From positions 1,054,001 through 1,118,000 of the forward strand of contig NZ_CP030139.2 in the NCBI RefSeq assembly GCF_003846445.2: a DNA stretch of 64,000 nucleotides, written 5' to 3'. Positions 1-64,000 of the stretch are shown here, in pieces; position 1 is the stretch's first letter, and each line of letters opens with the position of its first letter. Source of the stretch: Synechococcus elongatus PCC 11801 (GTDB lineage: Bacteria; Cyanobacteriota; Cyanobacteriia; Synechococcales; Synechococcaceae). The position numbers and the translations under genes were made by a program. The notes beneath the pieces are model-generated. The model made no database searches, had not been told where the DNA came from, and saw nothing but the letters and a program-made list of their open reading frames with translations.

Positions 1-121
1 TCTCTCCAAGTCCTCTATCGTCTCGACGGATATCGCTCTGGAATTCCAGGGCGATTTTTGTTGTCCGTCACCCTAATTGAGCGATCGCGGAAGATAAAGG
101 CTGATTTCTGGCTAGCTGCTC
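1..121. other. Window edge, possible end of an upstream gene
   Basis: The first 121 bases hold no recognisable complete gene. On the + strand one frame stays open from the window edge to a TAA at 74-76 and could be the tail of a gene lying outside the window, but the few residues carry no motif. A HIP1 octamer lies at 81-88. The bases just before 122 show no strong promoter or Shine-Dalgarno sequence. Confidence 0.3.
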
Positions 122-934
122 GTGCCTGTTGTTCCTGTTGGGTTACTGCGATCGCTGTTAATCGGAGCGATCGCGATCGGCTGTTGGTTGACGATTGTCG
201 CGCCAGCACAGGCAGCAACCTTGAGCGATCGCGTCGCCAGCTATCCGAACTGGTCGAGTCTGCCGGGACTAAAAGCTAAGGCGCCGGATCTTCCATACCC
301 CGACTGGATGGCGGGAACGTGGCGGGTTACTAGCACCTTGGTGGATTTGCAAGCGCCCTTAGCGCCGGACATCGTCACACCGGGCTTTGAAAGCAATCGC
401 CGCTGGCTCGATCAGCCGCTGGAGTTTCCGGTCCGCTTTGGACCGCCCACTTATTCTGCTGGGCCTAAGCCATTACCGGATTTGCGCCCTCAGACACCTC
501 CCGTCGTCGCCGATCGCGCTTTTAATGGTCTGGCGATCGCCCGCGCCTATCTTGGAGAAGCGGTGGTGGCCGTCCAAGCCCCCGACCCTAATCAACAGTT
601 GGTGCAGTTGGCCAATGGCGACAGTCTGTTGATGCGGACAACAGGCCGTGCTTGGGAACAACCGACGGACCCCATTTTTGTCGCGAGCGAATTCAGCCGC
701 CAAATTTTTCGCGGGCAGGGTCGCCCCCAGTTCAACAGCGTGGAAACCACGTCTCGCTACAAACTACGATCGCCCGATCTGATTACGGCAGACCAAATCA
801 CCGCGATTTATCTAACGCCACAGGACCCTAACTACTTTCAAGTCGGCGATCGCCCAGTCGCGCTCTATCGCTATGCTCTGACCCTGACGCGTACTGATGC
901 GGCTGACAGAACTGGACCGGCAGGCAATCTGTGA
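122..934 (+). CDS. Secreted DUF6816-type cyanobacterial protein
   Basis: Codes for 270 residues from a GTG start. Residues 1-31 form a signal peptide: a short N-region, a hydrophobic core (LLIGAIAIGCWLTIV) and an AQA cleavage site, so the protein should be exported to the periplasm or thylakoid lumen. The motif PDWMAGTWRVTSTLVD and the following PGFESNRRWL resemble the uncharacterised cyanobacterial family now called DUF6816; this assignment is from memory of the family. No catalytic motif is seen. The GTG is chosen because it puts the signal peptide at the exact N-terminus. A hairpin at 971-1003 probably ends the transcript. Function unknown. Confidence 0.75.
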   Translation: MPVVPVGLLRSLLIGAIAIGCWLTIVAPAQAATLSDRVASYPNWSSLPGLKAKAPDLPYPDWMAGTWRVTSTLVDLQAPLAPDIVTPGFESNRRWLDQPLEFPVRFGPPTYSAGPKPLPDLRPQTPPVVADRAFNGLAIARAYLGEAVVAVQAPDPNQQLVQLANGDSLLMRTTGRAWEQPTDPIFVASEFSRQIFRGQGRPQFNSVETTSRYKLRSPDLITADQITAIYLTPQDPNYFQVGDRPVALYRYALTLTRTDAADRTGPAGNL

Positions 935-970
935 TCTCGTCGGAACGTTTCTAGTCAGCCCAAGCAAACA

Positions 971-1003
971 AAAACCCAGCCTCCAACAAGAAGACTGGGT
1001 TTT
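971..1003. terminator. Hairpin terminator between secreted protein gene and tRNA-Thr
   Basis: A perfect 9-bp inverted repeat (AAAACCCAG / CTGGGTTTT) with a 15-base loop. On the minus strand it follows the tRNA 3' end by 7 bases and runs into TTTTTG, so it fits a rho-independent terminator for the tRNA. The A/T-rich flanks also let it work for the + strand gene. Confidence 0.8.
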
Positions 1004-1010
1004 AGCTCAG

Positions 1011-1082
1011 AGCCGGTGACCGGATTCGAACCTGCGACCGGCTGTTTACAAAACAGCTGCTCTACCCCTGAGCTACACCGGC
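1011..1082 (-). tRNA. trnT: tRNA-Thr (anticodon UGU)
   Basis: The reverse complement folds into a 72-nt cloverleaf. The acceptor stem is GCCGGTG paired with CACCGGC, the D arm contains AGCTCAGGGGTAGAGC, the anticodon stem is GCTGT/ACAGC around loop TTTGTAA (anticodon TGT), and the T loop is TTCGAAT. The T stem as read carries one A-G mismatch. The 3' CCA is not encoded, as is usual in cyanobacteria. The UGU anticodon reads ACA and, by wobble, other threonine codons. Confidence 0.95.
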
Positions 1083-1095
1083 AAGGCATTAATTA

Positions 1096-1488
1096 CTATA
1101 GCGGATCGACTGCTGGCAGCGCATGTTGATGCAAGATCAAGTCCTGCACGGGTTGGCCACCCAGCAAATGCTCCTGCAAAATCCGCTCGATCGCTTCGGG
1201 GGTGGCGCGACCGTACCAAATGCCCTCGGGATAGACCAAGAGAATCGGGCCTTCTTGGCAGACACGCAGGCAGTTGGCCTTGGTTCGAAACACCAAGGGC
1301 TTGCCGGTATCGGGGCGATCGAGATCCAGCTCCCGTAGGCGGCGCTTCAGATACTCCCAGCTTTCGAGACTGCGATCGCGATCGCAGCAGAGCGGCTTGG
1401 TTTGATCAGCGCAGAGAAAGAGGTGGCGATCGATCTGATCGAGACCGAGACTGCGCACCCGCACCGACAGGGTTTCAGCGAGGGTCAT
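1096..1488 (-). CDS. Thioredoxin-like [2Fe-2S] ferredoxin domain protein
   Basis: 130 residues. Cysteines at 26, 34 and 35, then 73 and 77 ([10 protein letters not shown]), together with the VYPEGIWYG segment match the small thioredoxin-fold [2Fe-2S] ferredoxins (COG3411 type) common in cyanobacteria. It is probably a soluble electron carrier or Fe-S sensor; the partner is unknown. Its ATG overlaps the stop of minE by 4 bases, so it is translationally coupled to the minDE operon. That link is positional and does not prove a role in division. The tRNA-Thr gene lies just downstream on the same strand. Confidence 0.85.
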
Positions 1489-1760
1489 CCTTCGGCAGTT
1501 GCGGGTTTGACACGACGAATCGGTAGGTTGGCAACCAGTGCAGTGACTCGCTGGTCATTCTCCAGCGAAAGTTCCATGGCCTCTTGGTCTAGCTCAACGT
1601 AGCGAGAGACCACTTCCAAAATCTCCTGTCGCATCTTCTGCAACAGCTCAGGGCTGAGGTCGGCGCGATCGTGGGCCAGCACTAGCTTGAGACGCTGCTT
1701 CACGGTGTCTCGACTGGCCTGCTGCCGAGGGAACAAGCGTTCAAATAAGTCAGCCAGCAT
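1485..1760 (-). CDS. minE: Cell division topological specificity factor MinE
   Basis: 91 residues, close to the family norm of about 90. The N-terminal segment [13 protein letters not shown] is the membrane/MinD-interacting helix, followed by the conserved stretch [18 protein letters not shown] and the C-terminal dimerisation domain. MinE stimulates MinD ATPase activity and drives Min oscillation, restricting FtsZ rings to midcell. It lies 14 bases after minD and overlaps the ferredoxin gene by 4 bases, so minD-minE-ferredoxin is an operon. Confidence 0.97.
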
Positions 1761-1774
1761 TGCTGAATCAACCC

Positions 1775-2581
1775 CTAGAGAATTTTTTTATTGAGGATGC
1801 GGCGAATCTTACTGAGAACGCCGCTTTGGGGTTCCTCTAGGTTGAGGAAGTCCACGCTTTCACCACTCAGCCGTCGCGCCACATTGGTGAAGGCTTTGGC
1901 TGCCATGGAGGGCGTCTCGGCTAGCACCAACGGCTCGCCACGGTTGGTGGAAATGATCACCTGTTCATCGTCGGGAATGATGCCGACGAGGGAGATCGCC
2001 AAAATCTCCTGAACATCTTCGACACTCATCATGTCGTTGGCTTTGACCATCGCTGGCCGCAGGCGGTTCAGGATCAGACGAATATCTGTGATGCCATGGG
2101 CTTCGAGGAGGCCAATGACGCGATCGGCATCGCGGACGGCAGCAATTTCGGGGGTAGTGACGATCACTGCTTCGCGGGCTGCCGCGATCGCATTTTGGAA
2201 TCCGGCTTCAATCCCAGCGGGCGAGTCGATCAAGATAAAGTCAAACTGGCCATCGAGCAACGCCACCAACTGCTCCATCTGCTGGGGCGTCACCGATTCT
2301 TTCATGCGGTTGTTGGCCGCAGGCAACAGGCAGAGATTGGGTTGACGCTTATCCTTGACCAGTGCCTGTTCCAAGCGGCAATTGCCTGCCAGAACATCTT
2401 GGGCTGTGTAGACAATCCGGTTCTCAAGGCCCAATAACAGGTCGAGATTGCGAAGGCCAAAATCCGCATCGATTAAAACGAGGCGTTTACCCAGTTGCGC
2501 CAAGGCCATTCCAAGGTTGGCACTTGACGTGGTTTTTCCCACGCCTCCCTTGCCGGAGGTGATAACGATAACGCGACTCAT
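1775..2581 (-). CDS. minD: Septum site-determining ATPase MinD
   Basis: 268 residues, full length. A deviant Walker A motif GKGGVGKTT spans residues 10-18, [10 protein letters not shown] forms the switch region, and DSPAGIE is the Walker B segment. The C-terminus ([14 protein letters not shown]) is a typical amphipathic membrane-targeting helix. MinD binds the membrane with ATP and recruits MinC to block Z-ring assembly away from midcell. First gene of the minD-minE operon. minC is not next to it: the upstream gene is a divergent oxidoreductase-like gene, so MinC must be encoded elsewhere. Confidence 0.98.
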
Positions 2582-2754
2582 AGGGTCCGAAGAGCAGGAG
2601 CTGCGATCGCTTAGTGGGCAATCGCTGACTCATATTAAACCGTGGCGTCGAATCCCCCTAGGCTGGGTGAGCAGTTGATCGCAAAGCAATCCAACAAGGG
2701 TTGTCCTGCCTTGGTTTTGCCAACGATGCTGCAGATCTCTGACGCAAAAATGTG

Positions 2755-3927
2755 ATGACTGCGGACTACAACCTCCTCATCCTCGGCGCAACACCGGCGG
2801 CGATCGCCTTGGCTCAGCAAGCACGACGCTGGCAGGCTCGCGTTGCCTTGGTCTATCCGCCCGGAAGTTGGGGTGCAATCGATCACGATCGCCTGTTGAT
2901 GCGTTGCTTGTTGCAGTCCGCTTCTGTATCGGAAGCAATCGCCGCAGCACAGGATTTGGTGGAGCGGCTGGAATGGCTGCAAGGCCCGATCGCCTTAGAA
3001 CAGGCCGGAATTGATGTGGTTGCCAGTCACTGGAAAGCGACGCGATCGCGGCGACTGGTGGACTGCGGCGATCGCCAGCTTGAAGCAAGGCAAATCTGGC
3101 AGGCTCAGCCAACGGGAGCGGAGGCAACACCACTCTGGGACTTGCTGACCGCCGATCCACAACCGCGATCAATGACAGTTAGCGGCGATCGCGCGATCGC
3201 GCTGGGGGTTGCGCAAGCCCTTGCCCGCCACGGTTGGGACGTCAGCTTGGCAACGCCCGCGATCTGGGTCAGTTGGGAGACTGCAGTGGTGCAACGGCTA
3301 CAAGCTCAATGCCAGGCCGAAGGCATTCAGCTACTGGAGCAGTGTGATCAAAAGATGGCTCCCTCTGAGCTGAGTCTCAAGTATTTCCAACCGGATCCGC
3401 TGCCGCTGCTGCCCGGTAGTCGGGCGATCGCAGCAAATCTTAGTTCTGCAGAAGTCCGCGCGATCGCCCAACAAAGTCTGTTTGGCTGGCCTCGTGGGCG
3501 ATCGACTCCAGTCCCTCAGCAGGTTGTGGAAATGGAGCCTGCCGCGGCTCAAGTGGGGCTGACAGAGGCACAAGCCCGCCGTCGCTACGGCGATCGCGTG
3601 GAGATAGTGAACGCAAGCTGGCAGCAGCACCCCGAAGCCTTGATTCGCGATCAAACAGCCGGTTTTCTGCAGCTCTGTTTGCTGCGCAATGGCCGCTTGC
3701 TTGGGGCGAGTTGGGTGGCAGAGAATGCAGCGGAGCTGGTAGCACCCTTGAGTCTGGCAATTCAAACGCGGCGATCGCTGCCTTCTTTACTCGGTCTTTG
3801 GCCGGACTCCAGTTTTGGACAGGTGCTCGAGCAATTGCTGGCGGACTGGGAAACTCAGCGTAACCAGCGGGGCTGGCGACGACGGTTCCTCAGTGAATGG
3901 CAGATTTTCTGGCGATCGACCTTCTAA
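2755..3927 (+). CDS. FAD-dependent disulfide reductase-like protein lacking the redox cysteines
   Basis: 390 residues from ATG 2755; a GTG one codon upstream is an alternative. The N-terminus (LLILGATPAAIALAQQARRW) resembles a dinucleotide-binding fold with a degenerate glycine motif. A second nucleotide-binding segment begins near residue 142 (MTVSGDRAIALGVAQALARHG). The region from about 270 (EMEPAAAQVGLTEAQARRRYG) resembles the dimerisation-domain entry of lipoamide dehydrogenase/glutathione reductase proteins. The CxxxxC active site and the C-terminal HPT motif are absent, so it is unlikely to be a classical disulfide reductase. It diverges from minD. Function unknown; possibly a derived flavoprotein. 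Confidence 0.75.
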   Translation: MTADYNLLILGATPAAIALAQQARRWQARVALVYPPGSWGAIDHDRLLMRCLLQSASVSEAIAAAQDLVERLEWLQGPIALEQAGIDVVASHWKATRSRRLVDCGDRQLEARQIWQAQPTGAEATPLWDLLTADPQPRSMTVSGDRAIALGVAQALARHGWDVSLATPAIWVSWETAVVQRLQAQCQAEGIQLLEQCDQKMAPSELSLKYFQPDPLPLLPGSRAIAANLSSAEVRAIAQQSLFGWPRGRSTPVPQQVVEMEPAAAQVGLTEAQARRRYGDRVEIVNASWQQHPEALIRDQTAGFLQLCLLRNGRLLGASWVAENAAELVAPLSLAIQTRRSLPSLLGLWPDSSFGQVLEQLLADWETQRNQRGWRRRFLSEWQIFWRSTF

Positions 3928-3994
3928 ACGGGTGTGTCTTGGAGCAGACTACAGCTGAGCGGTATGGTGTCCAAGGAATTGGGGAAGCGATCGC

Positions 3995-4558
3995 GTGTCA
4001 TTGGTGGCAGCTCTGAACGGCTTGGATCTGTTCTTGGTCGGCTTGATGGGATCGGGGAAAACCACGATCGGACAGCAGCTGGCGGAGTCCTTGGGCTACA
4101 CCTATGTCGATACTGACCACTTAATTGAGCGCGTGGCCGGGCGATCGATTCCTGAGATTTTTGCCGAAGCTGGCGAAGCTGGCTTCCGGAAACTGGAAAC
4201 GCGAGTCCTAGAAGAAGTTGCGAGCTATCGCCGCTTAGTGGTGGCGACGGGCGGTGGCATTGTGATTCGGCCTGAAAATTGGAGCTATTTGCAACAGGGC
4301 TTGGTGATTTGGCTGGATGTGCCCATCCCCGAATTGCTGCGTCGTTTGGAAGGCGATCAGAATCGGCCGCTCTTGCAAACGGACGATCCAGCCGCAACCT
4401 TACAAGCGATCTGGGAGCAACGCCGCGATCGCTACGCCCAAGCCGATCTCCAGATCCCCTTTGTCGCTGGGGAAGAACCCGCCGCGACCGTCGAGCGCAT
4501 TCTGGCTGCCATCCCCAGCGTGCTCAAGTCCACTGAAACAGAAGCTGCCAACCCCTGA
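3995..4558 (+). CDS. aroK: Shikimate kinase
   Basis: 187 residues from a GTG start. The P-loop GLMGSGKTT spans residues 16-24; DTDHLIE is the shikimate-binding Asp region, FRKLETRVL and TGGGIV follow, and NRPLLQ is the lid arginine segment. It phosphorylates shikimate at the 3-hydroxyl in the chorismate pathway. The GTG is preferred because it places the P-loop at the usual distance from the N-terminus. ruvB starts 49 bases downstream on the same strand, so the two may be co-transcribed. Confidence 0.95.
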   Translation: MSLVAALNGLDLFLVGLMGSGKTTIGQQLAESLGYTYVDTDHLIERVAGRSIPEIFAEAGEAGFRKLETRVLEEVASYRRLVVATGGGIVIRPENWSYLQQGLVIWLDVPIPELLRRLEGDQNRPLLQTDDPAATLQAIWEQRRDRYAQADLQIPFVAGEEPAATVERILAAIPSVLKSTETEAANP

Positions 4559-4607
4559 ATCGCCTGAGGCAGCGCGATAGGATAACGACGACGCGCAAGC
4601 TGGCGCC

Positions 4608-5741
4608 ATGGCGATCGTTTCTTCGAAATCCCCCGACCCAGCCGAGCGGCGATCGCCGGCCAAAACACCAACGCCTCCTACTGAGGCGCAGGCATCCTTA
4701 GTTCGACCGCAGGCGCAGGCTAACTCAGAAGACAGTCAACGCCCGGAAGACCACATTCGCCCGCAACGACTGGCGGACTACATTGGCCAGCCGGAGCTGA
4801 AGGATGTGCTGGGAATTGCGATCGCAGCAGCCCAAAGTCGTCAAGAAAGCCTTGATCACCTGCTACTTTACGGGCCGCCGGGGCTCGGTAAAACGACCAT
4901 GGCCTTGGTGCTGGCCACTGAAATGGGCGTGCAATGTCGGATCACCACAGCACCGGCGCTGGAGCGCCCCCGCGATATTGTCGGTCTGCTGGTCAACCTG
5001 CAGCCGGGCGATGTCCTATTCATTGATGAAATTCATCGCCTGCCCAAGGTCACGGAAGAAATTCTCTATCCGGCGATGGAGGACTTTCGGCTCGACATCA
5101 CCATCGGCAAGGGTCAGAGTGCCCGCACCCGCAGTATTACGCTGCAGCCCTTCACTCTTGTGGGTGCAACGACTCAGATCGGGGCGCTGACTTCGCCACT
5201 GCGCGATCGCTTTGGTTTGGTGCAACGACTGCGTTTCTACGAAGTTGAGGCCTTGACTGATATTGTGCAGCGCACGGCTCGCCTGCTGAATACGCCGATT
5301 GATCAGGCCGGAGCTGAGGAAATTGCCAAACGATCGCGGGGCACGCCGCGGATTGCCAATCGCCTGTTGCGACGGGTGCGCGACTATGCGGCTGTCAAGG
5401 CACCGGGACCGATCACAGGGGCGATCGCAGCGACGGCCTTGGAGCTCTACAACGTCGATCCCTGCGGGCTGGATTGGACTGATCGCCGCCTCTTGTCCCA
5501 CTTGATCGAGAACTTCGGTGGCGGTCCGGTCGGGCTGGAAACACTTGCGGCGGCTACCGGCGAGGATGCCCAGACGGTTGAGGAAGTCTACGAACCTTAT
5601 CTACTCCAGATTGGCTACCTCCAACGCACCCCCCGCGGACGGGTGGCCACTCCGGCAGCTTGGCGACATCTGGGCTACGAGCCGCCGCAAGCAGGCGGTC
5701 AACTGACTTTGCGGGAAGTCATGACTGAGCCAGAAGCCTGA
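4608..5741 (+). CDS. ruvB: Holliday junction branch migration helicase RuvB
   Basis: 377 residues. After a polar 40-45 residue N-terminal extension come [11 protein letters not shown], Walker [10 protein letters not shown] (89-97), Walker B LFIDEIHR (about 137-144), sensor ATTQIG, the arginine finger region SPLRDRFG and the C-terminal winged helix ([13 protein letters not shown]). It is the AAA+ motor that drives branch migration with RuvA. The extension is longer than in most bacterial RuvB proteins; a similar extension is usual in cyanobacteria as far as I recall. ruvA and ruvC are not in the window. Confidence 0.97.
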
Positions 5742-5824
5742 CAGACGGCTGCAACCGCTCCCGTGAATTTAAGTTGCGCTTGGGGATCAGTCTGCCTTGA
5801 CTGCGTCACACTGAAGGTAGAAAT

Positions 5825-5860
5825 CTCCCACCAGGTCCTACACCAAGGACAAAGGGGAGT
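5825..5860 (+). ncRNA. Candidate structured RNA hairpin after ruvB
   Basis: A compound hairpin: CTCCC at 5825-5829 pairs with GGGAG at 5855-5859, and inside it GTCCT at 5835-5839 pairs with AGGAC at 5846-5850 around loop ACACCA. It is followed at once by a strong terminator hairpin at 5861-5904. GGGG at 5854-5857 could instead pair with CCCC at 5861-5864, so alternative folds exist. A TTGACT at 5797 and TAGAAA at 5818 could be a promoter, but the 15-base spacing is short and its predicted start would cut into the outer stem. It may therefore be part of the ruvB 3' UTR, or a separate small RNA. Not matched to a named family. Confidence 0.4.
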
Positions 5861-5904
5861 CCCCCGTCGGATGGCAGCGCGAACCAGGCGGGGGAGTTTT
5901 TTTA
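5861..5904 (+). terminator. Strong rho-independent terminator after ruvB
   Basis: CCCCCG at 5861-5866 pairs with CGGGGG at 5889-5894, with an inner TGG/CCA helix, and is followed by GAG and a seven-T run. It ends + strand transcription between ruvB and the convergent gor gene. Confidence 0.8.
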
Positions 5905-5957
5905 TTTGTTGCTAATCCTGACTGCCGGAGAGGCGATCGCCCCTCCGTTCTGATCAC

Positions 5958-7298
5958 CTAGGGCATCGTCACAAACTCTTCGGCTGAGGTGGGATGTAGG
6001 GCCATCGTGGCGTCAAAGTCTGCCTTTGTCGCGCCCATCGTGACCGCGATCGCGACACTCTGCATAATCTCAGCCGCGTCCTTGCCAACCATGTGCGCCC
6101 CAAGGACGCGATCGCTCTCCGTCTCAACCACCAGCTTCATCAACACCCGTTCCTCTGCTTGGGGCAGGGTGTAGAACATCGGTCGGAAGCGACTGCGATA
6201 AACGCGAATGCGATCCTCGCCGTACTCCGCTTTGGCGGCCTCTTCACTCAGCCCGACACTGCATGCTTCTGGTTGACTGAAGACTGCTGAGGCAATGTTT
6301 TCGTAGGAAATCTGGCGGGGCTTTTGGCCAAATTCCGTATCTGCAAAAGCGCGACCTTCGGCGATCGCCACAGGGGTGAGATTGACGCGATCGGTGCAGT
6401 CACCCACGGCAAAGATATGTGGTTGGTTAGTGCGACTCCAGCCATCGACAGCAATCCGGCGACCCTCGATCGCCACACCCGCCGCATCGAGATTTAACCC
6501 TTCCAGCCACGGTTCACGGCCAGTAGCCATCAGCACTTGATCCACTGTTTGCTGGCTGCCATCGCTGTAGCTCAGTTGCAAGCCAGTTTCAGTCTTGTCG
6601 ATCCGCTCAACCGTGACGCCTGTACGGAACTGAATACCGTGCTGACTCATGCCGGTTTGCACAGCTTCCTGCAGTTCCTGATCAAAGCCATGCAAAATGC
6701 GATCGCGGCGAATAATTTGGGTGACTTCTGAGCCAAGACCGCGCAGAATCCCGGCAAACTCACAGCCAATGTAGCCGCCACCAATCACCGCAAAGCGTTG
6801 CGGCTGCTCGGGCAGATGGAACATCTCTCGTGAGGTAATCGCCAGCTCACCGCCCGGAATCGCCAGTTTGATGGGGCGTCCCCCGACTGCAATCAGAATT
6901 TTTGCCGCCGTCACTTGGTGATCGCCCACTTGCACGCGGTGCTCATCCAAGAACTGGGCATGACCGAGCAACAGCTCCACACCTGCTTTTTCCAGCAAGC
7001 TGATGTGTAGCCGACTGAGGCGGTTCACTTCCGCATCGACTGCTGCAATCAATTTGGGCCAGGAGAACTGAGGCTGGACGGCTGACCAACCGTAGGCTTC
7101 GGCGTAGTGATACTGGCTGGCAAAGCTCGAGGCATAGACCATCAACTTCTTAGGCACGCAGCCGCGAATCACGCAGGTGCCACCGACGAGGTCGGTCTCT
7201 GCGATCGCAACTTTGGCACCATAGCTGGCAGCTCGTTTTGAGGCCGCCAACCCACCAGAACCGGCACCAATAACCAAGAGGTCGTAGTCAAAACTCAT
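5958..7298 (-). CDS. gor: Glutathione reductase
   Basis: 446 residues, the usual length. FAD-binding GAGSGG lies at 11-16, the redox-active disulfide is C42/C47 in GGTCVIRGCVPKK, the NADPH-binding fold starts at GGGYIGCEFAG, and the C-terminal catalytic His is in HPTSAEE. The enzyme reduces oxidised glutathione with NADPH in the cytosol and supports defence against photo-oxidative stress. Arg/Ile in the CVIRGC segment fits the glutathione reductase branch. It is transcribed towards ruvB. Confidence 0.96.
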   Translation of the reverse strand: MSFDYDLLVIGAGSGGLAASKRAASYGAKVAIAETDLVGGTCVIRGCVPKKLMVYASSFASQYHYAEAYGWSAVQPQFSWPKLIAAVDAEVNRLSRLHISLLEKAGVELLLGHAQFLDEHRVQVGDHQVTAAKILIAVGGRPIKLAIPGGELAITSREMFHLPEQPQRFAVIGGGYIGCEFAGILRGLGSEVTQIIRRDRILHGFDQELQEAVQTGMSQHGIQFRTGVTVERIDKTETGLQLSYSDGSQQTVDQVLMATGREPWLEGLNLDAAGVAIEGRRIAVDGWSRTNQPHIFAVGDCTDRVNLTPVAIAEGRAFADTEFGQKPRQISYENIASAVFSQPEACSVGLSEEAAKAEYGEDRIRVYRSRFRPMFYTLPQAEERVLMKLVVETESDRVLGAHMVGKDAAEIMQSVAIAVTMGATKADFDATMALHPTSAEEFVTMP

Positions 7299-7396
7299 GC
7301 TGCAAAGCCCTGTTTGGCCCGAACAAAAAATGAGGGCAGCCGCGCTGGAGGTTCAAGAGCAGCTACCCTTTGCTAATCCGCTACGCGATTCGCGGT

Positions 7397-7828
7397 TTAC
7401 TTCTTCAAGTCCCGCGCCATCTGACGGAACATATCCAAATCACCAGTCGAACGACGACGGCTGCTAGTTTCGCTAGTCTCGGTTTGACCAGCAAATGTTT
7501 TAGTCGGCGCTTTATTGGCTTCTGCTTCCGCCGCAGCTTTGTTCAGAGCTTCCTGTTGGCGTTGCTCAGCTTGGGGGAGGCCTTCTGACGCTTCGACCAC
7601 TTCAACCGACAGCGACGAGACTTTTTGAATGAGAACCCGCTCTTCAGGATTGCTCGCTGTTTTGGGGAAGGTGTGCTCAATCGTGGAGGCCGAACGGATG
7701 TAATCCAAGTTGCCTAAGCTCTTCGCTTCATCAGCATCAAGGTAAAAGCTCTCCGCTTTCTGCTTTGGCTGCTGTGCCTGTTCCGCTTTGGGCTTGCCTT
7801 GAAAAAGACCCCGAATAAATCCGGTCAT
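7397..7828 (-). CDS. Conserved cyanobacterial protein of unknown function
   Basis: 143 residues from ATG 7828; an in-frame start 5 codons upstream is less likely because MTGFIRGLFQGK is the natural N-terminus. A short amphipathic start is followed by a charged linker, the segment SFYLDADEAKSLGNLDYIRSA with TIEHTFPKT, and a Glu/Ala/Gln-rich low-complexity region with a basic tail (QMARDLKK). I recall similar LDADEAK...GN.DY proteins in other cyanobacteria but know no function. There is no signal peptide or membrane span. It sits 98 bases upstream of gor on the same strand. Confidence 0.7.
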   Translation of the reverse strand: MTGFIRGLFQGKPKAEQAQQPKQKAESFYLDADEAKSLGNLDYIRSASTIEHTFPKTASNPEERVLIQKVSSLSVEVVEASEGLPQAEQRQQEALNKAAAEAEANKAPTKTFAGQTETSETSSRRRSTGDLDMFRQMARDLKK

Positions 7829-7992
7829 GGATGAACACCCCAACAGTTACTAAATATGAAGATGCCGTCACCCCATTCTACGGGGAAGCTGCTAGAGCGT
7901 TAGACCCGCACTCACAATCAATATCTGGAACGATCGCTCACAGCCACGATCGCCCCTGGCTGAGCAGCAGTGTCGCTGAGATGAGAACCGAG

Positions 7993-8703
7993 CTAAAGGC
8001 GACTGAGCAGGCTACGACCGTGGGTATCGGTGCCACAGCTACTGAGGAGATTCAACTCGGCAGCCAAAGCCGCGACCGCTTGAGTTGGCTCCGGAGTGGC
8101 TTGCCAAGGCGTGGGGTTGCCGTAGGCATAGTAGGTTTCCACGCCATCAATGCCGTAGCGATGAGCGGCCAGAATCAACTCTTGGGGCGATCGCCGATAG
8201 CGCGCCGGGTGCGCCAAAACTGCCAGACCGCCCGCTCGCTGAATTGCCGTAATGACCGCTGGTGCTAAATGGGCATCACCTTGGGGGGGCCGCCCGATCA
8301 AGTAGGGGCGCATCGCCACGTGGTCAGCCTGAAATCCATAGGCGAGGATGTGAACCTCGGTCCCTTGGAGGTCGGCGTTAATTTCAGTGCCCACCCAGAG
8401 TTTGGGAAGGGGCGATCGCCCGCCACTGCGCCACTGATAGTCTTCTAGCCAAGCGCAAGCGGCTTCATAGCCTCGGATCCCGTGGTGGTCGGTGATCGCT
8501 AGGCCGCGCAATCCAATCGCGATCGCTTGCTCCATCACCTCTCGAGGCTGCAATTTCCCGTCGGAACAAGTGGTGTGGAGATGAAAATTGTAAGTCCGGG
8601 GGCAGCTTTCGGCTTCGATTCCTTGCAAGACAGACTGAACCTGAGCGGCGGCCGCCGTCAGATTGATGCGGTCAGCCGTTCGATTAGTCAGGGCTCGACC
8701 CAT
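7993..8703 (-). CDS. PHP-domain metal-dependent phosphoesterase
   Basis: 236 residues. The PHP metal-ligand motifs are visible: HLHTTCSDG (41-49), ITDHHG (70-75), a glutamate in GTEIN, VLAHPARY and CGTDTHG near the C-terminus. Stand-alone PHP proteins of this size hydrolyse nucleotide or oligonucleotide phosphates, for example the YciV/RNase AM and Trp-cluster type enzymes. The substrate here is unknown. The ATG at 8703 is followed by a plausible coding sequence, and a long gene-free gap lies upstream. Confidence 0.88.
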   Translation of the reverse strand: MGRALTNRTADRINLTAAAAQVQSVLQGIEAESCPRTYNFHLHTTCSDGKLQPREVMEQAIAIGLRGLAITDHHGIRGYEAACAWLEDYQWRSGGRSPLPKLWVGTEINADLQGTEVHILAYGFQADHVAMRPYLIGRPPQGDAHLAPAVITAIQRAGGLAVLAHPARYRRSPQELILAAHRYGIDGVETYYAYGNPTPWQATPEPTQAVAALAAELNLLSSCGTDTHGRSLLSRL

Positions 8704-9381
8704 GGACGCAGCAAGGGAAATCGGTTAACGAATAGACCTTCATCCTAGTTTAACGAATGAGGGATTTGGGAATCGAGCCGCTGAGTGTGGGATGTATTGT
8801 TCTTGCTCAATCTCAAACATAAAGTGAGACTTCAACTATTCAGAGGCTATTCAGTCTTTCCCAAGCCGAGAGAAGACCGGAAGACCGTATGGGTAGGGTA
8901 GAACAATCATCACCCGAGCAAGGACAACTGACATCGTCTTTGACAGGCCGTCATTCTCGATAAATCTCGATTAAACCCACAAGCTAAAGAACGGTAGATC
9001 TATCTTTCTCTTGTCATAACGTCCTAACTTATTCGCCCTTCACCATATCCACAGCAATACTCTTTCTGTCGCACTGAGAGGTTCTGCGAGAAGGTTGGGA
9101 GCTTCCTGAGACCAGCTTTGCCAGGAGTCGGCTTCCAGTAAGTCGAAGCATGATGAGTGCGTCTCGCACACGTTTCCTCAGCAGTACCCCCACGAATAAA
9201 GGCGACGACCCCAGAAGAAGCCATCGCCAGCTATGTTCACCCGTCCAGTCCTCAAGCTTTACGCCGTCCTGGAGGTCGTCATCCGAACTATCCTCACCGT
9301 AGGAGTGCGATCGAGCTGCTGCCAAGGAATTGCAGGAATACTTCGCAGGGTTAACAGTAAGCACTACCGTCATCTACGGCT
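8704..9381. other. Gene-free gap without HIP1 sites
   Basis: 678 bases without a credible gene. Two minus-strand open frames (9024-9224 and 9029-9373) overlap and have no motif, a biased composition and no ribosome binding site. No inverted repeats of insertion-sequence type, tRNA or strong terminator were seen. The GCGATCGC octamer is missing from 8527 to 9677, unlike the flanks. A decayed gene or old rearrangement point is possible. Confidence 0.5.
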
Positions 9382-10200
9382 TCAGTGGATCTGAAAGGAT
9401 TGCTGCCCCTGCCAGATTTCACCGGGTTCTAGGTGAGGCGGTTGCTGAACTGTTGCAGCCTCCACACAAAGAAACTGCCGTTCCATACCGGGTGCGAGAT
9501 CAGAAATCTGAGCAGCACCCGCGACGCCAGGGTTCCAAACCACTGTTTCTGAAAAGCCCTCTTGGCTGATTTGGAGGTCTGGCCATGGCGGAGCCACGAG
9601 AGTCAGGAGCTGCGCTGGCGCGTCATACAAAGCATCGATCGCTGTCAGAAAGCCACGATCGCGATCTAATTCTTGAAAGCGATCGCCTGTGGTTTGCTCG
9701 GTACCCCAACGCCCTTGTAGCCCTTGTAATCGCACGGTGGATAAGTCAGGGACTGCCAAATAGCCATGCAGCGCCGCCGTAAACTGCCATGGTTGGCGAT
9801 CGCAATTTTCAACACTGAGCTGTACCTGCAACTGTTGCGATCGCAATTGCAGCTTCAGGCGCAGCCGGAAGGCTACAGGCCAAATCTGTAAGGTTTCGGC
9901 AGAGTCTCGAAGTTCTAGCTCTGCATACCCCGCTGCTGCATCAAGTTGAAGCAAGGTCCAAGCACGATCGCGGGCAAAACCATGCTTAGGTAAAGAGCCA
10001 CGATCCGAGAACTGAGGAAAGATGACCGGGATGCCACCACGAATAGCCTTGCCCAGACGATAAAGACTGCGATCGCTAAGAAAAAAACGTTCTTGACCTC
10101 CTGCGGGTTGCCACGACAACACTTGCCCGCCATAACGGCAGAAGCGAAGGCTGGCTCCCTCGGCTTTAAGCTGTAGCGGTTCGAAGGCATCGTCCATCAT
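9382..10200 (-). CDS. D-hexose-6-phosphate mutarotase (YeaD-type aldose epimerase)
   Basis: 272 residues from ATG 10200; a second ATG follows at once. The open frame continues upstream to 10329 but would overlap the PilT gene, and MMDDAFEPLQLK is a natural start. The hallmark segments GGIPVIFPQF, KHGFARDRAW (catalytic His) and the acidic WNPGV region match the glucose-6-phosphate 1-epimerase family. It interconverts alpha and beta hexose 6-phosphates for glycolysis, the pentose phosphate pathway and glycogen metabolism. It lies 40 bases downstream of the PilT-type gene on the same strand, so read-through is possible. Confidence 0.9.
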   Translation of the reverse strand: MMDDAFEPLQLKAEGASLRFCRYGGQVLSWQPAGGQERFFLSDRSLYRLGKAIRGGIPVIFPQFSDRGSLPKHGFARDRAWTLLQLDAAAGYAELELRDSAETLQIWPVAFRLRLKLQLRSQQLQVQLSVENCDRQPWQFTAALHGYLAVPDLSTVRLQGLQGRWGTEQTTGDRFQELDRDRGFLTAIDALYDAPAQLLTLVAPPWPDLQISQEGFSETVVWNPGVAGAAQISDLAPGMERQFLCVEAATVQQPPHLEPGEIWQGQQSFQIH

Positions 10201-10240
10201 TCCGACTCCCACCCTATCAGTGGAGTAACCAAACCCCTGC

Positions 10241-11356
10241 TTAGAAATCAGATTGAAAATGACTGGAAAATCCTTGGGCTTGAGCAATCCCAGTAATCCG
10301 CAGACGGCGATCGAGATCTCCAGGATCAATCGAGACTTTCAGAGCCTCTTCAACACTGAGTCGACCTTGCTCAATCTCGATCAGGAGTGCCTCATTGAGA
10401 GTTTGCATGCCCTCAATCGTGTCGAGTTCCATCAAGCGATAGGCTTCCTCTAATTCGCCACGGTTGAGATAGTCCTGAATCGCCGGCGTATTGATCAAAA
10501 CCTCTAAGATTGCCCTACGGCTACCAGTTTGGGGAGTGATCAGTTGTTGGGAAATCACTGCGACTAACAGCTCTAGGAACTGCTTGCGCGTGTCTGAGCT
10601 CTGCACCATGCCATCAAGACCAATCAAGCGATCGATCGTGCTGACTGTATTGCGAGCATGGAGTGTCCCCAAAACAAGGTGACCCGTTTGGGCAGCATAG
10701 ATAGCTGTCTTGAGCGTTTTTTGATCTCGAATCTCACCCACAAGAATGACATCTGGATCAGCCCGTAACGCAGCCCGCAGTGCCGAGGCAAAATCATGGG
10801 CATGACGACCAATTTCACGTTGGGTAATCAAACAGCGAACAGGTTCAAAAACATACTCAATAGGGTCTTCGATAGTAATAATATGGCGAGCCATGGTTTG
10901 GTTCATTTCATTAACCATGGCTGCTAGGGTAGTTGACTTACCTGATCCTGTTGGTCCCGTGACTAAAATCAGTCCTTGTTTCCGTTGAACTAACCCCGAA
11001 AGCACAGATGGAAGTTGCAGCTCAAAGAGACTCGGAATCTGTAGAGGGATTAACCGTAGCGTAATCGCTGTACCATCCAGTGTTTGAAAGCAAACGACGC
11101 GACAACGAATCAGATTTGGATAAAAAAGCGCTTCATCAATTTCCTGCGTTTCTTGAAGACGAGTACGCTGGGCTGGCGTCAAGATTTCATTGAGCCAGCT
11201 ATCCATATCACTCTCTGTGACAGCCGGTGCTTTTGGGAGCGGATACATTTGCTCGCGCAACCGAAAGTAGGGAGGATGCCCAACCCGCAGATGAATATCC
11301 GAGGCTTGTACTTGGCAAGCCTTGCGCACAAGTTGCTCAATGGTGGGCGCTGTCAT
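10241..11356 (-). CDS. pilT: PilT-type type IV pilus ATPase
   Basis: 371 residues from ATG 11356; a GTG at 11377 is an alternative. It contains an N-terminal PAS-like domain (ASDIHLRVGHPP), Walker A GPTGSGKSTT (about 134-143), Asp box IEDPIEYVF, Walker B DPDVILVGEIRD and the His box TGHLVLGTLHA. PilT ATPases power pilus retraction for twitching, phototaxis and DNA uptake. Several cyanobacteria carry more than one pilT; which copy this is cannot be told. No other pilus gene is nearby. The gene lacks GCGATCGC octamers and is slightly A/T-richer than its neighbours. Confidence 0.9.
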   Translation of the reverse strand: MTAPTIEQLVRKACQVQASDIHLRVGHPPYFRLREQMYPLPKAPAVTESDMDSWLNEILTPAQRTRLQETQEIDEALFYPNLIRCRVVCFQTLDGTAITLRLIPLQIPSLFELQLPSVLSGLVQRKQGLILVTGPTGSGKSTTLAAMVNEMNQTMARHIITIEDPIEYVFEPVRCLITQREIGRHAHDFASALRAALRADPDVILVGEIRDQKTLKTAIYAAQTGHLVLGTLHARNTVSTIDRLIGLDGMVQSSDTRKQFLELLVAVISQQLITPQTGSRRAILEVLINTPAIQDYLNRGELEEAYRLMELDTIEGMQTLNEALLIEIEQGRLSVEEALKVSIDPGDLDRRLRITGIAQAQGFSSHFQSDF

Positions 11357-11521
11357 AACCGTGCTACTTCCTGTCACAAGATGACTCGATGGCTACTTCT
11401 AGAATGTCGCTTTAAGACTCTACAAATCTAAGAAAAAAACAAAAGATTACTGCAGTGTTGATCACTGTATCAGAATCTGATACTTGGCTCTGGCGACACT
11501 GCTGGTGAGACTCACTGAGCA

Positions 11522-14500
11522 TTACTGCCCCGGAGGATGCTGGGCTAAGACTTGAGCAAGATAGCGCCCTGTGTGGGAGTGAGCATGCATTGCTACAGTC
11601 TCTGGCTCCCCGCAAACAACAATCTCGCCGCCGCGATCGCCTCCTTCGGGTCCCAGATCAATGATCCAGTCTGCACAGCGAATCACATCCAAGTTGTGCT
11701 CAATCACCACGATCGAATTGCCCTTATCCACGAGGCGCTGCATCACATCCAGCAACTTGTGGACATCGTAGAAAGAGAGACCCGTGGTCGGTTCATCAAT
11801 CAGATAGAGCGTTTTGCCGGTTGCCCGACGCGCCAGTTCCGTCGCCAGTTTGACCCGTTGGGCTTCACCACCTGAGAGCGTTGGCGCAGGCTGACCGAGA
11901 CGAACATAACCCAGACCCACATCCACCAAGGTCTGCAGGCGGCTACTGGCTTGAGGAATGTTTTCGAAAAACTGCGCCGCCTCTTCGACGGTCATGTTGA
12001 GCACGTCAGCGATCGTCTTGCCTTTGTACTTCACCTGCAGCGTTTCACGGTTATAGCGAGCACCTTTGCAGACATCGCACTGGACATAGACATCGGGCAG
12101 AAAATTCATCTCGATGACATTGACGCCTTGCCCACCACAGGCTTCACAGCGACCGCCTTTGACATTGAAGGAAAACTGCCCCGGCTGATAGCCTCGTGCT
12201 TTCGCTTCCGTCGTTGCAGCAAACACCTGCCGGATCGGATCAAAGGCACCAGTATAGGTCGCCGGATTCGATCGCGGGGTACGACCAATCGGCGATTGAT
12301 CAATCACGATCACCTTGTCGATCGCTTTTGTGCCTTTCAGCGCGGCCAGGCCTTTGGGAAAAGGAACCTTCAGCCCCAGACTGTGCTCGAGGGCTGGATG
12401 TAGGAGTTCATTGACAAGCGTGGATTTGCCGGAGCCACTCACGCCCGTGACACAGACCAGTTTGCCGAGGGGAATCTCAACATCAAGGTTTTGGAGATTG
12501 TTACGATTGGCACCTTGGAGCTGCAGACGGCGACCATTGCCCTCACGACGGCTTGCTGGAGTAGCAATACGGCGACGGCCTGAGAGATAAGCACCCGTCA
12601 AAGAGTCTTCAGCCGTCAGCAGTTGCTTTAGATGACCTTGGGCAACGATACGCCCCCCATGCACCCCTGCTCCAGGCCCAATATCAACCAGGTGGTCGGC
12701 TGCACGAATCGTATCTTCGTCATGCTCAACCACAATCAGGGTATTGCCGAGATCCCGCAGGCGAATCAGGGTATTGAGTAGGCGATCGTTATCACGTTGA
12801 TGCAGCCCAATACTGGGCTCATCCAAGACGTAGAGCACTCCGGTCAGACCCGCCCCAATTTGTGTAGCCAGGCGAATACGCTGGGCCTCACCACCCGAGA
12901 GAGTCATGGCTGGGCGATCGAGGGTCAGGTAGTCGAGTCCCACGTCGAGCAAGAAGCGCAGGCGAGCCTGAATTTCGCGCAGCACCAAATCCCCGATCTG
13001 CATTTGGCGAGCTGTCAAGAGGGGCGATCGCCCGTTAGCACCGATTAAAGCTTCAATTTTGCTCAGGCAGTCCCGCACTGAAACACTGGTGAGATCAGTG
13101 ATCCGATAGGGGCCAATCCGCACTGCCAAGGATTCCGGTTTGAGCCGTAAACCGTGGCAGACCTCGCAAGTTTGATCGACGAGATATTTTTCGAGCTTCT
13201 GTTTATAGACTTCGGAACTGGTTTCTCGATACTGACGCTCCAGGATCGGAATCACCCCCTCAAAGGGGCGATGGTAAACCTGACGATCGCGGAAGCGGGA
13301 TTCAGTTTCAACCGCGATCGCTTCACGGCTGCCGTAGAGAATCGCCTGCTGTTGATCAGGGGTCAAATCCTGCCAGCGATCGCTGATTTCGAAGCCACTG
13401 GCCTCGGCCACGCCGCAGAGCAGGTTGAAGTAGTAGCTGTGATCTTTTTCCGACCAAGGCGCGATCGCGGCATAGACTGGCAGGCTGGGATCGGGAACGA
13501 CCAGATCGGGCGAAAACGTCCGTAGGCTCCCCAGCCCGTGGCAATGGGAGCAGGCACCGTAGGGTGAGTTAAAGGAAAAGAGGCGCGGCGACAGTTCTTC
13601 CATCACAGCGCCATGCTCGGGGCAAGCAAAATTTTCGGAAAAGACAAGTTCATAGCCACTAGCAGGGCTGCCATAGGCAGCTTTTGTTTCGGCTGCGTGG
13701 CTAGCTGCTAACTCCGTCGGCAAGGTTACGACAGAGCCGCGATCGCTCGGCAAGACATCGATCACAGCAATGCCTTCGGCACGACGGAGACAGGTGGTGA
13801 GTGAATCAACGAGTCGCTCTTGAATTCCCTCTTTTTGAACAAGGCGATCGACCACAATTTCGATGGTGTGGGCGTGGTTTTTATCCAGCTCAATACTGTC
13901 ACTGAGTTCCCGCACTTCACCGTTGATCCGCACCCGCACAAAGCCTTCTGCCGCAAGGCTAGAAAGCAGTTTTTTATGGGTTCCTTTTTTACCGCGAACC
14001 ACCGGCGCCAAGATTTGAAAGCGGCTGCGATCGGGTAGTTCTGCAAGGCGATCGACCATTTGATCAATCGTTTGAGGCGCGATCGAGCGATCGCAATGGG
14101 GGCAGTGGGGTGAGCCGGCTCGCCCAAACAACAACCGCAGGTAATCGTAGATTTCCGTGACCGTACCGACCGTCGATCGTGGGTTGTGCGAAGTGGATTT
14201 TTGGTCAATGGAAATGGCTGGACTCAAGCCCTCAATCGCATCGACATCAGGCTTATCGACTTGGCCAAGGAACTGCCGAGCATAAGCAGACAGTGACTCG
14301 ACGTAGCGACGTTGCCCCTCGGCAAAAATCGTGTCAAAGGCCAAGGATGACTTGCCCGAACCGCTCACACCCGTAAACACAATTAGCTGGTTGCGCGGTA
14401 GATCGAGGTCAAGGTTCTGCAGATTATGTTGCCGCGCGCCCCGAACTCGAATTTGGTCTGTCTCGGCTGCTGGTTGACTGCCATTGCGATGAGCCAGATC

Positions 14501-14533
14501 AGATGAAGGCTCAACAGAAGCGCGCTTGGGCAT
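11522..14533 (-). CDS. uvrA: Excinuclease ABC subunit A
   Basis: 1003 residues, slightly long because about 27 residues precede the usual start ([11 protein letters not shown]). Two ABC ATPase units are present: Walker [11 protein letters not shown] (about 55-64) and [10 protein letters not shown], signatures LSGGEAQRI and LSGGEAQRV, Walker [15 protein letters not shown] and [11 protein letters not shown]. Zinc-finger cysteines are [13 protein letters not shown] and CEACGGQG with CDVCKGARY. UvrA scans DNA for damage with UvrB in nucleotide excision repair, which is important for UV-exposed phototrophs. uvrB and uvrC are not in the window. Confidence 0.97.
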
Positions 14534-14659
14534 GGGAAAGCAGCAGCAAAAATCTAGATGATTCTATCGCTTACCTTTTGAGCGGCTCGGTTGGGGTCAT
14601 CGCCCCTGCGCTAGAGTTGGGGAGCCTGAGATCAGGCGCTTTGTTTCTCAACTTTTTGC

Positions 14660-14821
14660 ATGGATTGGAAGCCAGACCTCAAGTTCACGTTTTTCCCTTC
14701 GCAACGCCACCGCGCCCTGCTGAAGCAGCTGAAGCAAGAGCTGCAAGAACGCCGCCCCGAGCCACATGGCATTCGTAGACTCCGTGTTCGTACTCGCCCC
14801 CAAGCACCGGCCAGTGCCTAG
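14660..14821 (+). CDS. Small basic protein with LLxQLKxELxE helix
   Basis: A 53-residue frame. It starts MDWKPDLKFTFF, continues with an amphipathic helix RALLKQLKQELQERR and ends in an Arg/Pro/Ala-rich tail. It resembles the start of the protein at 16093-16437 (MDW..., then [13 protein letters not shown]), and both genes share ATGGATTGG. That similarity is the main evidence that it is real. No clear Shine-Dalgarno sequence precedes it. It diverges from uvrA and converges on the GAF gene. Function unknown. Confidence 0.45.
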   Translation: MDWKPDLKFTFFPSQRHRALLKQLKQELQERRPEPHGIRRLRVRTRPQAPASA

Positions 14822-14894
14822 TTCGCCACCTTCTAGCCGTTCGCCGCGATTGAGATCGGTGTAAAGTTCTGTGCGATCGTGGCCGACGGCTGAC

Positions 14895-15473
14895 TCATAC
14901 CTTGCCGAGAAACTCACTCTCTAGCGTCTTGAGTAGCTGCACGACCACTTGCTGATCGGCTGGAGAAAAGGGAATCACTGCAGCACCGTAGTCGCCTGTC
15001 GTCAGTTTGGCTTTGCGATCGCACTTGCGGTTGATCAGCTCCACAATTCCGATCACATCTTGGCGCGGTGTCTTGAGCGGTAAGACCAAAATCGATTGGG
15101 TGCGATAGCCGGTCGCGCTGTCGATGCGGGGTTGAAAGTGATAAGGCAACCCCAACGGTAGCTGATAGACATCGGGAATATTCAACACCTCACCGGTGGT
15201 GGCTACGTACCCTGCCAAGCTATTGCGCAGGATCGGGAGAGGGCTACCTTGCAGCTGAATCTCGGGTTGCGAGAAGTTGCAGGACAAGGTGCAGATCAGT
15301 TCCGGTCCACGGAGACTCCAGCGCAGTTGAAAGATGCTGCCAGCATCCGACTGAGTCAAGTCAATCGCAGTCTCTAAGAAGAGTGCTAGAGCTGCCTCAG
15401 TACTGTGGAGAGCTGCCAAAGCCTGTCGAAACTGGACTAGTGGATTATCAGCAGGGTTGAGAGGAACCGTCAT
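14895..15473 (-). CDS. GAF-domain protein
   Basis: 192 residues from ATG 15473, with a GTG one codon upstream. One GAF domain fills the protein: LETAIDLTQSDAGSIFQL, then RNSLAGYVATTGEVLNIPDVY and SILVLPLKTPRQDVIGIVELINR. No cysteine sits at the usual chromophore site of a cyanobacteriochrome, and no kinase, cyclase or HTH domain is attached, so it is more likely a small-ligand or protein-binding sensor than a photoreceptor. hli starts 217 bases away in the opposite direction, leaving room for two divergent promoters. Confidence 0.85.
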   Translation of the reverse strand: MTVPLNPADNPLVQFRQALAALHSTEAALALFLETAIDLTQSDAGSIFQLRWSLRGPELICTLSCNFSQPEIQLQGSPLPILRNSLAGYVATTGEVLNIPDVYQLPLGLPYHFQPRIDSATGYRTQSILVLPLKTPRQDVIGIVELINRKCDRKAKLTTGDYGAAVIPFSPADQQVVVQLLKTLESEFLGKV

Positions 15474-15638
15474 CACAAAGACATGAGAGGGCGATCGCTG
15501 CGCTGAGTTTACCGGTCGTTGGCCTTTGACGATGGTTTAGTCCTCGCTATTGCCTCCATCTACAAAGGGCAGCAACAGTCATGCTGCCCCGGTGGGAACA
15601 GGGTTGACTGCCAAAGATTAAGAAAAACGTCACAGAAC

Positions 15639-15656
15639 TTTACGTTGTGTTACACT
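15639..15656 (+). promoter_or_regulatory. HLR1-like RpaB site upstream of hli
   Basis: TTTACGTT, two bases, then GTTACACT. The cyanobacterial high-light regulatory element HLR1 is two (G/T)TTACA(T/A)(T/A) repeats separated by two bases; each half here has one mismatch. It lies 34 bases before the hli start codon, in the core promoter region. RpaB binding to HLR1 is known for hli-type genes in cyanobacteria; binding here is inferred. Confidence 0.7.
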
Positions 15657-15689
15657 TCAAACAGGACAGCCAATCAAGAGGAATTCATT

Positions 15690-15908
15690 ATGCGTAGCGG
15701 ACGAACTGTTGACGAATTCGGTCGTCAAAACAATTTCGCCATCGAACCCCAAGTGGTTGTTGCTGAAGCTGATGCTTCCTGGGGCTTTCACGATCGCGCC
15801 GAAAAATTGAATGGCCGGCTAGCAATGCTCGGTTTTGTGGCTCTCATCTTGACGGAAGTGGTCTTGGGCCAAGGCCTACTGCCCTTCCTCGTTAGTGGTT
15901 TGAGCTAG
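15690..15908 (+). CDS. hli: High-light-inducible protein (single-helix CAB-like)
   Basis: 72 residues from ATG 15690, preceded by AAGAGGAA as a good ribosome binding site. The frame is open further upstream, but this ATG gives the family length. The chlorophyll-binding signature [12 protein letters not shown] sits at the start of the single membrane helix (residues about 38-66), with Glu38, Asn41 and Arg43 as pigment ligands. Hli proteins bind chlorophyll and carotenoid in the thylakoid and protect photosystem assembly under high light. The HLR1-like element upstream supports light-stress control. A hairpin at 15942-15971 follows. Confidence 0.96.
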
Positions 15909-15941
15909 TTCAGCAACCGTTAAAAACTTAAGATGATGCGT

Positions 15942-15971
15942 AGGGGCTTGCTGAACATTCAGCAGGCCTCT
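15942..15971 (+). terminator. Hairpin downstream of hli
   Basis: AGGGGCTTGCTGAA and TTCAGCAGGCCTCT form an imperfect stem around a two-base turn. There is no long U run after it, so it may act as a 3' end stabiliser rather than a strict terminator. The 10-mer TAGGGGCTTG at 15941-15950 recurs exactly at 16001-16010. Confidence 0.55.
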
Positions 15972-16092
15972 ATGATTTCGGCTCAGCAGCCCTTTGCCAT
16001 TAGGGGCTTGGAGTTTAAGCAACTGTGGCGATAACTCCAGACGATTCATTGACTGAAATGGCGGCTCATCATTCACTGCTGCCCGAGGCACC

Positions 16093-16437
16093 ATGGATTG
16101 GGATATCCACATCATCAAGCACTACAGCTCGACATCACATTCACGATTGCTCAACCAGCTCAAGCGCGAATTGCGTGAAAACCCATTACCCCGTCGGAAT
16201 CCTACGGAAGCCAGTACTCAAAATACGGTTGAACCCTCGCTCCGTCCACCGGCCAAAGGCGGAAGTCATCGCCGGTTTCGCTATGTGCCGCTAGGTCAGA
16301 CAGACTCACGGTCAGCGAACAGCGCTAATACCCCAGCCCCCAAGGCCAGTGCTGCTGTCGAACCCCGCTACACAGCACCTACACCAGCCCCTCAGACGAG
16401 TTTTCGCGATCGCCTACAGGCGGTAGAGGTTCGCTGA
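16093..16437 (+). CDS. Small unknown protein with MDW start and basic Pro/Ser/Ala-rich tail
   Basis: 114 residues from ATG 16093, with GAGG four bases before the ATG. The N-terminal 30 residues ([11 protein letters not shown], then [13 protein letters not shown]) resemble the 53-residue frame at 14660. The remaining 80 residues are Pro, Ser, Arg and Ala rich and likely disordered, ending [13 protein letters not shown]. No membrane span, signal peptide or known domain. hisIE begins 55 bases downstream. Function unknown. Confidence 0.6.
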
Positions 16438-16492
16438 GTTCAGACGCGATCGCGGCAGTGATAGCGTAGAACAGTCACCCAGCCTGAGGCTC

Positions 16493-17128
16493 ATGGCTCC
16501 TCTGTCTCTGTCGCTGCCGCTTGATCAACTCCGCTTTGATGAGCGGGGTCTGCTGCCTGCGATCGCCCAAGATTATCTGGACGGCACCGTATTGATGCTG
16601 GCCTGGATGAACCGTGAGGCGTTGGAGAAAACGCTGGAAACTGGCGAGGTTTGGTATTGGAGCCGATCGCGCCAAGAACTGTGGCACAAGGGTGCAACGT
16701 CCGGCCACTTTCAGAAATTGCAGGCGATTCGCTATGACTGCGACAGCGATGCCCTGCTGCTGACCATTGAACAAATCGGTGACATCGCTTGCCATACCGG
16801 GGAGCGCAGTTGCTTCCATCGCGATGCAGAAGTGGTGACGCCGCCGCCTGCAGATATCCTCACGGAGGTCTATCGGGTCGTCTGCGATCGCCGCGATCGC
16901 CCCAGCGAGACCTCCTACACCAGCAAGCTGTTTGCCGGCGGTGACAATAAAATCCTCAAGAAAATTGGTGAGGAAACCGCCGAAGTGGTGATGGCTTGCA
17001 AGGACGATGACGCTGATGGCCTAGCCGGCGAAGCGGCTGATTTGTTCTTCCACACGCTAGTGGCACTCGCTCAGCACAACGTTGACTTGCGATCGGTCTA
17101 CCGCAAGTTGCAGGAACGCCGCCGCTGA
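16493..17128 (+). CDS. hisIE: Bifunctional phosphoribosyl-AMP cyclohydrolase / phosphoribosyl-ATP pyrophosphatase
   Basis: 211 residues, two domains. Residues 1 to about 115 are His[29 protein letters not shown], metal-binding DCDSDALL and [11 protein letters not shown]. Residues about 118-211 are His[21 protein letters not shown] and [12 protein letters not shown]. It catalyses the second and third steps of histidine synthesis in the cytosol. The gene is isolated from other his genes, as is usual in cyanobacteria, and converges with mtnC. Confidence 0.97.
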
Positions 17129-17138
17129 TTGCGTGGGG

Positions 17139-17855
17139 CTAGAGCGCGTCGAAGTTGTGAATCGGTAACCAGTCACCGATTTCGACACTGGCATTTCCTG
17201 GTCGCACCGAAAGGCGGGTCTGGAATCCAGCCGCTGCCGCTGCCTCGAGTTCCGCCGGAAGATCGGAGACAAACAGAATCTGCTGGGGCGCTTGTCCGAG
17301 TTGTGCCGCGATCGCGGTGTAACTTGTGGCTTCTCGCTTCGGACCTGTCCGCGTATCGAAGTAGCCGCTCAGGTAAGTTCTGAGGTCGCCCGCTTCGCTG
17401 TAGCCAAAGAGCAATTTCTGGGCTTGGACGCTTCCCGAGGAAAAGATCGCGATCGCCAGTCCTGCAGCTTGCCAGCGCTGAAAAGCTGGCACTACATCGG
17501 CAAATAATTGACCTTTGATTTCGCCACTGGCATAGCCCTGCTGCCAAATCTTGCCTTGCAGGGATTTCAGTCCTGTTGATTTGCGATCGCTGTCGATCAG
17601 CCAGTGGATGTAGGGCACCGCAGCGATCGCATCTTCGCCTGTCCAAGCCGGAACCCCAGCTGCCGTCTCCTGCGCGTATTCCTGCCGCAGCAACTCAAGG
17701 TCAGCTTGCACCTCGGGATTTGTGCCGTGAGTGGCTAAGAAGTCAGCGACGCGATCGCGGGCGTAGGGGAACAGCATCTTGAAGACAAAATCGACGGGCG
17801 TCGTCGTGCCTTCAATGTCGAGCAGTAGCGTGGTGACGTCAGCAGGAAGTGGCAT
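17139..17855 (-). CDS. mtnC: Acireductone synthase (enolase-phosphatase E1)
   Basis: 238 residues, HAD superfamily. The nucleophile motif is LLDIEGTTTPVDFV near residue 11, with FSSGSVQAQKLLF and a Lys in GPKREATSY, and FVSDLPAELEAA as the C-terminal acidic motif. It converts 2,3-diketo-5-methylthiopentyl-1-phosphate to acireductone in methionine salvage. It lies 8 bases downstream of mtnB on the same strand and is surely co-transcribed. It ends 10 bases from the end of hisIE. Confidence 0.95.
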   Translation of the reverse strand: MPLPADVTTLLLDIEGTTTPVDFVFKMLFPYARDRVADFLATHGTNPEVQADLELLRQEYAQETAAGVPAWTGEDAIAAVPYIHWLIDSDRKSTGLKSLQGKIWQQGYASGEIKGQLFADVVPAFQRWQAAGLAIAIFSSGSVQAQKLLFGYSEAGDLRTYLSGYFDTRTGPKREATSYTAIAAQLGQAPQQILFVSDLPAELEAAAAAGFQTRLSVRPGNASVEIGDWLPIHNFDAL

Positions 17856-17863
17856 GGAAGAAG

Positions 17864-18484
17864 TTAGTGGCTAGCGATCGCCAGCTCGCGATAGTGCAGT
17901 TCCAGCAGGAATTCTAGGATCTCGACGTGGCGGCGCGCAGCAAAGAGACTGTTGCCCCAAGCATAGAGACCATGTCCTGCAATCAAAACGCCCCAAGGAG
18001 GTGCCGCTTGTAGGTTCGGCAAAACGGCTTGGCTGAGAGCAACCATATCTTGATCGTTGGGGAAAACGGGCAGGCGGACTTCCGTGGCGTGGGTGGTGAT
18101 TCCTTCCAGCCCTTTCAGCATTTCGTAACCAGAAAAAGCGATCGCCGTAGCGGCTTCAGCACGGCGGGACAGTAAGGTCGCGATCGGCGAATGGGTGTGC
18201 AGTACAGAAGCTGCACCGGTCTGCTGAATGATTGCTAAATGCAGCAGCGTTTCAGCGGAAGCCTTGCCATGACCCGCTAAAACCTGACCTTGGGCGTTCA
18301 CTTCAATCAGGTCATCCGGCTGCACCAGTCCTTTATCGACCCCACTGGGGGCCATCAGCAGTCGTAGCGGATCGCGGTTCGTGACCAAACTAAAGTTGCC
18401 GCCGGTGCCTGCTGCCCAGCCCCGTTGGTGCAGGTCTTGAATCACCCAACTCAGGGCTTGGCGTGGGTCAGAACTGTGGAGCAT
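17864..18484 (-). CDS. mtnB: Methylthioribulose-1-phosphate dehydratase
   Basis: 206 residues from ATG 18484; ATGs at 18508 and 18514 and a longer frame up to 18676 exist, but 18484 gives the usual family length. It is a class II aldolase fold protein: [16 protein letters not shown], Glu in SAETLLHL, zinc ligands in LHTHSP and GHGLYAWG. It dehydrates 5-methylthioribulose-1-phosphate, between the MtnA and MtnC steps. mtnA starts about 120 bases away in the opposite direction, so the salvage genes form a divergent unit. Confidence 0.93.
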
Positions 18485-18604
18485 TCCAATCGCAATAAAG
18501 CCGGGCATCAGCATAGCGAAGAACGGCGATCGCTGCTGGTATTGCCGGTGCTTGGCAAGGGTCAACCTCGGCAGCGAGGATGGATCAATGTCTTGCAAGC
18601 TGCC

Positions 18605-19678
18605 ATGAGCCCTTTTCAGAGCATCCAGTGGACGGGTCAGCAACTCCGTCTGCTCGATCAGCGATCGCTGCCCCAAGAAACGATCTACCGCTTCTATGAC
18701 GATGCGGAAGGCGTAGCGATCGCCATTCGCGACATGGTGGTGCGTGGTGCACCAGCGATTGGGGTGGCTGCCGCTTTTGGTTTAGTTTTGGCGAGCCAGC
18801 AGTCATCGACTGCGGATGCAGACGCGCTGAGACACCAGATTGCGATCGCGGCGGAGACACTCAAAGCAGCACGACCCACTGCTGTCAATTTGGCTTGGGC
18901 CGTTGACCGGATGTTGGCTGCGATCGCGGATCCCAGTTTGGATGCGGCGGCGATTCAAGCAACGTTGCTGTCAGCAGCGCAGCAACTCTACAACGAAGAT
19001 GTGGCGGTCAATCGCCAGATTGGCCTGAATGCGCAAGCGTTGATTCCGCAGCAAGCCAACGTCATTCACCACTGCAACACGGGTGCTCTGGCAACAGTAG
19101 ATTACGGCACTGCGCTCGGCATCATCCGCATCGCCCACGAGCAGGGCAAGCAGATCCACGCCTATCTCGATGAAACACGGCCGCGTCTGCAAGGAGCCAA
19201 CCTGTCGGCCTACGAACTGCAAGCCTACGGGGTGCCCCACACGGTGATCGTGGATGGAGCCTCGGGCTTTTTAATGCGGCAGCGGCAGATCGACTGCTGT
19301 TTAGTCGGTTGCGATCGCGTTACGGCTAACGGTGACGTCGCCAATAAAATCGGCACCTACAACTTAGCGCTTGCTGCCAAGGCTCATGGGGTGCCGTTCT
19401 ATGTGGCCTGCCCAGTTAGCACGATCGATCGCAGTTTGGCAACAGGTGCTGAGATTGAGATCGAGGAGCGAGACGGGCGCGAAATTACCGAAATTCGCGG
19501 GCAGGCGATCGCTCCAGCGGGCACCAAAACTTGGAATCCAGCCTTTGACATCACGCCTGCTGAACTGGTGACAGCGATCATCACCGAGCGGGGGATTCTG
19601 TATCCGCCCTACGGCTCAGCACTTGAGCAAGTGTTAACAAGTCCTAGCATCGGCGCAGAGACAGTCGATCGCGCTTGA
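18605..19678 (+). CDS. mtnA: S-methyl-5-thioribose-1-phosphate isomerase
   Basis: 357 residues from ATG 18605. The frame extends upstream, but that part overlaps the divergent mtnB and lacks family sequence, while MSPFQSIQW is a natural N-terminus. [13 protein letters not shown], the catalytic cysteine in [11 protein letters not shown] and the catalytic aspartate in [19 protein letters not shown] are all present. It isomerises methylthioribose-1-phosphate to the ribulose form, the first isomerase step of the 5'-methylthioadenosine salvage route. Confidence 0.95.
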
Positions 19679-19714
19679 TACAGTAGGCGAAATTGAGTAG
19701 TTGAGGAAATTGAT

Positions 19715-20122
19715 ATGGCTTCCCGACGAGCGCGTGTCACAGGATTTATCCGTGACTTTCAGGCTTTTATTCTCAAAGGCAATGTTGTTGAACTAGCAGT
19801 TGCCGTGATTATTGGCGGTGCTTTCAATAAGATCGTGAGCTCTTTTGTGGGCGATTTGGTGATGCCACTCGTCAATCCCCTGATTCCAGGAGGAGACTGG
19901 CGAGCTGCGGTCATTGGGCCCGGTATCAAGATTGGTAGCTTTGCCAGCTCTGTCATTGATTTTCTGATTATTGCCTTCGTGCTTTATCTGGTAATTCGTG
20001 CGATTGAGCGTTTCAAACGTAAGGAAGAGGCGATCGCTGCAGCGGAACCCCATGAGCCAGATGTTCAGCAGCAAATGCTAGCGACATTAGAACGAATTGC
20101 CGATGGATTAGAGCGGCGCTAA
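19715..20122 (+). CDS. mscL: Large-conductance mechanosensitive channel
   Basis: 135 residues, the normal size. The N-terminal amphipathic helix (IRDFQAFILKGNVVELAVAVIIGGAF) leads into pore helix TM1. TM2 is around residues 70-92 (SSVIDFLIIAFVLYLVI), followed by the charged RFKRKEE segment and a cytoplasmic helix bundle. The inner-membrane homopentamer opens on membrane tension and releases solutes on hypo-osmotic shock. A clear terminator follows, so it is probably monocistronic. Confidence 0.97.
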   Translation: MASRRARVTGFIRDFQAFILKGNVVELAVAVIIGGAFNKIVSSFVGDLVMPLVNPLIPGGDWRAAVIGPGIKIGSFASSVIDFLIIAFVLYLVIRAIERFKRKEEAIAAAEPHEPDVQQQMLATLERIADGLERR

Positions 20123-20141
20123 ATCTCAACTTAATTTCAAG

Positions 20142-20172
20142 AAAGGCTCAATAACTTGAGCCTTTTATTTTG
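20142..20172 (+). terminator. Terminator of mscL
   Basis: AAAGGCTCAA, loop TAAC, TTGAGCCTTT, then TATTTTGTT: a classic rho-independent terminator 20 bases after the mscL stop. It is followed by an A/T-rich stretch to about 20270. Confidence 0.9.
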
Positions 20173-20370
20173 TTAAAAAATCTCCAGAAAAACTTAAAAT
20201 ATCGTGAATAAAAAATCTTAAATTTATCAGCAAATTAATTATCTGTCGATTGTTAATAGACAGCTTAGGCGATCGTTTTGCGTCGATCAAATATGAACCA
20301 ATCATGAAAGTTTGTGCATGGCTTTCAGTGATAGGGTGACTAGAGTCATGCCCACTCTGGCGCTTCAAAC

Positions 20371-21027
20371 GTGTCTTCCTTGCTTGCGATCGATCCTGTT
20401 TTCCTCAAAGGCTTTACCAGCGGTCTGATCTTTATCAGCATTGCTGAACTTGGCGACAAGACCTTCTTGATTGCGGCTTTGTTAGCCATGCGCCATCGGC
20501 CTCGTTGGATCTTTCTGGGGACGGTGTTAGCACTGGCTTTGATGACGTTGATTTCAGTCGCGATCGGTCAAGTTGCCAATCGATTGCTGCCGGAAATTTG
20601 GGTGCGCTGGGCAGAGATTGCCTTCTTTGCAGGTTTCGGGATCAAACTTTGGCTGGATGCTTCACGGATGCCGGTCGCGGGAGACAGCGAAGAAGAGGCG
20701 GAAGCAGAAGCGATCGTAGAAGGAGCTGAGGCCAAGCTCGGAAAGCGGATCACCATTTTGGCGGTCGTTTTAGAAGCATTTAGCTTGGTGTTTGTGGCGG
20801 AATGGGGCGATCGCACCCAGTTCACAACGATGGCGTTGGCAGCAGCCGGCAGTGCTTGGGGGGTTGCACTTGGTGCCATTTTGGGTCACGCGATCGTGGC
20901 AGTCATTGCTGTCAGCGTTGGACGCTGGGTCAGTCGCCATATCTCAGAGCGCTTGCTGACCCAAATTAGCGCTGTTTTATTTCTAATCTTTGCGGGTGTT
21001 GTTTTAGGTGGCCTGTTATTGAGATAA
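20371..21027 (+). CDS. GDT1/TMEM165-family (UPF0016) cation exporter, probably Mn2+
   Basis: 218 residues from a GTG; the nearby ATG at 20348 is out of frame. The family has two ExGD(K/R) motifs in inverted halves: ELGDK at 26-30 and EWGDR at 144-148. About six to seven membrane spans are visible, with an acidic loop between the halves (DSEEEAEAEA). Cyanobacterial relatives (Mnx in Synechocystis) export Mn2+ across the thylakoid or plasma membrane and protect from manganese overload; other members also carry Ca2+. A CDF transporter follows 45 bases downstream. Confidence 0.9.
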   Translation: MSSLLAIDPVFLKGFTSGLIFISIAELGDKTFLIAALLAMRHRPRWIFLGTVLALALMTLISVAIGQVANRLLPEIWVRWAEIAFFAGFGIKLWLDASRMPVAGDSEEEAEAEAIVEGAEAKLGKRITILAVVLEAFSLVFVAEWGDRTQFTTMALAAAGSAWGVALGAILGHAIVAVIAVSVGRWVSRHISERLLTQISAVLFLIFAGVVLGGLLLR

Positions 21028-21072
21028 CAACTCTCGGATCTACACTAGAGACTGATCCGCTGGTTGCCAGCT

Positions 21073-21984
21073 ATGGCTTCAGAACATCACCGCCAAGTTC
21101 AGTTTGTTCTTCTGCTGACTCTTGGGCTCAATCTGTTGGTCGTTGTCATTAAGGCTGGCGTTGGCTTCATGACAGGCTCTCTAAGCCTTTTAGCGGATGC
21201 CCTGCACAGCGTTACCGATAGTGTCAACAATATTCTGGGATTATTTACCAATCGTTTAGCAGCACCAGGACCCGATCGCGATCATCCCTACGGTCATCAT
21301 AAATATGAGGCGATCGGAGCGCTAGGAATTGCAGCTTTTCTCGGGATTACTTGTTTTGAAATCATGCGTGGGGCAATCAGTCGGCTAATCACGCCCGGCG
21401 ATCCACTCAAAATCAACTCGATTGATTTATGGCTATTGCTGATTGTTCTCGGCATCAATATCTATGTTGCCTTTTACGAACGATCGGTTGGTAAGCGACT
21501 TGGCAGCCAAATTCTCATTGCTGATGCCTATCACACCATGAGTGATATCTGGATCACGCTGGTGGTTTTGGCAGGCTTGATTGGGGTCCGTTTTTTCAAT
21601 TTGCAGTGGCTGGACGTAGTGCTAGCGCTACCAGTCGCTGTCTTGGTGCTACGGAGTAGCTGGATTGTCCTCAAGAGTAATCTTCCATGGCTGGTTGATG
21701 AAATTGCGATCGCGCCAGAAGCAATTCACCAAGTTGTAACTAGTGTGCCGGGCGTGATCAATTGCCATGACATTGCTTCACGTGGCCTCCTTGGTCGCCA
21801 AATTTTTGTTGATATGCATTTAGTTGTGGATGCGACAGATGTAGCAACAGCTCATCAAATTACTGAAGCCGTAGAAAATCGCCTTGCAGAACGCTACGCG
21901 CCAATCCGCGTTACCATTCACGTTGAGCCGCCGAATTATCAATCTCCGCAGATCACCTATGGCTCCGATACCCAAAATCTCTGA
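21073..21984 (+). CDS. Cation diffusion facilitator family transporter
   Basis: 303 residues from ATG 21073; the frame opens at a TTG 9 bases earlier. Six membrane spans. Metal-site motifs are LLADALHSVTDSVNN in TM2 and IADAYHTMSDIW in TM5, with the YGHHKYEA loop after TM2 and a C-terminal cytoplasmic domain (VVTSVPGV, VDMHLVVD). CDF proteins exchange Zn2+, Mn2+, Fe2+ or Co2+ for protons. The DxxxD pattern in TM5 (DAYHTMSD) with the DALHSVTD site resembles Mn/Fe-type rather than ZitB-type members, but the substrate is not proven. It lies next to a GDT1-type exporter. Confidence 0.93.
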   Translation: MASEHHRQVQFVLLLTLGLNLLVVVIKAGVGFMTGSLSLLADALHSVTDSVNNILGLFTNRLAAPGPDRDHPYGHHKYEAIGALGIAAFLGITCFEIMRGAISRLITPGDPLKINSIDLWLLLIVLGINIYVAFYERSVGKRLGSQILIADAYHTMSDIWITLVVLAGLIGVRFFNLQWLDVVLALPVAVLVLRSSWIVLKSNLPWLVDEIAIAPEAIHQVVTSVPGVINCHDIASRGLLGRQIFVDMHLVVDATDVATAHQITEAVENRLAERYAPIRVTIHVEPPNYQSPQITYGSDTQNL

Positions 21985-22033
21985 GACTCCTACCGTATAA
22001 TTTTTGTCCCTCTGCTTTAGTCATCCGCAGGCT

Positions 22034-23173
22034 ATGTCACTTGCCAAACGTTGGGTTGTCCCGCTGACAGTTGCTTTGTGCTGTCTAAACAATCCTCTAC
22101 CTCGGGCGATCGCCAACACAGAGACAGAGACGACAACTACCAATCCGGCTGCGACAGCCATTTTACCCGCGAATATCTTGCAGCCTTTATCGCGATCGGC
22201 AAGTGCCAAGCCACGCCTCTCGGCTTATCAATCAGGTGCCACGATCGCTGATTTGCCAGAGGCAACCGTTCTGAGTTTTGATCCACGCTGGGTCCGAATT
22301 GATCTCCTCAAGGGATGGGATCAGGAAGACGCGGCCTTTAAGGATCGCGGAGCTTTAGCCTTTGTCTCTGGACCCATGTATGAGCGGGTCGTTGATGAGC
22401 AAACCAACCAAGAAATCGGCGTTGCGCTCGGGGATATGAAGTTTGGGCGATCGATTACTTGGGCTCGGAATCGTGCAGCTGCTCGAGAACGTGCCTTCGT
22501 TGGCGTGACCCAGAATGGTCGTGTGGAGTTTGGCTATGGTGCTCTAACGCCTGAGCGAAAAGCGCGTTATGAGACCTTTATTGGTGGTCTGCATGCCATT
22601 TACAACGATACTCAACAAGTGCCACCTGAATATCGTGGTGGCTATAACAGTGGAATTCAGCAAGAATTTCGGTATTTTTTACCGCGTATTCGTGTCGTCT
22701 ATGGTCTTCGACCCGATGGTCAGTTCTCCTTCTTTATGAGCAAGGATGGCATGACGATGAATGAGGCAATCACCCTATCCCGCCGTCTCGGTTATTTGGC
22801 AGCCTATATGCCTGATCATGCCTCGAAGTCTCGCTTAATTATTCCGGGTGAGAAGCCATTTACACCGGCAGATGCAGACTGGATGAGCAATGGTGTTTTG
22901 AACTATGCCCATGTTCCCTTTCTTGTCCGAATGACACCGCGACGAGCTCCGGTCGGCTTCGTCCGCAATCAACGGTTAAGTATTCAAGCTCGTGTTCGTC
23001 GCAATGAATTTTGCCAAGATCTTCAAGGCTGTGACCTGAGTGCCATGTTCAGCCGTATCCGCGATCGCCTCCGCGATCGCACCATCATCGCAGTTGACCA
23101 AGCAGTGAGATATCAGCTGCAACCTGCTCTCGATCGCTTCTGGGCTTGGACAGGTGGCAGTAGTCTCCAATAA
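22034..23173 (+). CDS. Secreted protein of unknown function
   Basis: 379 residues from ATG 22034, ten codons inside the open frame, giving a proper signal peptide (AKRWVVPLTVALCCLNNPLPRAIA). A Thr/Asn-rich linker follows. The globular part has TVLSFDPRWVRIDLLKGWDQ, a QNGRVEFGYGALTPE segment and DGMTMNEAITLSRRLGYLAAYMPD. Layout is vaguely like exported phosphodiester glycosidase-type folds, but no catalytic motif can be confirmed. It follows the CDF gene by 49 bases on the same strand. Unknown substrate and role. Confidence 0.7.
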   Translation: MSLAKRWVVPLTVALCCLNNPLPRAIANTETETTTTNPAATAILPANILQPLSRSASAKPRLSAYQSGATIADLPEATVLSFDPRWVRIDLLKGWDQEDAAFKDRGALAFVSGPMYERVVDEQTNQEIGVALGDMKFGRSITWARNRAAARERAFVGVTQNGRVEFGYGALTPERKARYETFIGGLHAIYNDTQQVPPEYRGGYNSGIQQEFRYFLPRIRVVYGLRPDGQFSFFMSKDGMTMNEAITLSRRLGYLAAYMPDHASKSRLIIPGEKPFTPADADWMSNGVLNYAHVPFLVRMTPRRAPVGFVRNQRLSIQARVRRNEFCQDLQGCDLSAMFSRIRDRLRDRTIIAVDQAVRYQLQPALDRFWAWTGGSSLQ

Positions 23174-23214
23174 CAGATAGGAACACTCGACAATATCTTA
23201 GGCAAGTAGAGACA

Positions 23215-23250
23215 GAAAAAATCCAGCCAACGATGATTCATTGACTGGAT
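23215..23250 (-). terminator. Terminator for the small membrane protein gene
   Basis: On the minus strand ATCCAGTCAA and TTGGCTGGAT pair, followed by TTTTTTCTG. It lies 50 bases past the stop of the minus-strand gene 23300-23614 and also faces the end of the + strand gene at 23173. Confidence 0.7.
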
Positions 23251-23299
23251 AACGGTAAAAGACCAGGAGCGATCGCGAGAGACGTGTCTACGCTAGTTT

Positions 23300-23614
23300 C
23301 TAGCTAGGGTTGATCGCTGGGTTGCCAAATGGCATCTCGGCAGCAGCTGTCGTTGTGGACTCTGCACTCGTTTCGAGAGGACGAAGCTCAATGTGGTTGA
23401 GGAGTGTTGTCACAAAAGCAAAGAGCAGGAAAGGTAGTGAAACAACGAGAATTAAGCCAACAGTCGTTAGTGCATAGATAGGTTGCTGCGCTCCCATCAG
23501 TGCCAAGGCAGCGGCTAAGCTCAGCAAAATGACAATAATCCAAATAATAATCTGACCGTAAATATCGCCAAAAGTAAGCGTGCAGGCGACACGATAGCGT
23601 TTCAGTCGATCCAT
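23300..23614 (-). CDS. Small membrane protein of unknown function
   Basis: 104 residues from ATG 23614. Earlier in-frame starts add residues without membrane character. MDRLKRYRVACTLTFGDIYG leads into two hydrophobic spans (GQIIIWIIVILLSLAAALALMG and LTTVGLILVVSLPFLLFAFVTT, given as approximate limits 20-40 and 48-70), then a Thr/Ser/Glu tail. No known domain. It is divergent from the M16 peptidase gene, with 212 bases between them. Confidence 0.6.
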   Translation of the reverse strand: MDRLKRYRVACTLTFGDIYGQIIIWIIVILLSLAAALALMGAQQPIYALTTVGLILVVSLPFLLFAFVTTLLNHIELRPLETSAESTTTAAAEMPFGNPAINPS

Positions 23615-23826
23615 AGCAGCGGAGTTTAGGCAGGATGCTCTCAGCCTAGATTCGGCGTGCTGGAGAATAAGAAAACGCAATGATTATTCAAGGTGAAATG
23701 AAGAAAGATGTCATGTTGTGAGCCGAATTCGCTCACTATCAAGGATCAGCACACTCCTGACCAAAGTCTCGGGATGGGATGTCACCATAGGGCAATAGAG
23801 TTGACTGTTCCGAGGTTGTGCGCTTC

Positions 23827-25101
23827 ATGGTTGCTGCACTCGCTGCTCCCCGCTTGAATGCTCCCCACTGGCAGCAACTTGAAAATGGATTAACAATCAT
23901 TGCAGAGCGCTTGCCTGTTCCTGCCGTCACCTTTGATCTCTGGGTCAAAATCGGTTCTGTGGTTGAACCGAATGCCATCAATGGGGTTGCTCACTTTCTG
24001 GAACATATGGTGTTCAAAGGAAGTCAGCGACTCAAGGCTGGTGAGTTTGAACAACAAGTTGAAGCGCGCGGTGCGATCGCCAATGCCGCCACGAGTCAGG
24101 ACTATACGCACTTTTACTTCACTTGTGCGCCCCACGATTTTGCGGATCTTGTCTCCCTACAAACGGATGTGGTTCTCCATCCGCTGCTAGCAGAGGCCGA
24201 ATTTGAGCGTGAGCGCCGGGTTGTTCTAGAAGAAATTCGTCGCGCTGAGGATAATCCTCGCCGCCGCGCTTATTACCGGATGATGGAGGCCAGCTTTGAA
24301 CGGCTGCCCTACCGCCGCCCCGTACTAGGGCCCTACGAGACGATCGCCCAACTAGAACTCACGGATTTACAGGCGTTTCATCGTCAGTGGTATGGCGCCA
24401 ATCAGCTAGTTGCTGTGGTGGTCGGTGACCTCCCAGAATCCGAGATGATCGATGCAGTACGGGCTGCCATGGCCGATCATGCACCCGTGATCAGCCAGCG
24501 ATCGCCGCTGTTGCCGGAACCTGCTTTCAGCCAACCGCAACAGATCACTTATCACGATGCTGATCTGCACCAAGCAAGACTGTATTTAACTTGGCGCGTA
24601 CCAGGACTGAACCAATTGTCGCGGACCTATGCGCTGGATGCGATCGCCTCCATTCTGGCGAGTGGTCGCACGTCGCGTCTCGTTGCTCAACTACGTGAAC
24701 AGCAGGGCTTAGTCAGTAATATCGTTGCCAGTAACTCGACTTACCGCGATCAAGGCTTATTCGCTATCTCCGCTCGCCTGCCAGTGGCCCATTTAGAAAC
24801 CGTCAGAACCCAGATCTTCGCTGAACTGCAAGAGCTCCAAAACGAAGGAGTCACGACGGCAGAGTTAGAAAAAATTCGACGTCAGGTCGTCAATCGTTTC
24901 ATCTTTGGCAATGAGCGCCCCAGCGATCGCGCCAGTTTGTATGGCTATTACGGCACGCTTTTAGGCAGTCTAGAGCCAGCCTTTGATTATGTGGATGAAA
25001 TCCATGCTCTCAGTACTGAAGATCTTCAGCTAGCCGTGCAGACCTATCTCGATCCTCAAGCCTGCGCCACAATCGAGATTTTGCCGGGCGAGCATGGCTG
25101 A
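23827..25101 (+). CDS. M16-family zinc metallopeptidase
   Basis: 424 residues from ATG 23827; a GTG three codons upstream is the alternative. The inverted zinc motif HFLEHMVFKG (HxxEH) lies near residue 55, with the third ligand glutamate in RRVVLEEIRRAEDNP. The C-terminal half has the inactive repeat with ARLYLTWRVPG and the R/Y segment NERPSDRASLYGYYG. Members degrade small peptides, including transit and signal peptides. A second M16 gene, often adjacent, is not present. It overlaps the fructosamine kinase gene by 8 bases. Confidence 0.92.
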   Translation: MVAALAAPRLNAPHWQQLENGLTIIAERLPVPAVTFDLWVKIGSVVEPNAINGVAHFLEHMVFKGSQRLKAGEFEQQVEARGAIANAATSQDYTHFYFTCAPHDFADLVSLQTDVVLHPLLAEAEFERERRVVLEEIRRAEDNPRRRAYYRMMEASFERLPYRRPVLGPYETIAQLELTDLQAFHRQWYGANQLVAVVVGDLPESEMIDAVRAAMADHAPVISQRSPLLPEPAFSQPQQITYHDADLHQARLYLTWRVPGLNQLSRTYALDAIASILASGRTSRLVAQLREQQGLVSNIVASNSTYRDQGLFAISARLPVAHLETVRTQIFAELQELQNEGVTTAELEKIRRQVVNRFIFGNERPSDRASLYGYYGTLLGSLEPAFDYVDEIHALSTEDLQLAVQTYLDPQACATIEILPGEHG

Positions 25102-25984
25102 AGCTCAGTCTCTTTGGATCGCGATCGCAGCAGCAATTGAAGCTCAGAGCGATCGCCCCAGCCCAATTCAGCAAGTGCAACCGGTGGGGGGAGGCTGCAT
25201 CAACCGCAGCTATCGACTGTTGCTGGAAGATGGCAGTGCTTGGTTTGTCAAACTCAATCAGCTTGATTGTCTGACTGCTTTTGAGGCGGAAGCAGAAGCG
25301 TTAACGGCGATCGCAGCCCGTCAAACGATCCGAGTGCCTACCCCGATCGCTTGGGGAGAAGCCGATCGCACGGCGTACCTCGTTCTGGAATGGTTAGATC
25401 TCGATCGTGGGCTGAGTGACTGGCAGCAATTAGGGGCTGACCTTGCTCGGCTCCATCATCAGACGTACTCCGCTCAGGGTTTTGGCTGGCACCGCGACAA
25501 TGTGATTGGCCAAACCCCACAGATTAATCAGTGGCAGCGAAATTGGGGAGAGTTCTGGCAAACGCAGCGCATTCAATTTCAACTGGACCTAGCGGCTCAA
25601 AAGGGATATCGCTGGCCGAACACGAAGGTGCTCTGCGATCGCATTCCTGAAATTCTGGCCGATCATCAGCCTCAACCTGTGCTGGTGCATGGCGATCTCT
25701 GGTCGGGCAACGCTGGCTTCTTGGCAGATGGCACACCGGTCATTTTTGACCCAGCGACCTACTATGGCGATCGCGAAGTTGACCTCGCGATGACGGAACT
25801 ATTCGGTGGCTTTCCTTCTGCTTTCTATGACGGCTACCGCCAAGCCTGGCCGATCGACGCAGGCTATCGCCGTCGCCGTGATCTCTACAACCTCTATCAC
25901 GTGCTCAACCACGTCAATCTGTTTGGCGGGGGGTACGCCCAACAAGCCCAACGATTGATCGATCGCTTGTTATTGATCCGCTGA
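25094..25984 (+). CDS. Fructosamine/ketosamine-3-kinase family protein
   Basis: 296 residues. The start ATGGCTGA overlaps the stop of the M16 gene by 8 bases, implying translational coupling. Kinase-like fold: GGGCINRSYRL nucleotide loop, Lys in AWFVKLNQ, catalytic HGDLWSGNAGF and DPATYYGDREVDLAMTELFGG. Bacterial members phosphorylate ketosamines such as ribuloselysine, which triggers removal of the sugar from glycated proteins. The coupling to a peptidase fits a protein-damage clean-up theme, but that is inference. Confidence 0.92.
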   Translation: MAEAQSLWIAIAAAIEAQSDRPSPIQQVQPVGGGCINRSYRLLLEDGSAWFVKLNQLDCLTAFEAEAEALTAIAARQTIRVPTPIAWGEADRTAYLVLEWLDLDRGLSDWQQLGADLARLHHQTYSAQGFGWHRDNVIGQTPQINQWQRNWGEFWQTQRIQFQLDLAAQKGYRWPNTKVLCDRIPEILADHQPQPVLVHGDLWSGNAGFLADGTPVIFDPATYYGDREVDLAMTELFGGFPSAFYDGYRQAWPIDAGYRRRRDLYNLYHVLNHVNLFGGGYAQQAQRLIDRLLLIR

Positions 25985-26015
25985 TCAACTTTCTGACAGG
26001 GGTCTGCGATCGCTA

Positions 26016-26942
26016 CTAGAGCACTGTCGCGCGCAGCATTGCTACTGGCAGGCTACAAAGTTTCCGCCAAGTTGGCACGTAAGCTCGCTGCCGGAAAACG
26101 TCGTAGTTGTTTTGCTCGATCACATCGAGAATTTCGCGATAGAGCATCAGCGACGCCCACACCGGCCAGCGAGCATCGTGGCTGAGCTGACGAATACCCC
26201 GTTCGGCTTGCTCAAAGTAATCACGAGCGCGATCGAGTTGGAACTGCATAAAGGCTCGCCAGCGATCGTCAATCACGCCATTGAACAGATCTTGCTCCGT
26301 GTAATTGAAGCTAGCTAGCTCCTCCTGCGGCAGATAGATACGGCCGCGACGGGCATCTTCACCGACATCGCGCAGGATGTTGGTGAGCTGATTGGCAATC
26401 CCCAGCGCCAGTGCTTCTTCAGTGGGATCTGGAGGTGTTGTCGGATCCCATGGGGCACGACTGACACCTGTCTCCACACCCATCACGGGTTGTGACATCA
26501 GCCCTACCGTGCCGGCGACGCGGTAACAGTAAGTGTAGAGATCGTCGAAGGTGGAATAGCGGTTTTGGAGCAGATCCATCCGCTGCCCTTCGATCATGTC
26601 GCGAAAGGGCTGAATCTCTAGGGGGTAGCGATCGAGGGTGTCGACCAACGCCACATCTAAGTTGTCTTCGGGTCTGCCCGCAAAGACATTCTCGAGACGG
26701 CGCTCCCAAGCATCCAGCGTCGCCATCGTGGTTTGCGCAGCTTGGGGGCCATCGACGAGTTCATCAGTGCGGCGACACCAAACATAGATAGCCCAAATGG
26801 CCTGACGCTTGGCCTCCGGCATCAATAGAGTGCCGAGGTAGAAGGTCTTGGCGTAGCGAGCGGTAATTTGACGGCACTCCTCGTAGGCCTCCGACAGAGA
26901 GGCGAGCGCCCGTGAAGGCCGTGCCGGAATCATCTGCAGCAT
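26016..26942 (-). CDS. crtB: 15-cis-phytoene synthase
   Basis: 308 residues. Trans-isoprenyl diphosphate synthase fold: first Asp motif in [11 protein letters not shown] (about residue 57), second in [18 protein letters not shown]. It joins two geranylgeranyl diphosphates to 15-cis-phytoene at the thylakoid or plasma membrane, the committed carotenoid step. It lies 80 bases downstream of crtP on the same strand, the known crtP-crtB order of Synechococcus elongatus. It converges with the fructosamine kinase gene. ATG 26942 is used; a second ATG is three codons later. Confidence 0.98.
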
Positions 26943-27022
26943 CAGACAGACGGTGCGAGTCGGGGGTGAGAGGGTGACCAGAAGGGGCTCAGAGTAAGCA
27001 ACTGCAACATGGGTAACAGTGT

Positions 27023-28480
<1,458 letters not shown>

Positions 28481-28596
28481 TCAGTATACGTTGCATTCTG
28501 TAACAATTCTGATCCGCGATCGCTTGGGGGTAGCTGCCTAAAGTGCAATCGCTCCGCAATAATGATGGTGACGTTTCAGCGGTCCGTCTGCGAGTC

Positions 28597-28929
28597 ATGC
28601 TTCTAAAATCTACGACCCGCCACATCCGCATCTTCACGGCCGAGATCGAAGACAACGAACTCCAACCCAGTGACACGGTGTTGACGCTGGATGTCGATCC
28701 CGACAACGAGTTCAACTGGAATGAGGAAGCGCTGCAAAAGGTCTATCGCCAGTTTGATGACCTCGTCGAATCCTACGCCGGTCAAGAATTGAGCGAGTAC
28801 AACCTCCGTCGGATTGGTTCCGAACTGGAAGTCTTGCTGCGCCAAATGCTGCAAGCCGGCGAAATCTCTTACAACCTCAACTGCCGCGTGCTGAACTACA
28901 GCATGGGTGTGCCGCAAGCTGTCGTTTAG
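28597..28929 (+). CDS. ndhM: NAD(P)H-quinone oxidoreductase subunit M
   Basis: 110 residues from ATG 28597; upstream in-frame starts add non-conserved residues. [26 protein letters not shown] and [21 protein letters not shown] are typical NdhM. It is an oxygenic-photosynthesis-specific peripheral subunit of NDH-1, needed for cyclic electron flow and respiration at the thylakoid. It diverges from crtP across 149 bases. The next gene overlaps its stop by one base. Confidence 0.95.
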
Positions 28930-29537
28930 TGCAAGTGCTGAGTCTACGGACTCACCTCGCTGAGCAATTGACGGCTGCGACTTTAGTAACGCCGCGCCTC
29001 AACCGCGATCGCAGTCGTTCGGGCTTGCTTTACCGAATAGCCCCTGCATCCGTTGAGTTATTGCAGGCTCAACTTCCTCCGCCTTGGTCCGTTCAGGGTC
29101 AAGGTTTTGTTTTGCCTGACGTGGACTTGTGGCAATGGCTAAAGGCGCGATCGCAGCCTTGGCCAGTTTTGGTTGAACCTCTGTCGCCAAGCTGTCCGGT
29201 CTGGCTGCTCCAGCTCGCTCATGCTCGCTGCTGGCAACGCTGCGACACGATCGCTGCTGTCAATCCGCGCTGGTCAACTGAATCACCAGAGGCGATCGCT
29301 CCAGTTCTCTGGCCGGTGTTGGCTTACCTGATTGACTTGGCAGATGTCTGGCAGGGACCCACTAAGCCAGTGCTAGTCATTGCCCGCGATCGCTTGTTAC
29401 CTGCTCTTGATCAGCTCGATCGCCAGCCCATTCCTAGCTTGCCGCGAGCTGCAACGCTTGATCTCTACCAAGCAGCAGCGGCAGCCCTAGCCGCTTGTCT
29501 GCAACGCTGGGGGCAACCTTCACCCCGTTCGCTCTAG
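28929..29537 (+). CDS. Unknown cyanobacterial protein, possible DALR-like helical domain
   Basis: 202 residues from a GTG that overlaps the ndhM stop by one base. It is Leu/Ala/Trp-rich and helical, with [17 protein letters not shown] at the start and a helical C-terminal half ([15 protein letters not shown]). It looks like a stand-alone anticodon-binding-like (DALR) helical domain, which I recall in cyanobacteria, but this is a weak match. The stop overlaps the end of the convergent rbcR by 4 bases. Coupled to ndhM by position only. Confidence 0.7.
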
Positions 29538-30523
29538 GCAACGGGCGATCGCTTGGGGGTGAAATCGTCGAGGCTAGCTCGCCCTTGCCAAAGCGGGCTG
29601 TTTTCGGTAGCAAAGTCCGGCAAAATTTCTTGGCTAAAAGCCACAGCTGCTTTAGATCGGTAGCGGTTGGGGTTGTAGATCACCGACAGTGTTCGCTGGA
29701 CACAGAGATCGGTGGTGTGGGCGCGGTGTAAACTCCCCATTTCCAGCTCTTTTTCGATCGCGGAAACCGAGACGAAGGCGGCACCAAGACCTGCCTGAAC
29801 AGCGTTTTTAATCGCCTCGATCGAGTTGAGCTCCATCTCAATCCGTAGGCGGCGGGTTTCAATGCCGCTGCGACTCAGCACTTGGTCAATGACCTTGCGG
29901 ATCGTGGACTGAGAGTCGAGGGCAATGAATTGCAGCTTGTAGAGATCCTCGCGTTGGACAGTCGCTTGCTGAGTCAGGGGATGGGACACCGGCAGAATCA
30001 GTGCCAGCTCATCCTCAGCGTAGGGAATCGTGACTAGGGAATCCTGCAGCTCTGTTGGCACTTCACCGCCAATGATTGCCAAATCAATCTGTCCATTAGC
30101 CACGCTCCAAGAGGTTCGCCGTGTGGAGTGAACGTGCAACTGCACTGCCACATCGGGGTAGCGCTGGCGAAAGCGGCCGATCATGCGCGGTAGCAAGTAT
30201 GTTCCCGTGGTTTGGCTAGCGCCGATGATCAGCGTGCCGCCCTGCAAGTTCTGAAGGTCTTCGATCGCCCGGCAAGTCTCAGCACAGAGACTGAGGATTC
30301 GCTCTCCGTAGCTCAGCAACAAATGCCCTGCTTCCGTGAGCTGGGCACGGCGTCCGCCGCGATCGAACAGCGGCACATTCAGCTGGCGCTCGAGGTTCTG
30401 TACCTGCAAGCTGACCGCCGGTTGCGACACATAGAGGCTGTCGGCGGCGCGTTTGAAGCTGCCTTCAGCGGCGATCGCTCGCAAAATGCGCAGTTGGTCC
30501 AGAGTGAAAGGCAAATCGGACAT
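29534..30523 (-). CDS. rbcR: LysR-type regulator RbcR
   Basis: 329 residues. The winged HTH is at residues 5-64 ([34 protein letters not shown]). The effector domain starts with [16 protein letters not shown]. These segments match the RbcR/Ycf30 group rather than NdhR/CmpR, whose HTH reads differently. RbcR activates the rbcLS and other Calvin cycle genes in response to metabolites such as RuBP and NADPH. rbc genes are not in the window. Its stop overlaps the convergent gene at 29537 by 4 bases. Confidence 0.9.
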
Positions 30524-30691
30524 GAACGCTGTCCTGGCAAGAGTGGGATGCCGGGACTACACGGCGATCGCGCCATGATCCCTGCCTTCATTAAATACTT
30601 GCGCGGCCCTTCGGCGCGTTAGCGGCTGACTAGGGTGGCGTTTAGCGATCGCGTTAGACTCAAACGCTGGAATCCTTATCTCGGTCGGATC

Positions 30692-31414
30692 ATGCCCCTG
30701 TCTTGGTGGACGCCCAGCCACACGATCATGCTGGTGCTCCTGCTGCTGTTTGCGATCGCCCATAGCGGGCTGGCTGCATTGCGACCTTGGGGCGAAACCA
30801 AAATTGGGGCGCGGGGTTATCGCATTCTGTTTGCCCTCGTCAGCCTGCCGCTCGCAGTCGCGACAATTGGCTACTTTCTGCTGCATCGCTACGATGGCGC
30901 GCTGCTCTGGCAGCTGCAGGGAATCCCGTGGATTGCTCCGCTCGTCTGGGTGCTGACTGCAATCTCCTTTGTCTTCCTCTATCCGGCGACCTTTAACTTG
31001 CTAGAAATTGCCGCGATCGCCCAGCCTCAGGTGCGGCTCTATGAAACTGGGATCACTCGCATTACCCGCCATCCCCAAACCTTTGGCCAGATTCTCTGGT
31101 GTATTGCCCATAGCCTCTGGTTGGGCACCTCCTTCATGATGGTTGCCAGTGCCGGTTTGATTGCGCATCACCTGTTCAGCATCTGGCACGGCGATCGCCG
31201 TCTGCGGAAACGCTATGGCGAAGCCTTTGAAGAACTCAAGTCGCGCACCTCGATCATTCCCTTCCTAGCGATCGCCCAAGGCAAGCAAACCCTTGTCTGG
31301 AAAGAGTTTGTGCGACCGGCTTACCTTGGCGTAGCGATCGCGATCGGGTTGTTCTGGTTTGCCCATCGCTGGATTCCCCAAGCAACTGCTGCACTTGCTG
31401 AAATCGGCTGGTAG
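30692..31414 (+). CDS. 15-cis-zeta-carotene isomerase-type NnrU protein (Z-ISO)
   Basis: 240 residues from ATG 30692; the frame opens 57 bases earlier. About six or seven membrane spans. Segments FAIAHSGLAALRPWGE, YFLLHRYDGALLW, FLYPATFNLLEIAA, TRHPQTFGQILWC and GLIAHHLFSIWHGDRR closely resemble plant Z-ISO as I remember it. Z-ISO is a heme-b membrane enzyme that isomerises the 15-cis bond of zeta-carotene after phytoene desaturase. The HSG and RHP/HH histidines are candidate heme ligands. It lies 2.2 kb from crtP, with rbcR and ndhM between, which fits a carotenoid role. Confidence 0.85.
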   Translation: MPLSWWTPSHTIMLVLLLLFAIAHSGLAALRPWGETKIGARGYRILFALVSLPLAVATIGYFLLHRYDGALLWQLQGIPWIAPLVWVLTAISFVFLYPATFNLLEIAAIAQPQVRLYETGITRITRHPQTFGQILWCIAHSLWLGTSFMMVASAGLIAHHLFSIWHGDRRLRKRYGEAFEELKSRTSIIPFLAIAQGKQTLVWKEFVRPAYLGVAIAIGLFWFAHRWIPQATAALAEIGW

Positions 31415-31447
31415 CATGATCCCCAAGGCAGAGAGGGTTCCCGCCGT

Positions 31448-31783
31448 ATGCTTCCAGTCGTCACAGCGCAAACCTTCAGCGCTGAAGTACTCCAAGCAAA
31501 AGATCCTGTTCTGGTTTACTTCTGGGCTGCCTGGTGTGGGCCTTGTCGACTCTTAGCTCCCTGCCTCGAACAATGGCATCAGACCGCTAGCAAAAATCTG
31601 CGGGTGGTCAGCATCAACGCCGATGAAAATTTCACGCTGGCCAATCGCTATCGACTCACAACGCTGCCGACGCTGATCTGGTTTGAAGACGGTCGCATTC
31701 GCGATCGCCTGGAAGGGATCAGCGATCGCCAAGCGCTACAAACCTTCTTCAATCGCTGCCAACCCATGGCAAATGCCATCTAA
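31448..31783 (+). CDS. Thioredoxin-family protein
   Basis: 111 residues, thioredoxin size. The active site is AAWCGPCRLLAP near residue 30, and the cis-proline loop reads TLPTLIWF. The fold is complete, with a slightly longer C-terminal helix ending NRCQPMANAI. It is a cytosolic dithiol-disulfide reductase; whether it is ferredoxin- or NADPH-reduced cannot be told. It lies 33 bases after the Z-ISO gene and 80 bases before ndhF, all on the + strand. Confidence 0.93.
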   Translation: MLPVVTAQTFSAEVLQAKDPVLVYFWAAWCGPCRLLAPCLEQWHQTASKNLRVVSINADENFTLANRYRLTTLPTLIWFEDGRIRDRLEGISDRQALQTFFNRCQPMANAI

Positions 31784-31863
31784 AACCTGCGTAGGCTCGA
31801 GAGCCGTGGCAAAATGGAGGCGATTTTGTGTGGTTTCGGCCACTACCGCATTCCCGCCAAGGC

Positions 31864-33861
31864 ATGGAATTTCTCTACGATTACGCCTGGCTGATCCCAG
31901 TCCTTCCGCTACTAGCCGCCACTGGGGTTGGGCTGGGACTGATCACCGTTAACCAGGCCACCAACAAACTGCGTCAGCTCAATGCAGCACTGATCATGAC
32001 GGCTCTGGGTGGGTCCGCTACCCTCGCCTTTGGTCTACTAGCGAGCCAATTGTCTGGCCATCCGACCTACACCCGCATGTTCGATTGGGCCGCTGCCGGT
32101 GACTTTCACCTCAGCATGGGCTACACGATCGACCCGCTAACCACGGTGATGCTGGCGGTCGTCACTACTGTGGCGCTGTTGGTGATGCTCTACACCGATG
32201 GCTACATGGCTCACGATCGCGGCTATGTCCGCTTCTACGCCTATCTCAGCCTGTTCAGCTCCTCCATGCTGGGCTTGGTCATCAGCCCCAACTTGGTGCA
32301 GATCTACATCTTCTGGGAGCTAGTGGGCATGTGCTCCTACCTGCTGGTGGGCTTTTGGTACGACCGCAAGGCCGCAGCCGATGCTTGCCAAAAAGCCTTT
32401 GTCACCAACCGCGTTGGCGACTTTGGTCTGCTGCTGGGGATGCTGGGGCTCTACTGGGCAACCGGTAGCTTTGAATTTACCGAGATCGGCGATCGCCTCC
32501 AAGCTTTGATCAGCAGTGGTGCCCTTAGTGCTGGCCTTGCGACTCTGTTCGGCATCTTGGTCTTCCTTGGCCCCGTTGCCAAATCGGCGCAGTTCCCACT
32601 GCACGTCTGGCTGCCGGACGCGATGGAAGGCCCGACTCCGATTTCGGCGCTCATTCACGCGGCCACGATGGTTGCGGCTGGTGTCTTTCTAATCGCCCGG
32701 ATGTATCCGGTGTTCGAGCAACTGCCGACGGTGATGAATGTCATCGCTTGGACGGGGGCCTTCACCGCCTTCCTAGGTGCCTCGATCGCCCTCACCCAAA
32801 ACGACATCAAAAAGGGCTTGGCCTACTCGACCATCTCTCAGTTGGGCTACATGGTGATGGCCATGGGGGTTGGTGCCTACAGCGCTGGCCTGTTCCACCT
32901 GGTCACCCACGCCTACTTCAAGGCAATGCTCTTCTTGGGTTCCGGTTCGGTCATTCACGGCATGGAAGCCGTGGTTGGCCACAATCCGGTGCTGGCGCAG
33001 GATATGCGTCTGATGGGCGGGCTGCGCAAGTATATGCCTGTCACTGCCATTACCTTCCTAATCGGTAACCTTGCGATCGCCGGGATTCCGCCTTTCGCGG
33101 GCTTCTGGTCGAAGGATGAAATCCTTGGTGCGACCTTTGCCGCCAATCCCATTCTCTGGGGGGTTGGCTTTGCCACTGCAGGCTTGACCGCTTTCTACAT
33201 GTTCCGCATCTACTTCCTCACCTTCGAAGGTTCGTTCCGAGGGGAAGATGCAACGATTCAGGCGAAATTACTCGCGGAAGCCGGTGTGACCGCAGGGCAT
33301 GGTCACGATGAGCATCACGATCATGTGCCTCATGAGTCCCCTTGGACGATGGCTTTGCCGCTAGCGATCCTGGCAGTGCCTTCAGCGCTGATTGGGCTGC
33401 TGGGAGTGCCTTGGAACAATCGCTTCGAGGCGTTTGTTCAGGCTCCCGGTGAAGCGGTTCACGCCGGTCACTTTGAACTGCAGGAATTCCTGACCCTGGG
33501 CGGGGCTTCCGTGGCGATCGCCCTGACTGGAATTACCGTTGCGCTGTTGACCTATCGGCTTGGCCGCATCGACCCGGCTGCGATCGCGGAACGCTTCCAG
33601 CCGCTTTACCAGTTCTCACGGAATAAGTGGTACTTGGACGACCTGAACGATGTCCTGTTTGTTCAGGGTAGTCGGCGACTGGCACGTCAGGTTCTGGAAG
33701 TTGACTCAAAGGTGGTCGATGGCTTGGTCAACCTGACGGGTCTCGTGACCCTTGTGACGGGGGAAAGTCTCAAGTACTTCGAAAATGGCCGGGCGCAGTT
33801 CTATGCCCTAATTGTCTTCGGTGCTGTTCTTGGTCTTGTCGTTGCCTTTGGGGTGACCTAG
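31864..33861 (+). CDS. ndhF: NAD(P)H-quinone oxidoreductase subunit 5 (NdhF1 type)
   Basis: 665 residues from ATG 31864, where MEFLYDYAWLIPVLPLL gives the usual N-terminus. It has the antiporter-like architecture with 14 or more membrane helices; key segments include WELVGMCSYLLVGFWYDRKAAADACQ (limits about 158-183), LPDAMEGPTPISALIHAATMVAAG and a lateral-helix C-terminal part. It pumps protons as part of NDH-1L in the thylakoid. The His-rich loop HGHDEHHDHVPHE near residue 480 is notable. It is followed by a terminator, then ndhD. Confidence 0.96.
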   Translation: MEFLYDYAWLIPVLPLLAATGVGLGLITVNQATNKLRQLNAALIMTALGGSATLAFGLLASQLSGHPTYTRMFDWAAAGDFHLSMGYTIDPLTTVMLAVVTTVALLVMLYTDGYMAHDRGYVRFYAYLSLFSSSMLGLVISPNLVQIYIFWELVGMCSYLLVGFWYDRKAAADACQKAFVTNRVGDFGLLLGMLGLYWATGSFEFTEIGDRLQALISSGALSAGLATLFGILVFLGPVAKSAQFPLHVWLPDAMEGPTPISALIHAATMVAAGVFLIARMYPVFEQLPTVMNVIAWTGAFTAFLGASIALTQNDIKKGLAYSTISQLGYMVMAMGVGAYSAGLFHLVTHAYFKAMLFLGSGSVIHGMEAVVGHNPVLAQDMRLMGGLRKYMPVTAITFLIGNLAIAGIPPFAGFWSKDEILGATFAANPILWGVGFATAGLTAFYMFRIYFLTFEGSFRGEDATIQAKLLAEAGVTAGHGHDEHHDHVPHESPWTMALPLAILAVPSALIGLLGVPWNNRFEAFVQAPGEAVHAGHFELQEFLTLGGASVAIALTGITVALLTYRLGRIDPAAIAERFQPLYQFSRNKWYLDDLNDVLFVQGSRRLARQVLEVDSKVVDGLVNLTGLVTLVTGESLKYFENGRAQFYALIVFGAVLGLVVAFGVT

Positions 33862-33903
33862 GCGCGATCGCTCTTCTCGAGTAGGCCAAGAGAATACAAA
33901 GTG

Positions 33904-33936
33904 ACGGGGGTTGGGATCACTCAGCCCCCGTTTCTA
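33904..33936 (+). terminator. Terminator between ndhF and ndhD
   Basis: ACGGGGG at 33904-33910 pairs with CCCCCGT at 33925-33931, followed by TTCTATTG. It suggests that ndhF transcripts largely end here and ndhD has its own promoter. Confidence 0.75.
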
Positions 33937-33940
33937 TTGA

Positions 33941-33968
33941 TTGCAAGATATTGAGCTTTCCTTAATAC
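33941..33968 (+). promoter_or_regulatory. Predicted ndhD promoter
   Basis: TTGCAA at 33941-33946, a 16-base spacer and TAATAC at 33963-33968 resemble a sigma-70 promoter. It sits immediately after the ndhF terminator and about 60 bases before the ndhD start codon. Confidence 0.5.
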
Positions 33969-34030
33969 CTCCCAAGAGAGGAAAGAGAATTCTCTACACT
34001 GCAGGCAGAAACGCCCTACAGGAGCGGTTT

Positions 34031-35635
34031 ATGGAGATCGGGACGTTTCCCTGGCTCACCACAATCATTCTGTTGCCGATTGTGGCAGCGCTATTCATTC
34101 CCCTCCTGCCCGATCGCGATGGCAAGGGGACAACGATTCGCTGGTATTCGCTGATTGTTGGGCTGATCGATTTCATTTTGCTGGTCGTCGCTTTCTGGAC
34201 GAGCTACGACTTCAGCAATCCCGACCTGCAACTGGTCGAAAGCTATGCTTGGGTGCCCCAAATTGGCCTGAATTGGTCAGTAGGTGCCGATGGCCTGTCG
34301 ATGCCACTGATCTTGCTGACGGGTTTTATCAGCACCTTAGCCATGCTGGCGGCTTGGCCCGTCACTTTCAAGACGCGCTTTTTCTACTTTTTGATGCTGG
34401 CCATGTACGGCGGCCAGATTCTCGTTTTTGCCGTACAGGACTTGCTCGTTTTCTTCTTTGCTTGGGAACTGGAGCTGATTCCGGTTTACCTATTGCTAGC
34501 GATTTGGGGCGGCAAGCGCCGTCAGTATGCTGCCACCAAGTTTATTCTCTACACCGCTGGCAGTTCGCTGTTCATCTTGGTCGCAGCGCTGGCCATGGCC
34601 TTTAGCGGCGACGTCATTTCCTTTGACTTCCAAACTTTGGCTGCGAAGGAATACGCGATCGGTTTCCAACTGCTGCTCTACGCTGGCTTCCTGATTGCCT
34701 ACGGCGTCAAACTGCCGATCGTGCCACTCCACACGTGGCTGCCGGATGCCCACGGTGAGGCAACTGCCCCAGTCCACATGCTGCTGGCTGGCATCTTGCT
34801 GAAGATGGGTGGCTATGCCTTGTTCCGGATGAATGCGGGGATGTTGCCAGAAGCCCATGCTCGCTTCGCACCAATCCTCGTTCTGCTGGGGGTCGTGAAT
34901 ATCCTCTACGCTGCGCTGACCTCCTTTGCCCAACGCAACCTCAAGCGCAAAATCGCCTACTCGTCGATCTCGCACATGGGCTTTGTGCTGATTGGTCTAG
35001 GCTCGTTCACGCAGCTTGGATTAAGCGGCTCAATGCTGCAGATGGTTTCTCATGGCCTGATTGGGGCTAGCCTCTTCTTCCTCGTTGGTGCGACCTACGA
35101 TCGCACCCACACGCTGATGCTGGATGAGATGGGCGGCGTCGGCCAAAAAATGCGCAAAATGTTTGCGATGTGGACAGCCTGTGCCATGGCCTCCTTGGCG
35201 CTGCCGGGGATGAGTGGCTTTGTCGCGGAACTAATGGTCTTCGTGGGTTTCGCTAACAGCGACGCCTACGGCTTGCCCTTCAAGGTGGTGGTGATTTCGC
35301 TGGCCGCCATCGGGGTGATTCTGACACCGGTCTATCTGCTCTCAATGCTGCGGGAAATCTTCTATGGCCCTGAGAACAAAACCCTGACTGAGCATGAAGT
35401 CTTGGTCGATGCGGAACCCCGTGAGGTCTACATCATCGCCTGCTTGCTAGTACCGATCATTGGCATCGGCTTCTACCCGAAGCTGACAACACAGGTCTAT
35501 GACTCGACATTGGCTCAGCTAACCGATCGCCTGCGTTCAGCAGTGCCGGTGATTGCTCAACAGGCTGAAGTCAGTCGCGATCGCCTCTCGCACTTCCCTG
35601 AACAACCGCATCGACAGGCACCGCCGTTGGGGTAA
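34031..35635 (+). CDS. ndhD: NAD(P)H-quinone oxidoreductase chain 4 (NdhD1 type)
   Basis: 534 residues from ATG 34031 ([17 protein letters not shown]); the open frame extends 30 codons upstream through the predicted promoter, so that part is not coding. It has 13-14 membrane helices, with [20 protein letters not shown] (the conserved Glu in TM5), [21 protein letters not shown] and a C-terminal hydrophilic tail. It is a proton-pumping module of NDH-1, paired with NdhF. The lapA-like gene follows 29 bases downstream. Confidence 0.96.
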
Positions 35636-35664
35636 TGTAGCTGCTGTCGCGTTTGGCTGTCTCT

Positions 35665-36018
35665 ATGCGCCAGGTTAATTTTGTTGTGATCTTCGTGATC
35701 ACGCTTGCGCTCGTGCTCTTTAGCCTTGAGAACACCGAGCCTGCCACTATCCACGTCTTGGGCAGCACGGAACTGACCGCGCCCCTTGCAGTGGAACTGA
35801 TTGTGGCTATGGGAATTGGCGCAGTTTTTGCTTGGATCTTTAGTGTCTGGGCGAGTGTTCAAAAAATGATTGCGCTGAAGTCTGAGCAGGAACAGGTCGA
35901 AGCGCAACAGGTCCGGATTCAGGAACTTGAAGAAGACCTGACCCGCTACAAAACTGAGCTGGAGGTGCAGCAAAAGCTGTTGCCTTCAGCACCGATCGCT
36001 ACGGCTGAAGAAACCTAA
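35665..36018 (+). CDS. LapA-domain (DUF1049) small membrane protein
   Basis: 117 residues from ATG 35665; the open frame starts at a TTG four codons earlier. Two membrane spans (NFVVIFVITLALVLFSLEN and LIVAMGIGAVFAWIFSVW), then a coiled coil (about 70-110, EQEQVEAQQVRIQELEEDL). The FSLEN.EP pattern after TM1 matches the lipopolysaccharide assembly protein A domain. LapA/YciS proteins help control lipid A synthesis in enterobacteria; the cyanobacterial role is unknown. Confidence 0.85.
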   Translation: MRQVNFVVIFVITLALVLFSLENTEPATIHVLGSTELTAPLAVELIVAMGIGAVFAWIFSVWASVQKMIALKSEQEQVEAQQVRIQELEEDLTRYKTELEVQQKLLPSAPIATAEET

Positions 36019-36065
36019 AAGCCCCTGAGTTATCGCCCTGATCGCTCCGCGGAGAAGCAAAACTG

Positions 36066-36161
36066 ATGTCTGCGATCGCGATCGATCTCCTGCCGCCTTT
36101 GGGATTGCTCTTGCTGATCCTAGGGGCGGCGCTATACTTTGGTCGCCAAGCCCGTTATTAA
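36066..36161 (+). CDS. 31-residue single-span membrane peptide
   Basis: A short frame encoding MSAIAIDLLPPLGLLLLILG, then AALYFGRQARY and a stop. One hydrophobic span of about 18 residues is followed by a basic cytoplasmic end, the layout of small photosynthetic membrane subunits. GGAG lies 11 bases upstream as a possible ribosome binding site. The gene fits neatly between the lapA-like gene and scpA on the same strand. I do not recognise it as PetL, PetN, PsbT, PsaM or similar; an NDH-1 small subunit is possible. Confidence 0.5.
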   Translation: MSAIAIDLLPPLGLLLLILGAALYFGRQARY

Positions 36162-36182
36162 CTGCTTGGTCAGGCCTCATTC

Positions 36183-37019
36183 ATGAGTTCAGCGGCACAA
36201 AACGCGATCGCCCTGCTAATTGAAATGGCAGAGCGCGGTGAGATCGATCCTTGGGATGTACAGGTCGTCGATGTTTTCGATCGCTTTTTGGAGCAGTTGC
36301 AGCAGCGCCCAAGTTTGACGCCTCTCACGGATTTCAGCCGCAGTCGCTACGAAGCGGATCTCTCTGAATCGGGGGAAGCTTTTCTTTATGCCTCAATTCT
36401 GATCTTGCTCAAGGCCGATGCCTTGGCGCGTTTGGAGTTTCCACCGGCGGAAGTCTTGGAAGAGATCGTCGACAGCTTTGATGAGTTGGTAGCAATGCCT
36501 CAGCTACCCGCCAAGCTTGAGCAGCAATTGCGCCGTCGAGCCGTGGCCTTGCCCCCGCAGCAGCGACGAGTCACCCTGAGCGATTTGATTGAACAACTCG
36601 AACAGGTTGCACAGTCTCTCGCAGACCCTCCGGCGCGATCGCGGCGCCGTCAACCGAAACCAGCGCCCCGTCGGCAAGCGATTCAGGCGATCGCTCACTT
36701 GGCGCATCAGGAGAATCTGGCTGAAACAGCAGCTGCCCTCGGGAATTTTCTGCAACGGCAATGGAATGCACTGCAACCTGAGAATAACTGGCTTAATTTT
36801 GAAGACCTTGTCCAGATTTGGAGCCAAACTCAAGCAGGCGATCACCATTTGGATGGCGATCGCGTCGGCGTCTTTTGGGCACTCCTCTTTCTAGCAGCCC
36901 AGTCCGTGGTGGAGTTGCAACAAGAGACCCTCTATGGTCCACTTTGGATCCGCTGTCTCACCGCGATCGCGGAACCAGCTTCTGTCCCAGCTATCGCCGT
37001 GCTTTCAGCTCCGGTCTGA
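36183..37019 (+). CDS. scpA: Segregation and condensation protein A
   Basis: 278 residues. The N-terminal LLIEMAERGEIDPWDVQVVDVFDRFLEQL (about 10-38) and the YASILILLKADALARL segment are typical of the kleisin ScpA; the middle is Arg/Pro-rich (about 155-175) and the C-terminus has the winged-helix WNALQPENNWLNFEDLVQIW. ScpA bridges SMC heads in the condensin complex for chromosome compaction and segregation. scpB and smc are not in the window. The sugar nucleotidyltransferase starts 69 bases downstream. Confidence 0.92.
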   Translation: MSSAAQNAIALLIEMAERGEIDPWDVQVVDVFDRFLEQLQQRPSLTPLTDFSRSRYEADLSESGEAFLYASILILLKADALARLEFPPAEVLEEIVDSFDELVAMPQLPAKLEQQLRRRAVALPPQQRRVTLSDLIEQLEQVAQSLADPPARSRRRQPKPAPRRQAIQAIAHLAHQENLAETAAALGNFLQRQWNALQPENNWLNFEDLVQIWSQTQAGDHHLDGDRVGVFWALLFLAAQSVVELQQETLYGPLWIRCLTAIAEPASVPAIAVLSAPV

Positions 37020-37087
37020 TAAGATTCAGGGGCTTTAAAGGGGCTGCAACCAGTTCCCTAGTGATTTCCTATATCAATACCTCCTCG

Positions 37088-38257
37088 ATGAAAGCAATGA
37101 TTTTGGCTGCCGGTAAGGGAACCCGGGTTCGGCCAATCACCTACACCATTCCTAAGCCGATGATCCCCATCCTGCAGAAGCCAGTGATGGAGTTTTTACT
37201 GGAGCTCTTGAAGGAGCATGGCTTCAAGGAAGTTATGGTCAATGTCAGCCATTTAGCGCAGGAAATTGAAAGCTACTTCCGAGATGGCCAGCGCTTTGGT
37301 GTCGAAGTTGCCTATTCCTTCGAAGGGCGAATCGAAGATGGTCAATTGATTGGGGAGGCTCTCGGCTCAGCAGGCGGGATGAAGCGAATTCAGGACTTCT
37401 CGCCGTTCTTCGATGACACCTTTGTTGTTCTCTGTGGCGACGCCCTAATCGATCTTGATCTCACTGAGGCGGTCCGCTGGCACAAAGAGAAAGGTGCCCT
37501 AGCCACAATCGTGATGAAGACTGTTCCCCGTGAAGAAGTCTCGAGTTACGGGGTAGTCGTCACTGATGCTGAAGGGCGCATCCAAGCCTTCCAAGAAAAG
37601 CCCGATGTAGAAGAAGCTCTGAGTACAACAATCAACACAGGGATTTATATCTTCGAGCCCGAGATTCTGAACTACATTCCTTCGGGACAGGAGTACGACA
37701 TCGGGGGCGATCTCTTCCCGCAACTAGTCGATGCAGGAGCGCCCTTCTATGGAATTTCCATGGACTTTCAGTGGATCGACATTGGGCGAGTCCCTGACTA
37801 CTGGCAAGCTATTCGCAGTGTGCTGAAGGGAGAAGTCCGTAATGTTGCTATCCCCGGCAAGCAAGTCAAACCAGGGATTTACACCGGCCTGAATGTAGCG
37901 ATCGACTGGGACTCGGTGGAAATTGAAGGCCCAGTTTACATCGGTGGCATGACCCGCATTGAAGAAGGAGTGCGGATTGTCGGGCCTGCAATGATTGGTC
38001 CCAACTGCCACATTTGCAAGGGAGCCACGATCGAAAACAGCGTGATTTTTGAATATTCACGCTTGGGATCCGGCGTCCGCCTCGTCGATAAGTTGGTCTT
38101 TGGTCGCTACTGCGTCGATCGCAATGGCAACGCCATCGACGTTCAAGCTGCTGCCTTGGACTGGCTGATTACCGATGCACGGCGCGTGGAACCAGTCCAA
38201 CCCTCAGCGGAGCACCAGGCGATCGCAGAACTTCTTGGCAGCAATGTTCTGCCCTAG
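37088..38257 (+). CDS. Mannose-1-phosphate guanylyltransferase-type sugar nucleotidyltransferase
   Basis: 389 residues from ATG 37088; the frame is open far upstream through scpA, but MKAMILAAGKGTRVRP is the classic start. The N-terminal nucleotidyltransferase domain has GKGTRVRP, KPMIPILQKPVMEF, LCGDALIDLD and EKP. The C-terminal part from about 255 is a left-handed beta-helix (GPVYIGGMTRIEEGVRIVGPAMIG). It likely makes GDP-mannose or a related NDP-sugar for exopolysaccharide, O-antigen or glycolipid. gmd, which uses GDP-mannose, lies 6.4 kb downstream. Confidence 0.88.
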   Translation: MKAMILAAGKGTRVRPITYTIPKPMIPILQKPVMEFLLELLKEHGFKEVMVNVSHLAQEIESYFRDGQRFGVEVAYSFEGRIEDGQLIGEALGSAGGMKRIQDFSPFFDDTFVVLCGDALIDLDLTEAVRWHKEKGALATIVMKTVPREEVSSYGVVVTDAEGRIQAFQEKPDVEEALSTTINTGIYIFEPEILNYIPSGQEYDIGGDLFPQLVDAGAPFYGISMDFQWIDIGRVPDYWQAIRSVLKGEVRNVAIPGKQVKPGIYTGLNVAIDWDSVEIEGPVYIGGMTRIEEGVRIVGPAMIGPNCHICKGATIENSVIFEYSRLGSGVRLVDKLVFGRYCVDRNGNAIDVQAAALDWLITDARRVEPVQPSAEHQAIAELLGSNVLP

Positions 38258-38301
38258 GGTGATCGCTGGATCTCTTTCGTTAGCCCTCTCTGGAATGCGG
38301 A

Positions 38302-38307
38302 TAGAAT
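38302..38307 (+). promoter_or_regulatory. -10 element before the TPR gene
   Basis: TAGAAT lies 27 bases upstream of the ATG at 38334. No good -35 box precedes it at the standard distance. It supports 38334 rather than an earlier start. Confidence 0.4.
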
Positions 38308-38333
38308 CAGCAGCATTGGCACAGAGAACCCAC

Positions 38334-39101
38334 ATGCTGCAGCAATTGATTGCTTGGACGCTTGTTTTGGTGCTGGGAATCAGTAGTGCTGCCCAAGCCT
38401 CAACACTGGAAGAGCTGTACCAAGTGGCGATGGAAGCCAGCTATCGCGGCGAATTTGTCAAAGCGGAGCAACTCTGGAGCGAGGCGATCGCGATCGCCCC
38501 AGACAATGCTGCTCTCTGGAGCAACCGCGGCAATGTGCGAGTCAGCCAGAACCATTTGCAAGAGGCGATCGCCGATTACGACGAATCGGTTCGGCTAGCC
38601 CCAACGGCGCCTGACCCCTACCTGAATCGCGGCACGGCTTGGGAAGGATTGCGGGAATGGGACAAGGCGATCGCAGACTATGAGCAGGTGTTGCAACTTG
38701 CACCCGAAGATGCTGCTGCTCACAACAATCTGGGCAATGTGCGATCGAGTCTGGGTGAGTATGAGCAGGCCCTTGCCGAGTTTGAAACGGCAAGTCGATT
38801 GGCACCGGGCTTTGCTTTTGCCTCCGCCAATGTCGCCCTGACGTTATTCCAGCTCGATCGCGTGCCAGAAGCACTGCAACGGATGCGATCGCTGGTGCGC
38901 AAGTATCCGAACTTTGCTGACATGCGAGCCGCTCTAACAGCAGTACTTTGGCAGGAGGGTCAGCGCGGTGAAGCCGAAAGCAACTGGGTCGCGGTCATGG
39001 GACTCGATTCCCGCTATCGAGATCTGACCTGGGTGCGCCAAATTCGCCGTTGGCCACCCGCTGCAGTCACTGCCCTTGAGCAGTTCCTTGCCTTGCAATA
39101 G
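38334..39101 (+). CDS. Secreted TPR-repeat protein
   Basis: 255 residues from ATG 38334, which starts a proper signal peptide (QQLIAWTLVLVLGISSAAQA). At least four tetratricopeptide repeats run from about residue 25 to 170: AEQLWSEAIAIAPDNAALWSN, AIADYDESVRLAPTAPDPYLN, AIADYEQVLQLAPEDAAAHNN and ALAEFETASRLAPGFAFA (each given as a repeat unit). TPR proteins are scaffolds; exported cyanobacterial ones often help photosystem assembly. No partner is evident. Confidence 0.85.
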   Translation: MLQQLIAWTLVLVLGISSAAQASTLEELYQVAMEASYRGEFVKAEQLWSEAIAIAPDNAALWSNRGNVRVSQNHLQEAIADYDESVRLAPTAPDPYLNRGTAWEGLREWDKAIADYEQVLQLAPEDAAAHNNLGNVRSSLGEYEQALAEFETASRLAPGFAFASANVALTLFQLDRVPEALQRMRSLVRKYPNFADMRAALTAVLWQEGQRGEAESNWVAVMGLDSRYRDLTWVRQIRRWPPAAVTALEQFLALQ

Positions 39102-39151
39102 AAGCAAGAATGCCAAGATAGAAAAGCTGATCCTCAGTCCGGCGATCGCCG

Positions 39152-40351
39152 TTGCTAGTCTGCCCTGTGCTTGATCGAATTCGTGAGGTTACGACGCGTC
39201 TTGAACCGCGTCTTTTAGAAATTCGCCGCCATCTCCATGCCCACCCCGAGTTAAGCGGCCATGAACACCAAACCGCTGCCTATGTCGCCGGTGTTCTTTC
39301 GTCTTGTGGCCTACAAGTCCGCGAGGGGGTTGGGCGTACTGGGGTTGTGGGGGATTTAATTGGGTCCGGCCGCGATCGTCGCTGTTTGGCACTGCGTACC
39401 GATATGGACGCCCTGCCAATTGAGGAGCAAACCAATCTCCCCTTTGCCTCTCGTCAGCAGGGCATCATGCACGCCTGTGGACACGATCTCCACACGACCT
39501 TAGGCTTGGGAGCTGCAATGGTTCTGAGCGAGCTAGGTGAGCCACTGCCCGGAACTGTTCGCTGGCTGTTTCAGCCCGCTGAAGAAATTGCCCAAGGTGC
39601 CCGCTGGATGGTAGAAGCCCAAGCCCTTGAAGGCGTCGATGCCATTCTGGGTGTGCATGTCTTCCCCTCGATTCCTGCCGGCACAATTGGCATTCGCTAT
39701 GGAGCGCTAACAGCTGCTGCGGACGATCTGGAAATCGTCATCCAGGGAGAATCAGGACATGGAGCCCGTCCCCACGAAGCAAAGGATGCGATTTGGATCG
39801 CCGCGCAGATTATTACGATGCTGCAGCAGGCGATTAGCCGCACACAAAACCCTCTACGGCCAGTGGTCTTAACCATTGGGCAAATTCAAGGAGGTCGTGC
39901 TGCCAATGTGATTGCCGATCGCGTCCGACTCCTCGGCACCGTCCGATCGCTTCACCCTGAAACCCATGCAGGCTTACCTGACTGGATCGAAAGCATTATT
40001 GCCAGTATTTGTAAAACCTACGATGCTCACTACGAATTTCACTATCGTCGTGGGGTTCCATCCGTGCAAAACGATGAAGCCCTGACCCGTTTGGTTGAGG
40101 CAGCAGCGATCGAGGCATGGGGAAATGCTGCAGTTGAACAAATTCCTGAACCGTCTTTAGGAGCTGAAGATTTCTCAGTCTATTTAGAGCAAGTTCCAGG
40201 CATGATGTTTCGTCTTGGCGTGGGCTATCCAGATCGACACAACCCACCGCTCCATCATCCGCAATTTGAGATTGATGAACGGGCTTTAACCGTTGGCGTT
40301 GTGACATTAGCTCACAGTATTTGGCGTTATTGGCAACCAGGATCTCACTGA
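39152..40351 (+). CDS. M20-family amidohydrolase
   Basis: 399 residues from TTG 39152; GTG 39167 would give 394 residues and is equally possible. Metal-site motifs: RRHLHAHPELSGHE, RTDMDALPIEEQTNLPFAS, MHACGHDLHTT, the catalytic Glu in FQPAEEIAQGARWM, and HNPPLHHPQFEIDE. The family includes N-acyl-amino-acid, hippurate and IAA-conjugate hydrolases. The physiological substrate is unknown. A terminator shared with the cyAbrB gene follows. Confidence 0.9.
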   Translation: MLVCPVLDRIREVTTRLEPRLLEIRRHLHAHPELSGHEHQTAAYVAGVLSSCGLQVREGVGRTGVVGDLIGSGRDRRCLALRTDMDALPIEEQTNLPFASRQQGIMHACGHDLHTTLGLGAAMVLSELGEPLPGTVRWLFQPAEEIAQGARWMVEAQALEGVDAILGVHVFPSIPAGTIGIRYGALTAAADDLEIVIQGESGHGARPHEAKDAIWIAAQIITMLQQAISRTQNPLRPVVLTIGQIQGGRAANVIADRVRLLGTVRSLHPETHAGLPDWIESIIASICKTYDAHYEFHYRRGVPSVQNDEALTRLVEAAAIEAWGNAAVEQIPEPSLGAEDFSVYLEQVPGMMFRLGVGYPDRHNPPLHHPQFEIDERALTVGVVTLAHSIWRYWQPGSH

Positions 40352-40456
40352 CGGCGATCTCCAGCAGGCATCTCATCCTCTTTCCCTGAGAAATGCTGAG
40401 ATTAGCGAGTCACTTTGCAAAAAGGACTGACGCAACCCAACATTTCCACAAGACAA

Positions 40457-40483
40457 AAGCCTCCCCAAAACTTGGAGAGGCTT
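40457..40483. terminator. Bidirectional terminator between amidohydrolase and cyAbrB genes
   Basis: AAGCCTC pairs with GAGGCTT, with an inner CCAA/TTGG helix. On the minus strand it is followed by TTTGTC and ends the cyAbrB transcript; on the + strand by CTTG. Confidence 0.8.
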
Positions 40484-40541
40484 CTTGCCATCGCTATGGA
40501 TGAATAGCCACTAACTCAGTTGCTGTCTGAGTCGCAGTTGC

Positions 40542-40919
40542 TTATTCTTCAGACTCGTCGTCGCTGCCGTTGACAGGGACAAGACGAATTTGACGACGAC
40601 CCAACTTGATTTCAAACTCGTCGCCGACCTGTAGGTTCAGCTGCTTGGTGTAAGCTGATCCAATCAAGAGATTACCGTTGCTCTGCACACGAACAGTGTA
40701 GCTAGGGTGACGACCCTTGCGCGGAGCTGCTTCATCAAAAGCAACGCCTTTGGAAGCTAGGAGAGCTTCATAGAACGCCGTAAAGTTAATGCGTTCGCGG
40801 CCAGTTTTGGTAATTGAGTAGTAACCGCAGGCTTTTGCCGTTTCTGAACGACTGGCGTTACCAAGTTCTTTCAGTCGTGATAGCAATGCTTTACCGGTCA
40901 GTGGCGTGATTGATGTCAT
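40542..40919 (-). CDS. cyAbrB transcriptional regulator
   Basis: 125 residues. The cyanobacterial N-terminal part (PLTGKALLSRLKELGN, ETAKACGYYS, NFTAFYEALL) precedes a C-terminal AbrB-like DNA-binding domain (NLLIGSAYTKQLNLQVGDEFEIKLGRRQI). cyAbrB proteins regulate carbon/nitrogen balance, hydrogenase and inorganic-carbon genes and are partly nucleoid-like. Two paralogues are usual; I lean to the cyAbrB2 branch but cannot settle it. It is monocistronic with its own terminator. Confidence 0.92.
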   Translation of the reverse strand: MTSITPLTGKALLSRLKELGNASRSETAKACGYYSITKTGRERINFTAFYEALLASKGVAFDEAAPRKGRHPSYTVRVQSNGNLLIGSAYTKQLNLQVGDEFEIKLGRRQIRLVPVNGSDDESEE

Positions 40920-41641
40920 TTCGACATTTTGTGATTCTCAACTAAAATCAATCTATCACAGCAATCATCACAAATGGAAATACCGAATTAATTATCCTCC
41001 TTACAAATGGGAGTACTTTCTCAGACCTCCACGGAACTCTTTTCAGCGATCGCCACTGATCGGCTCTCGGGTTACCAGTCTCTAGCCCGAAGAAATCAAC
41101 AGTTTTGAGAGTAGGTGGCCGGCAGAAATGATGAGGTTGAGAAAATGGTAGGGGAGCGTCTCGACTGATACAGGCTGAGGCGTATTCATCGCCTTAACAA
41201 CACAGCTAGCCTTGGTATTATCGACAAAGAATCAGTAAAGACCCTTGCAGGATCTCCAGATCAGCCAGTTCAGTTAGCCGTCAAAATCTTCTGAAGCTGA
41301 CCAGTTTATATCAACAGCCTGGCCGGGCTTGCAGTAGGTGATAAGCGAAGAGAGCAGTAAAAACATAAGTATTAAAGGACAATCGCCAGAATTGTAGAGC
41401 GATCGCATCCGTTCTCTAGAATAGGCCGTCCTAGCGTGGTATCTCACAGAGTCGACGTGTGATTCCCCATCGTCATAACCGGCATTCAGCGACTTTTGAG
41501 TCAGCGCCCGTGGCTTGATCAACCAGCATTCCAGATACTCTAAAAGTATAAAACCGCTGAGTTGCTTCCAGAAAAGAACTCAGCGGTCGCTTGACTGCTG
41601 CTGCCAGAAGATACCTCAGTATCGACTGACTACGTCACTGA
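40920..41641. other. Long gap without a clear gene
   Basis: 722 bases. HIP1 octamers occur at 41047 and near 41400. The minus-strand frame 41274-41522 could encode an 82-residue or, from an internal ATG, a 44-residue protein with one hydrophobic stretch (PLILMFLLLSSLITY), but there is no family match or ribosome binding site. The right end holds the terminator of the DUF3747 gene. The upstream part (about 40930-41030) is A/T-rich and likely carries the cyAbrB promoter. Confidence 0.4.
41553..41587 (-). terminator. Terminator of the DUF3747 gene
   Basis: An 11-bp perfect stem (ACCGCTGAGTT / AACTCAGCGGT) with a 13-base loop. On the minus strand it is followed by TTTATACTTTT. Confidence 0.9.
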
Positions 41642-42400
41642 TCAGGGCTGAGGCGGATTTGCCGGGCGTAGAGGCCGAAGAGGGGTCAGTCGAGGCGGAG
41701 TCAAGGCTGGCGTCTGACTAGCACTGGGGAGTGGCCGAGGAGTCACAGGTTGCTGCAAGGAAGAAGGTGATGGATTGACCGGTGAGCTCACACTAGGCGG
41801 AGTAACTGCCGCACTGGGTCTAGGTTGTGCTCCTTGCAAGGCCATACCTGGCGGCACTTGATCGGTCACGAGGTAAATATGGCCGAGAGGGGTCCCACTA
41901 AAAGTACGACGCCCCAACCGCCAACCCGGCTGAAGTTCTAACTTGGCAAAGCCAGAGGACTCTCCATTGGCTTTCGCAATCACCAGTTCAGGACCACTGC
42001 GGAAAGCCTGACCGACCAACAGCATTTGTCCATTACGACGAACGATACTGAGGCGATAGTTCAGCCCCAGGTCAACACCAGCAATTCGTAGCGAGTAGCC
42101 GTTACTGTCAATCTTGCGATCGCAAATTCCCGAAAAGTTGAACGATAGTAGCAGCGGGTCAATACGCGTGGGCGTCTCAGGAATCACAGACCAGCAGGGC
42201 CGAGTGTTTTTGACTTGCTCAATGATTAACAGCTGGTGGCGACTGCCGTTGCCGATCGGTGAAGCAACCAAGACAAACTTGCTTTGATCAACTTCAATTT
42301 GCCCAAATTGAGAGGCTCGTGCCTGAGGTGCTAGGGGTAAGAAGCTTGTCAGCAGGGTGCCGGCTAGCGCCGCTAGGGGCAAGAAGAAAAGATTTCGCAT
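41642..42400 (-). CDS. Secreted DUF3747-type protein with Pro-rich tail
   Basis: 252 residues from ATG 42400, which gives a signal peptide (RNLFFLPLAALAGTLLTSF with a PQARA cleavage site); the longer frame adds 17 poorly conserved residues. The domain core has FGQIEVDQSKFVLVASPIG, QLLIIEQV, CWSVIPE and FSGICDRKIDSNGYSLR, matching cyanobacterial DUF3747. From about 190 the chain is Pro/Ser/Thr/Leu-rich with PLRPLRPANPPQP at the end, likely a cell-wall-spanning or disordered tail. Function unknown. Confidence 0.85.
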   Translation of the reverse strand: MRNLFFLPLAALAGTLLTSFLPLAPQARASQFGQIEVDQSKFVLVASPIGNGSRHQLLIIEQVKNTRPCWSVIPETPTRIDPLLLSFNFSGICDRKIDSNGYSLRIAGVDLGLNYRLSIVRRNGQMLLVGQAFRSGPELVIAKANGESSGFAKLELQPGWRLGRRTFSGTPLGHIYLVTDQVPPGMALQGAQPRPSAAVTPPSVSSPVNPSPSSLQQPVTPRPLPSASQTPALTPPRLTPLRPLRPANPPQP

Positions 42401-42531
42401 GGATGCCTCGTATTGCACAAGCACGGAACGACAGAAAACAACAGGCAGCAACTACATCAATTGGCTCAGGGACGGGGCAAACAATGGCAAGTTCCACGAC
42501 CAGTTGCAGAAGTGTCTGTGACCAGATGGGC

Positions 42532-42735
42532 TCAAGGCTGAGCAGCACGAACAGCGGCTAAAAAGGAACCGATCGCGATTGGAATGCTGAGGCCGAGGAT
42601 ACTACCAGTCACGAGAGATCCAAGTTGGGGAGCCCCTGAGGTCAGTTCAAACACAGACCCAACGGCTGCGATCGCAGCGATACAGGACAGACCGAGAAAT
42701 AGGGAGCTTTTGGGAGTACCAACCATCGAACGCAT
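42532..42735 (-). CDS. Small two-span membrane protein
   Basis: 67 residues from ATG 42735, or 64 from ATG 42726. Two hydrophobic spans (SLFLGLSCIAAIAAVGSVF and LGSLVTGSILGLSIPIAIGS) are joined by a short ELTSGAPQ loop. It lies between the peptide deformylase gene and the DUF3747 gene, all on the minus strand. I do not recognise the family. The regular two-helix pattern and sensible spacing support a real gene. Confidence 0.55.
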   Translation of the reverse strand: MRSMVGTPKSSLFLGLSCIAAIAAVGSVFELTSGAPQLGSLVTGSILGLSIPIAIGSFLAAVRAAQP

Positions 42736-42814
42736 CCGGCACTAGGCATTTGCGCTTGCAGGATAGCAGGCTCGCCTCCAGACATCTAGTCCCAGTTTGC
42801 GGAAGAGAACGGCT

Positions 42815-43393
42815 CTAGCGTGACTGCGTGACAGGGCGAACAGCCTGGACGGCAAACCCCTTTTTGTCGAGGGCCTCGTTCAGCTCCAGACGGTTTTCGA
42901 CGCGATCGACAAAGAGAACGCCGTTGAGGTGATCCATCTCATGTTGGATACAGCGCGCGAGCAAACCATCAGCCACCAAGCGTTGGGGGCGACCGTTCTC
43001 ATCCTTGTAGGAAACCTCAACGATTTCTGGCCGCTCTACGTCCAGATAGACGCCGGGAATACTCAAGCAGCCTTCTTGGCACTGCTCTAAATCACCGCTA
43101 GTGCGCTCGATTTTGGGATTGATCAAGACGAGGGGGGGAGCTTGCTCGTCCTCCGGCTCTAGATCAATCACGATCAATTGTTTGTGGATACCCACTTGAG
43201 GGGCAGCCAAGCCAATACCGTCGGCGCTATACATGGTCTGCAGCATCTGCCGAATCGTTTGCCGCAGTTCGTCGTCAATTCGGCTGATGCGTTTGGCCGG
43301 TTGCCGCAGGACGCGATCGCCGAGATAGTGCAAGTCAAGCGGAGGCTTCGCCAGTTTCTTCTTGGCAACTTGAATGGCGACAGCAGCGGTCAT
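42815..43393 (-). CDS. def: Peptide deformylase
   Basis: 192 residues. All three family motifs are present: GIGLAAPQVG, EGCLSIPG (metal-ligand Cys) and QHEMDHLNG (HExxH). It removes the N-formyl group from nascent proteins in the cytosol using Fe2+ or another divalent metal. The N-terminus carries about 15 extra residues (VAIQVAKKKLAKPP) before LDLHYLGDRVLRQ, as seen in cyanobacterial type 1B enzymes. It is divergent from the AI-2E transporter gene. Confidence 0.97.
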   Translation of the reverse strand: MTAAVAIQVAKKKLAKPPLDLHYLGDRVLRQPAKRISRIDDELRQTIRQMLQTMYSADGIGLAAPQVGIHKQLIVIDLEPEDEQAPPLVLINPKIERTSGDLEQCQEGCLSIPGVYLDVERPEIVEVSYKDENGRPQRLVADGLLARCIQHEMDHLNGVLFVDRVENRLELNEALDKKGFAVQAVRPVTQSR

Positions 43394-43509
43394 AACTCTT
43401 ACATCAGCGGCTTGCTCAATCTTAACGAAGCGATCGCAATTCAGATGAACCGCTCTTTAAAGTCGCAGCCAACGATCGTTAAAATCGGCCCATTCCTCCT
43501 TGAATTTGC

Positions 43510-44595
43510 ATGATCGCTGATTGGCGTACTTGGCCAGCGGTTGTCCGATGGCTGCTGATCGCACCATTGGTCGCTCTCAATTTTTGGCTCCTACAGCAGT
43601 TGCTGAATTGGCTGCAACCGTTGACCAATATGGTCTTAGTGGCGGCCTTGGTGGCGTTCATTCTCGACTTGCCCGTGCGCTGGTTGGTTCAACGCCGCCT
43701 ACCGCGATCGCTGGCTCTGTTGATGGTCCTAGGCGTTGGCATTCTGTTGATCACGGCTTTAGTCACTTGGCTATTGCCCAGACTCTTGGCTGAAGTCAAT
43801 GTGTTGACGCAGTCGCTACCCCATTGGTACGACGCAGCCAAATTGGAAGTTTTGCAGTTCGAAGCTTGGACGCTGTCCATTAATTTGCCCCTGGATTGGG
43901 TCAGCTTCTTTCAGCGAGCGGTGACGGAAATCACTGACCTTGCTGAGACGCTCAGCACACAGCTTTTGAGCTTCACCCTAGAGTTTTTTGACGGAGCGCT
44001 CAATTTCCTAATTACAGTAGTGTTGACGCTCTTCCTATTGGTCTATGGCGAGGAAGTCAGCGGGACGGTCCTGAGTCGTCTGCCTGCCCCTTGGCGCGAT
44101 CGCCTGGCGAGTGGTTTGCGCCAAAAGTTCCAAGCCTTTCTGGGTGGTGAGCTGATCATTGCCAGCCTTTATAGTGTGCTGCTGCTCATCGCCTTCAGTC
44201 TGCTCAAAATCCCCTTTTCCTTACTCCTGGCCTTGACACTGGGCATCGGCAGTCTTGTCCCCTTTGTTGACATCCTGCTAGTCATCAGCCTGTCCGTCGT
44301 TCTTTTGTTTCAAGACCCGGCGATCGCGGCCAAGCTGTTCACTACCGTCTTTCTGCTTGGGCAAATCAATGACAACTTGATTGAGCCCCGCTTGATGGGC
44401 CAAATCATCGGCCTCAATCCGGTCTGGATCCTTCTCTCAGTGCTGCTGGGTCTCAAGGTTTTTGGCGTTGTTGGCCTCTTTATCGCCGTGCCGTTAGCCA
44501 GTCTGGCTAGTGATTGGGTCAACGACTGGACATCAGCATCTGCTTTCACGCCAAGAGCCCAGGATGCGGCTGTTTCCGGGGTAAAACTGCCCTGA
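43510..44595 (+). CDS. AI-2E family transporter (YdiK/PerM type)
   Basis: 361 residues with about eight membrane helices; typical segments are VAALVAFILDLPVRWLVQRRLPR near residue 50, a central amphipathic region (110-160), and GQINDNLIEPRLMGQIIGLNPVWILLSVLLG near 280. The family includes the AI-2 exporter TqsA and Na+/H+ antiporter-like members. S. elongatus is not known to me to use AI-2, so the substrate is open. gmd follows 70 bases later. Confidence 0.9.
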   Translation: MIADWRTWPAVVRWLLIAPLVALNFWLLQQLLNWLQPLTNMVLVAALVAFILDLPVRWLVQRRLPRSLALLMVLGVGILLITALVTWLLPRLLAEVNVLTQSLPHWYDAAKLEVLQFEAWTLSINLPLDWVSFFQRAVTEITDLAETLSTQLLSFTLEFFDGALNFLITVVLTLFLLVYGEEVSGTVLSRLPAPWRDRLASGLRQKFQAFLGGELIIASLYSVLLLIAFSLLKIPFSLLLALTLGIGSLVPFVDILLVISLSVVLLFQDPAIAAKLFTTVFLLGQINDNLIEPRLMGQIIGLNPVWILLSVLLGLKVFGVVGLFIAVPLASLASDWVNDWTSASAFTPRAQDAAVSGVKLP

Positions 44596-44665
44596 TCATT
44601 GACCGCAGCGCAGCGCGATCGCTGCTAAATTACAGCGAGCTGTTCTTGCACCCTATTGCTCTGCC

Positions 44666-45757
44666 ATGACTCGAAAACGTGCCCTCATCACTGGTGTCAC
44701 TGGTCAGGATGGGGCCTATCTAGCAGAGCTTCTCCTCAAAAAAGGCTATGAGGTTCATGGCATCAAACGCCGAGCCTCGCTATTCAACACCGATCGCATT
44801 GATCACCTTTACGAAGATCCCCACGTTGATGATCGGCGCTTCATTCTCCACTACGGTGATCTGACTGATTCCACCAATCTGATCCGGATTGTCCAGCAGG
44901 TTCAACCCCACGAAATCTATAACCTTGGGGCCCAGAGCCATGTTCAGGTGTCCTTTGACAGTCCTGAATACACGGCTAATGCTGATGGCCTCGGTACTCT
45001 GCGGATTCTTGAAGCCATTCGGATCCTCGGACTGGAGCAGCAGACCCGTTTCTATCAGGCTTCAACGTCAGAGCTTTACGGCAAAGTTCAAGAGATTCCT
45101 CAAACTGAGACAACGCCGTTCTATCCCCGTAGTCCCTACGCGGTTGCCAAGCTCTACGCCTACTGGATTACCGTTAACTATCGCGAAGCCTATGGGCTCT
45201 ATGCCTGCAATGGGATTCTCTTCAATCACGAGTCGCCGCTGCGCGGGGAAACGTTTGTTACTCGCAAAATCACTCGTGCCCTCGCCCGCATCAAACTGGG
45301 GCTACAGGACTGCCTCTACCTTGGCAATCTAGACGCTAAGCGAGACTGGGGGCATGCCCGCGACTATGTCGAAATGCAGTGGTTGATGCTGCAGCAAGAG
45401 CAACCTGATGACTATGTAATCGCCACCGGTGTCCAGTATTCTGTGCGCCAGTTTGTAGAAACCGCAGCGGCAGAAGTCGGACTCGCGATCGCGTGGGAAG
45501 GCAGTGGGGTCGAGGAAAAGGGCATCAATCCAGCTACGGGTCAGGCGATCGTGGCGATCGATCCCCGTTACTTCCGGCCCACTGAAGTGGAGACACTGCT
45601 CGGTGATCCCTCTAAGGCGAAGCAGCAGTTGGGTTGGGAACCTCGCATCAGTTTTGAGCAGCTTGTGCGCGAGATGATGCAGGAGGATCTGCAGCTTGCA
45701 GAACGTGATGCCCTAATCAAAAAAGCGGGCTACAAGGCCTTCGACTACTTCGAGTGA
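44666..45757 (+). CDS. gmd: GDP-mannose 4,6-dehydratase
   Basis: 363 residues, extended SDR. NADP-binding [16 protein letters not shown] (9-24), [15 protein letters not shown], catalytic STSELYGK and [10 protein letters not shown] (YxxxK), and [16 protein letters not shown]. It converts GDP-mannose to GDP-4-keto-6-deoxymannose, precursor of GDP-fucose, GDP-rhamnose or perosamine for surface glycans. The usual partner epimerase/reductase (fcl or rmd) is not adjacent. Confidence 0.96.
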
Positions 45758-45900
45758 AGCCCGATCGCGGGAGAACTCGAAGGGCGATCGCACTGAGCTC
45801 GCTCGAATGAACAGTTTTTTGAATCCTCTGGATAGCAACTTCCAATCTTGAAAATCCGCAAAAGTGCTCAGTTTGGCGGGGTGGGCGATCGGCCTGCAGA

Positions 45901-45906
45901 TATACT
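45901..45906 (+). promoter_or_regulatory. -10 element of the ndhAIGE operon
   Basis: TATACT lies about 90 bases before the ndhA start. A matching -35 box at 17 bases is weak. It is the best promoter candidate in the 237-base gap between gmd and ndhA. Confidence 0.4.
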
Positions 45907-45994
45907 GAGCAACAGTCACAAAAGCCTGTTTGATCTTGCGACAGCAGCGATTAACAGCGATGCGTGACCCATGATCAGCAGCAGTGGAGTAGCC

Positions 45995-47113
45995 ATGGAC
46001 AGAGGGATCGACCTCCAAGGCACATTCATTCAATCTCTGGAAGCCTTGGGGCTCTCTCCGGGCCTTGCCAAGCTTCTTTGGATGCCCTTGCCCATGTTGC
46101 TGATGATCATCGCGGCAACAGTCGGGGTGCTTGTCACCGTTTGGCTAGAGCGTAAAATCTCTGCTGCGGTGCAGCAACGGATTGGCCCTGAGTATGCCGG
46201 CCCGCTAGGGGTTCTGCAATCAGCGGCGGATGGTCTGAAATTGATCTTGAAGGAAGACATCATTCCAGCCAAAGCCGATGCCTTCCTGTTCACGATTGGT
46301 CCAGCGCTGGTTGTTATCCCTGTCTTCTTGTCTTACCTGATCGTCCCCTTTGGGCAAGAACTGATCATTACGAACGTCGGAGCTGGCGTTTTTCTCTGGA
46401 TTGCGCTCTCCAGTATTCAGCCGATTGGCTTGTTGATGTCGGGCTATGCCTCGAACAATAAGTACTCGCTCTTGGGTGGCTTGCGGGCGGCAGCGCAGTC
46501 GATTAGCTACGAGATTCCGCTAGCTCTCGCAGTGCTGGCGGTAGTGATGATGTCCAATTCGCTGAGCACGATCGATATCGTCGATCAGCAGTCGGGCTAC
46601 GGCATTTTGGGATGGAACATCTGGCGGCAACCGGTGGGTTTCATCATCTTCTGGATCGCAGCGCTGGCAGAGTGTGAGCGCTTGCCCTTTGACTTGCCAG
46701 AAGCCGAAGAAGAGTTGGTCGCTGGCTATCAAACCGAATATGCCGGCATGAAGTTCGCCCTCTTCTACGTTGGTTCCTACGTCAACCTGATTCTCTCGGC
46801 CCTGCTGGTTTCCATTCTCTATTTGGGCGGATGGGAGTTCCCGATTCCCCTCGATCGCCTTGCAGGCTGGATTGGTGTGGATCCTGCAAATCCGATTCTG
46901 CAGATCACGACAGCGGCGCTGGGGATTACGATGACTGTCCTCAAGGCTTATCTGCTGGTGTTCACGGCGATTCTGCTGCGCTGGACGGTTCCACGGGTGC
47001 GGATTGACCAACTCCTCGATCTGGGCTGGAAGTTCCTACTCCCGATCTCGCTGGTGAATCTGCTAGTGACTGCAGCGTTGAAACTAACCTTCCCTGTCGC
47101 CTTTGGTGGTTAG
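45995..47113 (+). CDS. ndhA: NAD(P)H-quinone oxidoreductase subunit 1
   Basis: 372 residues from ATG 45995 ([13 protein letters not shown]), exactly the cyanobacterial family length; an ATG eight codons upstream is less likely. Eight membrane helices, with [21 protein letters not shown] and the [25 protein letters not shown] quinone-site loop (about 225-250, cut here to its known limits). It forms the plastoquinone chamber of NDH-1. First gene of the ndhA-ndhI-ndhG-ndhE operon, with gaps of 42, 3 and 18 bases. Confidence 0.97.
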
Positions 47114-47155
47114 TGCGTCTTGGTCTTCTCTTGAGGTTTCTGAAGGAACACGATC

Positions 47156-47764
47156 ATGCTGAAATTTCTGAAGCAAGTCGGAGACTACGCCAAGGAAAGT
47201 CTCCAGGCGGCCAAGGCGATCGGCCAGGGTTTGGGGGTCACCTTTGACCACATGCAGCGGCGTCCGGTGACGGTGCAGTATCCCTACGAAAAGCTGATTC
47301 CGTCGGAGCGCTATCGCGGCCGGATTCACTACGAATTCGATAAGTGCATTGCCTGCGAAGTCTGTGTACGGGTCTGCCCGATTAACCTGCCGGTAGTGGA
47401 CTGGGTCTACAACAAAGAGACGAAGAAGAAAGACCTCAAGAACTACAGCATCGACTTTGGGGCTTGCATCTTCTGTGGCAACTGCGTCGAGTACTGCCCA
47501 ACCAACTGCCTATCGATGACCGAGGAGTATGAACTAGCGACCTACGATCGCCATGAGCTGAACTACGACAACGTTGCCTTGGGTCGTCTGCCCTACAAAG
47601 TGACGGATGATCCGATGGTGACGCCCTTCCGCGAATTCGCTTACCTGCCGAAAGGTGAGTACGACCCCCACGTGGTGGCGGACGATCGTCCACGGGCGGG
47701 TCAGCGTCCCGAAGAACTCGTCGATCAGTACAAGCAGGCTGCTGCCGCTACCGAGGAGAACTAA
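47156..47764 (+). CDS. ndhI: NAD(P)H-quinone oxidoreductase subunit I
   Basis: 202 residues. Two [4Fe-4S] motifs: [12 protein letters not shown] and [12 protein letters not shown]. The start [20 protein letters not shown] and the [17 protein letters not shown] stretch are typical. It is the electron-transfer subunit carrying clusters N6a and N6b on the connecting arm of NDH-1. Its maturation needs CRR6, whose probable gene lies at 59443-59928. ndhG starts three bases after its stop. Confidence 0.97.
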
Positions 47765-47767
47765 ACC

Positions 47768-48373
47768 GTGACTCTTGCCGAAGGCGTTCAACTAGTTACA
47801 TTCATCATCCTGACGGCTGGGGTGGTTTTGGCGGCCTTGGGGGTCGTTCTTGCCAGCAATATTGTCTACTCAGCCTTTTTACTGGGCGGTGTCTTCATCA
47901 GTATTGCGGGTCTCTATCTGCTGCTGAATGCCAGCTTTGTAGCCTTTGCCCAAGTGCTGATCTACGTCGGTGCCGTCAACGTCTTGATCCTGTTTGCGAT
48001 CATGTTGGTCAACAAACGGGAAGACTTCCGACCGCTGAAATTTAACTGGCTGCGCAAAGGGCTAACGGTTCTGGTTTGTGGTGGTCTGTTTGCGCTGCTC
48101 AGTCTGACCGTGCTTTCAACGCCTTGGGCCGTGACGCCGACACCAGGTGCTAGTGGTGATGAGGCGATTTACCTGATCGGTGAACACTTCTTCAGCGACT
48201 ATCTGCTGCCCTTTGAACTGGCTTCGGTATTGCTGTTGATGGCAATGATTGGGGCAATCGTTCTGGCTCGTCGTGATTTTGAGCCTGAAGATGTGATGAC
48301 TGGTGCGACGGCTGATTTGCAACTGCCCGAGCGATCGCGGGAAGAGTTGCTGACGGGTGCTGGCAAGAAATAA
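47768..48373 (+). CDS. ndhG: NAD(P)H-quinone oxidoreductase chain 6
   Basis: 201 residues from a GTG three bases after the ndhI stop. Five membrane helices, including FAQVLIYVGAVNVLILFAIML with the conserved pi-bulge helix. It is the ND6-like subunit next to the quinone channel. The C-terminus is hydrophilic (EDVMTGATADLQLPERSREELL). Confidence 0.96.
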   Translation: MTLAEGVQLVTFIILTAGVVLAALGVVLASNIVYSAFLLGGVFISIAGLYLLLNASFVAFAQVLIYVGAVNVLILFAIMLVNKREDFRPLKFNWLRKGLTVLVCGGLFALLSLTVLSTPWAVTPTPGASGDEAIYLIGEHFFSDYLLPFELASVLLLMAMIGAIVLARRDFEPEDVMTGATADLQLPERSREELLTGAGKK

Positions 48374-48391
48374 GCGATAAGGAACAATCTC

Positions 48392-48703
48392 ATGACTGTA
48401 CCTCTCGAATACTTTTTGGTTCTCGCTGCTGCCCTGTTCTGCATTGGCGTCTATGGCTTAGTAACCAGCCGCAATGCCGTCCGCGTGTTGATGTCAATTG
48501 AGTTAATGTTAAATGCCGTCAACCTCAACCTGATGGCATTCTCCAACTATCTGGATGGCACCTTAATTCGCGGCCAAGTCTTTACCGTCTTTGTGATTAC
48601 GGTTGCAGCCGCTGAAGCAGCGGTCGGTCTGGCAATTCTGCTGGCAATTTACCGCAACCGCAACACGGTAGATATGGAGCAATTCAATCTCTTGAAGTGG
48701 TAA
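48392..48703 (+). CDS. ndhE: NAD(P)H-quinone oxidoreductase subunit 4L
   Basis: 103 residues, three membrane helices, with the conserved Glu in [20 protein letters not shown] and a second in [18 protein letters not shown]. NuoK/ND4L homologue in the proton path of NDH-1. Preceded by AAGGAA as ribosome binding site. Last gene of the operon. Confidence 0.97.
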
Positions 48704-48869
48704 GCGATCTCGCTTCCTTGCTCTGAAAACTCAGCATGAATCCGTGAGCTGCTTGGAGGACTCTCTAGGCGGCTTTTCTCATGCCAACCAACTTGGCAAG
48801 TGCTTGAGCAGGCTGGACACCGGCTGCTTCTTTAACTGCTGGACTTGAACAAGAAAAGCAGACCATTTA

Positions 48870-48906
48870 TTGACAGCTATTCTTTTTAAGAACAATAATC
48901 ATTCTC
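48870..48906 (+). promoter_or_regulatory. Porin promoter overlapped by a Fur-like box
   Basis: A perfect -35 TTGACA at 48870-48875 is followed after 17-18 bases by CAATAAT as -10. The 19-mer at 48888-48906 (AAGAACAATAATCATTCTC) matches the classical Fur consensus GATAATGATAATCATTATC at 14 of 19 positions by eye and covers the -10. This predicts repression by Fur with iron. The start codon is at 48927 with an AGGG ribosome binding site. Confidence 0.65.
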
Positions 48907-48926
48907 ATAAGGTGTGAGGGCTAGGG

Positions 48927-50564
48927 ATGCAAGTTCAATCTGCAGCAGTTTGGGTTGGAGCAGCGCTTGGTTTGGGGTTCACTCCTGCTGCGATCGCGTT
49001 GGACGCCAGCACACTCCAACAGGTGAATGCGATCGCCAATGAAGATCTGCCTGCAGCCCAAGTCACCTCCATCACTCAACTGAGTGACGTTCGCCCAACG
49101 GATTGGGCCTATCAAGCCTTGCAGTCCTTGGTGGAGCGTTATGGCTGCATCGTCGGCTATCCAGACCGCACCTACCGTGGCAGTCGTGCGCTGACTCGGT
49201 ATGAGTTTGCAGCCGGACTGAATGCCTGCTTAGACAAAGTCATTGAATTTGCTGCTTCCAACGAAGACCTCGACACCCTCAAAAAGCTGACAGAAGAGTT
49301 TCAAACGGAGCTAGCAACCCTGCGCGGTCGCGTTGATGGTTTAGAAGCCCGCGTCACCAAACTCGAAGCTACTCAGTTTTCAACCACGACCAAACTCCAG
49401 GGCGACGTGCTCCTCAGCCTCGATCGCGCCTTTGGCCCCAGCGGTTTGGATACCGGCACCTCCTTCTCGCAACGGGTGGGGTTGGATTTCAACACCAGCT
49501 TCACCGGCAACGACCTGCTCAAAACCCGCCTCGAAGCCAACAGCATTACCTCACCTGGCCTGCGTGATTTGAATGGTTTTTCAGCTGGCGCAGGCATTCC
49601 CAGCCCCGGTGCAGCACTGGCCTATGACAATGCAGCTACGAGCGCGGATCCGAGCTTCACGCTCAACACACTGATCTATCAGTTTCCGGTGGGCTCCGTG
49701 AACTTCACGGTGGGGACATCTAATGTCCAGGTCGACGATATCTTCTCGACGAACGGTTCTTTCTACGCCCCCGAGCTTTCCTACTTCTTCAACAATCCCG
49801 TGCCCGGTATCTACAACGATGCCGATACCTCGAATTCTGCTGGAGCGGGTTTCAACTGGCAGATCAACCCCAACTTCAACTTCGGGTTGGCCTACATCAA
49901 CCAACAAGGCCCGACTTCTGGCCTCAATTTAGAAACGGATCCGACTGCAGGTGTTTTTGGGGCAGATTCGCAGACCACAGCTCAACTTGCCTTCCAGAAT
50001 GACGACAGAACTTTCATCGGCGCTTTAGCCTATGCCTATCGCAAAGGCCCCAGCTTCAATCCAATCAATCCGGATGGGGTGGGGTTACCGGCTCAGTTTG
50101 GGGGCGTTGCCTATGGCACAGTGCGATCGCTGATTGGCCCTGCTGATTCACCAACGGATCTGATTAGTAGCAACAACGTCGGCCTGAGCTTAGGTTGGGC
50201 TGTGAGCGAGAACTTTACGATCAGTGGCTCCTATGGCATCAGCTTCTTGAGTGGCTCGGCGGGCAGTTCGACGGTTCAGTCTTGGAATCTGGGTCTGACC
50301 TTCCCGAACCTGTTTGCGGATGGCAATGAATTGGGCTTGGCGGTGGGTCAAATTCCTTATGTCACCAGCGATAGTCGTGGTGCAGCCTTTGCTGATAGTG
50401 GCCCCTTTGCCTTTGAGGTCTACTACAAACTGCAGCTGACCGACAATATTGCCATCACACCAGCGCTCTATGCCGTGACCAATGCCGGTGGCGGGCTGAC
50501 GATCGGTAACCTTGCCAATGGTGATTATTGGGTGCCGGTACTCAAGACTGAGTTCTTGTTCTAG
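48927..50564 (+). CDS. Iron-uptake type SLH/OprB outer membrane porin
   Basis: 545 residues. Signal peptide 1-24 (VWVGAALGLGFTPAAIA), one S-layer homology domain from about 52 to 110 (DVRPTDWAYQALQSLVERYG, GYPDRTYRG, ALTRYEFAAGLNA), a coiled coil (115-150), then a beta-barrel rich in aromatic and Gly residues ending in KTEFLF with the terminal Phe. The SLH domain anchors it to peptidoglycan-linked polymers; the barrel forms the porin (SomA/SomB group). The Fur-like box in the promoter agrees with an iron role. Confidence 0.93.
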   Translation: MQVQSAAVWVGAALGLGFTPAAIALDASTLQQVNAIANEDLPAAQVTSITQLSDVRPTDWAYQALQSLVERYGCIVGYPDRTYRGSRALTRYEFAAGLNACLDKVIEFAASNEDLDTLKKLTEEFQTELATLRGRVDGLEARVTKLEATQFSTTTKLQGDVLLSLDRAFGPSGLDTGTSFSQRVGLDFNTSFTGNDLLKTRLEANSITSPGLRDLNGFSAGAGIPSPGAALAYDNAATSADPSFTLNTLIYQFPVGSVNFTVGTSNVQVDDIFSTNGSFYAPELSYFFNNPVPGIYNDADTSNSAGAGFNWQINPNFNFGLAYINQQGPTSGLNLETDPTAGVFGADSQTTAQLAFQNDDRTFIGALAYAYRKGPSFNPINPDGVGLPAQFGGVAYGTVRSLIGPADSPTDLISSNNVGLSLGWAVSENFTISGSYGISFLSGSAGSSTVQSWNLGLTFPNLFADGNELGLAVGQIPYVTSDSRGAAFADSGPFAFEVYYKLQLTDNIAITPALYAVTNAGGGLTIGNLANGDYWVPVLKTEFLF

Positions 50565-50608
50565 TCCCTCATCAATGAATCATGTCCAAGCCCAAACGTG
50601 GGTATGTC

Positions 50609-50625
50609 TGTCCTGCGACAGGACA
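50609..50625 (+). terminator. Hairpin downstream of the porin gene
   Basis: A perfect seven-base stem (TGTCCTG / CAGGACA) with a CGA turn, 45 bases past the stop. There is no U run after it, so termination is uncertain. Confidence 0.45.
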
Positions 50626-50695
50626 ACCATGCCGAGACAGCTCTGCATTACAAGGCTAAGTTTATGATCAGAAAGACTGACCTGGAGTCTCAACC

Positions 50696-50833
50696 ATGCG
50701 GTGGATTTGGCGAGCTGCTGCGATCGCGGTGATCTTGACCAGTTGGGATGCAGCCGCGATCGCCCATTCCAGCAACTCTGACGTCAACCAATGCCACCAC
50801 GATCGGCGTACAGGTGAATATCACTGTCACTAA
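50696..50833 (+). CDS. 45-residue secreted Cys/His-rich peptide
   Basis: A short frame from ATG 50696. The first 23 residues are a signal peptide (WIWRAAAIAVILTSW, then AAAIA). The mature part of about 22 residues ends CHHDRRTGEYHCH, the motif seen at the end of many small secreted bacterial proteins of the YHYH-like type. Two Cys and four His suggest metal binding, not proven. The His-rich secreted protein gene follows 43 bases later on the same strand. Confidence 0.7.
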   Translation: MRWIWRAAAIAVILTSWDAAAIAHSSNSDVNQCHHDRRTGEYHCH

Positions 50834-50876
50834 ATTCTGGCGATCGTGCTGTTTTAATCTCGGTTAATCACTCTCA

Positions 50877-51371
50877 ATGCCCTTCATTACTCGCCGCGTC
50901 CTGAAGACGGCAGCGTTGCTGCTGCCGGTCGTCCTGCCAACTGCTGCTCTCGCCTTTCCCCAAACGGCGGCTTGGCAACAAGCGCACAGCGCCGGTCACC
51001 AACACCAGTCTGGAGCTAACCATGCCCACGGTAGCCTTGCCGTTCCCGCTGGTGCGCCTCAGCCGACTGTCAAGCTGAAAGTTGAGCGCGATCGCAAGAG
51101 TGGCTGGAATATACGACTGATTACCGAGAACTTCCGTTTTGCTCCCGAAGAACTCGACCAGACTAATCAGGTTGACTCAGGTCATGCCCACTTGTTTCTG
51201 AATGGTCAAAAAATTGCCAGGCTGTATGGTCCTTGGTATCACCTTTCTTCACTACCGGTAGGGAAGCAAACACTGATGGCGGAATTAACGACCAATCAAC
51301 ACAATGTGATCACGGTCAATGGGAAACCTGTCATGGCCAAAATCACAGTAGAAGTTCCAGCCAGTAAATAA
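50877..51371 (+). CDS. Secreted His-rich protein of unknown function
   Basis: 164 residues. Signal peptide 1-26 (LKTAALLLPVVLPTAALA). The mature N-terminus is His-rich (HSAGHQHQSGANHAHG), then a beta-rich domain with LITENFRFAPEEL, SGHAHLFLNGQKIARLYGPWYHL and LTTNQHNVITVNGKP. The domain resembles small cupredoxin/CopC-like periplasmic folds, but the family is uncharacterised to my knowledge. It may form an operon with the 45-residue peptide upstream. Metal binding, perhaps Cu or Zn, is inferred from histidines. Confidence 0.75.
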   Translation: MPFITRRVLKTAALLLPVVLPTAALAFPQTAAWQQAHSAGHQHQSGANHAHGSLAVPAGAPQPTVKLKVERDRKSGWNIRLITENFRFAPEELDQTNQVDSGHAHLFLNGQKIARLYGPWYHLSSLPVGKQTLMAELTTNQHNVITVNGKPVMAKITVEVPASK

Positions 51372-51450
51372 GTGCACAAAGGATTCGGATCTCAATCTGG
51401 GCGATCGTCGCTTCTATCTATCCGCTTGCAGTCGCAGCAATGAGATTAAA

Positions 51451-51486
51451 AAGGCCTGTCCTGCACCACTGCAGATAACAGGCCTT
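51451..51486. terminator. Bidirectional terminator between secreted protein gene and clpB
   Basis: A nine-base perfect stem (AAGGCCTGT / ACAGGCCTT) with an 18-base loop, flanked by A/T-rich sequence on both sides. It can end both the + strand gene and clpB. Confidence 0.85.
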
Positions 51487-51508
51487 AATCATTTAAGTTA
51501 ATTTAATG

Positions 51509-54136
51509 CTAACTAATCGTCGTCGTTGCTGCTGGGGCGGCGATCGATTGGAAGATAAGCCGTCCATTTTCAACCGCAACTTGGATGGTATCGCCATCAC
51601 GAAACTCACCGCGAAGGATGGCTTTGGCGATCGCGGTTTCAAGTTCTCGCTGGATGACCCGTTTGAGAGGGCGCGCCCCATAGACCGGATCGAAACCAAC
51701 ATCTACTAGGAAATTGACCGCTTCAGGAGTCATCGACAACGCTAGCTTGCGATCGCTCAGCCGCTCTTCAAGACGCTGGAGTTGAATGCGAACAATTTGC
51801 TGAAGCTGATCCTTCCGCAGACTGTGGAAGATGATTGTTTCATCCACACGGTTGAGGAATTCCGGCCGGAAATTAGCGCGCAACGCATCGGTGACACGAC
51901 TCCGCATTTCTTCGTAGCGGCTATCATCTCCTGCAACATCCAGGATGAATTGTGAGCCAATATTGCTGGTCAGAATCAAGATTGTGTTCTTGAAGTCAAC
52001 TGTCCGACCTCGACTATCCGTCACCCGACCATCATCGAGAATCTGCAACATGACGTTAAAGACGTCAGGATGTGCTTTCTCGATCTCATCAAACAAGATG
52101 ACGGAATAAGGACGTCGCCGCACCGCTTCGGTCAGTTGACCGCCTTCGTCATAGCCAACATAGCCAGGAGGTGCACCAATTAGCCGCGAGACCGCATGTT
52201 TTTCCATATATTCCGACATATCGATGCGAATCATCGCATCTTCCGTATCAAACAGATAAGCGGCTAGGGCTTTGGCAAGCTCAGTTTTACCAACTCCAGT
52301 TGGGCCAAGGAAAATGAAACTCGCAATCGGTCGTTTCGGATCAGATAAGCCAGCTCGCGATCGCTGAATTGCATCGGCAACTGCAGAAACGGCCTCATCT
52401 TGACCAATAACCCGCTGATGCAGCTCACTATCCAAGTTGAGTAGCTTTTGCATTTCTGACTCAACAAGCTTACTGACCGGAATTCCGGTCCATTTCGAGA
52501 TGATTTCAGCGATATCAACCTCGGTCACTTCTTCTCGTAACAGAGACTTGCCGCCAGTTTGCGTTGCAGCCAAACCATGCTCCATTTCTGCAAGTTTCCG
52601 CTGCAGCTCAGTTAGCTTGCCATATTTCAGTTCAGCAGCTTTGTTCAAATCATAATCTCGCTCAGCCTGCTGGATTTTGAGGTTGACCTGATCAATCTCC
52701 TCGCGGACAGACTTAATATCTTCGAGGACATCTTTTTCAGCTTTCCATTGACTGCTTAAACTGCGCTGGTCTTCTTTAAGATTTGCCAGTTCTTTTTCGA
52801 GCCGTTGCAGTCGCTCCTGTGAAGCGGTATCGCTCTCTTTACGCAGAGAGAGTCGCTCCATTTCTAACTGGAGAATTTTGCGATCGATTTCATCCAGCTC
52901 CTCAGGTTTTGAAGTGATCTCCATTTTGAGGCGCGCTGCAGATTCATCAACCAAGTCGATCGCTTTATCCGGTAGAAAGCGATCGCTAATGTAGCGGGTT
53001 GAAAGCACAGCTGCTGCAACCAATGCACTGTCAGAAATACGAACGCCATGGTGAACTTCATAGCGTTCTTTCAAGCCTCGGAGAATAGAGATTGTGTCTT
53101 CAACCGAGGGTTGATCGACAAAAACCTGTTGGAAGCGTCGCTCCAGTGCCGCATCCTTTTCAATGTACTGGCGATATTCATCGAGCGTCGTTGCTCCAAT
53201 ACAACGCAGCTCACCGCGAGCCAACATTGGCTTCAGCAAGTTGCCAGCATCCATCGAGCCTTGGGTTGCCCCAGCACCGACAACCGTATGAATTTCATCA
53301 ATAAAAAGGATGATAATGCCTTCAGAATCAGTGACTTCTTTCAGAACTGCTTTCAGGCGTTCTTCAAATTCACCACGGAATTTAGCACCAGCGATTAAAG
53401 CGCCCATATCCAAGGCAATCAGGCGTCGATCCTTCAGTGACTGGGGCACATCACCATTGATAATCCGCTGAGCAAGGCCCTCTGCGATCGCCGTTTTCCC
53501 AACCCCAGGCTCACCAATCAAAACCGGATTGTTTTTAGTGCGTCGACTGAGAATCTGCACAGTACGCCGAATTTCATCATCGCGACCAATCACCGGATCT
53601 AACTTACCAAGGCGAGCCATTTCGGTGAGGTCACGCCCATATTTTTCGAGGGCTTCGTATTTACCTTCGGGATTTTGATCAGTCACTTTTTGGCTGCCTC
53701 GAATCTGTTGAATAACCTGACGGAGTTGCTTTTCATCAACCTTAAACTCTTGACTGAGCAATCGCCCAAAACGAGAGTCACGGGGGAAACTTAGGATCAG
53801 GTGCTCAATAGAGATGAACTCATCATCAAAATCCTTACGAAATTGTTCTGCTTGATCAAGTAACTGATCGAGCGATCGCCCCAAATAAACTGATTGATTA
53901 CCTCCACTGACCTTGGGCTGACGTGCTATGAACTGCTCAGTAAATTGCTGCAAGCGACTGGTTTCTAAGCCTGCTTTTTTGAGGATATTGAGCGCTAAAC
54001 CTGGCTCTTGCAACAGCGCTAGAAACAAGTGTTCAGTTTCAATTTGCTGATGCTGAGCTTGTTTCGCAACATCCGTAGTACGAACGATCGCTTCCCAGGC
54101 TTTTTCAGTAAATCGATTGGGATCTGTCGGTTGCAT
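51509..54136 (-). CDS. clpB: ATP-dependent disaggregase ClpB
   Basis: 875 residues from ATG 54136 ([17 protein letters not shown]); the frame extends nine codons. N-domain repeats, NBD1 with Walker [10 protein letters not shown] and Walker [10 protein letters not shown], the long middle coiled coil (about 400-520, [15 protein letters not shown]), NBD2 with GPTGVGKTE and [13 protein letters not shown]. Hexameric Hsp100 that dissolves aggregates with DnaK. S. elongatus has a heat-inducible and a constitutive copy; which one this is cannot be decided from sequence alone. It has lower G+C and fewer HIP1 sites than its neighbours. Confidence 0.96.
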
Positions 54137-54240
54137 GGTGAGGAGTTCCAGCGATGACCCCATTTTAGGCAGGGTTGAACGCTGGCCCAGATCGGAGATC
54201 CGGCCTGTGCCTGAGCGAAAACCGGCAGTAAAACCGCCAG

Positions 54241-54269
54241 TAAAAAGCCTCTACTTTGCAGTAGAGGCT
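54241..54269 (-). terminator. Terminator of petE
   Basis: On the minus strand AGCCTCTAC, loop TGCAAA, GTAGAGGCT, then TTTTA: a compact perfect rho-independent terminator 38 bases after the petE stop. petE is therefore monocistronic and separated from clpB. Confidence 0.92.
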
Positions 54270-54306
54270 GATTGACCACAAAAGCTAAATCAGTGGCAAC
54301 AGAAGA

Positions 54307-54684
54307 TTACTGGACCACAATTTTGCCGACCATACCAGCGCCACGGTGGGGCTCACAGTAGTAGGTGTAGGTGCCAGGCTCGCTAAAGGTTGCTTCAAAG
54401 GTTTCGCCAGGCGAGAAGGCGAGATCTTTATGAGACAGTTCCGGTTGACCTTCAACAACCACGTTGTGAGGTGCCAGTTTGTTGTTGACCCACTGAACCG
54501 TGTCACCTGCTTTGATCTCGATGGTCGAGGGTTCAAAAGCCAGCATGCCGTTGTCGGCGCCCATTTTGATCGAGACGGTTTGAGCCGCTGCCGGAGCAGT
54601 GGTCATCAGGAAGCTACCGACACACAGCACGGCGGCAACAGCGAAGAGGCTGAGGCGGCGCGCAAAGGAAACCAAAACTTTCAT
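54307..54684 (-). CDS. petE: Plastocyanin precursor
   Basis: 125 residues. Lumenal signal sequence 1-34 with a cleavage site after APAAA; mature chain starts QTVSIKMG. Copper ligands are His73 (APHNVV), Cys110, His113 and Met118 ([13 protein letters not shown]). It carries electrons from cytochrome f to photosystem I in the thylakoid lumen. A -10 element TAAAAT lies at 54716-54721 on the minus strand, 32 bases before the start codon. Ligand set and length are intact. Confidence 0.98.
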
Positions 54685-54715
54685 AGTTAAAGGTCAGTCA
54701 AATTGCCGTGTCCCT

Positions 54716-54721
54716 ATTTTA
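54716..54721 (-). promoter_or_regulatory. -10 element of petE
   Basis: TAAAAT on the minus strand, about 32 bases upstream of the petE start, at the very end of the upstream epimerase gene's 3' region. The -35 region is poor, which suggests dependence on an activator or a different sigma factor. Confidence 0.4.
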
Positions 54722-54731
54722 CGCTAAGGCG

Positions 54732-55688
54732 CTAGCGCGGCTTGAAACCACTGACCCGAAATAGATCAGCTAAGTTGCTGACGTAAGGAACCATGCCAAA
54801 CTGCGCAGGACTCACAGGATTGGCATGGGTGAAGTGTCGGTAGTTCACGCAAAACCGATCCCAGTCGGTCATTTCGATGCGGAAGACCTTGATAAAGAAG
54901 TCGACTAAGCCCCGTGTGAGCGGAATTTGGAACCAAATTCGCAAGCCAAAGTAGTCACAGGCTTGGCGAACGGCCTCATCAAGGGTGATGGCAGGGGTAC
55001 CCAGCACAAACTTACGGACACCGGCCTCAGCAGGGGGATGAGCTATCAGATAGCGAACGACCTGAGCAATATCGTAGGCATGAACAATGTGGAAACTCGC
55101 TTCACCTTTAAAGAAGCGAATCAGCCACAGCCACTTAACCACATCCTGCAATCCAGCGGTGAGGAAGGACGATCGCTTGCCGTCGCTCCCCCCCCCAAAG
55201 ACGAGGGTCGGGAAGACAGCCGTTACCTTCGGCGCGATCGCTAGACTGTCAAGTTCTTGAAGTCCTTGATATTTCGTGCGGATGTAGTCGGTGCCGTAAA
55301 GCGCCGCCTCAGGGAGCAACTCGTTGTCATGCCCCAGCACACTCTCTGTCGAGAAGTAGATGACCTGCTGACAACGATCAGGATCCAAGCTGTTCAGTAG
55401 TTTGACCACTTGCTGAACATTGACCTGCTGCGTCGCTTCTGCTCCGCCCCAAGCGGTCGCTGTCAAAACAGCAATGTCAATCGTCTGCAACAGGTCGTGG
55501 AAGCGATCGATCTCGGCCATATCGGCTTCGATCACCTCGACTCCAGGACGGCGACTGACATCGATGGTTAGCTTTTGGCGATCGCGGACGAGCAAAAACA
55601 GCTCGTAATCGGTGTTGAGCAGCAGCGTCTCCGTTAGATAGTGGCCGACGCAGCCGCTGGCCCCAGTGATGAAGACGCGCTTACTCAC
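54732..55688 (-). CDS. NAD-dependent epimerase/dehydratase (extended SDR)
   Basis: 318 residues. The Rossmann motif is TGASGCVGHYL (9-19), the catalytic residues are probably Ser in YFSTESVLG and the Tyr/Lys in YIRTKYQGL. The C-terminus has few matches to sugar epimerases; the YDIAQVVRYL and GTPAITLDEAV segments resemble atypical SDRs acting on steroid-, flavonol- or chlorophyll-type substrates. Substrate unknown. It lies 21 bases downstream of hemE on the same strand and may be co-transcribed. Confidence 0.88.
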   Translation of the reverse strand: MSKRVFITGASGCVGHYLTETLLLNTDYELFLLVRDRQKLTIDVSRRPGVEVIEADMAEIDRFHDLLQTIDIAVLTATAWGGAEATQQVNVQQVVKLLNSLDPDRCQQVIYFSTESVLGHDNELLPEAALYGTDYIRTKYQGLQELDSLAIAPKVTAVFPTLVFGGGSDGKRSSFLTAGLQDVVKWLWLIRFFKGEASFHIVHAYDIAQVVRYLIAHPPAEAGVRKFVLGTPAITLDEAVRQACDYFGLRIWFQIPLTRGLVDFFIKVFRIEMTDWDRFCVNYRHFTHANPVSPAQFGMVPYVSNLADLFRVSGFKPR

Positions 55689-55709
55689 CCAGTGATTGCC
55701 TCTCGCAGA

Positions 55710-56774
55710 TTAGTGGCTGGTTGCCAAGAGTTGATCCAAGCTCTTCGCCGTCTCAAAGAAGTGACGGGCGTTGTCTTCGGGAGTCCCGGGCAGAATGCCA
55801 TGACCCAGATTGAGGATATGGCGCTGATTGCCCGCTTTCCGCACCGTATCGAGAATGCGATCGCGGATGAAGGCTTGGGAGCCAAACAACACGCCCGGAT
55901 CAATGTTGCCCTGTAGGCCGATATCCGGACCAAGGCGACGACGAGCATCCAACAAGTCAACCGTCCAGTCAACGCTGACAATGTCGCACCCCGACTGACC
56001 CATCCGTTCCAGAACACCAGCACTACCGCTGATGTAGAGAATCAAAGGCACTTCAGGATGCTTCGCCTTCACTTGCTGGAAGACACGCTGCTGATAAGGC
56101 AGAGCAAAGGTGTCGTAATCGATCGGGCTAAGTTGACCAGCCCAAGAGTCGAACAACTGGACAACCTGTGCACCACACTCAATTTGGTGGCAGAGGTAGA
56201 CCGCGATGTTGTCGGCCAGCTTGCCCAGCAACTCATGCAGGATCGCCGGTTCAGAGAAGGCGAGGTGCTTGATGTTGGCATAGGTTTTGGAGCTTTTACC
56301 TTCGATCGCATAGGCAGCCAGCGTCCAAGGCGCACCCGCGAAACCGAGCACAGCCGCCTCGTTGCCGACTTCGCGACGCAGCGTTTCCAGAATTGGACGA
56401 ATGAAGGGTGTGGCTTCCTCTGGATCGAGGTCGTGCACAGCAGCGACTTGTTCAGCCGTGCGAATTGGCGGCTCGAGGATGGGGCCTTTGCTCTCGATGA
56501 TGTCGAAGGGGATACCCATGCCCGGTAGTGGCGTCAGGATATCCGAGAAGAGAATGACGCCGTCGGGCTTAAAGGCGCGGAAGGGTTGTAGTGAAATCTC
56601 GATCGCCAGCTCCGGCGTTTCCGAACGCTCGCGGAAGCCCGGATACTTGTCCCGCAGATCGCGATAGACCTTCATGTAGCGGCCAGCTTGGCGCATCATC
56701 CACACGGGTGGGCGATCAAGAACCTCGCCACGAGCAGCGCGCAAAAGTCGGGGGAGCGAAGACGACGCGACCAT
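55710..56774 (-). CDS. hemE: Uroporphyrinogen decarboxylase
   Basis: 354 residues. The signature [19 protein letters not shown] (N-terminal, about 20-38) and [15 protein letters not shown] are both present, with the catalytic Asp in [13 protein letters not shown]. It decarboxylates uroporphyrinogen III to coproporphyrinogen III, feeding both heme and chlorophyll. It is followed at 21 bases by an SDR gene. glgB lies 88 bases upstream on the same strand. Confidence 0.98.
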
Positions 56775-56862
56775 GAAACCTACGCAGTAGAGGAGCGGGC
56801 GCCAGCGGAGAGAGCGGCCAGACTGGCAATTTCGAATTATAGGCGAGCGAGGGGAGCCTCAC

Positions 56863-59160
56863 CTAAGATTCCGGTGCAGAAGACAATTCCAGCACTAAGG
56901 TCGCCAAAGGTGGCAAGCAGAGGTCGAGGGAATAGGGGCGATTGTGGCAAGACCACTCATCGGTCCATTTGCCCCCCAAGTTGCCCATGTTGCTGCCGCC
57001 ATAGGGACGGGCATCGCTGTTGAAAATCTCGCGGTAGAAACCTGCCGCTGGTACGCCAATGCGGTAGTGGGCGTGAGGCTGTGGTGTGAAGTTACAGACC
57101 ACCACCACAAAGCGATCGCTGTCGTGGGCTCGGCGCACAAACGAGACGATACTGTGACGGTTGTCGCTGCAGTCGATCCACTCAAAGCCGGACTGGTTGC
57201 AATCTTCGCTGTAGAGCGCCGGTGAGTTGCGATAGAGCTGGTTGAGGTCTTTGACAAACTGCTTCATGCATTGGTGCGGCGCAAACTGCAATAGGTGCCA
57301 TTCCAAATCGCCCCAGACATTCCACTCAGCCCACTGGCCAAATTCCATGCCCATAAACAGGGTCTTCTTGCCGGGGTGGGTAAACATATAGCCCAGCAGG
57401 CAACGTAAGTTGGCAAATTTTTGCCACTCGTCGCCGGGCATTTTGCCAATTAGGTTGCTCTTGCCGTGGACGACCTCATCGTGGCTGAGCGCCAGCATGA
57501 AGTTCTCGCTAAAGGCGTACCAAATGCTGAAGGTGACGTTGTTTTGGTGGAACTGGCGGAACCACGGATCCATGCTGAAGTAGTCCAGCATGTCGTGCAT
57601 CCAACCCATATTCCATTTAAGGTTGAAGCCCAAACCACCAACATAAGTGGGCCAAGAGACCATCGGCCAAGAGGTCGATTCTTCCGCGATCGAAAGCGCG
57701 CCGGGGAAGTAGCTAAAGATCAGGTGGTTGACCTGCCGCAAGAAGTCCGCCGCTTCAATGTTTTCCCGACCGCCATACTCATTGGGAATCCACTCGCCTT
57801 CCTTACGGTTGTAGTCAAGGTAGAGCATCGAAGCAACCGCATCCACCCGAATACCGTCGATGTGATACTTGTCAAACCAAAACAAAGCATTCGCCGCTAG
57901 GAAGTTGCGAACCTCGTGGCGGCCATAGTTAAAGACTAAGGTGCCCCATTCCCGATGCTCCCCTTGGCGCGAGTCAGCATGCTCGTAGAGGTGCGTCCCG
58001 TCAAAGAAAGCGAGGCCGTGACCGTCTTTAGGGAAGTGGCCAGGCACCCAATCGAGGATGACGCCGATGCCGTTTTGGTGGCACTGATCAACGAAGTACA
58101 TGAAGTCTTCGGGGCTGCCATAGCGACTCGTTGCCGCATAGTAGCCGGTGACTTGATAGCCCCAAGACCCATCAAAGGGATGTTCGGCGATCGGCAGCAG
58201 CTCCACGTGGGTGTAGCCCAGATCGAGCACGTAGGGGATCAGGCGATCGGCGAGTTCTCGATAGGTGAGGAAACGCGCTCCCGGTTTGAGGTCAGCGACG
58301 GGGACCGGAGCGACTGGCTGTCCTTGCGCATCTGTGGCGATCGCATCTGCACTGGCATGCATCCAAGAACCGAGATGCACCTCATAGACCGAGATTGGTT
58401 GGCGTAACGGGTCTTGATTGCGTCGCCGCTCAAGCCAATTGGCATCGTGCCATTGGTAGCGATCGAGATCGGCCACGATCGAAGCTGTTTTAGGGCGCAC
58501 TTCCTGCTGGAAGCCGTAGGGATCGCTTTTTTCGTAGATGTGACCGTCGTTATTTTTGATCTCGTACTTGTAGGCAGTACCGACGGTTAGCCCCGGAATA
58601 AACAACTCCCAAATGCCGTTGCCGCGGCGTGCCATTTGATGTTTTCGGCCATCCCAGCTGTTGAAGTCGCCCAGGATTGAGACATTGCGGGCGGCAGGAG
58701 CCCAAACAGCAAAATTAACGCCATCGACCCCTTCGAGTTGGTAGGGATGGGCGCCCAGCTTTTCATAGATACGGTGGTGGTTACCCTCGGCAAAGAGGTG
58801 CACATCGTAGTCAGTGAGCAGCGGCGATCGGAAGGCATAGGGATCGTAGATGATTCGCTCGTGCTCACCTTCAGTAACACGCAACTGATAGATCTCCAGA
58901 TCTGCTTCCGGGACCCAGCCTTCAAAGAAGTTGGGATGATGCACGGGATGCATCGCGAACTCGCGGCGTAGTTCTGGGCAAATGACCGCCACCTGCTGAG
59001 CATCCGGCAGATAAGCCCGGATGATCCACCCAGCTTGACCTTCATGCTCATAACGATGAGGCCCCAGAATGTCGAAGGGATTGGCCTCTTGATTACTGGC
59101 AATACGATTGACCTGCTCGACAGATAGAGTGCTGGAAGGGAGCGGGGTCGTACCAGTCAT
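56863..59160 (-). CDS. glgB: 1,4-alpha-glucan branching enzyme
   Basis: 765 residues. An N-terminal CBM48 domain ([20 protein letters not shown], near 130) precedes the GH13 barrel. Catalytic motifs: [10 protein letters not shown], nucleophile Asp in [15 protein letters not shown], acid/base Glu in [10 protein letters not shown] and [10 protein letters not shown]. It introduces alpha-1,6 branches into glycogen, the main carbon store of S. elongatus at night. No other glg gene is near. An ATG start with the usual N-terminus [15 protein letters not shown]. Confidence 0.97.
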
Positions 59161-59442
59161 AGGGATATGTAAGAAGGAACAGGCTGCCCAGATGGGCTGG
59201 AGTCCTAGTCACTGTAGCAACCCGATTCGTCTCTGCTGCAGTTCTTGGCACAGATTCACTGCTTTCGCCCAGCCACAACGGTCTAGTGGATCAGGGGGAT
59301 CTGGCAGTTCAGCAGACCGGCAGTGTCAACAGGTAACCGTCTGACTCTGCCATTAATCTCAACTGCCAGAACAGCAGGCTCATGGGCGATCGCTGAGACA
59401 ACTCAGACTTTGATTTAGTCGGCAGGAGCTGTTGCTCAGGGA

Positions 59443-59928
59443 TTACTGACGGCTGGGACTGATGAGTTCAAAGAAGGCTGGATCAATCTCGAACCCGAGA
59501 ACCTGAGCAAAGTTTTTGAGGCGACTGGTCCCGACTACGTCTGCGGCAGCGAACTGGTGGGCAAATGAGAAGAGCTTATGGTTGACCCAAATAGCGAGGG
59601 CTTCCAGATTGAACTGCAATCCTTCATTGCGACTGAACTGATGGGGAACCAACATCGCGGCATAGCGGGCTAGCTCGCCGGACTGCCAATCCAGCAGCAA
59701 CGGGAATTGAGGATAGGTGGCGTCCAGTCGGATAAACCAGAGGCGCACCTCAGGAATTTCTGCCAATTCCCGAGGATCGTCGTCACTGCGTGGCCACTGA
59801 ATGTCAAAGGTCACTTGCTGCTCGAGACCCAGCCAGTCCGCAGTTGTCAATTCTGGCAAGGCTTGTGCAACAGGGCTGAGGTCGAGCTTAGCGATCGCGT
59901 CTGCCGACAGAACAAGAGTGCGGCTCAT
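59443..59928 (-). CDS. CRR6-family protein, NdhI maturation factor
   Basis: 161 residues from ATG 59928; an upstream in-frame start adds 11 hydrophobic residues. The segments DPRELAEIPEVRLWFIRLDA, YPQFPLLLDWQSGELARYAAM and VPHQFSRNEGLQFNLEAL match the chlororespiratory reduction 6 (DUF1817) family as I recall it. CRR6 helps assemble the connecting arm of the NDH-1 complex through NdhI. The ndhI gene is 12 kb away in the same window. Confidence 0.85.
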   Translation of the reverse strand: MSRTLVLSADAIAKLDLSPVAQALPELTTADWLGLEQQVTFDIQWPRSDDDPRELAEIPEVRLWFIRLDATYPQFPLLLDWQSGELARYAAMLVPHQFSRNEGLQFNLEALAIWVNHKLFSFAHQFAAADVVGTSRLKNFAQVLGFEIDPAFFELISPSRQ

Positions 59929-60140
59929 CAGCGCAGCGAGAAAGAACCCTTCTATTATCAAGGGCAGTCTCTACCCCGAACGCCGTCAGATAGGGGCTGC
60001 AAAGGAGAATGGAGATTGAACTGTTTAATCCTCTGCTGCGTATTCGGACTATCGCTGCGCGCACTGGTGTGGGGCGATCGCCTTGGTAATGGATATCCAG
60101 CTGTGACAACGGTTGCTGCTTGAAGGTCTGGCAGAGTCCA

Positions 60141-60920
60141 CTAGAACGGGAAGCCGAGCAAGAAGGGCAGAACCCCTTGGACAATGCCAGTCAGGACTGC
60201 CAAGGCTGCCCCACTCCCGCCACCATTACTATTACCGGCAGCCTTCTCTTGACTGGCCACGATCGTGTTGCGCAGTTCCTGTGATCGCTTTTCACCTTCC
60301 AAATTTTGCTTATCTCTATAAAGTTCTTCAGCCATTTGGGCATCGGCGATCGCCTGTTCAGAACGCCCTAGCCCTTGATAGGCGATCGCTCGGCTGAGGT
60401 AGGTAGGTGCTGATTTGGGATCGCGCTGCAAGGCCAGATCAAAATAGGAGATAGCACGCTCAAAGCGACCGGCTTGGATTGCTTCGATACCCCAGGTTTG
60501 ATAGCGCTCAAAGGGCAGAGCGGTCACATCTAGACCCTGGGCACCTTGGATATGGGCTAGCGTCAATTGCTGGGGTGTCACAATCGCCCCCGTTAACCAA
60601 GCTTCGCGGAGATCGACTCCATCTAGGCGCGCCCCTGTTAGGTTGGCACCGGCCAAGTTAGCTCGTTGAAGCGAAGCTCCTCGTAGATCGGCTTGACGTA
60701 AGTCTGCACCGCTTAAATCTGCCCCACTGAGGTTGGCTCGCTGGAGATTGCTACCGACCAGCCGAGCCCCCGGCAGCCGTGCCAAGACCAGGCCCGCATC
60801 CTGTAAATCACAACGTTCGCATTGGCGGGTGGTTAAAAGGCGCTGGAGATCTTCGGGATTCTCGGCCCAGACAGCAAGGGGCCACAGTGCGATCGCCAAT
60901 CCCCAAGCTACGCTGCGCAT
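60141..60920 (-). CDS. Secreted pentapeptide-repeat plus TPR protein
   Basis: 259 residues from ATG 60920, which begins a signal peptide (RSVAWGLAIALWPLAVWA). Residues about 25-105 hold pentapeptide repeats of the A(D/N)LxG type (LQRANLSGADLSGADL, LRQADLRGASLQRANLAGA). A CxxC motif (CERCDL) precedes them. Residues about 140-215 form TPR-like helices (FERAISYFDLALQRDPKSA). The C-terminus is Gly/Ser-rich followed by a hydrophobic end (LTGIVQGVLPFLLGFPF). A scaffold role in the periplasm or lumen is inferred. Confidence 0.85.
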   Translation of the reverse strand: MRSVAWGLAIALWPLAVWAENPEDLQRLLTTRQCERCDLQDAGLVLARLPGARLVGSNLQRANLSGADLSGADLRQADLRGASLQRANLAGANLTGARLDGVDLREAWLTGAIVTPQQLTLAHIQGAQGLDVTALPFERYQTWGIEAIQAGRFERAISYFDLALQRDPKSAPTYLSRAIAYQGLGRSEQAIADAQMAEELYRDKQNLEGEKRSQELRNTIVASQEKAAGNSNGGGSGAALAVLTGIVQGVLPFLLGFPF

Positions 60921-61080
60921 GGCTGTTCCCATTCCCGAAAAACCCACGCTAACGGATCGACCGCTAGCCGACAATTACTTCACCCAGATGCCTGAGATAC
61001 CGCTAAAGTTCCCCTGATCGATCCCGGCTTGTCCACATAAATTAACGAATTGCGGGGATCGCTTCTCTCGACTGGACACC

Positions 61081-61086
61081 TAGAAT
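61081..61086 (+). promoter_or_regulatory. -10 element and structured leader of the HU gene
   Basis: TAGAAT lies 128 bases upstream of the HU start. The intervening leader contains several short hairpins (GGAGC/GCTCC around 61130-61155, GAGC/GCTC around 61169-61183) and ends with AAGGAGAT, a strong ribosome binding site. The long structured leader suggests post-transcriptional control. Confidence 0.5.
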
Positions 61087-61213
61087 AGGGCAGCGAAAGC
61101 CCTCATTTAAAAAGGGCGAAGCCTGTTCGGGGAGCGAGTTTCAGCTCCCAAACGTCACCGAATCATCCGAGCATTACTGCTCGCGCATTGTTGCGTTTTC
61201 AAGGAGATAGCCC

Positions 61214-61489
61214 ATGAACAAGGGTGACTTGATCGACAAGGTTGCGGATCGTGCCCACGTTACGAAAAAACAGGCAGAACACATCATCTCAGCTGCGCTC
61301 GACACGATTATCGAAGCCGTTTCGGGCGGCGATAAAGTCACATTGGTTGGCTTTGGGTCTTTTGAACCCCGCGATCGTAAAGCTCGGGAAGGTCGCAATC
61401 CCAAAACGGGCCAAAAGATGAAAATTCCCGCCACGAAGGTCCCGGCCTTCTCTGCCGGTAAGCTCTTTAAGGAGAAAGTCAGCACCTAG
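61214..61489 (+). CDS. hup: HU-family DNA-binding protein
   Basis: 91 residues. MNKGDLIDKVADRAHVTKKQ, VTLVGFGSFEPRDRKAREGRN (limits about 43-63) and the DNA-binding arm NPKTGQKMKIPATKVPAF are classic HU. A homodimer that bends DNA and compacts the nucleoid; single copy is usual in S. elongatus. Ribosome binding site AAGGAG five bases upstream. The next gene starts 18 bases later, so read-through is possible. Confidence 0.97.
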   Translation: MNKGDLIDKVADRAHVTKKQAEHIISAALDTIIEAVSGGDKVTLVGFGSFEPRDRKAREGRNPKTGQKMKIPATKVPAFSAGKLFKEKVST

Positions 61490-61507
61490 AATCGGTGCTG
61501 CAATGCC

Positions 61508-62608
61508 TTGACCCGACCCAATCATGGGGGAAACCTACGCTGGGCTGCTAGCCTTGCTGGGGCTTCCCCAACTGACCTTCTTGATTTTTCAGCCAGCTTG
61601 AATCCCCTCGGACCACCCTCGTGGTTGGCAAACTGGCTACAACAGCATTACACCCAGCTGATTGCCTATCCCGATCCGCAGTATCGACAACTTCGGGAGG
61701 CGATCGCCAAACATCATCATTGCGATCCCAATTGGATTCTGCCAGGTAATGGAGCAGCAGAATTACTAACTTGGGCAGCCCGCGATTTCGCTGATTGCCG
61801 AGAAGTGCTGCTGCTGGGACCTGCATTTCGGGATTATGAGCGGGCGCTGACTGCCGTAGGTGTGCCTTGGCGCCGCTTAGCGCTCCCCCTCGATCGTCCA
61901 GCGACGCTAGCAATCCTGCAGAATCTCTTGGAACCGGAGATCCGTGCTGATACAGGACTGCTGATTAACAATCCCCACAACCCAACAGGCTGGCTGTGGC
62001 CGCTGCGTGAACTCTGGCTCCTCTTACAACGCTGCCGATTGGTGATCGCGGATGAGGCGTTTTTAGATTTCCGGCCAGATGCTGCTGACTGGAGCCTCGA
62101 GCCCTGCTTAGCCGAGAGCCGATCGCTGGTGATCGTGCGATCGCTGACCAAGTTTTACAGCGTGGCAGGGCTGCGATTGGGCTATGCGATCGCCCATCCC
62201 GATCGTCTAGAGCGCTGGCAGCAGTGGCGGGATCCTTGGTCTGTGAATGGCTTGGCTGCGGCTCTAGGCCCTGAACTCCTCGCGGATCGGGCTTTTCAAG
62301 CAGCGACATGGAACTGGCTCCCAGCTGCTCGCTCAGCATTAGCCAACGGTTTAGCCACAATTCCGGGGCTACGGGTGCTACCCAGTCAGGCCAATTTTCT
62401 GCTGGTGCAAGCCGAGCATTCAGTGCTGCCGCTGCAAGAGTGCCTGCTCCAGCAGCATCGCATTCTGATTCGTGATTGCCTCAGTTTCGCAGAGCTAGGC
62501 GATCGCTGGTTTCGGGTGGCCGTGCGCAGCGAAGCAGAGAATCAGCAGCTCCTCCGAGCGATCGCAACAGTGCTAACCGATGGTCGGGCCGGATCGATGA
62601 CTGCTTGA
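61508..62608 (+). CDS. CobD-like PLP-dependent aminotransferase (L-threonine-phosphate decarboxylase type)
   Basis: 366 residues from a TTG; nearby ATGs are out of frame. NHGGNLRWAA, DFSASLNPLGPP, PGNGAAELL, NPHNPTGWLW and the PLP lysine in SLTKFYSVAGLRLGY place it in the HisC/CobD group. NHGGN...LDFSAN-type starts favour CobD, which makes (R)-1-amino-2-propanol phosphate for the cobalamin (or pseudocobalamin) nucleotide loop. Histidinol-phosphate aminotransferase is the alternative. HU lies just upstream and TenA just downstream. Confidence 0.85.
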   Translation: MTRPNHGGNLRWAASLAGASPTDLLDFSASLNPLGPPSWLANWLQQHYTQLIAYPDPQYRQLREAIAKHHHCDPNWILPGNGAAELLTWAARDFADCREVLLLGPAFRDYERALTAVGVPWRRLALPLDRPATLAILQNLLEPEIRADTGLLINNPHNPTGWLWPLRELWLLLQRCRLVIADEAFLDFRPDAADWSLEPCLAESRSLVIVRSLTKFYSVAGLRLGYAIAHPDRLERWQQWRDPWSVNGLAAALGPELLADRAFQAATWNWLPAARSALANGLATIPGLRVLPSQANFLLVQAEHSVLPLQECLLQQHRILIRDCLSFAELGDRWFRVAVRSEAENQQLLRAIATVLTDGRAGSMTA

Positions 62609-62665
62609 GACCCGAGAGCCTCAGGGTAGGATCAGCGATGTTCTCTCAAGAAACTGAGCCACTCC

Positions 62666-63289
62666 GTGCGTTTGGCTGACTGCCTTTGGCAACAGAATCA
62701 AGCCTTGGTTGCTGAGATTCGTTTTCATCCGTTTGTCGTGGCCTTGGTTGAGGGCAGCCTGCCCCTAAACCAGTTCCAGGCCTACATTGCTCAGGATGCC
62801 TTTTTCCTCGAAGCCTTTGCTCGGGCCTACAGTATTGCTGCCGCCAAGTCTGAGCATCGAGCCGACTTTGAGCAGTTTCATCAACTGGCGGGTGGGGTCC
62901 TCGAAGAGCTGCAGTTGCACGCTCGATTGGCTCAACGCTGGCAGATCGATCTGCGATCGGTGCAACCCAATCCGGCCACCCGTCGCTATGTCGATTTCCT
63001 AGTCGCCACCGCTTGGAGCCGCCCCCTCGGCGCGATCGCGGCGGCGATGGTGCCCTGTATGCGGCTCTATGCCGACCTTGGGCAATTCTGGTTGCAGCGG
63101 GGCTATGCTGCTGAACCCTACGGAGAGTGGGTGCAGACCTACGCGGATCCGGCTTTTGAGTCCTTGGCACAGCAACTCGAAGCCCTGCTCGATCGCCACG
63201 GCACTGAGGCGATCGCGGCGGAACCCTATGGCTACGCGCTGACCTGTGAGCGGGATTTCTTTAGCGCCGTGGGGAGCGCGATCGCATGA
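62666..63289 (+). CDS. TenA/thiaminase-II family protein
   Basis: 207 residues from a GTG start. All-helical TenA fold: HPFVVALVEGSLPLNQFQAYIAQDAFFLEAF (limits about 21-51), AMVPCMRLYADLG with the Cys position of TenA_C, and an acidic C-terminal ERDFFSAVG. TenA_C members hydrolyse aminopyrimidine thiamin breakdown products. The conserved Cys favours the TenA_C type. Its stop overlaps the next ATG (ATGA), so it is coupled to the potassium transporter gene; the link looks purely organisational. Confidence 0.9.
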   Translation: MRLADCLWQQNQALVAEIRFHPFVVALVEGSLPLNQFQAYIAQDAFFLEAFARAYSIAAAKSEHRADFEQFHQLAGGVLEELQLHARLAQRWQIDLRSVQPNPATRRYVDFLVATAWSRPLGAIAAAMVPCMRLYADLGQFWLQRGYAAEPYGEWVQTYADPAFESLAQQLEALLDRHGTEAIAAEPYGYALTCERDFFSAVGSAIA

Positions 63290-64000
63290 CACTGGCACGC
63301 ACAATCTGCCTCGGCTTTCTGCTCGTCATTTCGGTTGGCACCCTGCTACTGGCAATGCCGTTGTCCCTGGCCGATGGCACGTGGGGCAATCCCCTCACGG
63401 CTTTGTTTACCTCAACCTCAGCCGTCTGTGTAACGGGCTTGAGCGTCGTCGATGTCGGCAAATACTACTCACCCTTCGGCCAAGTCATCCTGCTGCTGCT
63501 CTTCCAGATTGGGGGGCTAGGCTACATGACGGCCACCACCTTCCTGATGGTCTTGTTAGGGTGGCGGCTGCGCCTGCGGGATAAGGTTGCTCTGCACCGC
63601 AGCCTCGAGACTCCAGGCATGGCGGGTCTACGGCAACTGCTCAAGTCGATCATTGCCATGACCGTGGTGATTGAACTGACAGGTGCTTTTCTCCTATTGC
63701 CAGTGTTCAGCCGGGACTTTGGCTTCAGTCAAGGACTGTGGTTCTCGCTCTTCCATAGCGTCAGCGCCTTCAACAACGCTGGCTTTGGCCTACTGTCTGA
63801 CAACTTGATGCGCTACGTCGAAACCCCGATCGTCAGTTGGACGGTGGGCGGGCTGATCATCTTCGGCGGCATTGGCTATCAGGTCTTGCTGGAAGGCTAT
63901 CTCTGGCTGCGCGATCGCCAGCCACAACGTCGTCTGTTTATCTTCACGCTGCACACCAAGCTGGCTGTGACAATTACCGCTCTGCTGCTAGTGCTGGGCA
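63286..64000 (+). CDS. ktrB: KtrB/TrkH potassium uptake channel subunit, cut by the window edge
   Basis: An open frame of 238 codons to the end of the window, no stop. Its ATG overlaps the stop of tenA (ATGA). Pore-loop motifs are TSTSAVCVTGLSVVD (first selectivity filter, about 43-57) and SAFNNAGFG (second). IGGLGYMT and multiple membrane spans fit KtrB/NtpJ. In cyanobacteria KtrB with KtrA and KtrE takes up K+ with Na+ dependence for osmotic adaptation. The rest, and perhaps ktrA, lie beyond the window. Confidence 0.92.
   Translation, partial: MTLARTICLGFLLVISVGTLLLAMPLSLADGTWGNPLTALFTSTSAVCVTGLSVVDVGKYYSPFGQVILLLLFQIGGLGYMTATTFLMVLLGWRLRLRDKVALHRSLETPGMAGLRQLLKSIIAMTVVIELTGAFLLLPVFSRDFGFSQGLWFSLFHSVSAFNNAGFGLLSDNLMRYVETPIVSWTVGGLIIFGGIGYQVLLEGYLWLRDRQPQRRLFIFTLHTKLAVTITALLLVLG

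Follow-up and report, generated by a model that had tools for sequence, protein, structure and literature searches.

Bacterial intrinsic (Rho-independent) terminators share a GC-rich hairpin followed immediately by a U-tract, placed behind a coding region. In 3'-UTR-derived small RNAs (sRNAs), such as ApcZ of Synechocystis and those of the CpxQ type, a structured 3' UTR closes with the terminator of the mRNA itself, and PMC8136909 describes a first type with its own promoter and a cleavage type that needs none. PMC13289151 reports that cyanobacteria are without Rho and that only 22% of the transcription units of PCC 7942 end at canonical intrinsic terminators, and 168 unfiltered predicted elements are given for PCC 6301 in the abstract of PMC2662882.

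The locus described here lies in the window, i.e. the whole stretch of 64,000 nucleotides analysed, from a cyanobacterial genome of 2.80 Mb. It has the hallmark of an intrinsic terminator, a GC-rich hairpin directly before a U-tract, and differs from the usual form by an extra compound hairpin directly upstream and by conservation of the whole block between two species. Like the 3'-UTR-derived sRNAs, it is positioned 3' of a coding region on the same strand, with a terminator that could be shared with the mRNA; what is shown for it here is the sequence, the predicted fold, the position and the conservation. NsiR1 (RF02399), in which a short stem likewise precedes a terminator hairpin and U-tract, was the only sRNA family returned by Rfam 15 for 5700-5980 at E up to 10, scoring 11.8 bits where the gathering threshold is 39 (E 8.8, chance level); the only other family, mir-646, was also far below threshold, and across the whole window nothing except a tRNA at 1011-1082 reached the gathering threshold. 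The element is of an ordinary kind, and in our view it probably forms a structured 3' end for ruvB mRNA, including its intrinsic terminator. The features concerned are the following:

4608-5741, + strand: ruvB, Holliday junction helicase (Pfam RuvB_N, AAA_lid_4, RuvB_C)
5811-5905, + strand: conserved block, from the alignment to the same-genus genome G001; covariance model R1 was built from it
5825-5859, + strand: compound hairpin (outer stem 5825-5829/5855-5859, inner stem 5835-5839/5846-5850, loop 5840-5845)
5860-5895, + strand: GC-rich terminator hairpin (-22.4 kcal/mol), adjoining the compound hairpin without a gap
5897-5903, + strand: seven-T tract, the U-tract of the intrinsic terminator, preceded by a single G after the terminator hairpin
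5958-7298, - strand: pyridine nucleotide-disulphide oxidoreductase gene (Pfam), named gor in an earlier annotation; convergent and outside the element
G001 C1:783802-789917 (L055 about 8803-14918): 6.1-kb gene cluster, missing at window positions 5904-5958

Predicted structure of the element

The compound hairpin begins 83 nt 3' of the ruvB stop codon on the same strand, and this place behind ruvB is common to both species. In its outer stem CTCCC (5825-5829) pairs with GGGAG (5855-5859), three of the pairs having probabilities of 0.96-0.99, and the first eight pairs of the terminator hairpin reach 0.87-1.00. A first-pass annotation of the sequence had placed a compound hairpin at 5825-5860, followed directly by a GC-rich terminator and a seven-T run; both structures are present, with the compound hairpin ending at 5859. 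Its identification of ruvB was backed by Pfam, whereas for the downstream gene Pfam goes only as far as a pyridine nucleotide-disulphide oxidoreductase, the name gor being that of the annotation.

The 86 nt from 5820 to 5905 (+ strand) folded at -37.9 kcal/mol, compared with -25.55 (sd 2.94) for dinucleotide shuffles (z -4.2), and none of 200 shuffles matched this energy. Taken alone, the terminator hairpin was equalled by 4 in 1000 shuffles and the upstream hairpin by 12 in 1000 (52 in 1000 for the G001 copy), the compound hairpin by itself being only moderately unusual. Since the fold of the spacer 5742-5819 was equalled by 684 of 1000 shuffles, the unusual structure is limited to the element. 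The terminator was not listed by a simple consensus scan of 5000-7000, which permits loops of 3-8 bases only, because its loop exceeds the limit of 8; the same scan returned one terminator-like site, on the - strand, compared with 1.8 for shuffles.

Conservation within the genus and searches beyond it

Among the 39 genomes searched as relatives, G001 was the only one of the same genus to be returned. Identity to G001 was 95.7% over 5811-5904 and only 73.9% over the adjoining 5742-5810, with a sharp beginning of the conserved block near 5811 and a difference at base 5905. The third codon positions of ruvB were 62.7% identical between the same genomes, well below the element, and across the first 40 kb the mean identity of aligned 86-nt windows of noncoding sequence was 79%; given these differences, the element is probably under selection. 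Its identity was reached by 15 of 2970 such noncoding windows, of which 11 belong to the element itself and four lie at 30524-30527, a count that is approximate, the gene calls being a simple longest-ORF selection plus one added ORF. When coding sequence was included, 3.4% of 33,948 aligned windows were equally conserved.

The four substitutions within 5811-5904 are all compatible with the predicted structure, three being at unpaired bases and one converting a U-A pair of the inner stem into U-G. This single-sided change was the sole stem variation in a covariance check that compared two distinct sequences only, and double changes numbered zero. The terminator (5860-5896) was identical in both species at 37 of 37 bases, loop included. 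This identity alone is unremarkable, since four of five other terminator-like hairpins aligned to G001, noncoding by our own gene calls, were 92-95% identical (the fifth, 69%). The conserved upstream hairpin and the identical loop, neither of which a plain terminator needs, hint at a role beyond termination; the argument is weak for the same reason, most of those other hairpins being conserved as well.

Model R1, built from two sequences and run on 388 genomes with stricter filters that lose weak matches, returned no convincing copy from the 386 cyanobacterial genomes outside the genus. The matches to G139 (E 0.0167) and G254 (E 0.0215), with E-values that are rough and per genome, are at chance level across 388 genomes, and that of G139 was discarded as it falls inside a 363-aa ORF. 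With blastn, 22 of 291 genomes of the class had a match at E <= 0.1, two of them of this genus. Eighteen of the 20 non-genus matches (all except those of G189 and G113) were checked for ORFs, and 15 were rejected as homologues, being covered by a mechanical ORF of at least 226 aa; the remaining three were L005 (ORF of 224 aa), L009 (73 aa) and L017 (70 aa). A search for the hairpin pattern in 291 genomes matched six, four of them non-genus, of which three (L023-L025) were set aside as sitting in ORFs of at least 403 aa and the fourth was G264. Strong full-length copies were thus confined to the two congeners in both the blastn (291 genomes) and the R1 (388 genomes) searches. The first-pass annotation had been unable to match the element to Yfr1, 6S, SRP RNA or tmRNA, in agreement with our finding that no Rfam family fits.

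RuvB was matched in 59 of 59 genomes, and the best 30 of the 59 loci, 28 of them non-genus, were examined. R1 did not detect the element at any of these 28, the top match (14.2 bits, E 0.28) being on the - strand of L091, and L086 offering just 15 nt behind ruvB. Because none of the 28 shows the element, ruvB has no general need of the element, which on present data appears restricted to this genus.

Two partial matches deserve separate description. The G254 match (L005 1501-1527) covers 27 nt of the terminator loop only, at 93% identity (blastn E 1.6e-4; R1 22.5 bits), and adjoins DUF and PHP genes; genes like these also come after gor in the window. It resembles synteny and is the strongest hint of a deeper relation, although chance or transfer may account for it. 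A scan of 282 genomes for the loop motif matched only the genus, G254 and G113, against three matches for a control pattern, and the G113 match (two mismatches) was rejected as lying inside a 482-aa ORF. Among 201 genomes of the family of G254, two others matched with three mismatches each, both inside ORFs (265 and 431 aa); within its genus, none of 14 loci (L059-L072) from 20 matching genomes was closer than seven mismatches. A scan of a contig collection gave five stretches and no record with a cyanobacterial name; it also failed to return G254 and the genus, and near records may have been left out of it. The G264 match (L017 1501-1560) combines 18 identical bases with a similar hairpin (CTCCC/GGGGAG) and lies upstream of an OrfB_IS605 (TnpB-like) gene. 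An origin from a transposon end found no support, G264 being the sole such match besides the genus in 388 genomes (14.7 bits, E 0.19).

Origin and possible roles of the RNA

On the reading that we favour, RNA polymerase leaving ruvB, the likely source of the transcript, would pass a poorly conserved spacer of about 80 nt, the compound hairpin and the strong intrinsic terminator, and would halt at the U-tract. We infer that this terminator ends transcription in vivo on an RNA carried by ruvB, and that the RNA is stable, as a double-hairpin 3' end should withstand 3'-to-5' exonucleases. Against this account stands that, by PMC13289151, most transcription units of PCC 7942 end otherwise than at intrinsic terminators. 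The single strand at 5820-5824, just before the hairpin, might be a site of RNase cleavage, which would free an sRNA of about 80 nt.

Two origins had been proposed in the first-pass annotation, the ruvB 3' UTR and a promoter of its own, and the former is the better option. The hexamers TTGACT (5797-5802) and TAGAAA (5818-5823) are present, but as a promoter they are doubtful: they are separated by a 15-nt spacer, the counterpart of TTGACT in G001 reads CTAACT, leaving the -35 box unconserved, and a consensus scan (spacers 16-18) found zero + strand promoters from ruvB to the hairpin. A looser promoter search gave no hexamer pair either, and in the form TANNNT only TAAGTT at 5770. Moreover, the start site near 5830 that had been suggested, at a distance of 6-8 nt from TAGAAA, contradicts the hairpin proposed with it, because it would delete the 5' arm CTCCC (5825-5829) needed for the compound hairpin. 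The absence of a conserved consensus promoter also counts against the alternative that the element is a small regulatory RNA of about 80-95 nt, released by cleavage of the ruvB 3' UTR or transcribed from a weak promoter of its own and pairing with target mRNAs. We regard this as possible but distinctly the less probable reading, although the element ranks with the best-conserved noncoding sequence in the part of the window that aligns, its discrete fold closes in a terminator, its conserved block starts sharply near 5811, and 3'-end-derived sRNAs such as ApcZ are described for cyanobacteria in PMC8136909. Three of the four substitutions, however, hit unpaired bases of the 5' hairpin, and the element is absent from the top 20 transcripts of UTEX 2973 printed in PMC6091082, judged by rough hand conversion of coordinates and gene numbers. 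Were it an sRNA, contact with targets would more likely be made by the terminator loop, which does not differ between the species, than by those changed bases. A still more tentative version, rather unlikely in our view, is that a genus-specific 3'-UTR-derived sRNA arose in this Synechococcus lineage and couples ruvB expression to other mRNAs via the invariant terminator loop. If an sRNA is released, the locus would add one more 3'-end-derived regulator in cyanobacteria. If none is, it would provide a strong-looking native terminator, a part type rarely tested in these cyanobacteria according to PMC13289151. Taken as the 3' end of ruvB mRNA, the element is a small, well-bounded case of a 3' UTR that is both structured and conserved, in a cyanobacterial model genus said to lack Rho.

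The candidate small structured RNA of the first-pass annotation thus stands as a structured, conserved element with a terminator; neither its own promoter nor the switch-like competition suggested for its two hairpins was borne out. In such an RNA switch or attenuator, GGGG at 5854-5857 would choose between the upstream stem and the 5' arm of the terminator. Both pairings can be drawn, but the alternative is hardly populated in the full RNA, where GGGG pairs with CCCC at 5861-5864 (3-base loop) or 5862-5865 (4-base loop) with probabilities of about 2e-6 and 2e-5, respectively, and forcing it gives -29.2 or -30.9 kcal/mol instead of -37.9, a cost of 8.7 or 7.0. In its favour, when nascent RNAs with ends from 5860 to 5905 were folded, 4 of the 46 lengths had the alternative in their minimum-energy fold (5878-5881, -17.1 kcal/mol); in the predicted folds it disappears once the 3' arm of the terminator is transcribed. 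The annotation's remark that no + strand gene follows proved correct, as the gene that comes next is encoded opposite to ruvB in each of the two species, leaving nothing obvious for a switch to control, and we consider this reading highly improbable. Only a little less improbable is that the element terminates the convergent gor gene, or acts in both directions. The end of gor lies 54 nt past the U-tract on the opposite strand, and the one weak - strand hairpin of the consensus scan is at 5865-5853, but on the - strand the hairpin leads only into TTTG and lacks a U-tract. In G001, furthermore, the order of ruvB and the element is kept and 6.1 kb separate the element from gor, so the element belongs with ruvB and not with gor. 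The intervening genes encode a flavoprotein, a protein with no Pfam match, a nitrilase-type hydrolase, a radical SAM protein, a GNAT acetyltransferase and an AIR synthase-like protein, a set that we take to be the Nit1C cluster, and the alignment with the window breaks at two points, immediately 3' of the U-tract and at the stop codon of gor. Least probable of all is a small protein from the ORF at 5763-5915 (+ strand, 50 aa). Its frame is open and its start codon kept in both species (GTG, ATG), and three of the four substitutions of the conserved block fall at third positions; upstream (5763-5810), however, only 1 of 11 does, an mRNA terminated at the U-tract would end short of the stop codon, which is located past it, and Pfam gave zero matches.

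Published transcripts and other conserved hairpins

Sye_sRNA1 and Sye_sRNA3 of UTEX 2973 were considered as counterparts and rejected, as PMC6091082 places them elsewhere by the same rough hand conversion; homologs of Sye_sRNA1 are mostly found behind psbD or cobB. The word ruvB is missing from the main texts, taken apart from supplementary tables, of PMC6091082, PMC3219970, PMC13289151, PMC4207680 and PMC2662882. Titles and beginnings of abstracts returned by literature searches contained nothing on this ruvB-flanking place, and we do not claim the element as unreported.

Elsewhere in the window, a strong terminator-like hairpin (-21.6 kcal/mol, T6) was observed at 7331-7369 on the - strand, between a DUF gene and gor, inside a 187-bp block (7192-7378) that is 96% identical to G001. 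Further noncoding blocks at 30524-30613 and 36204-36295 share about 94-95% identity with G001.
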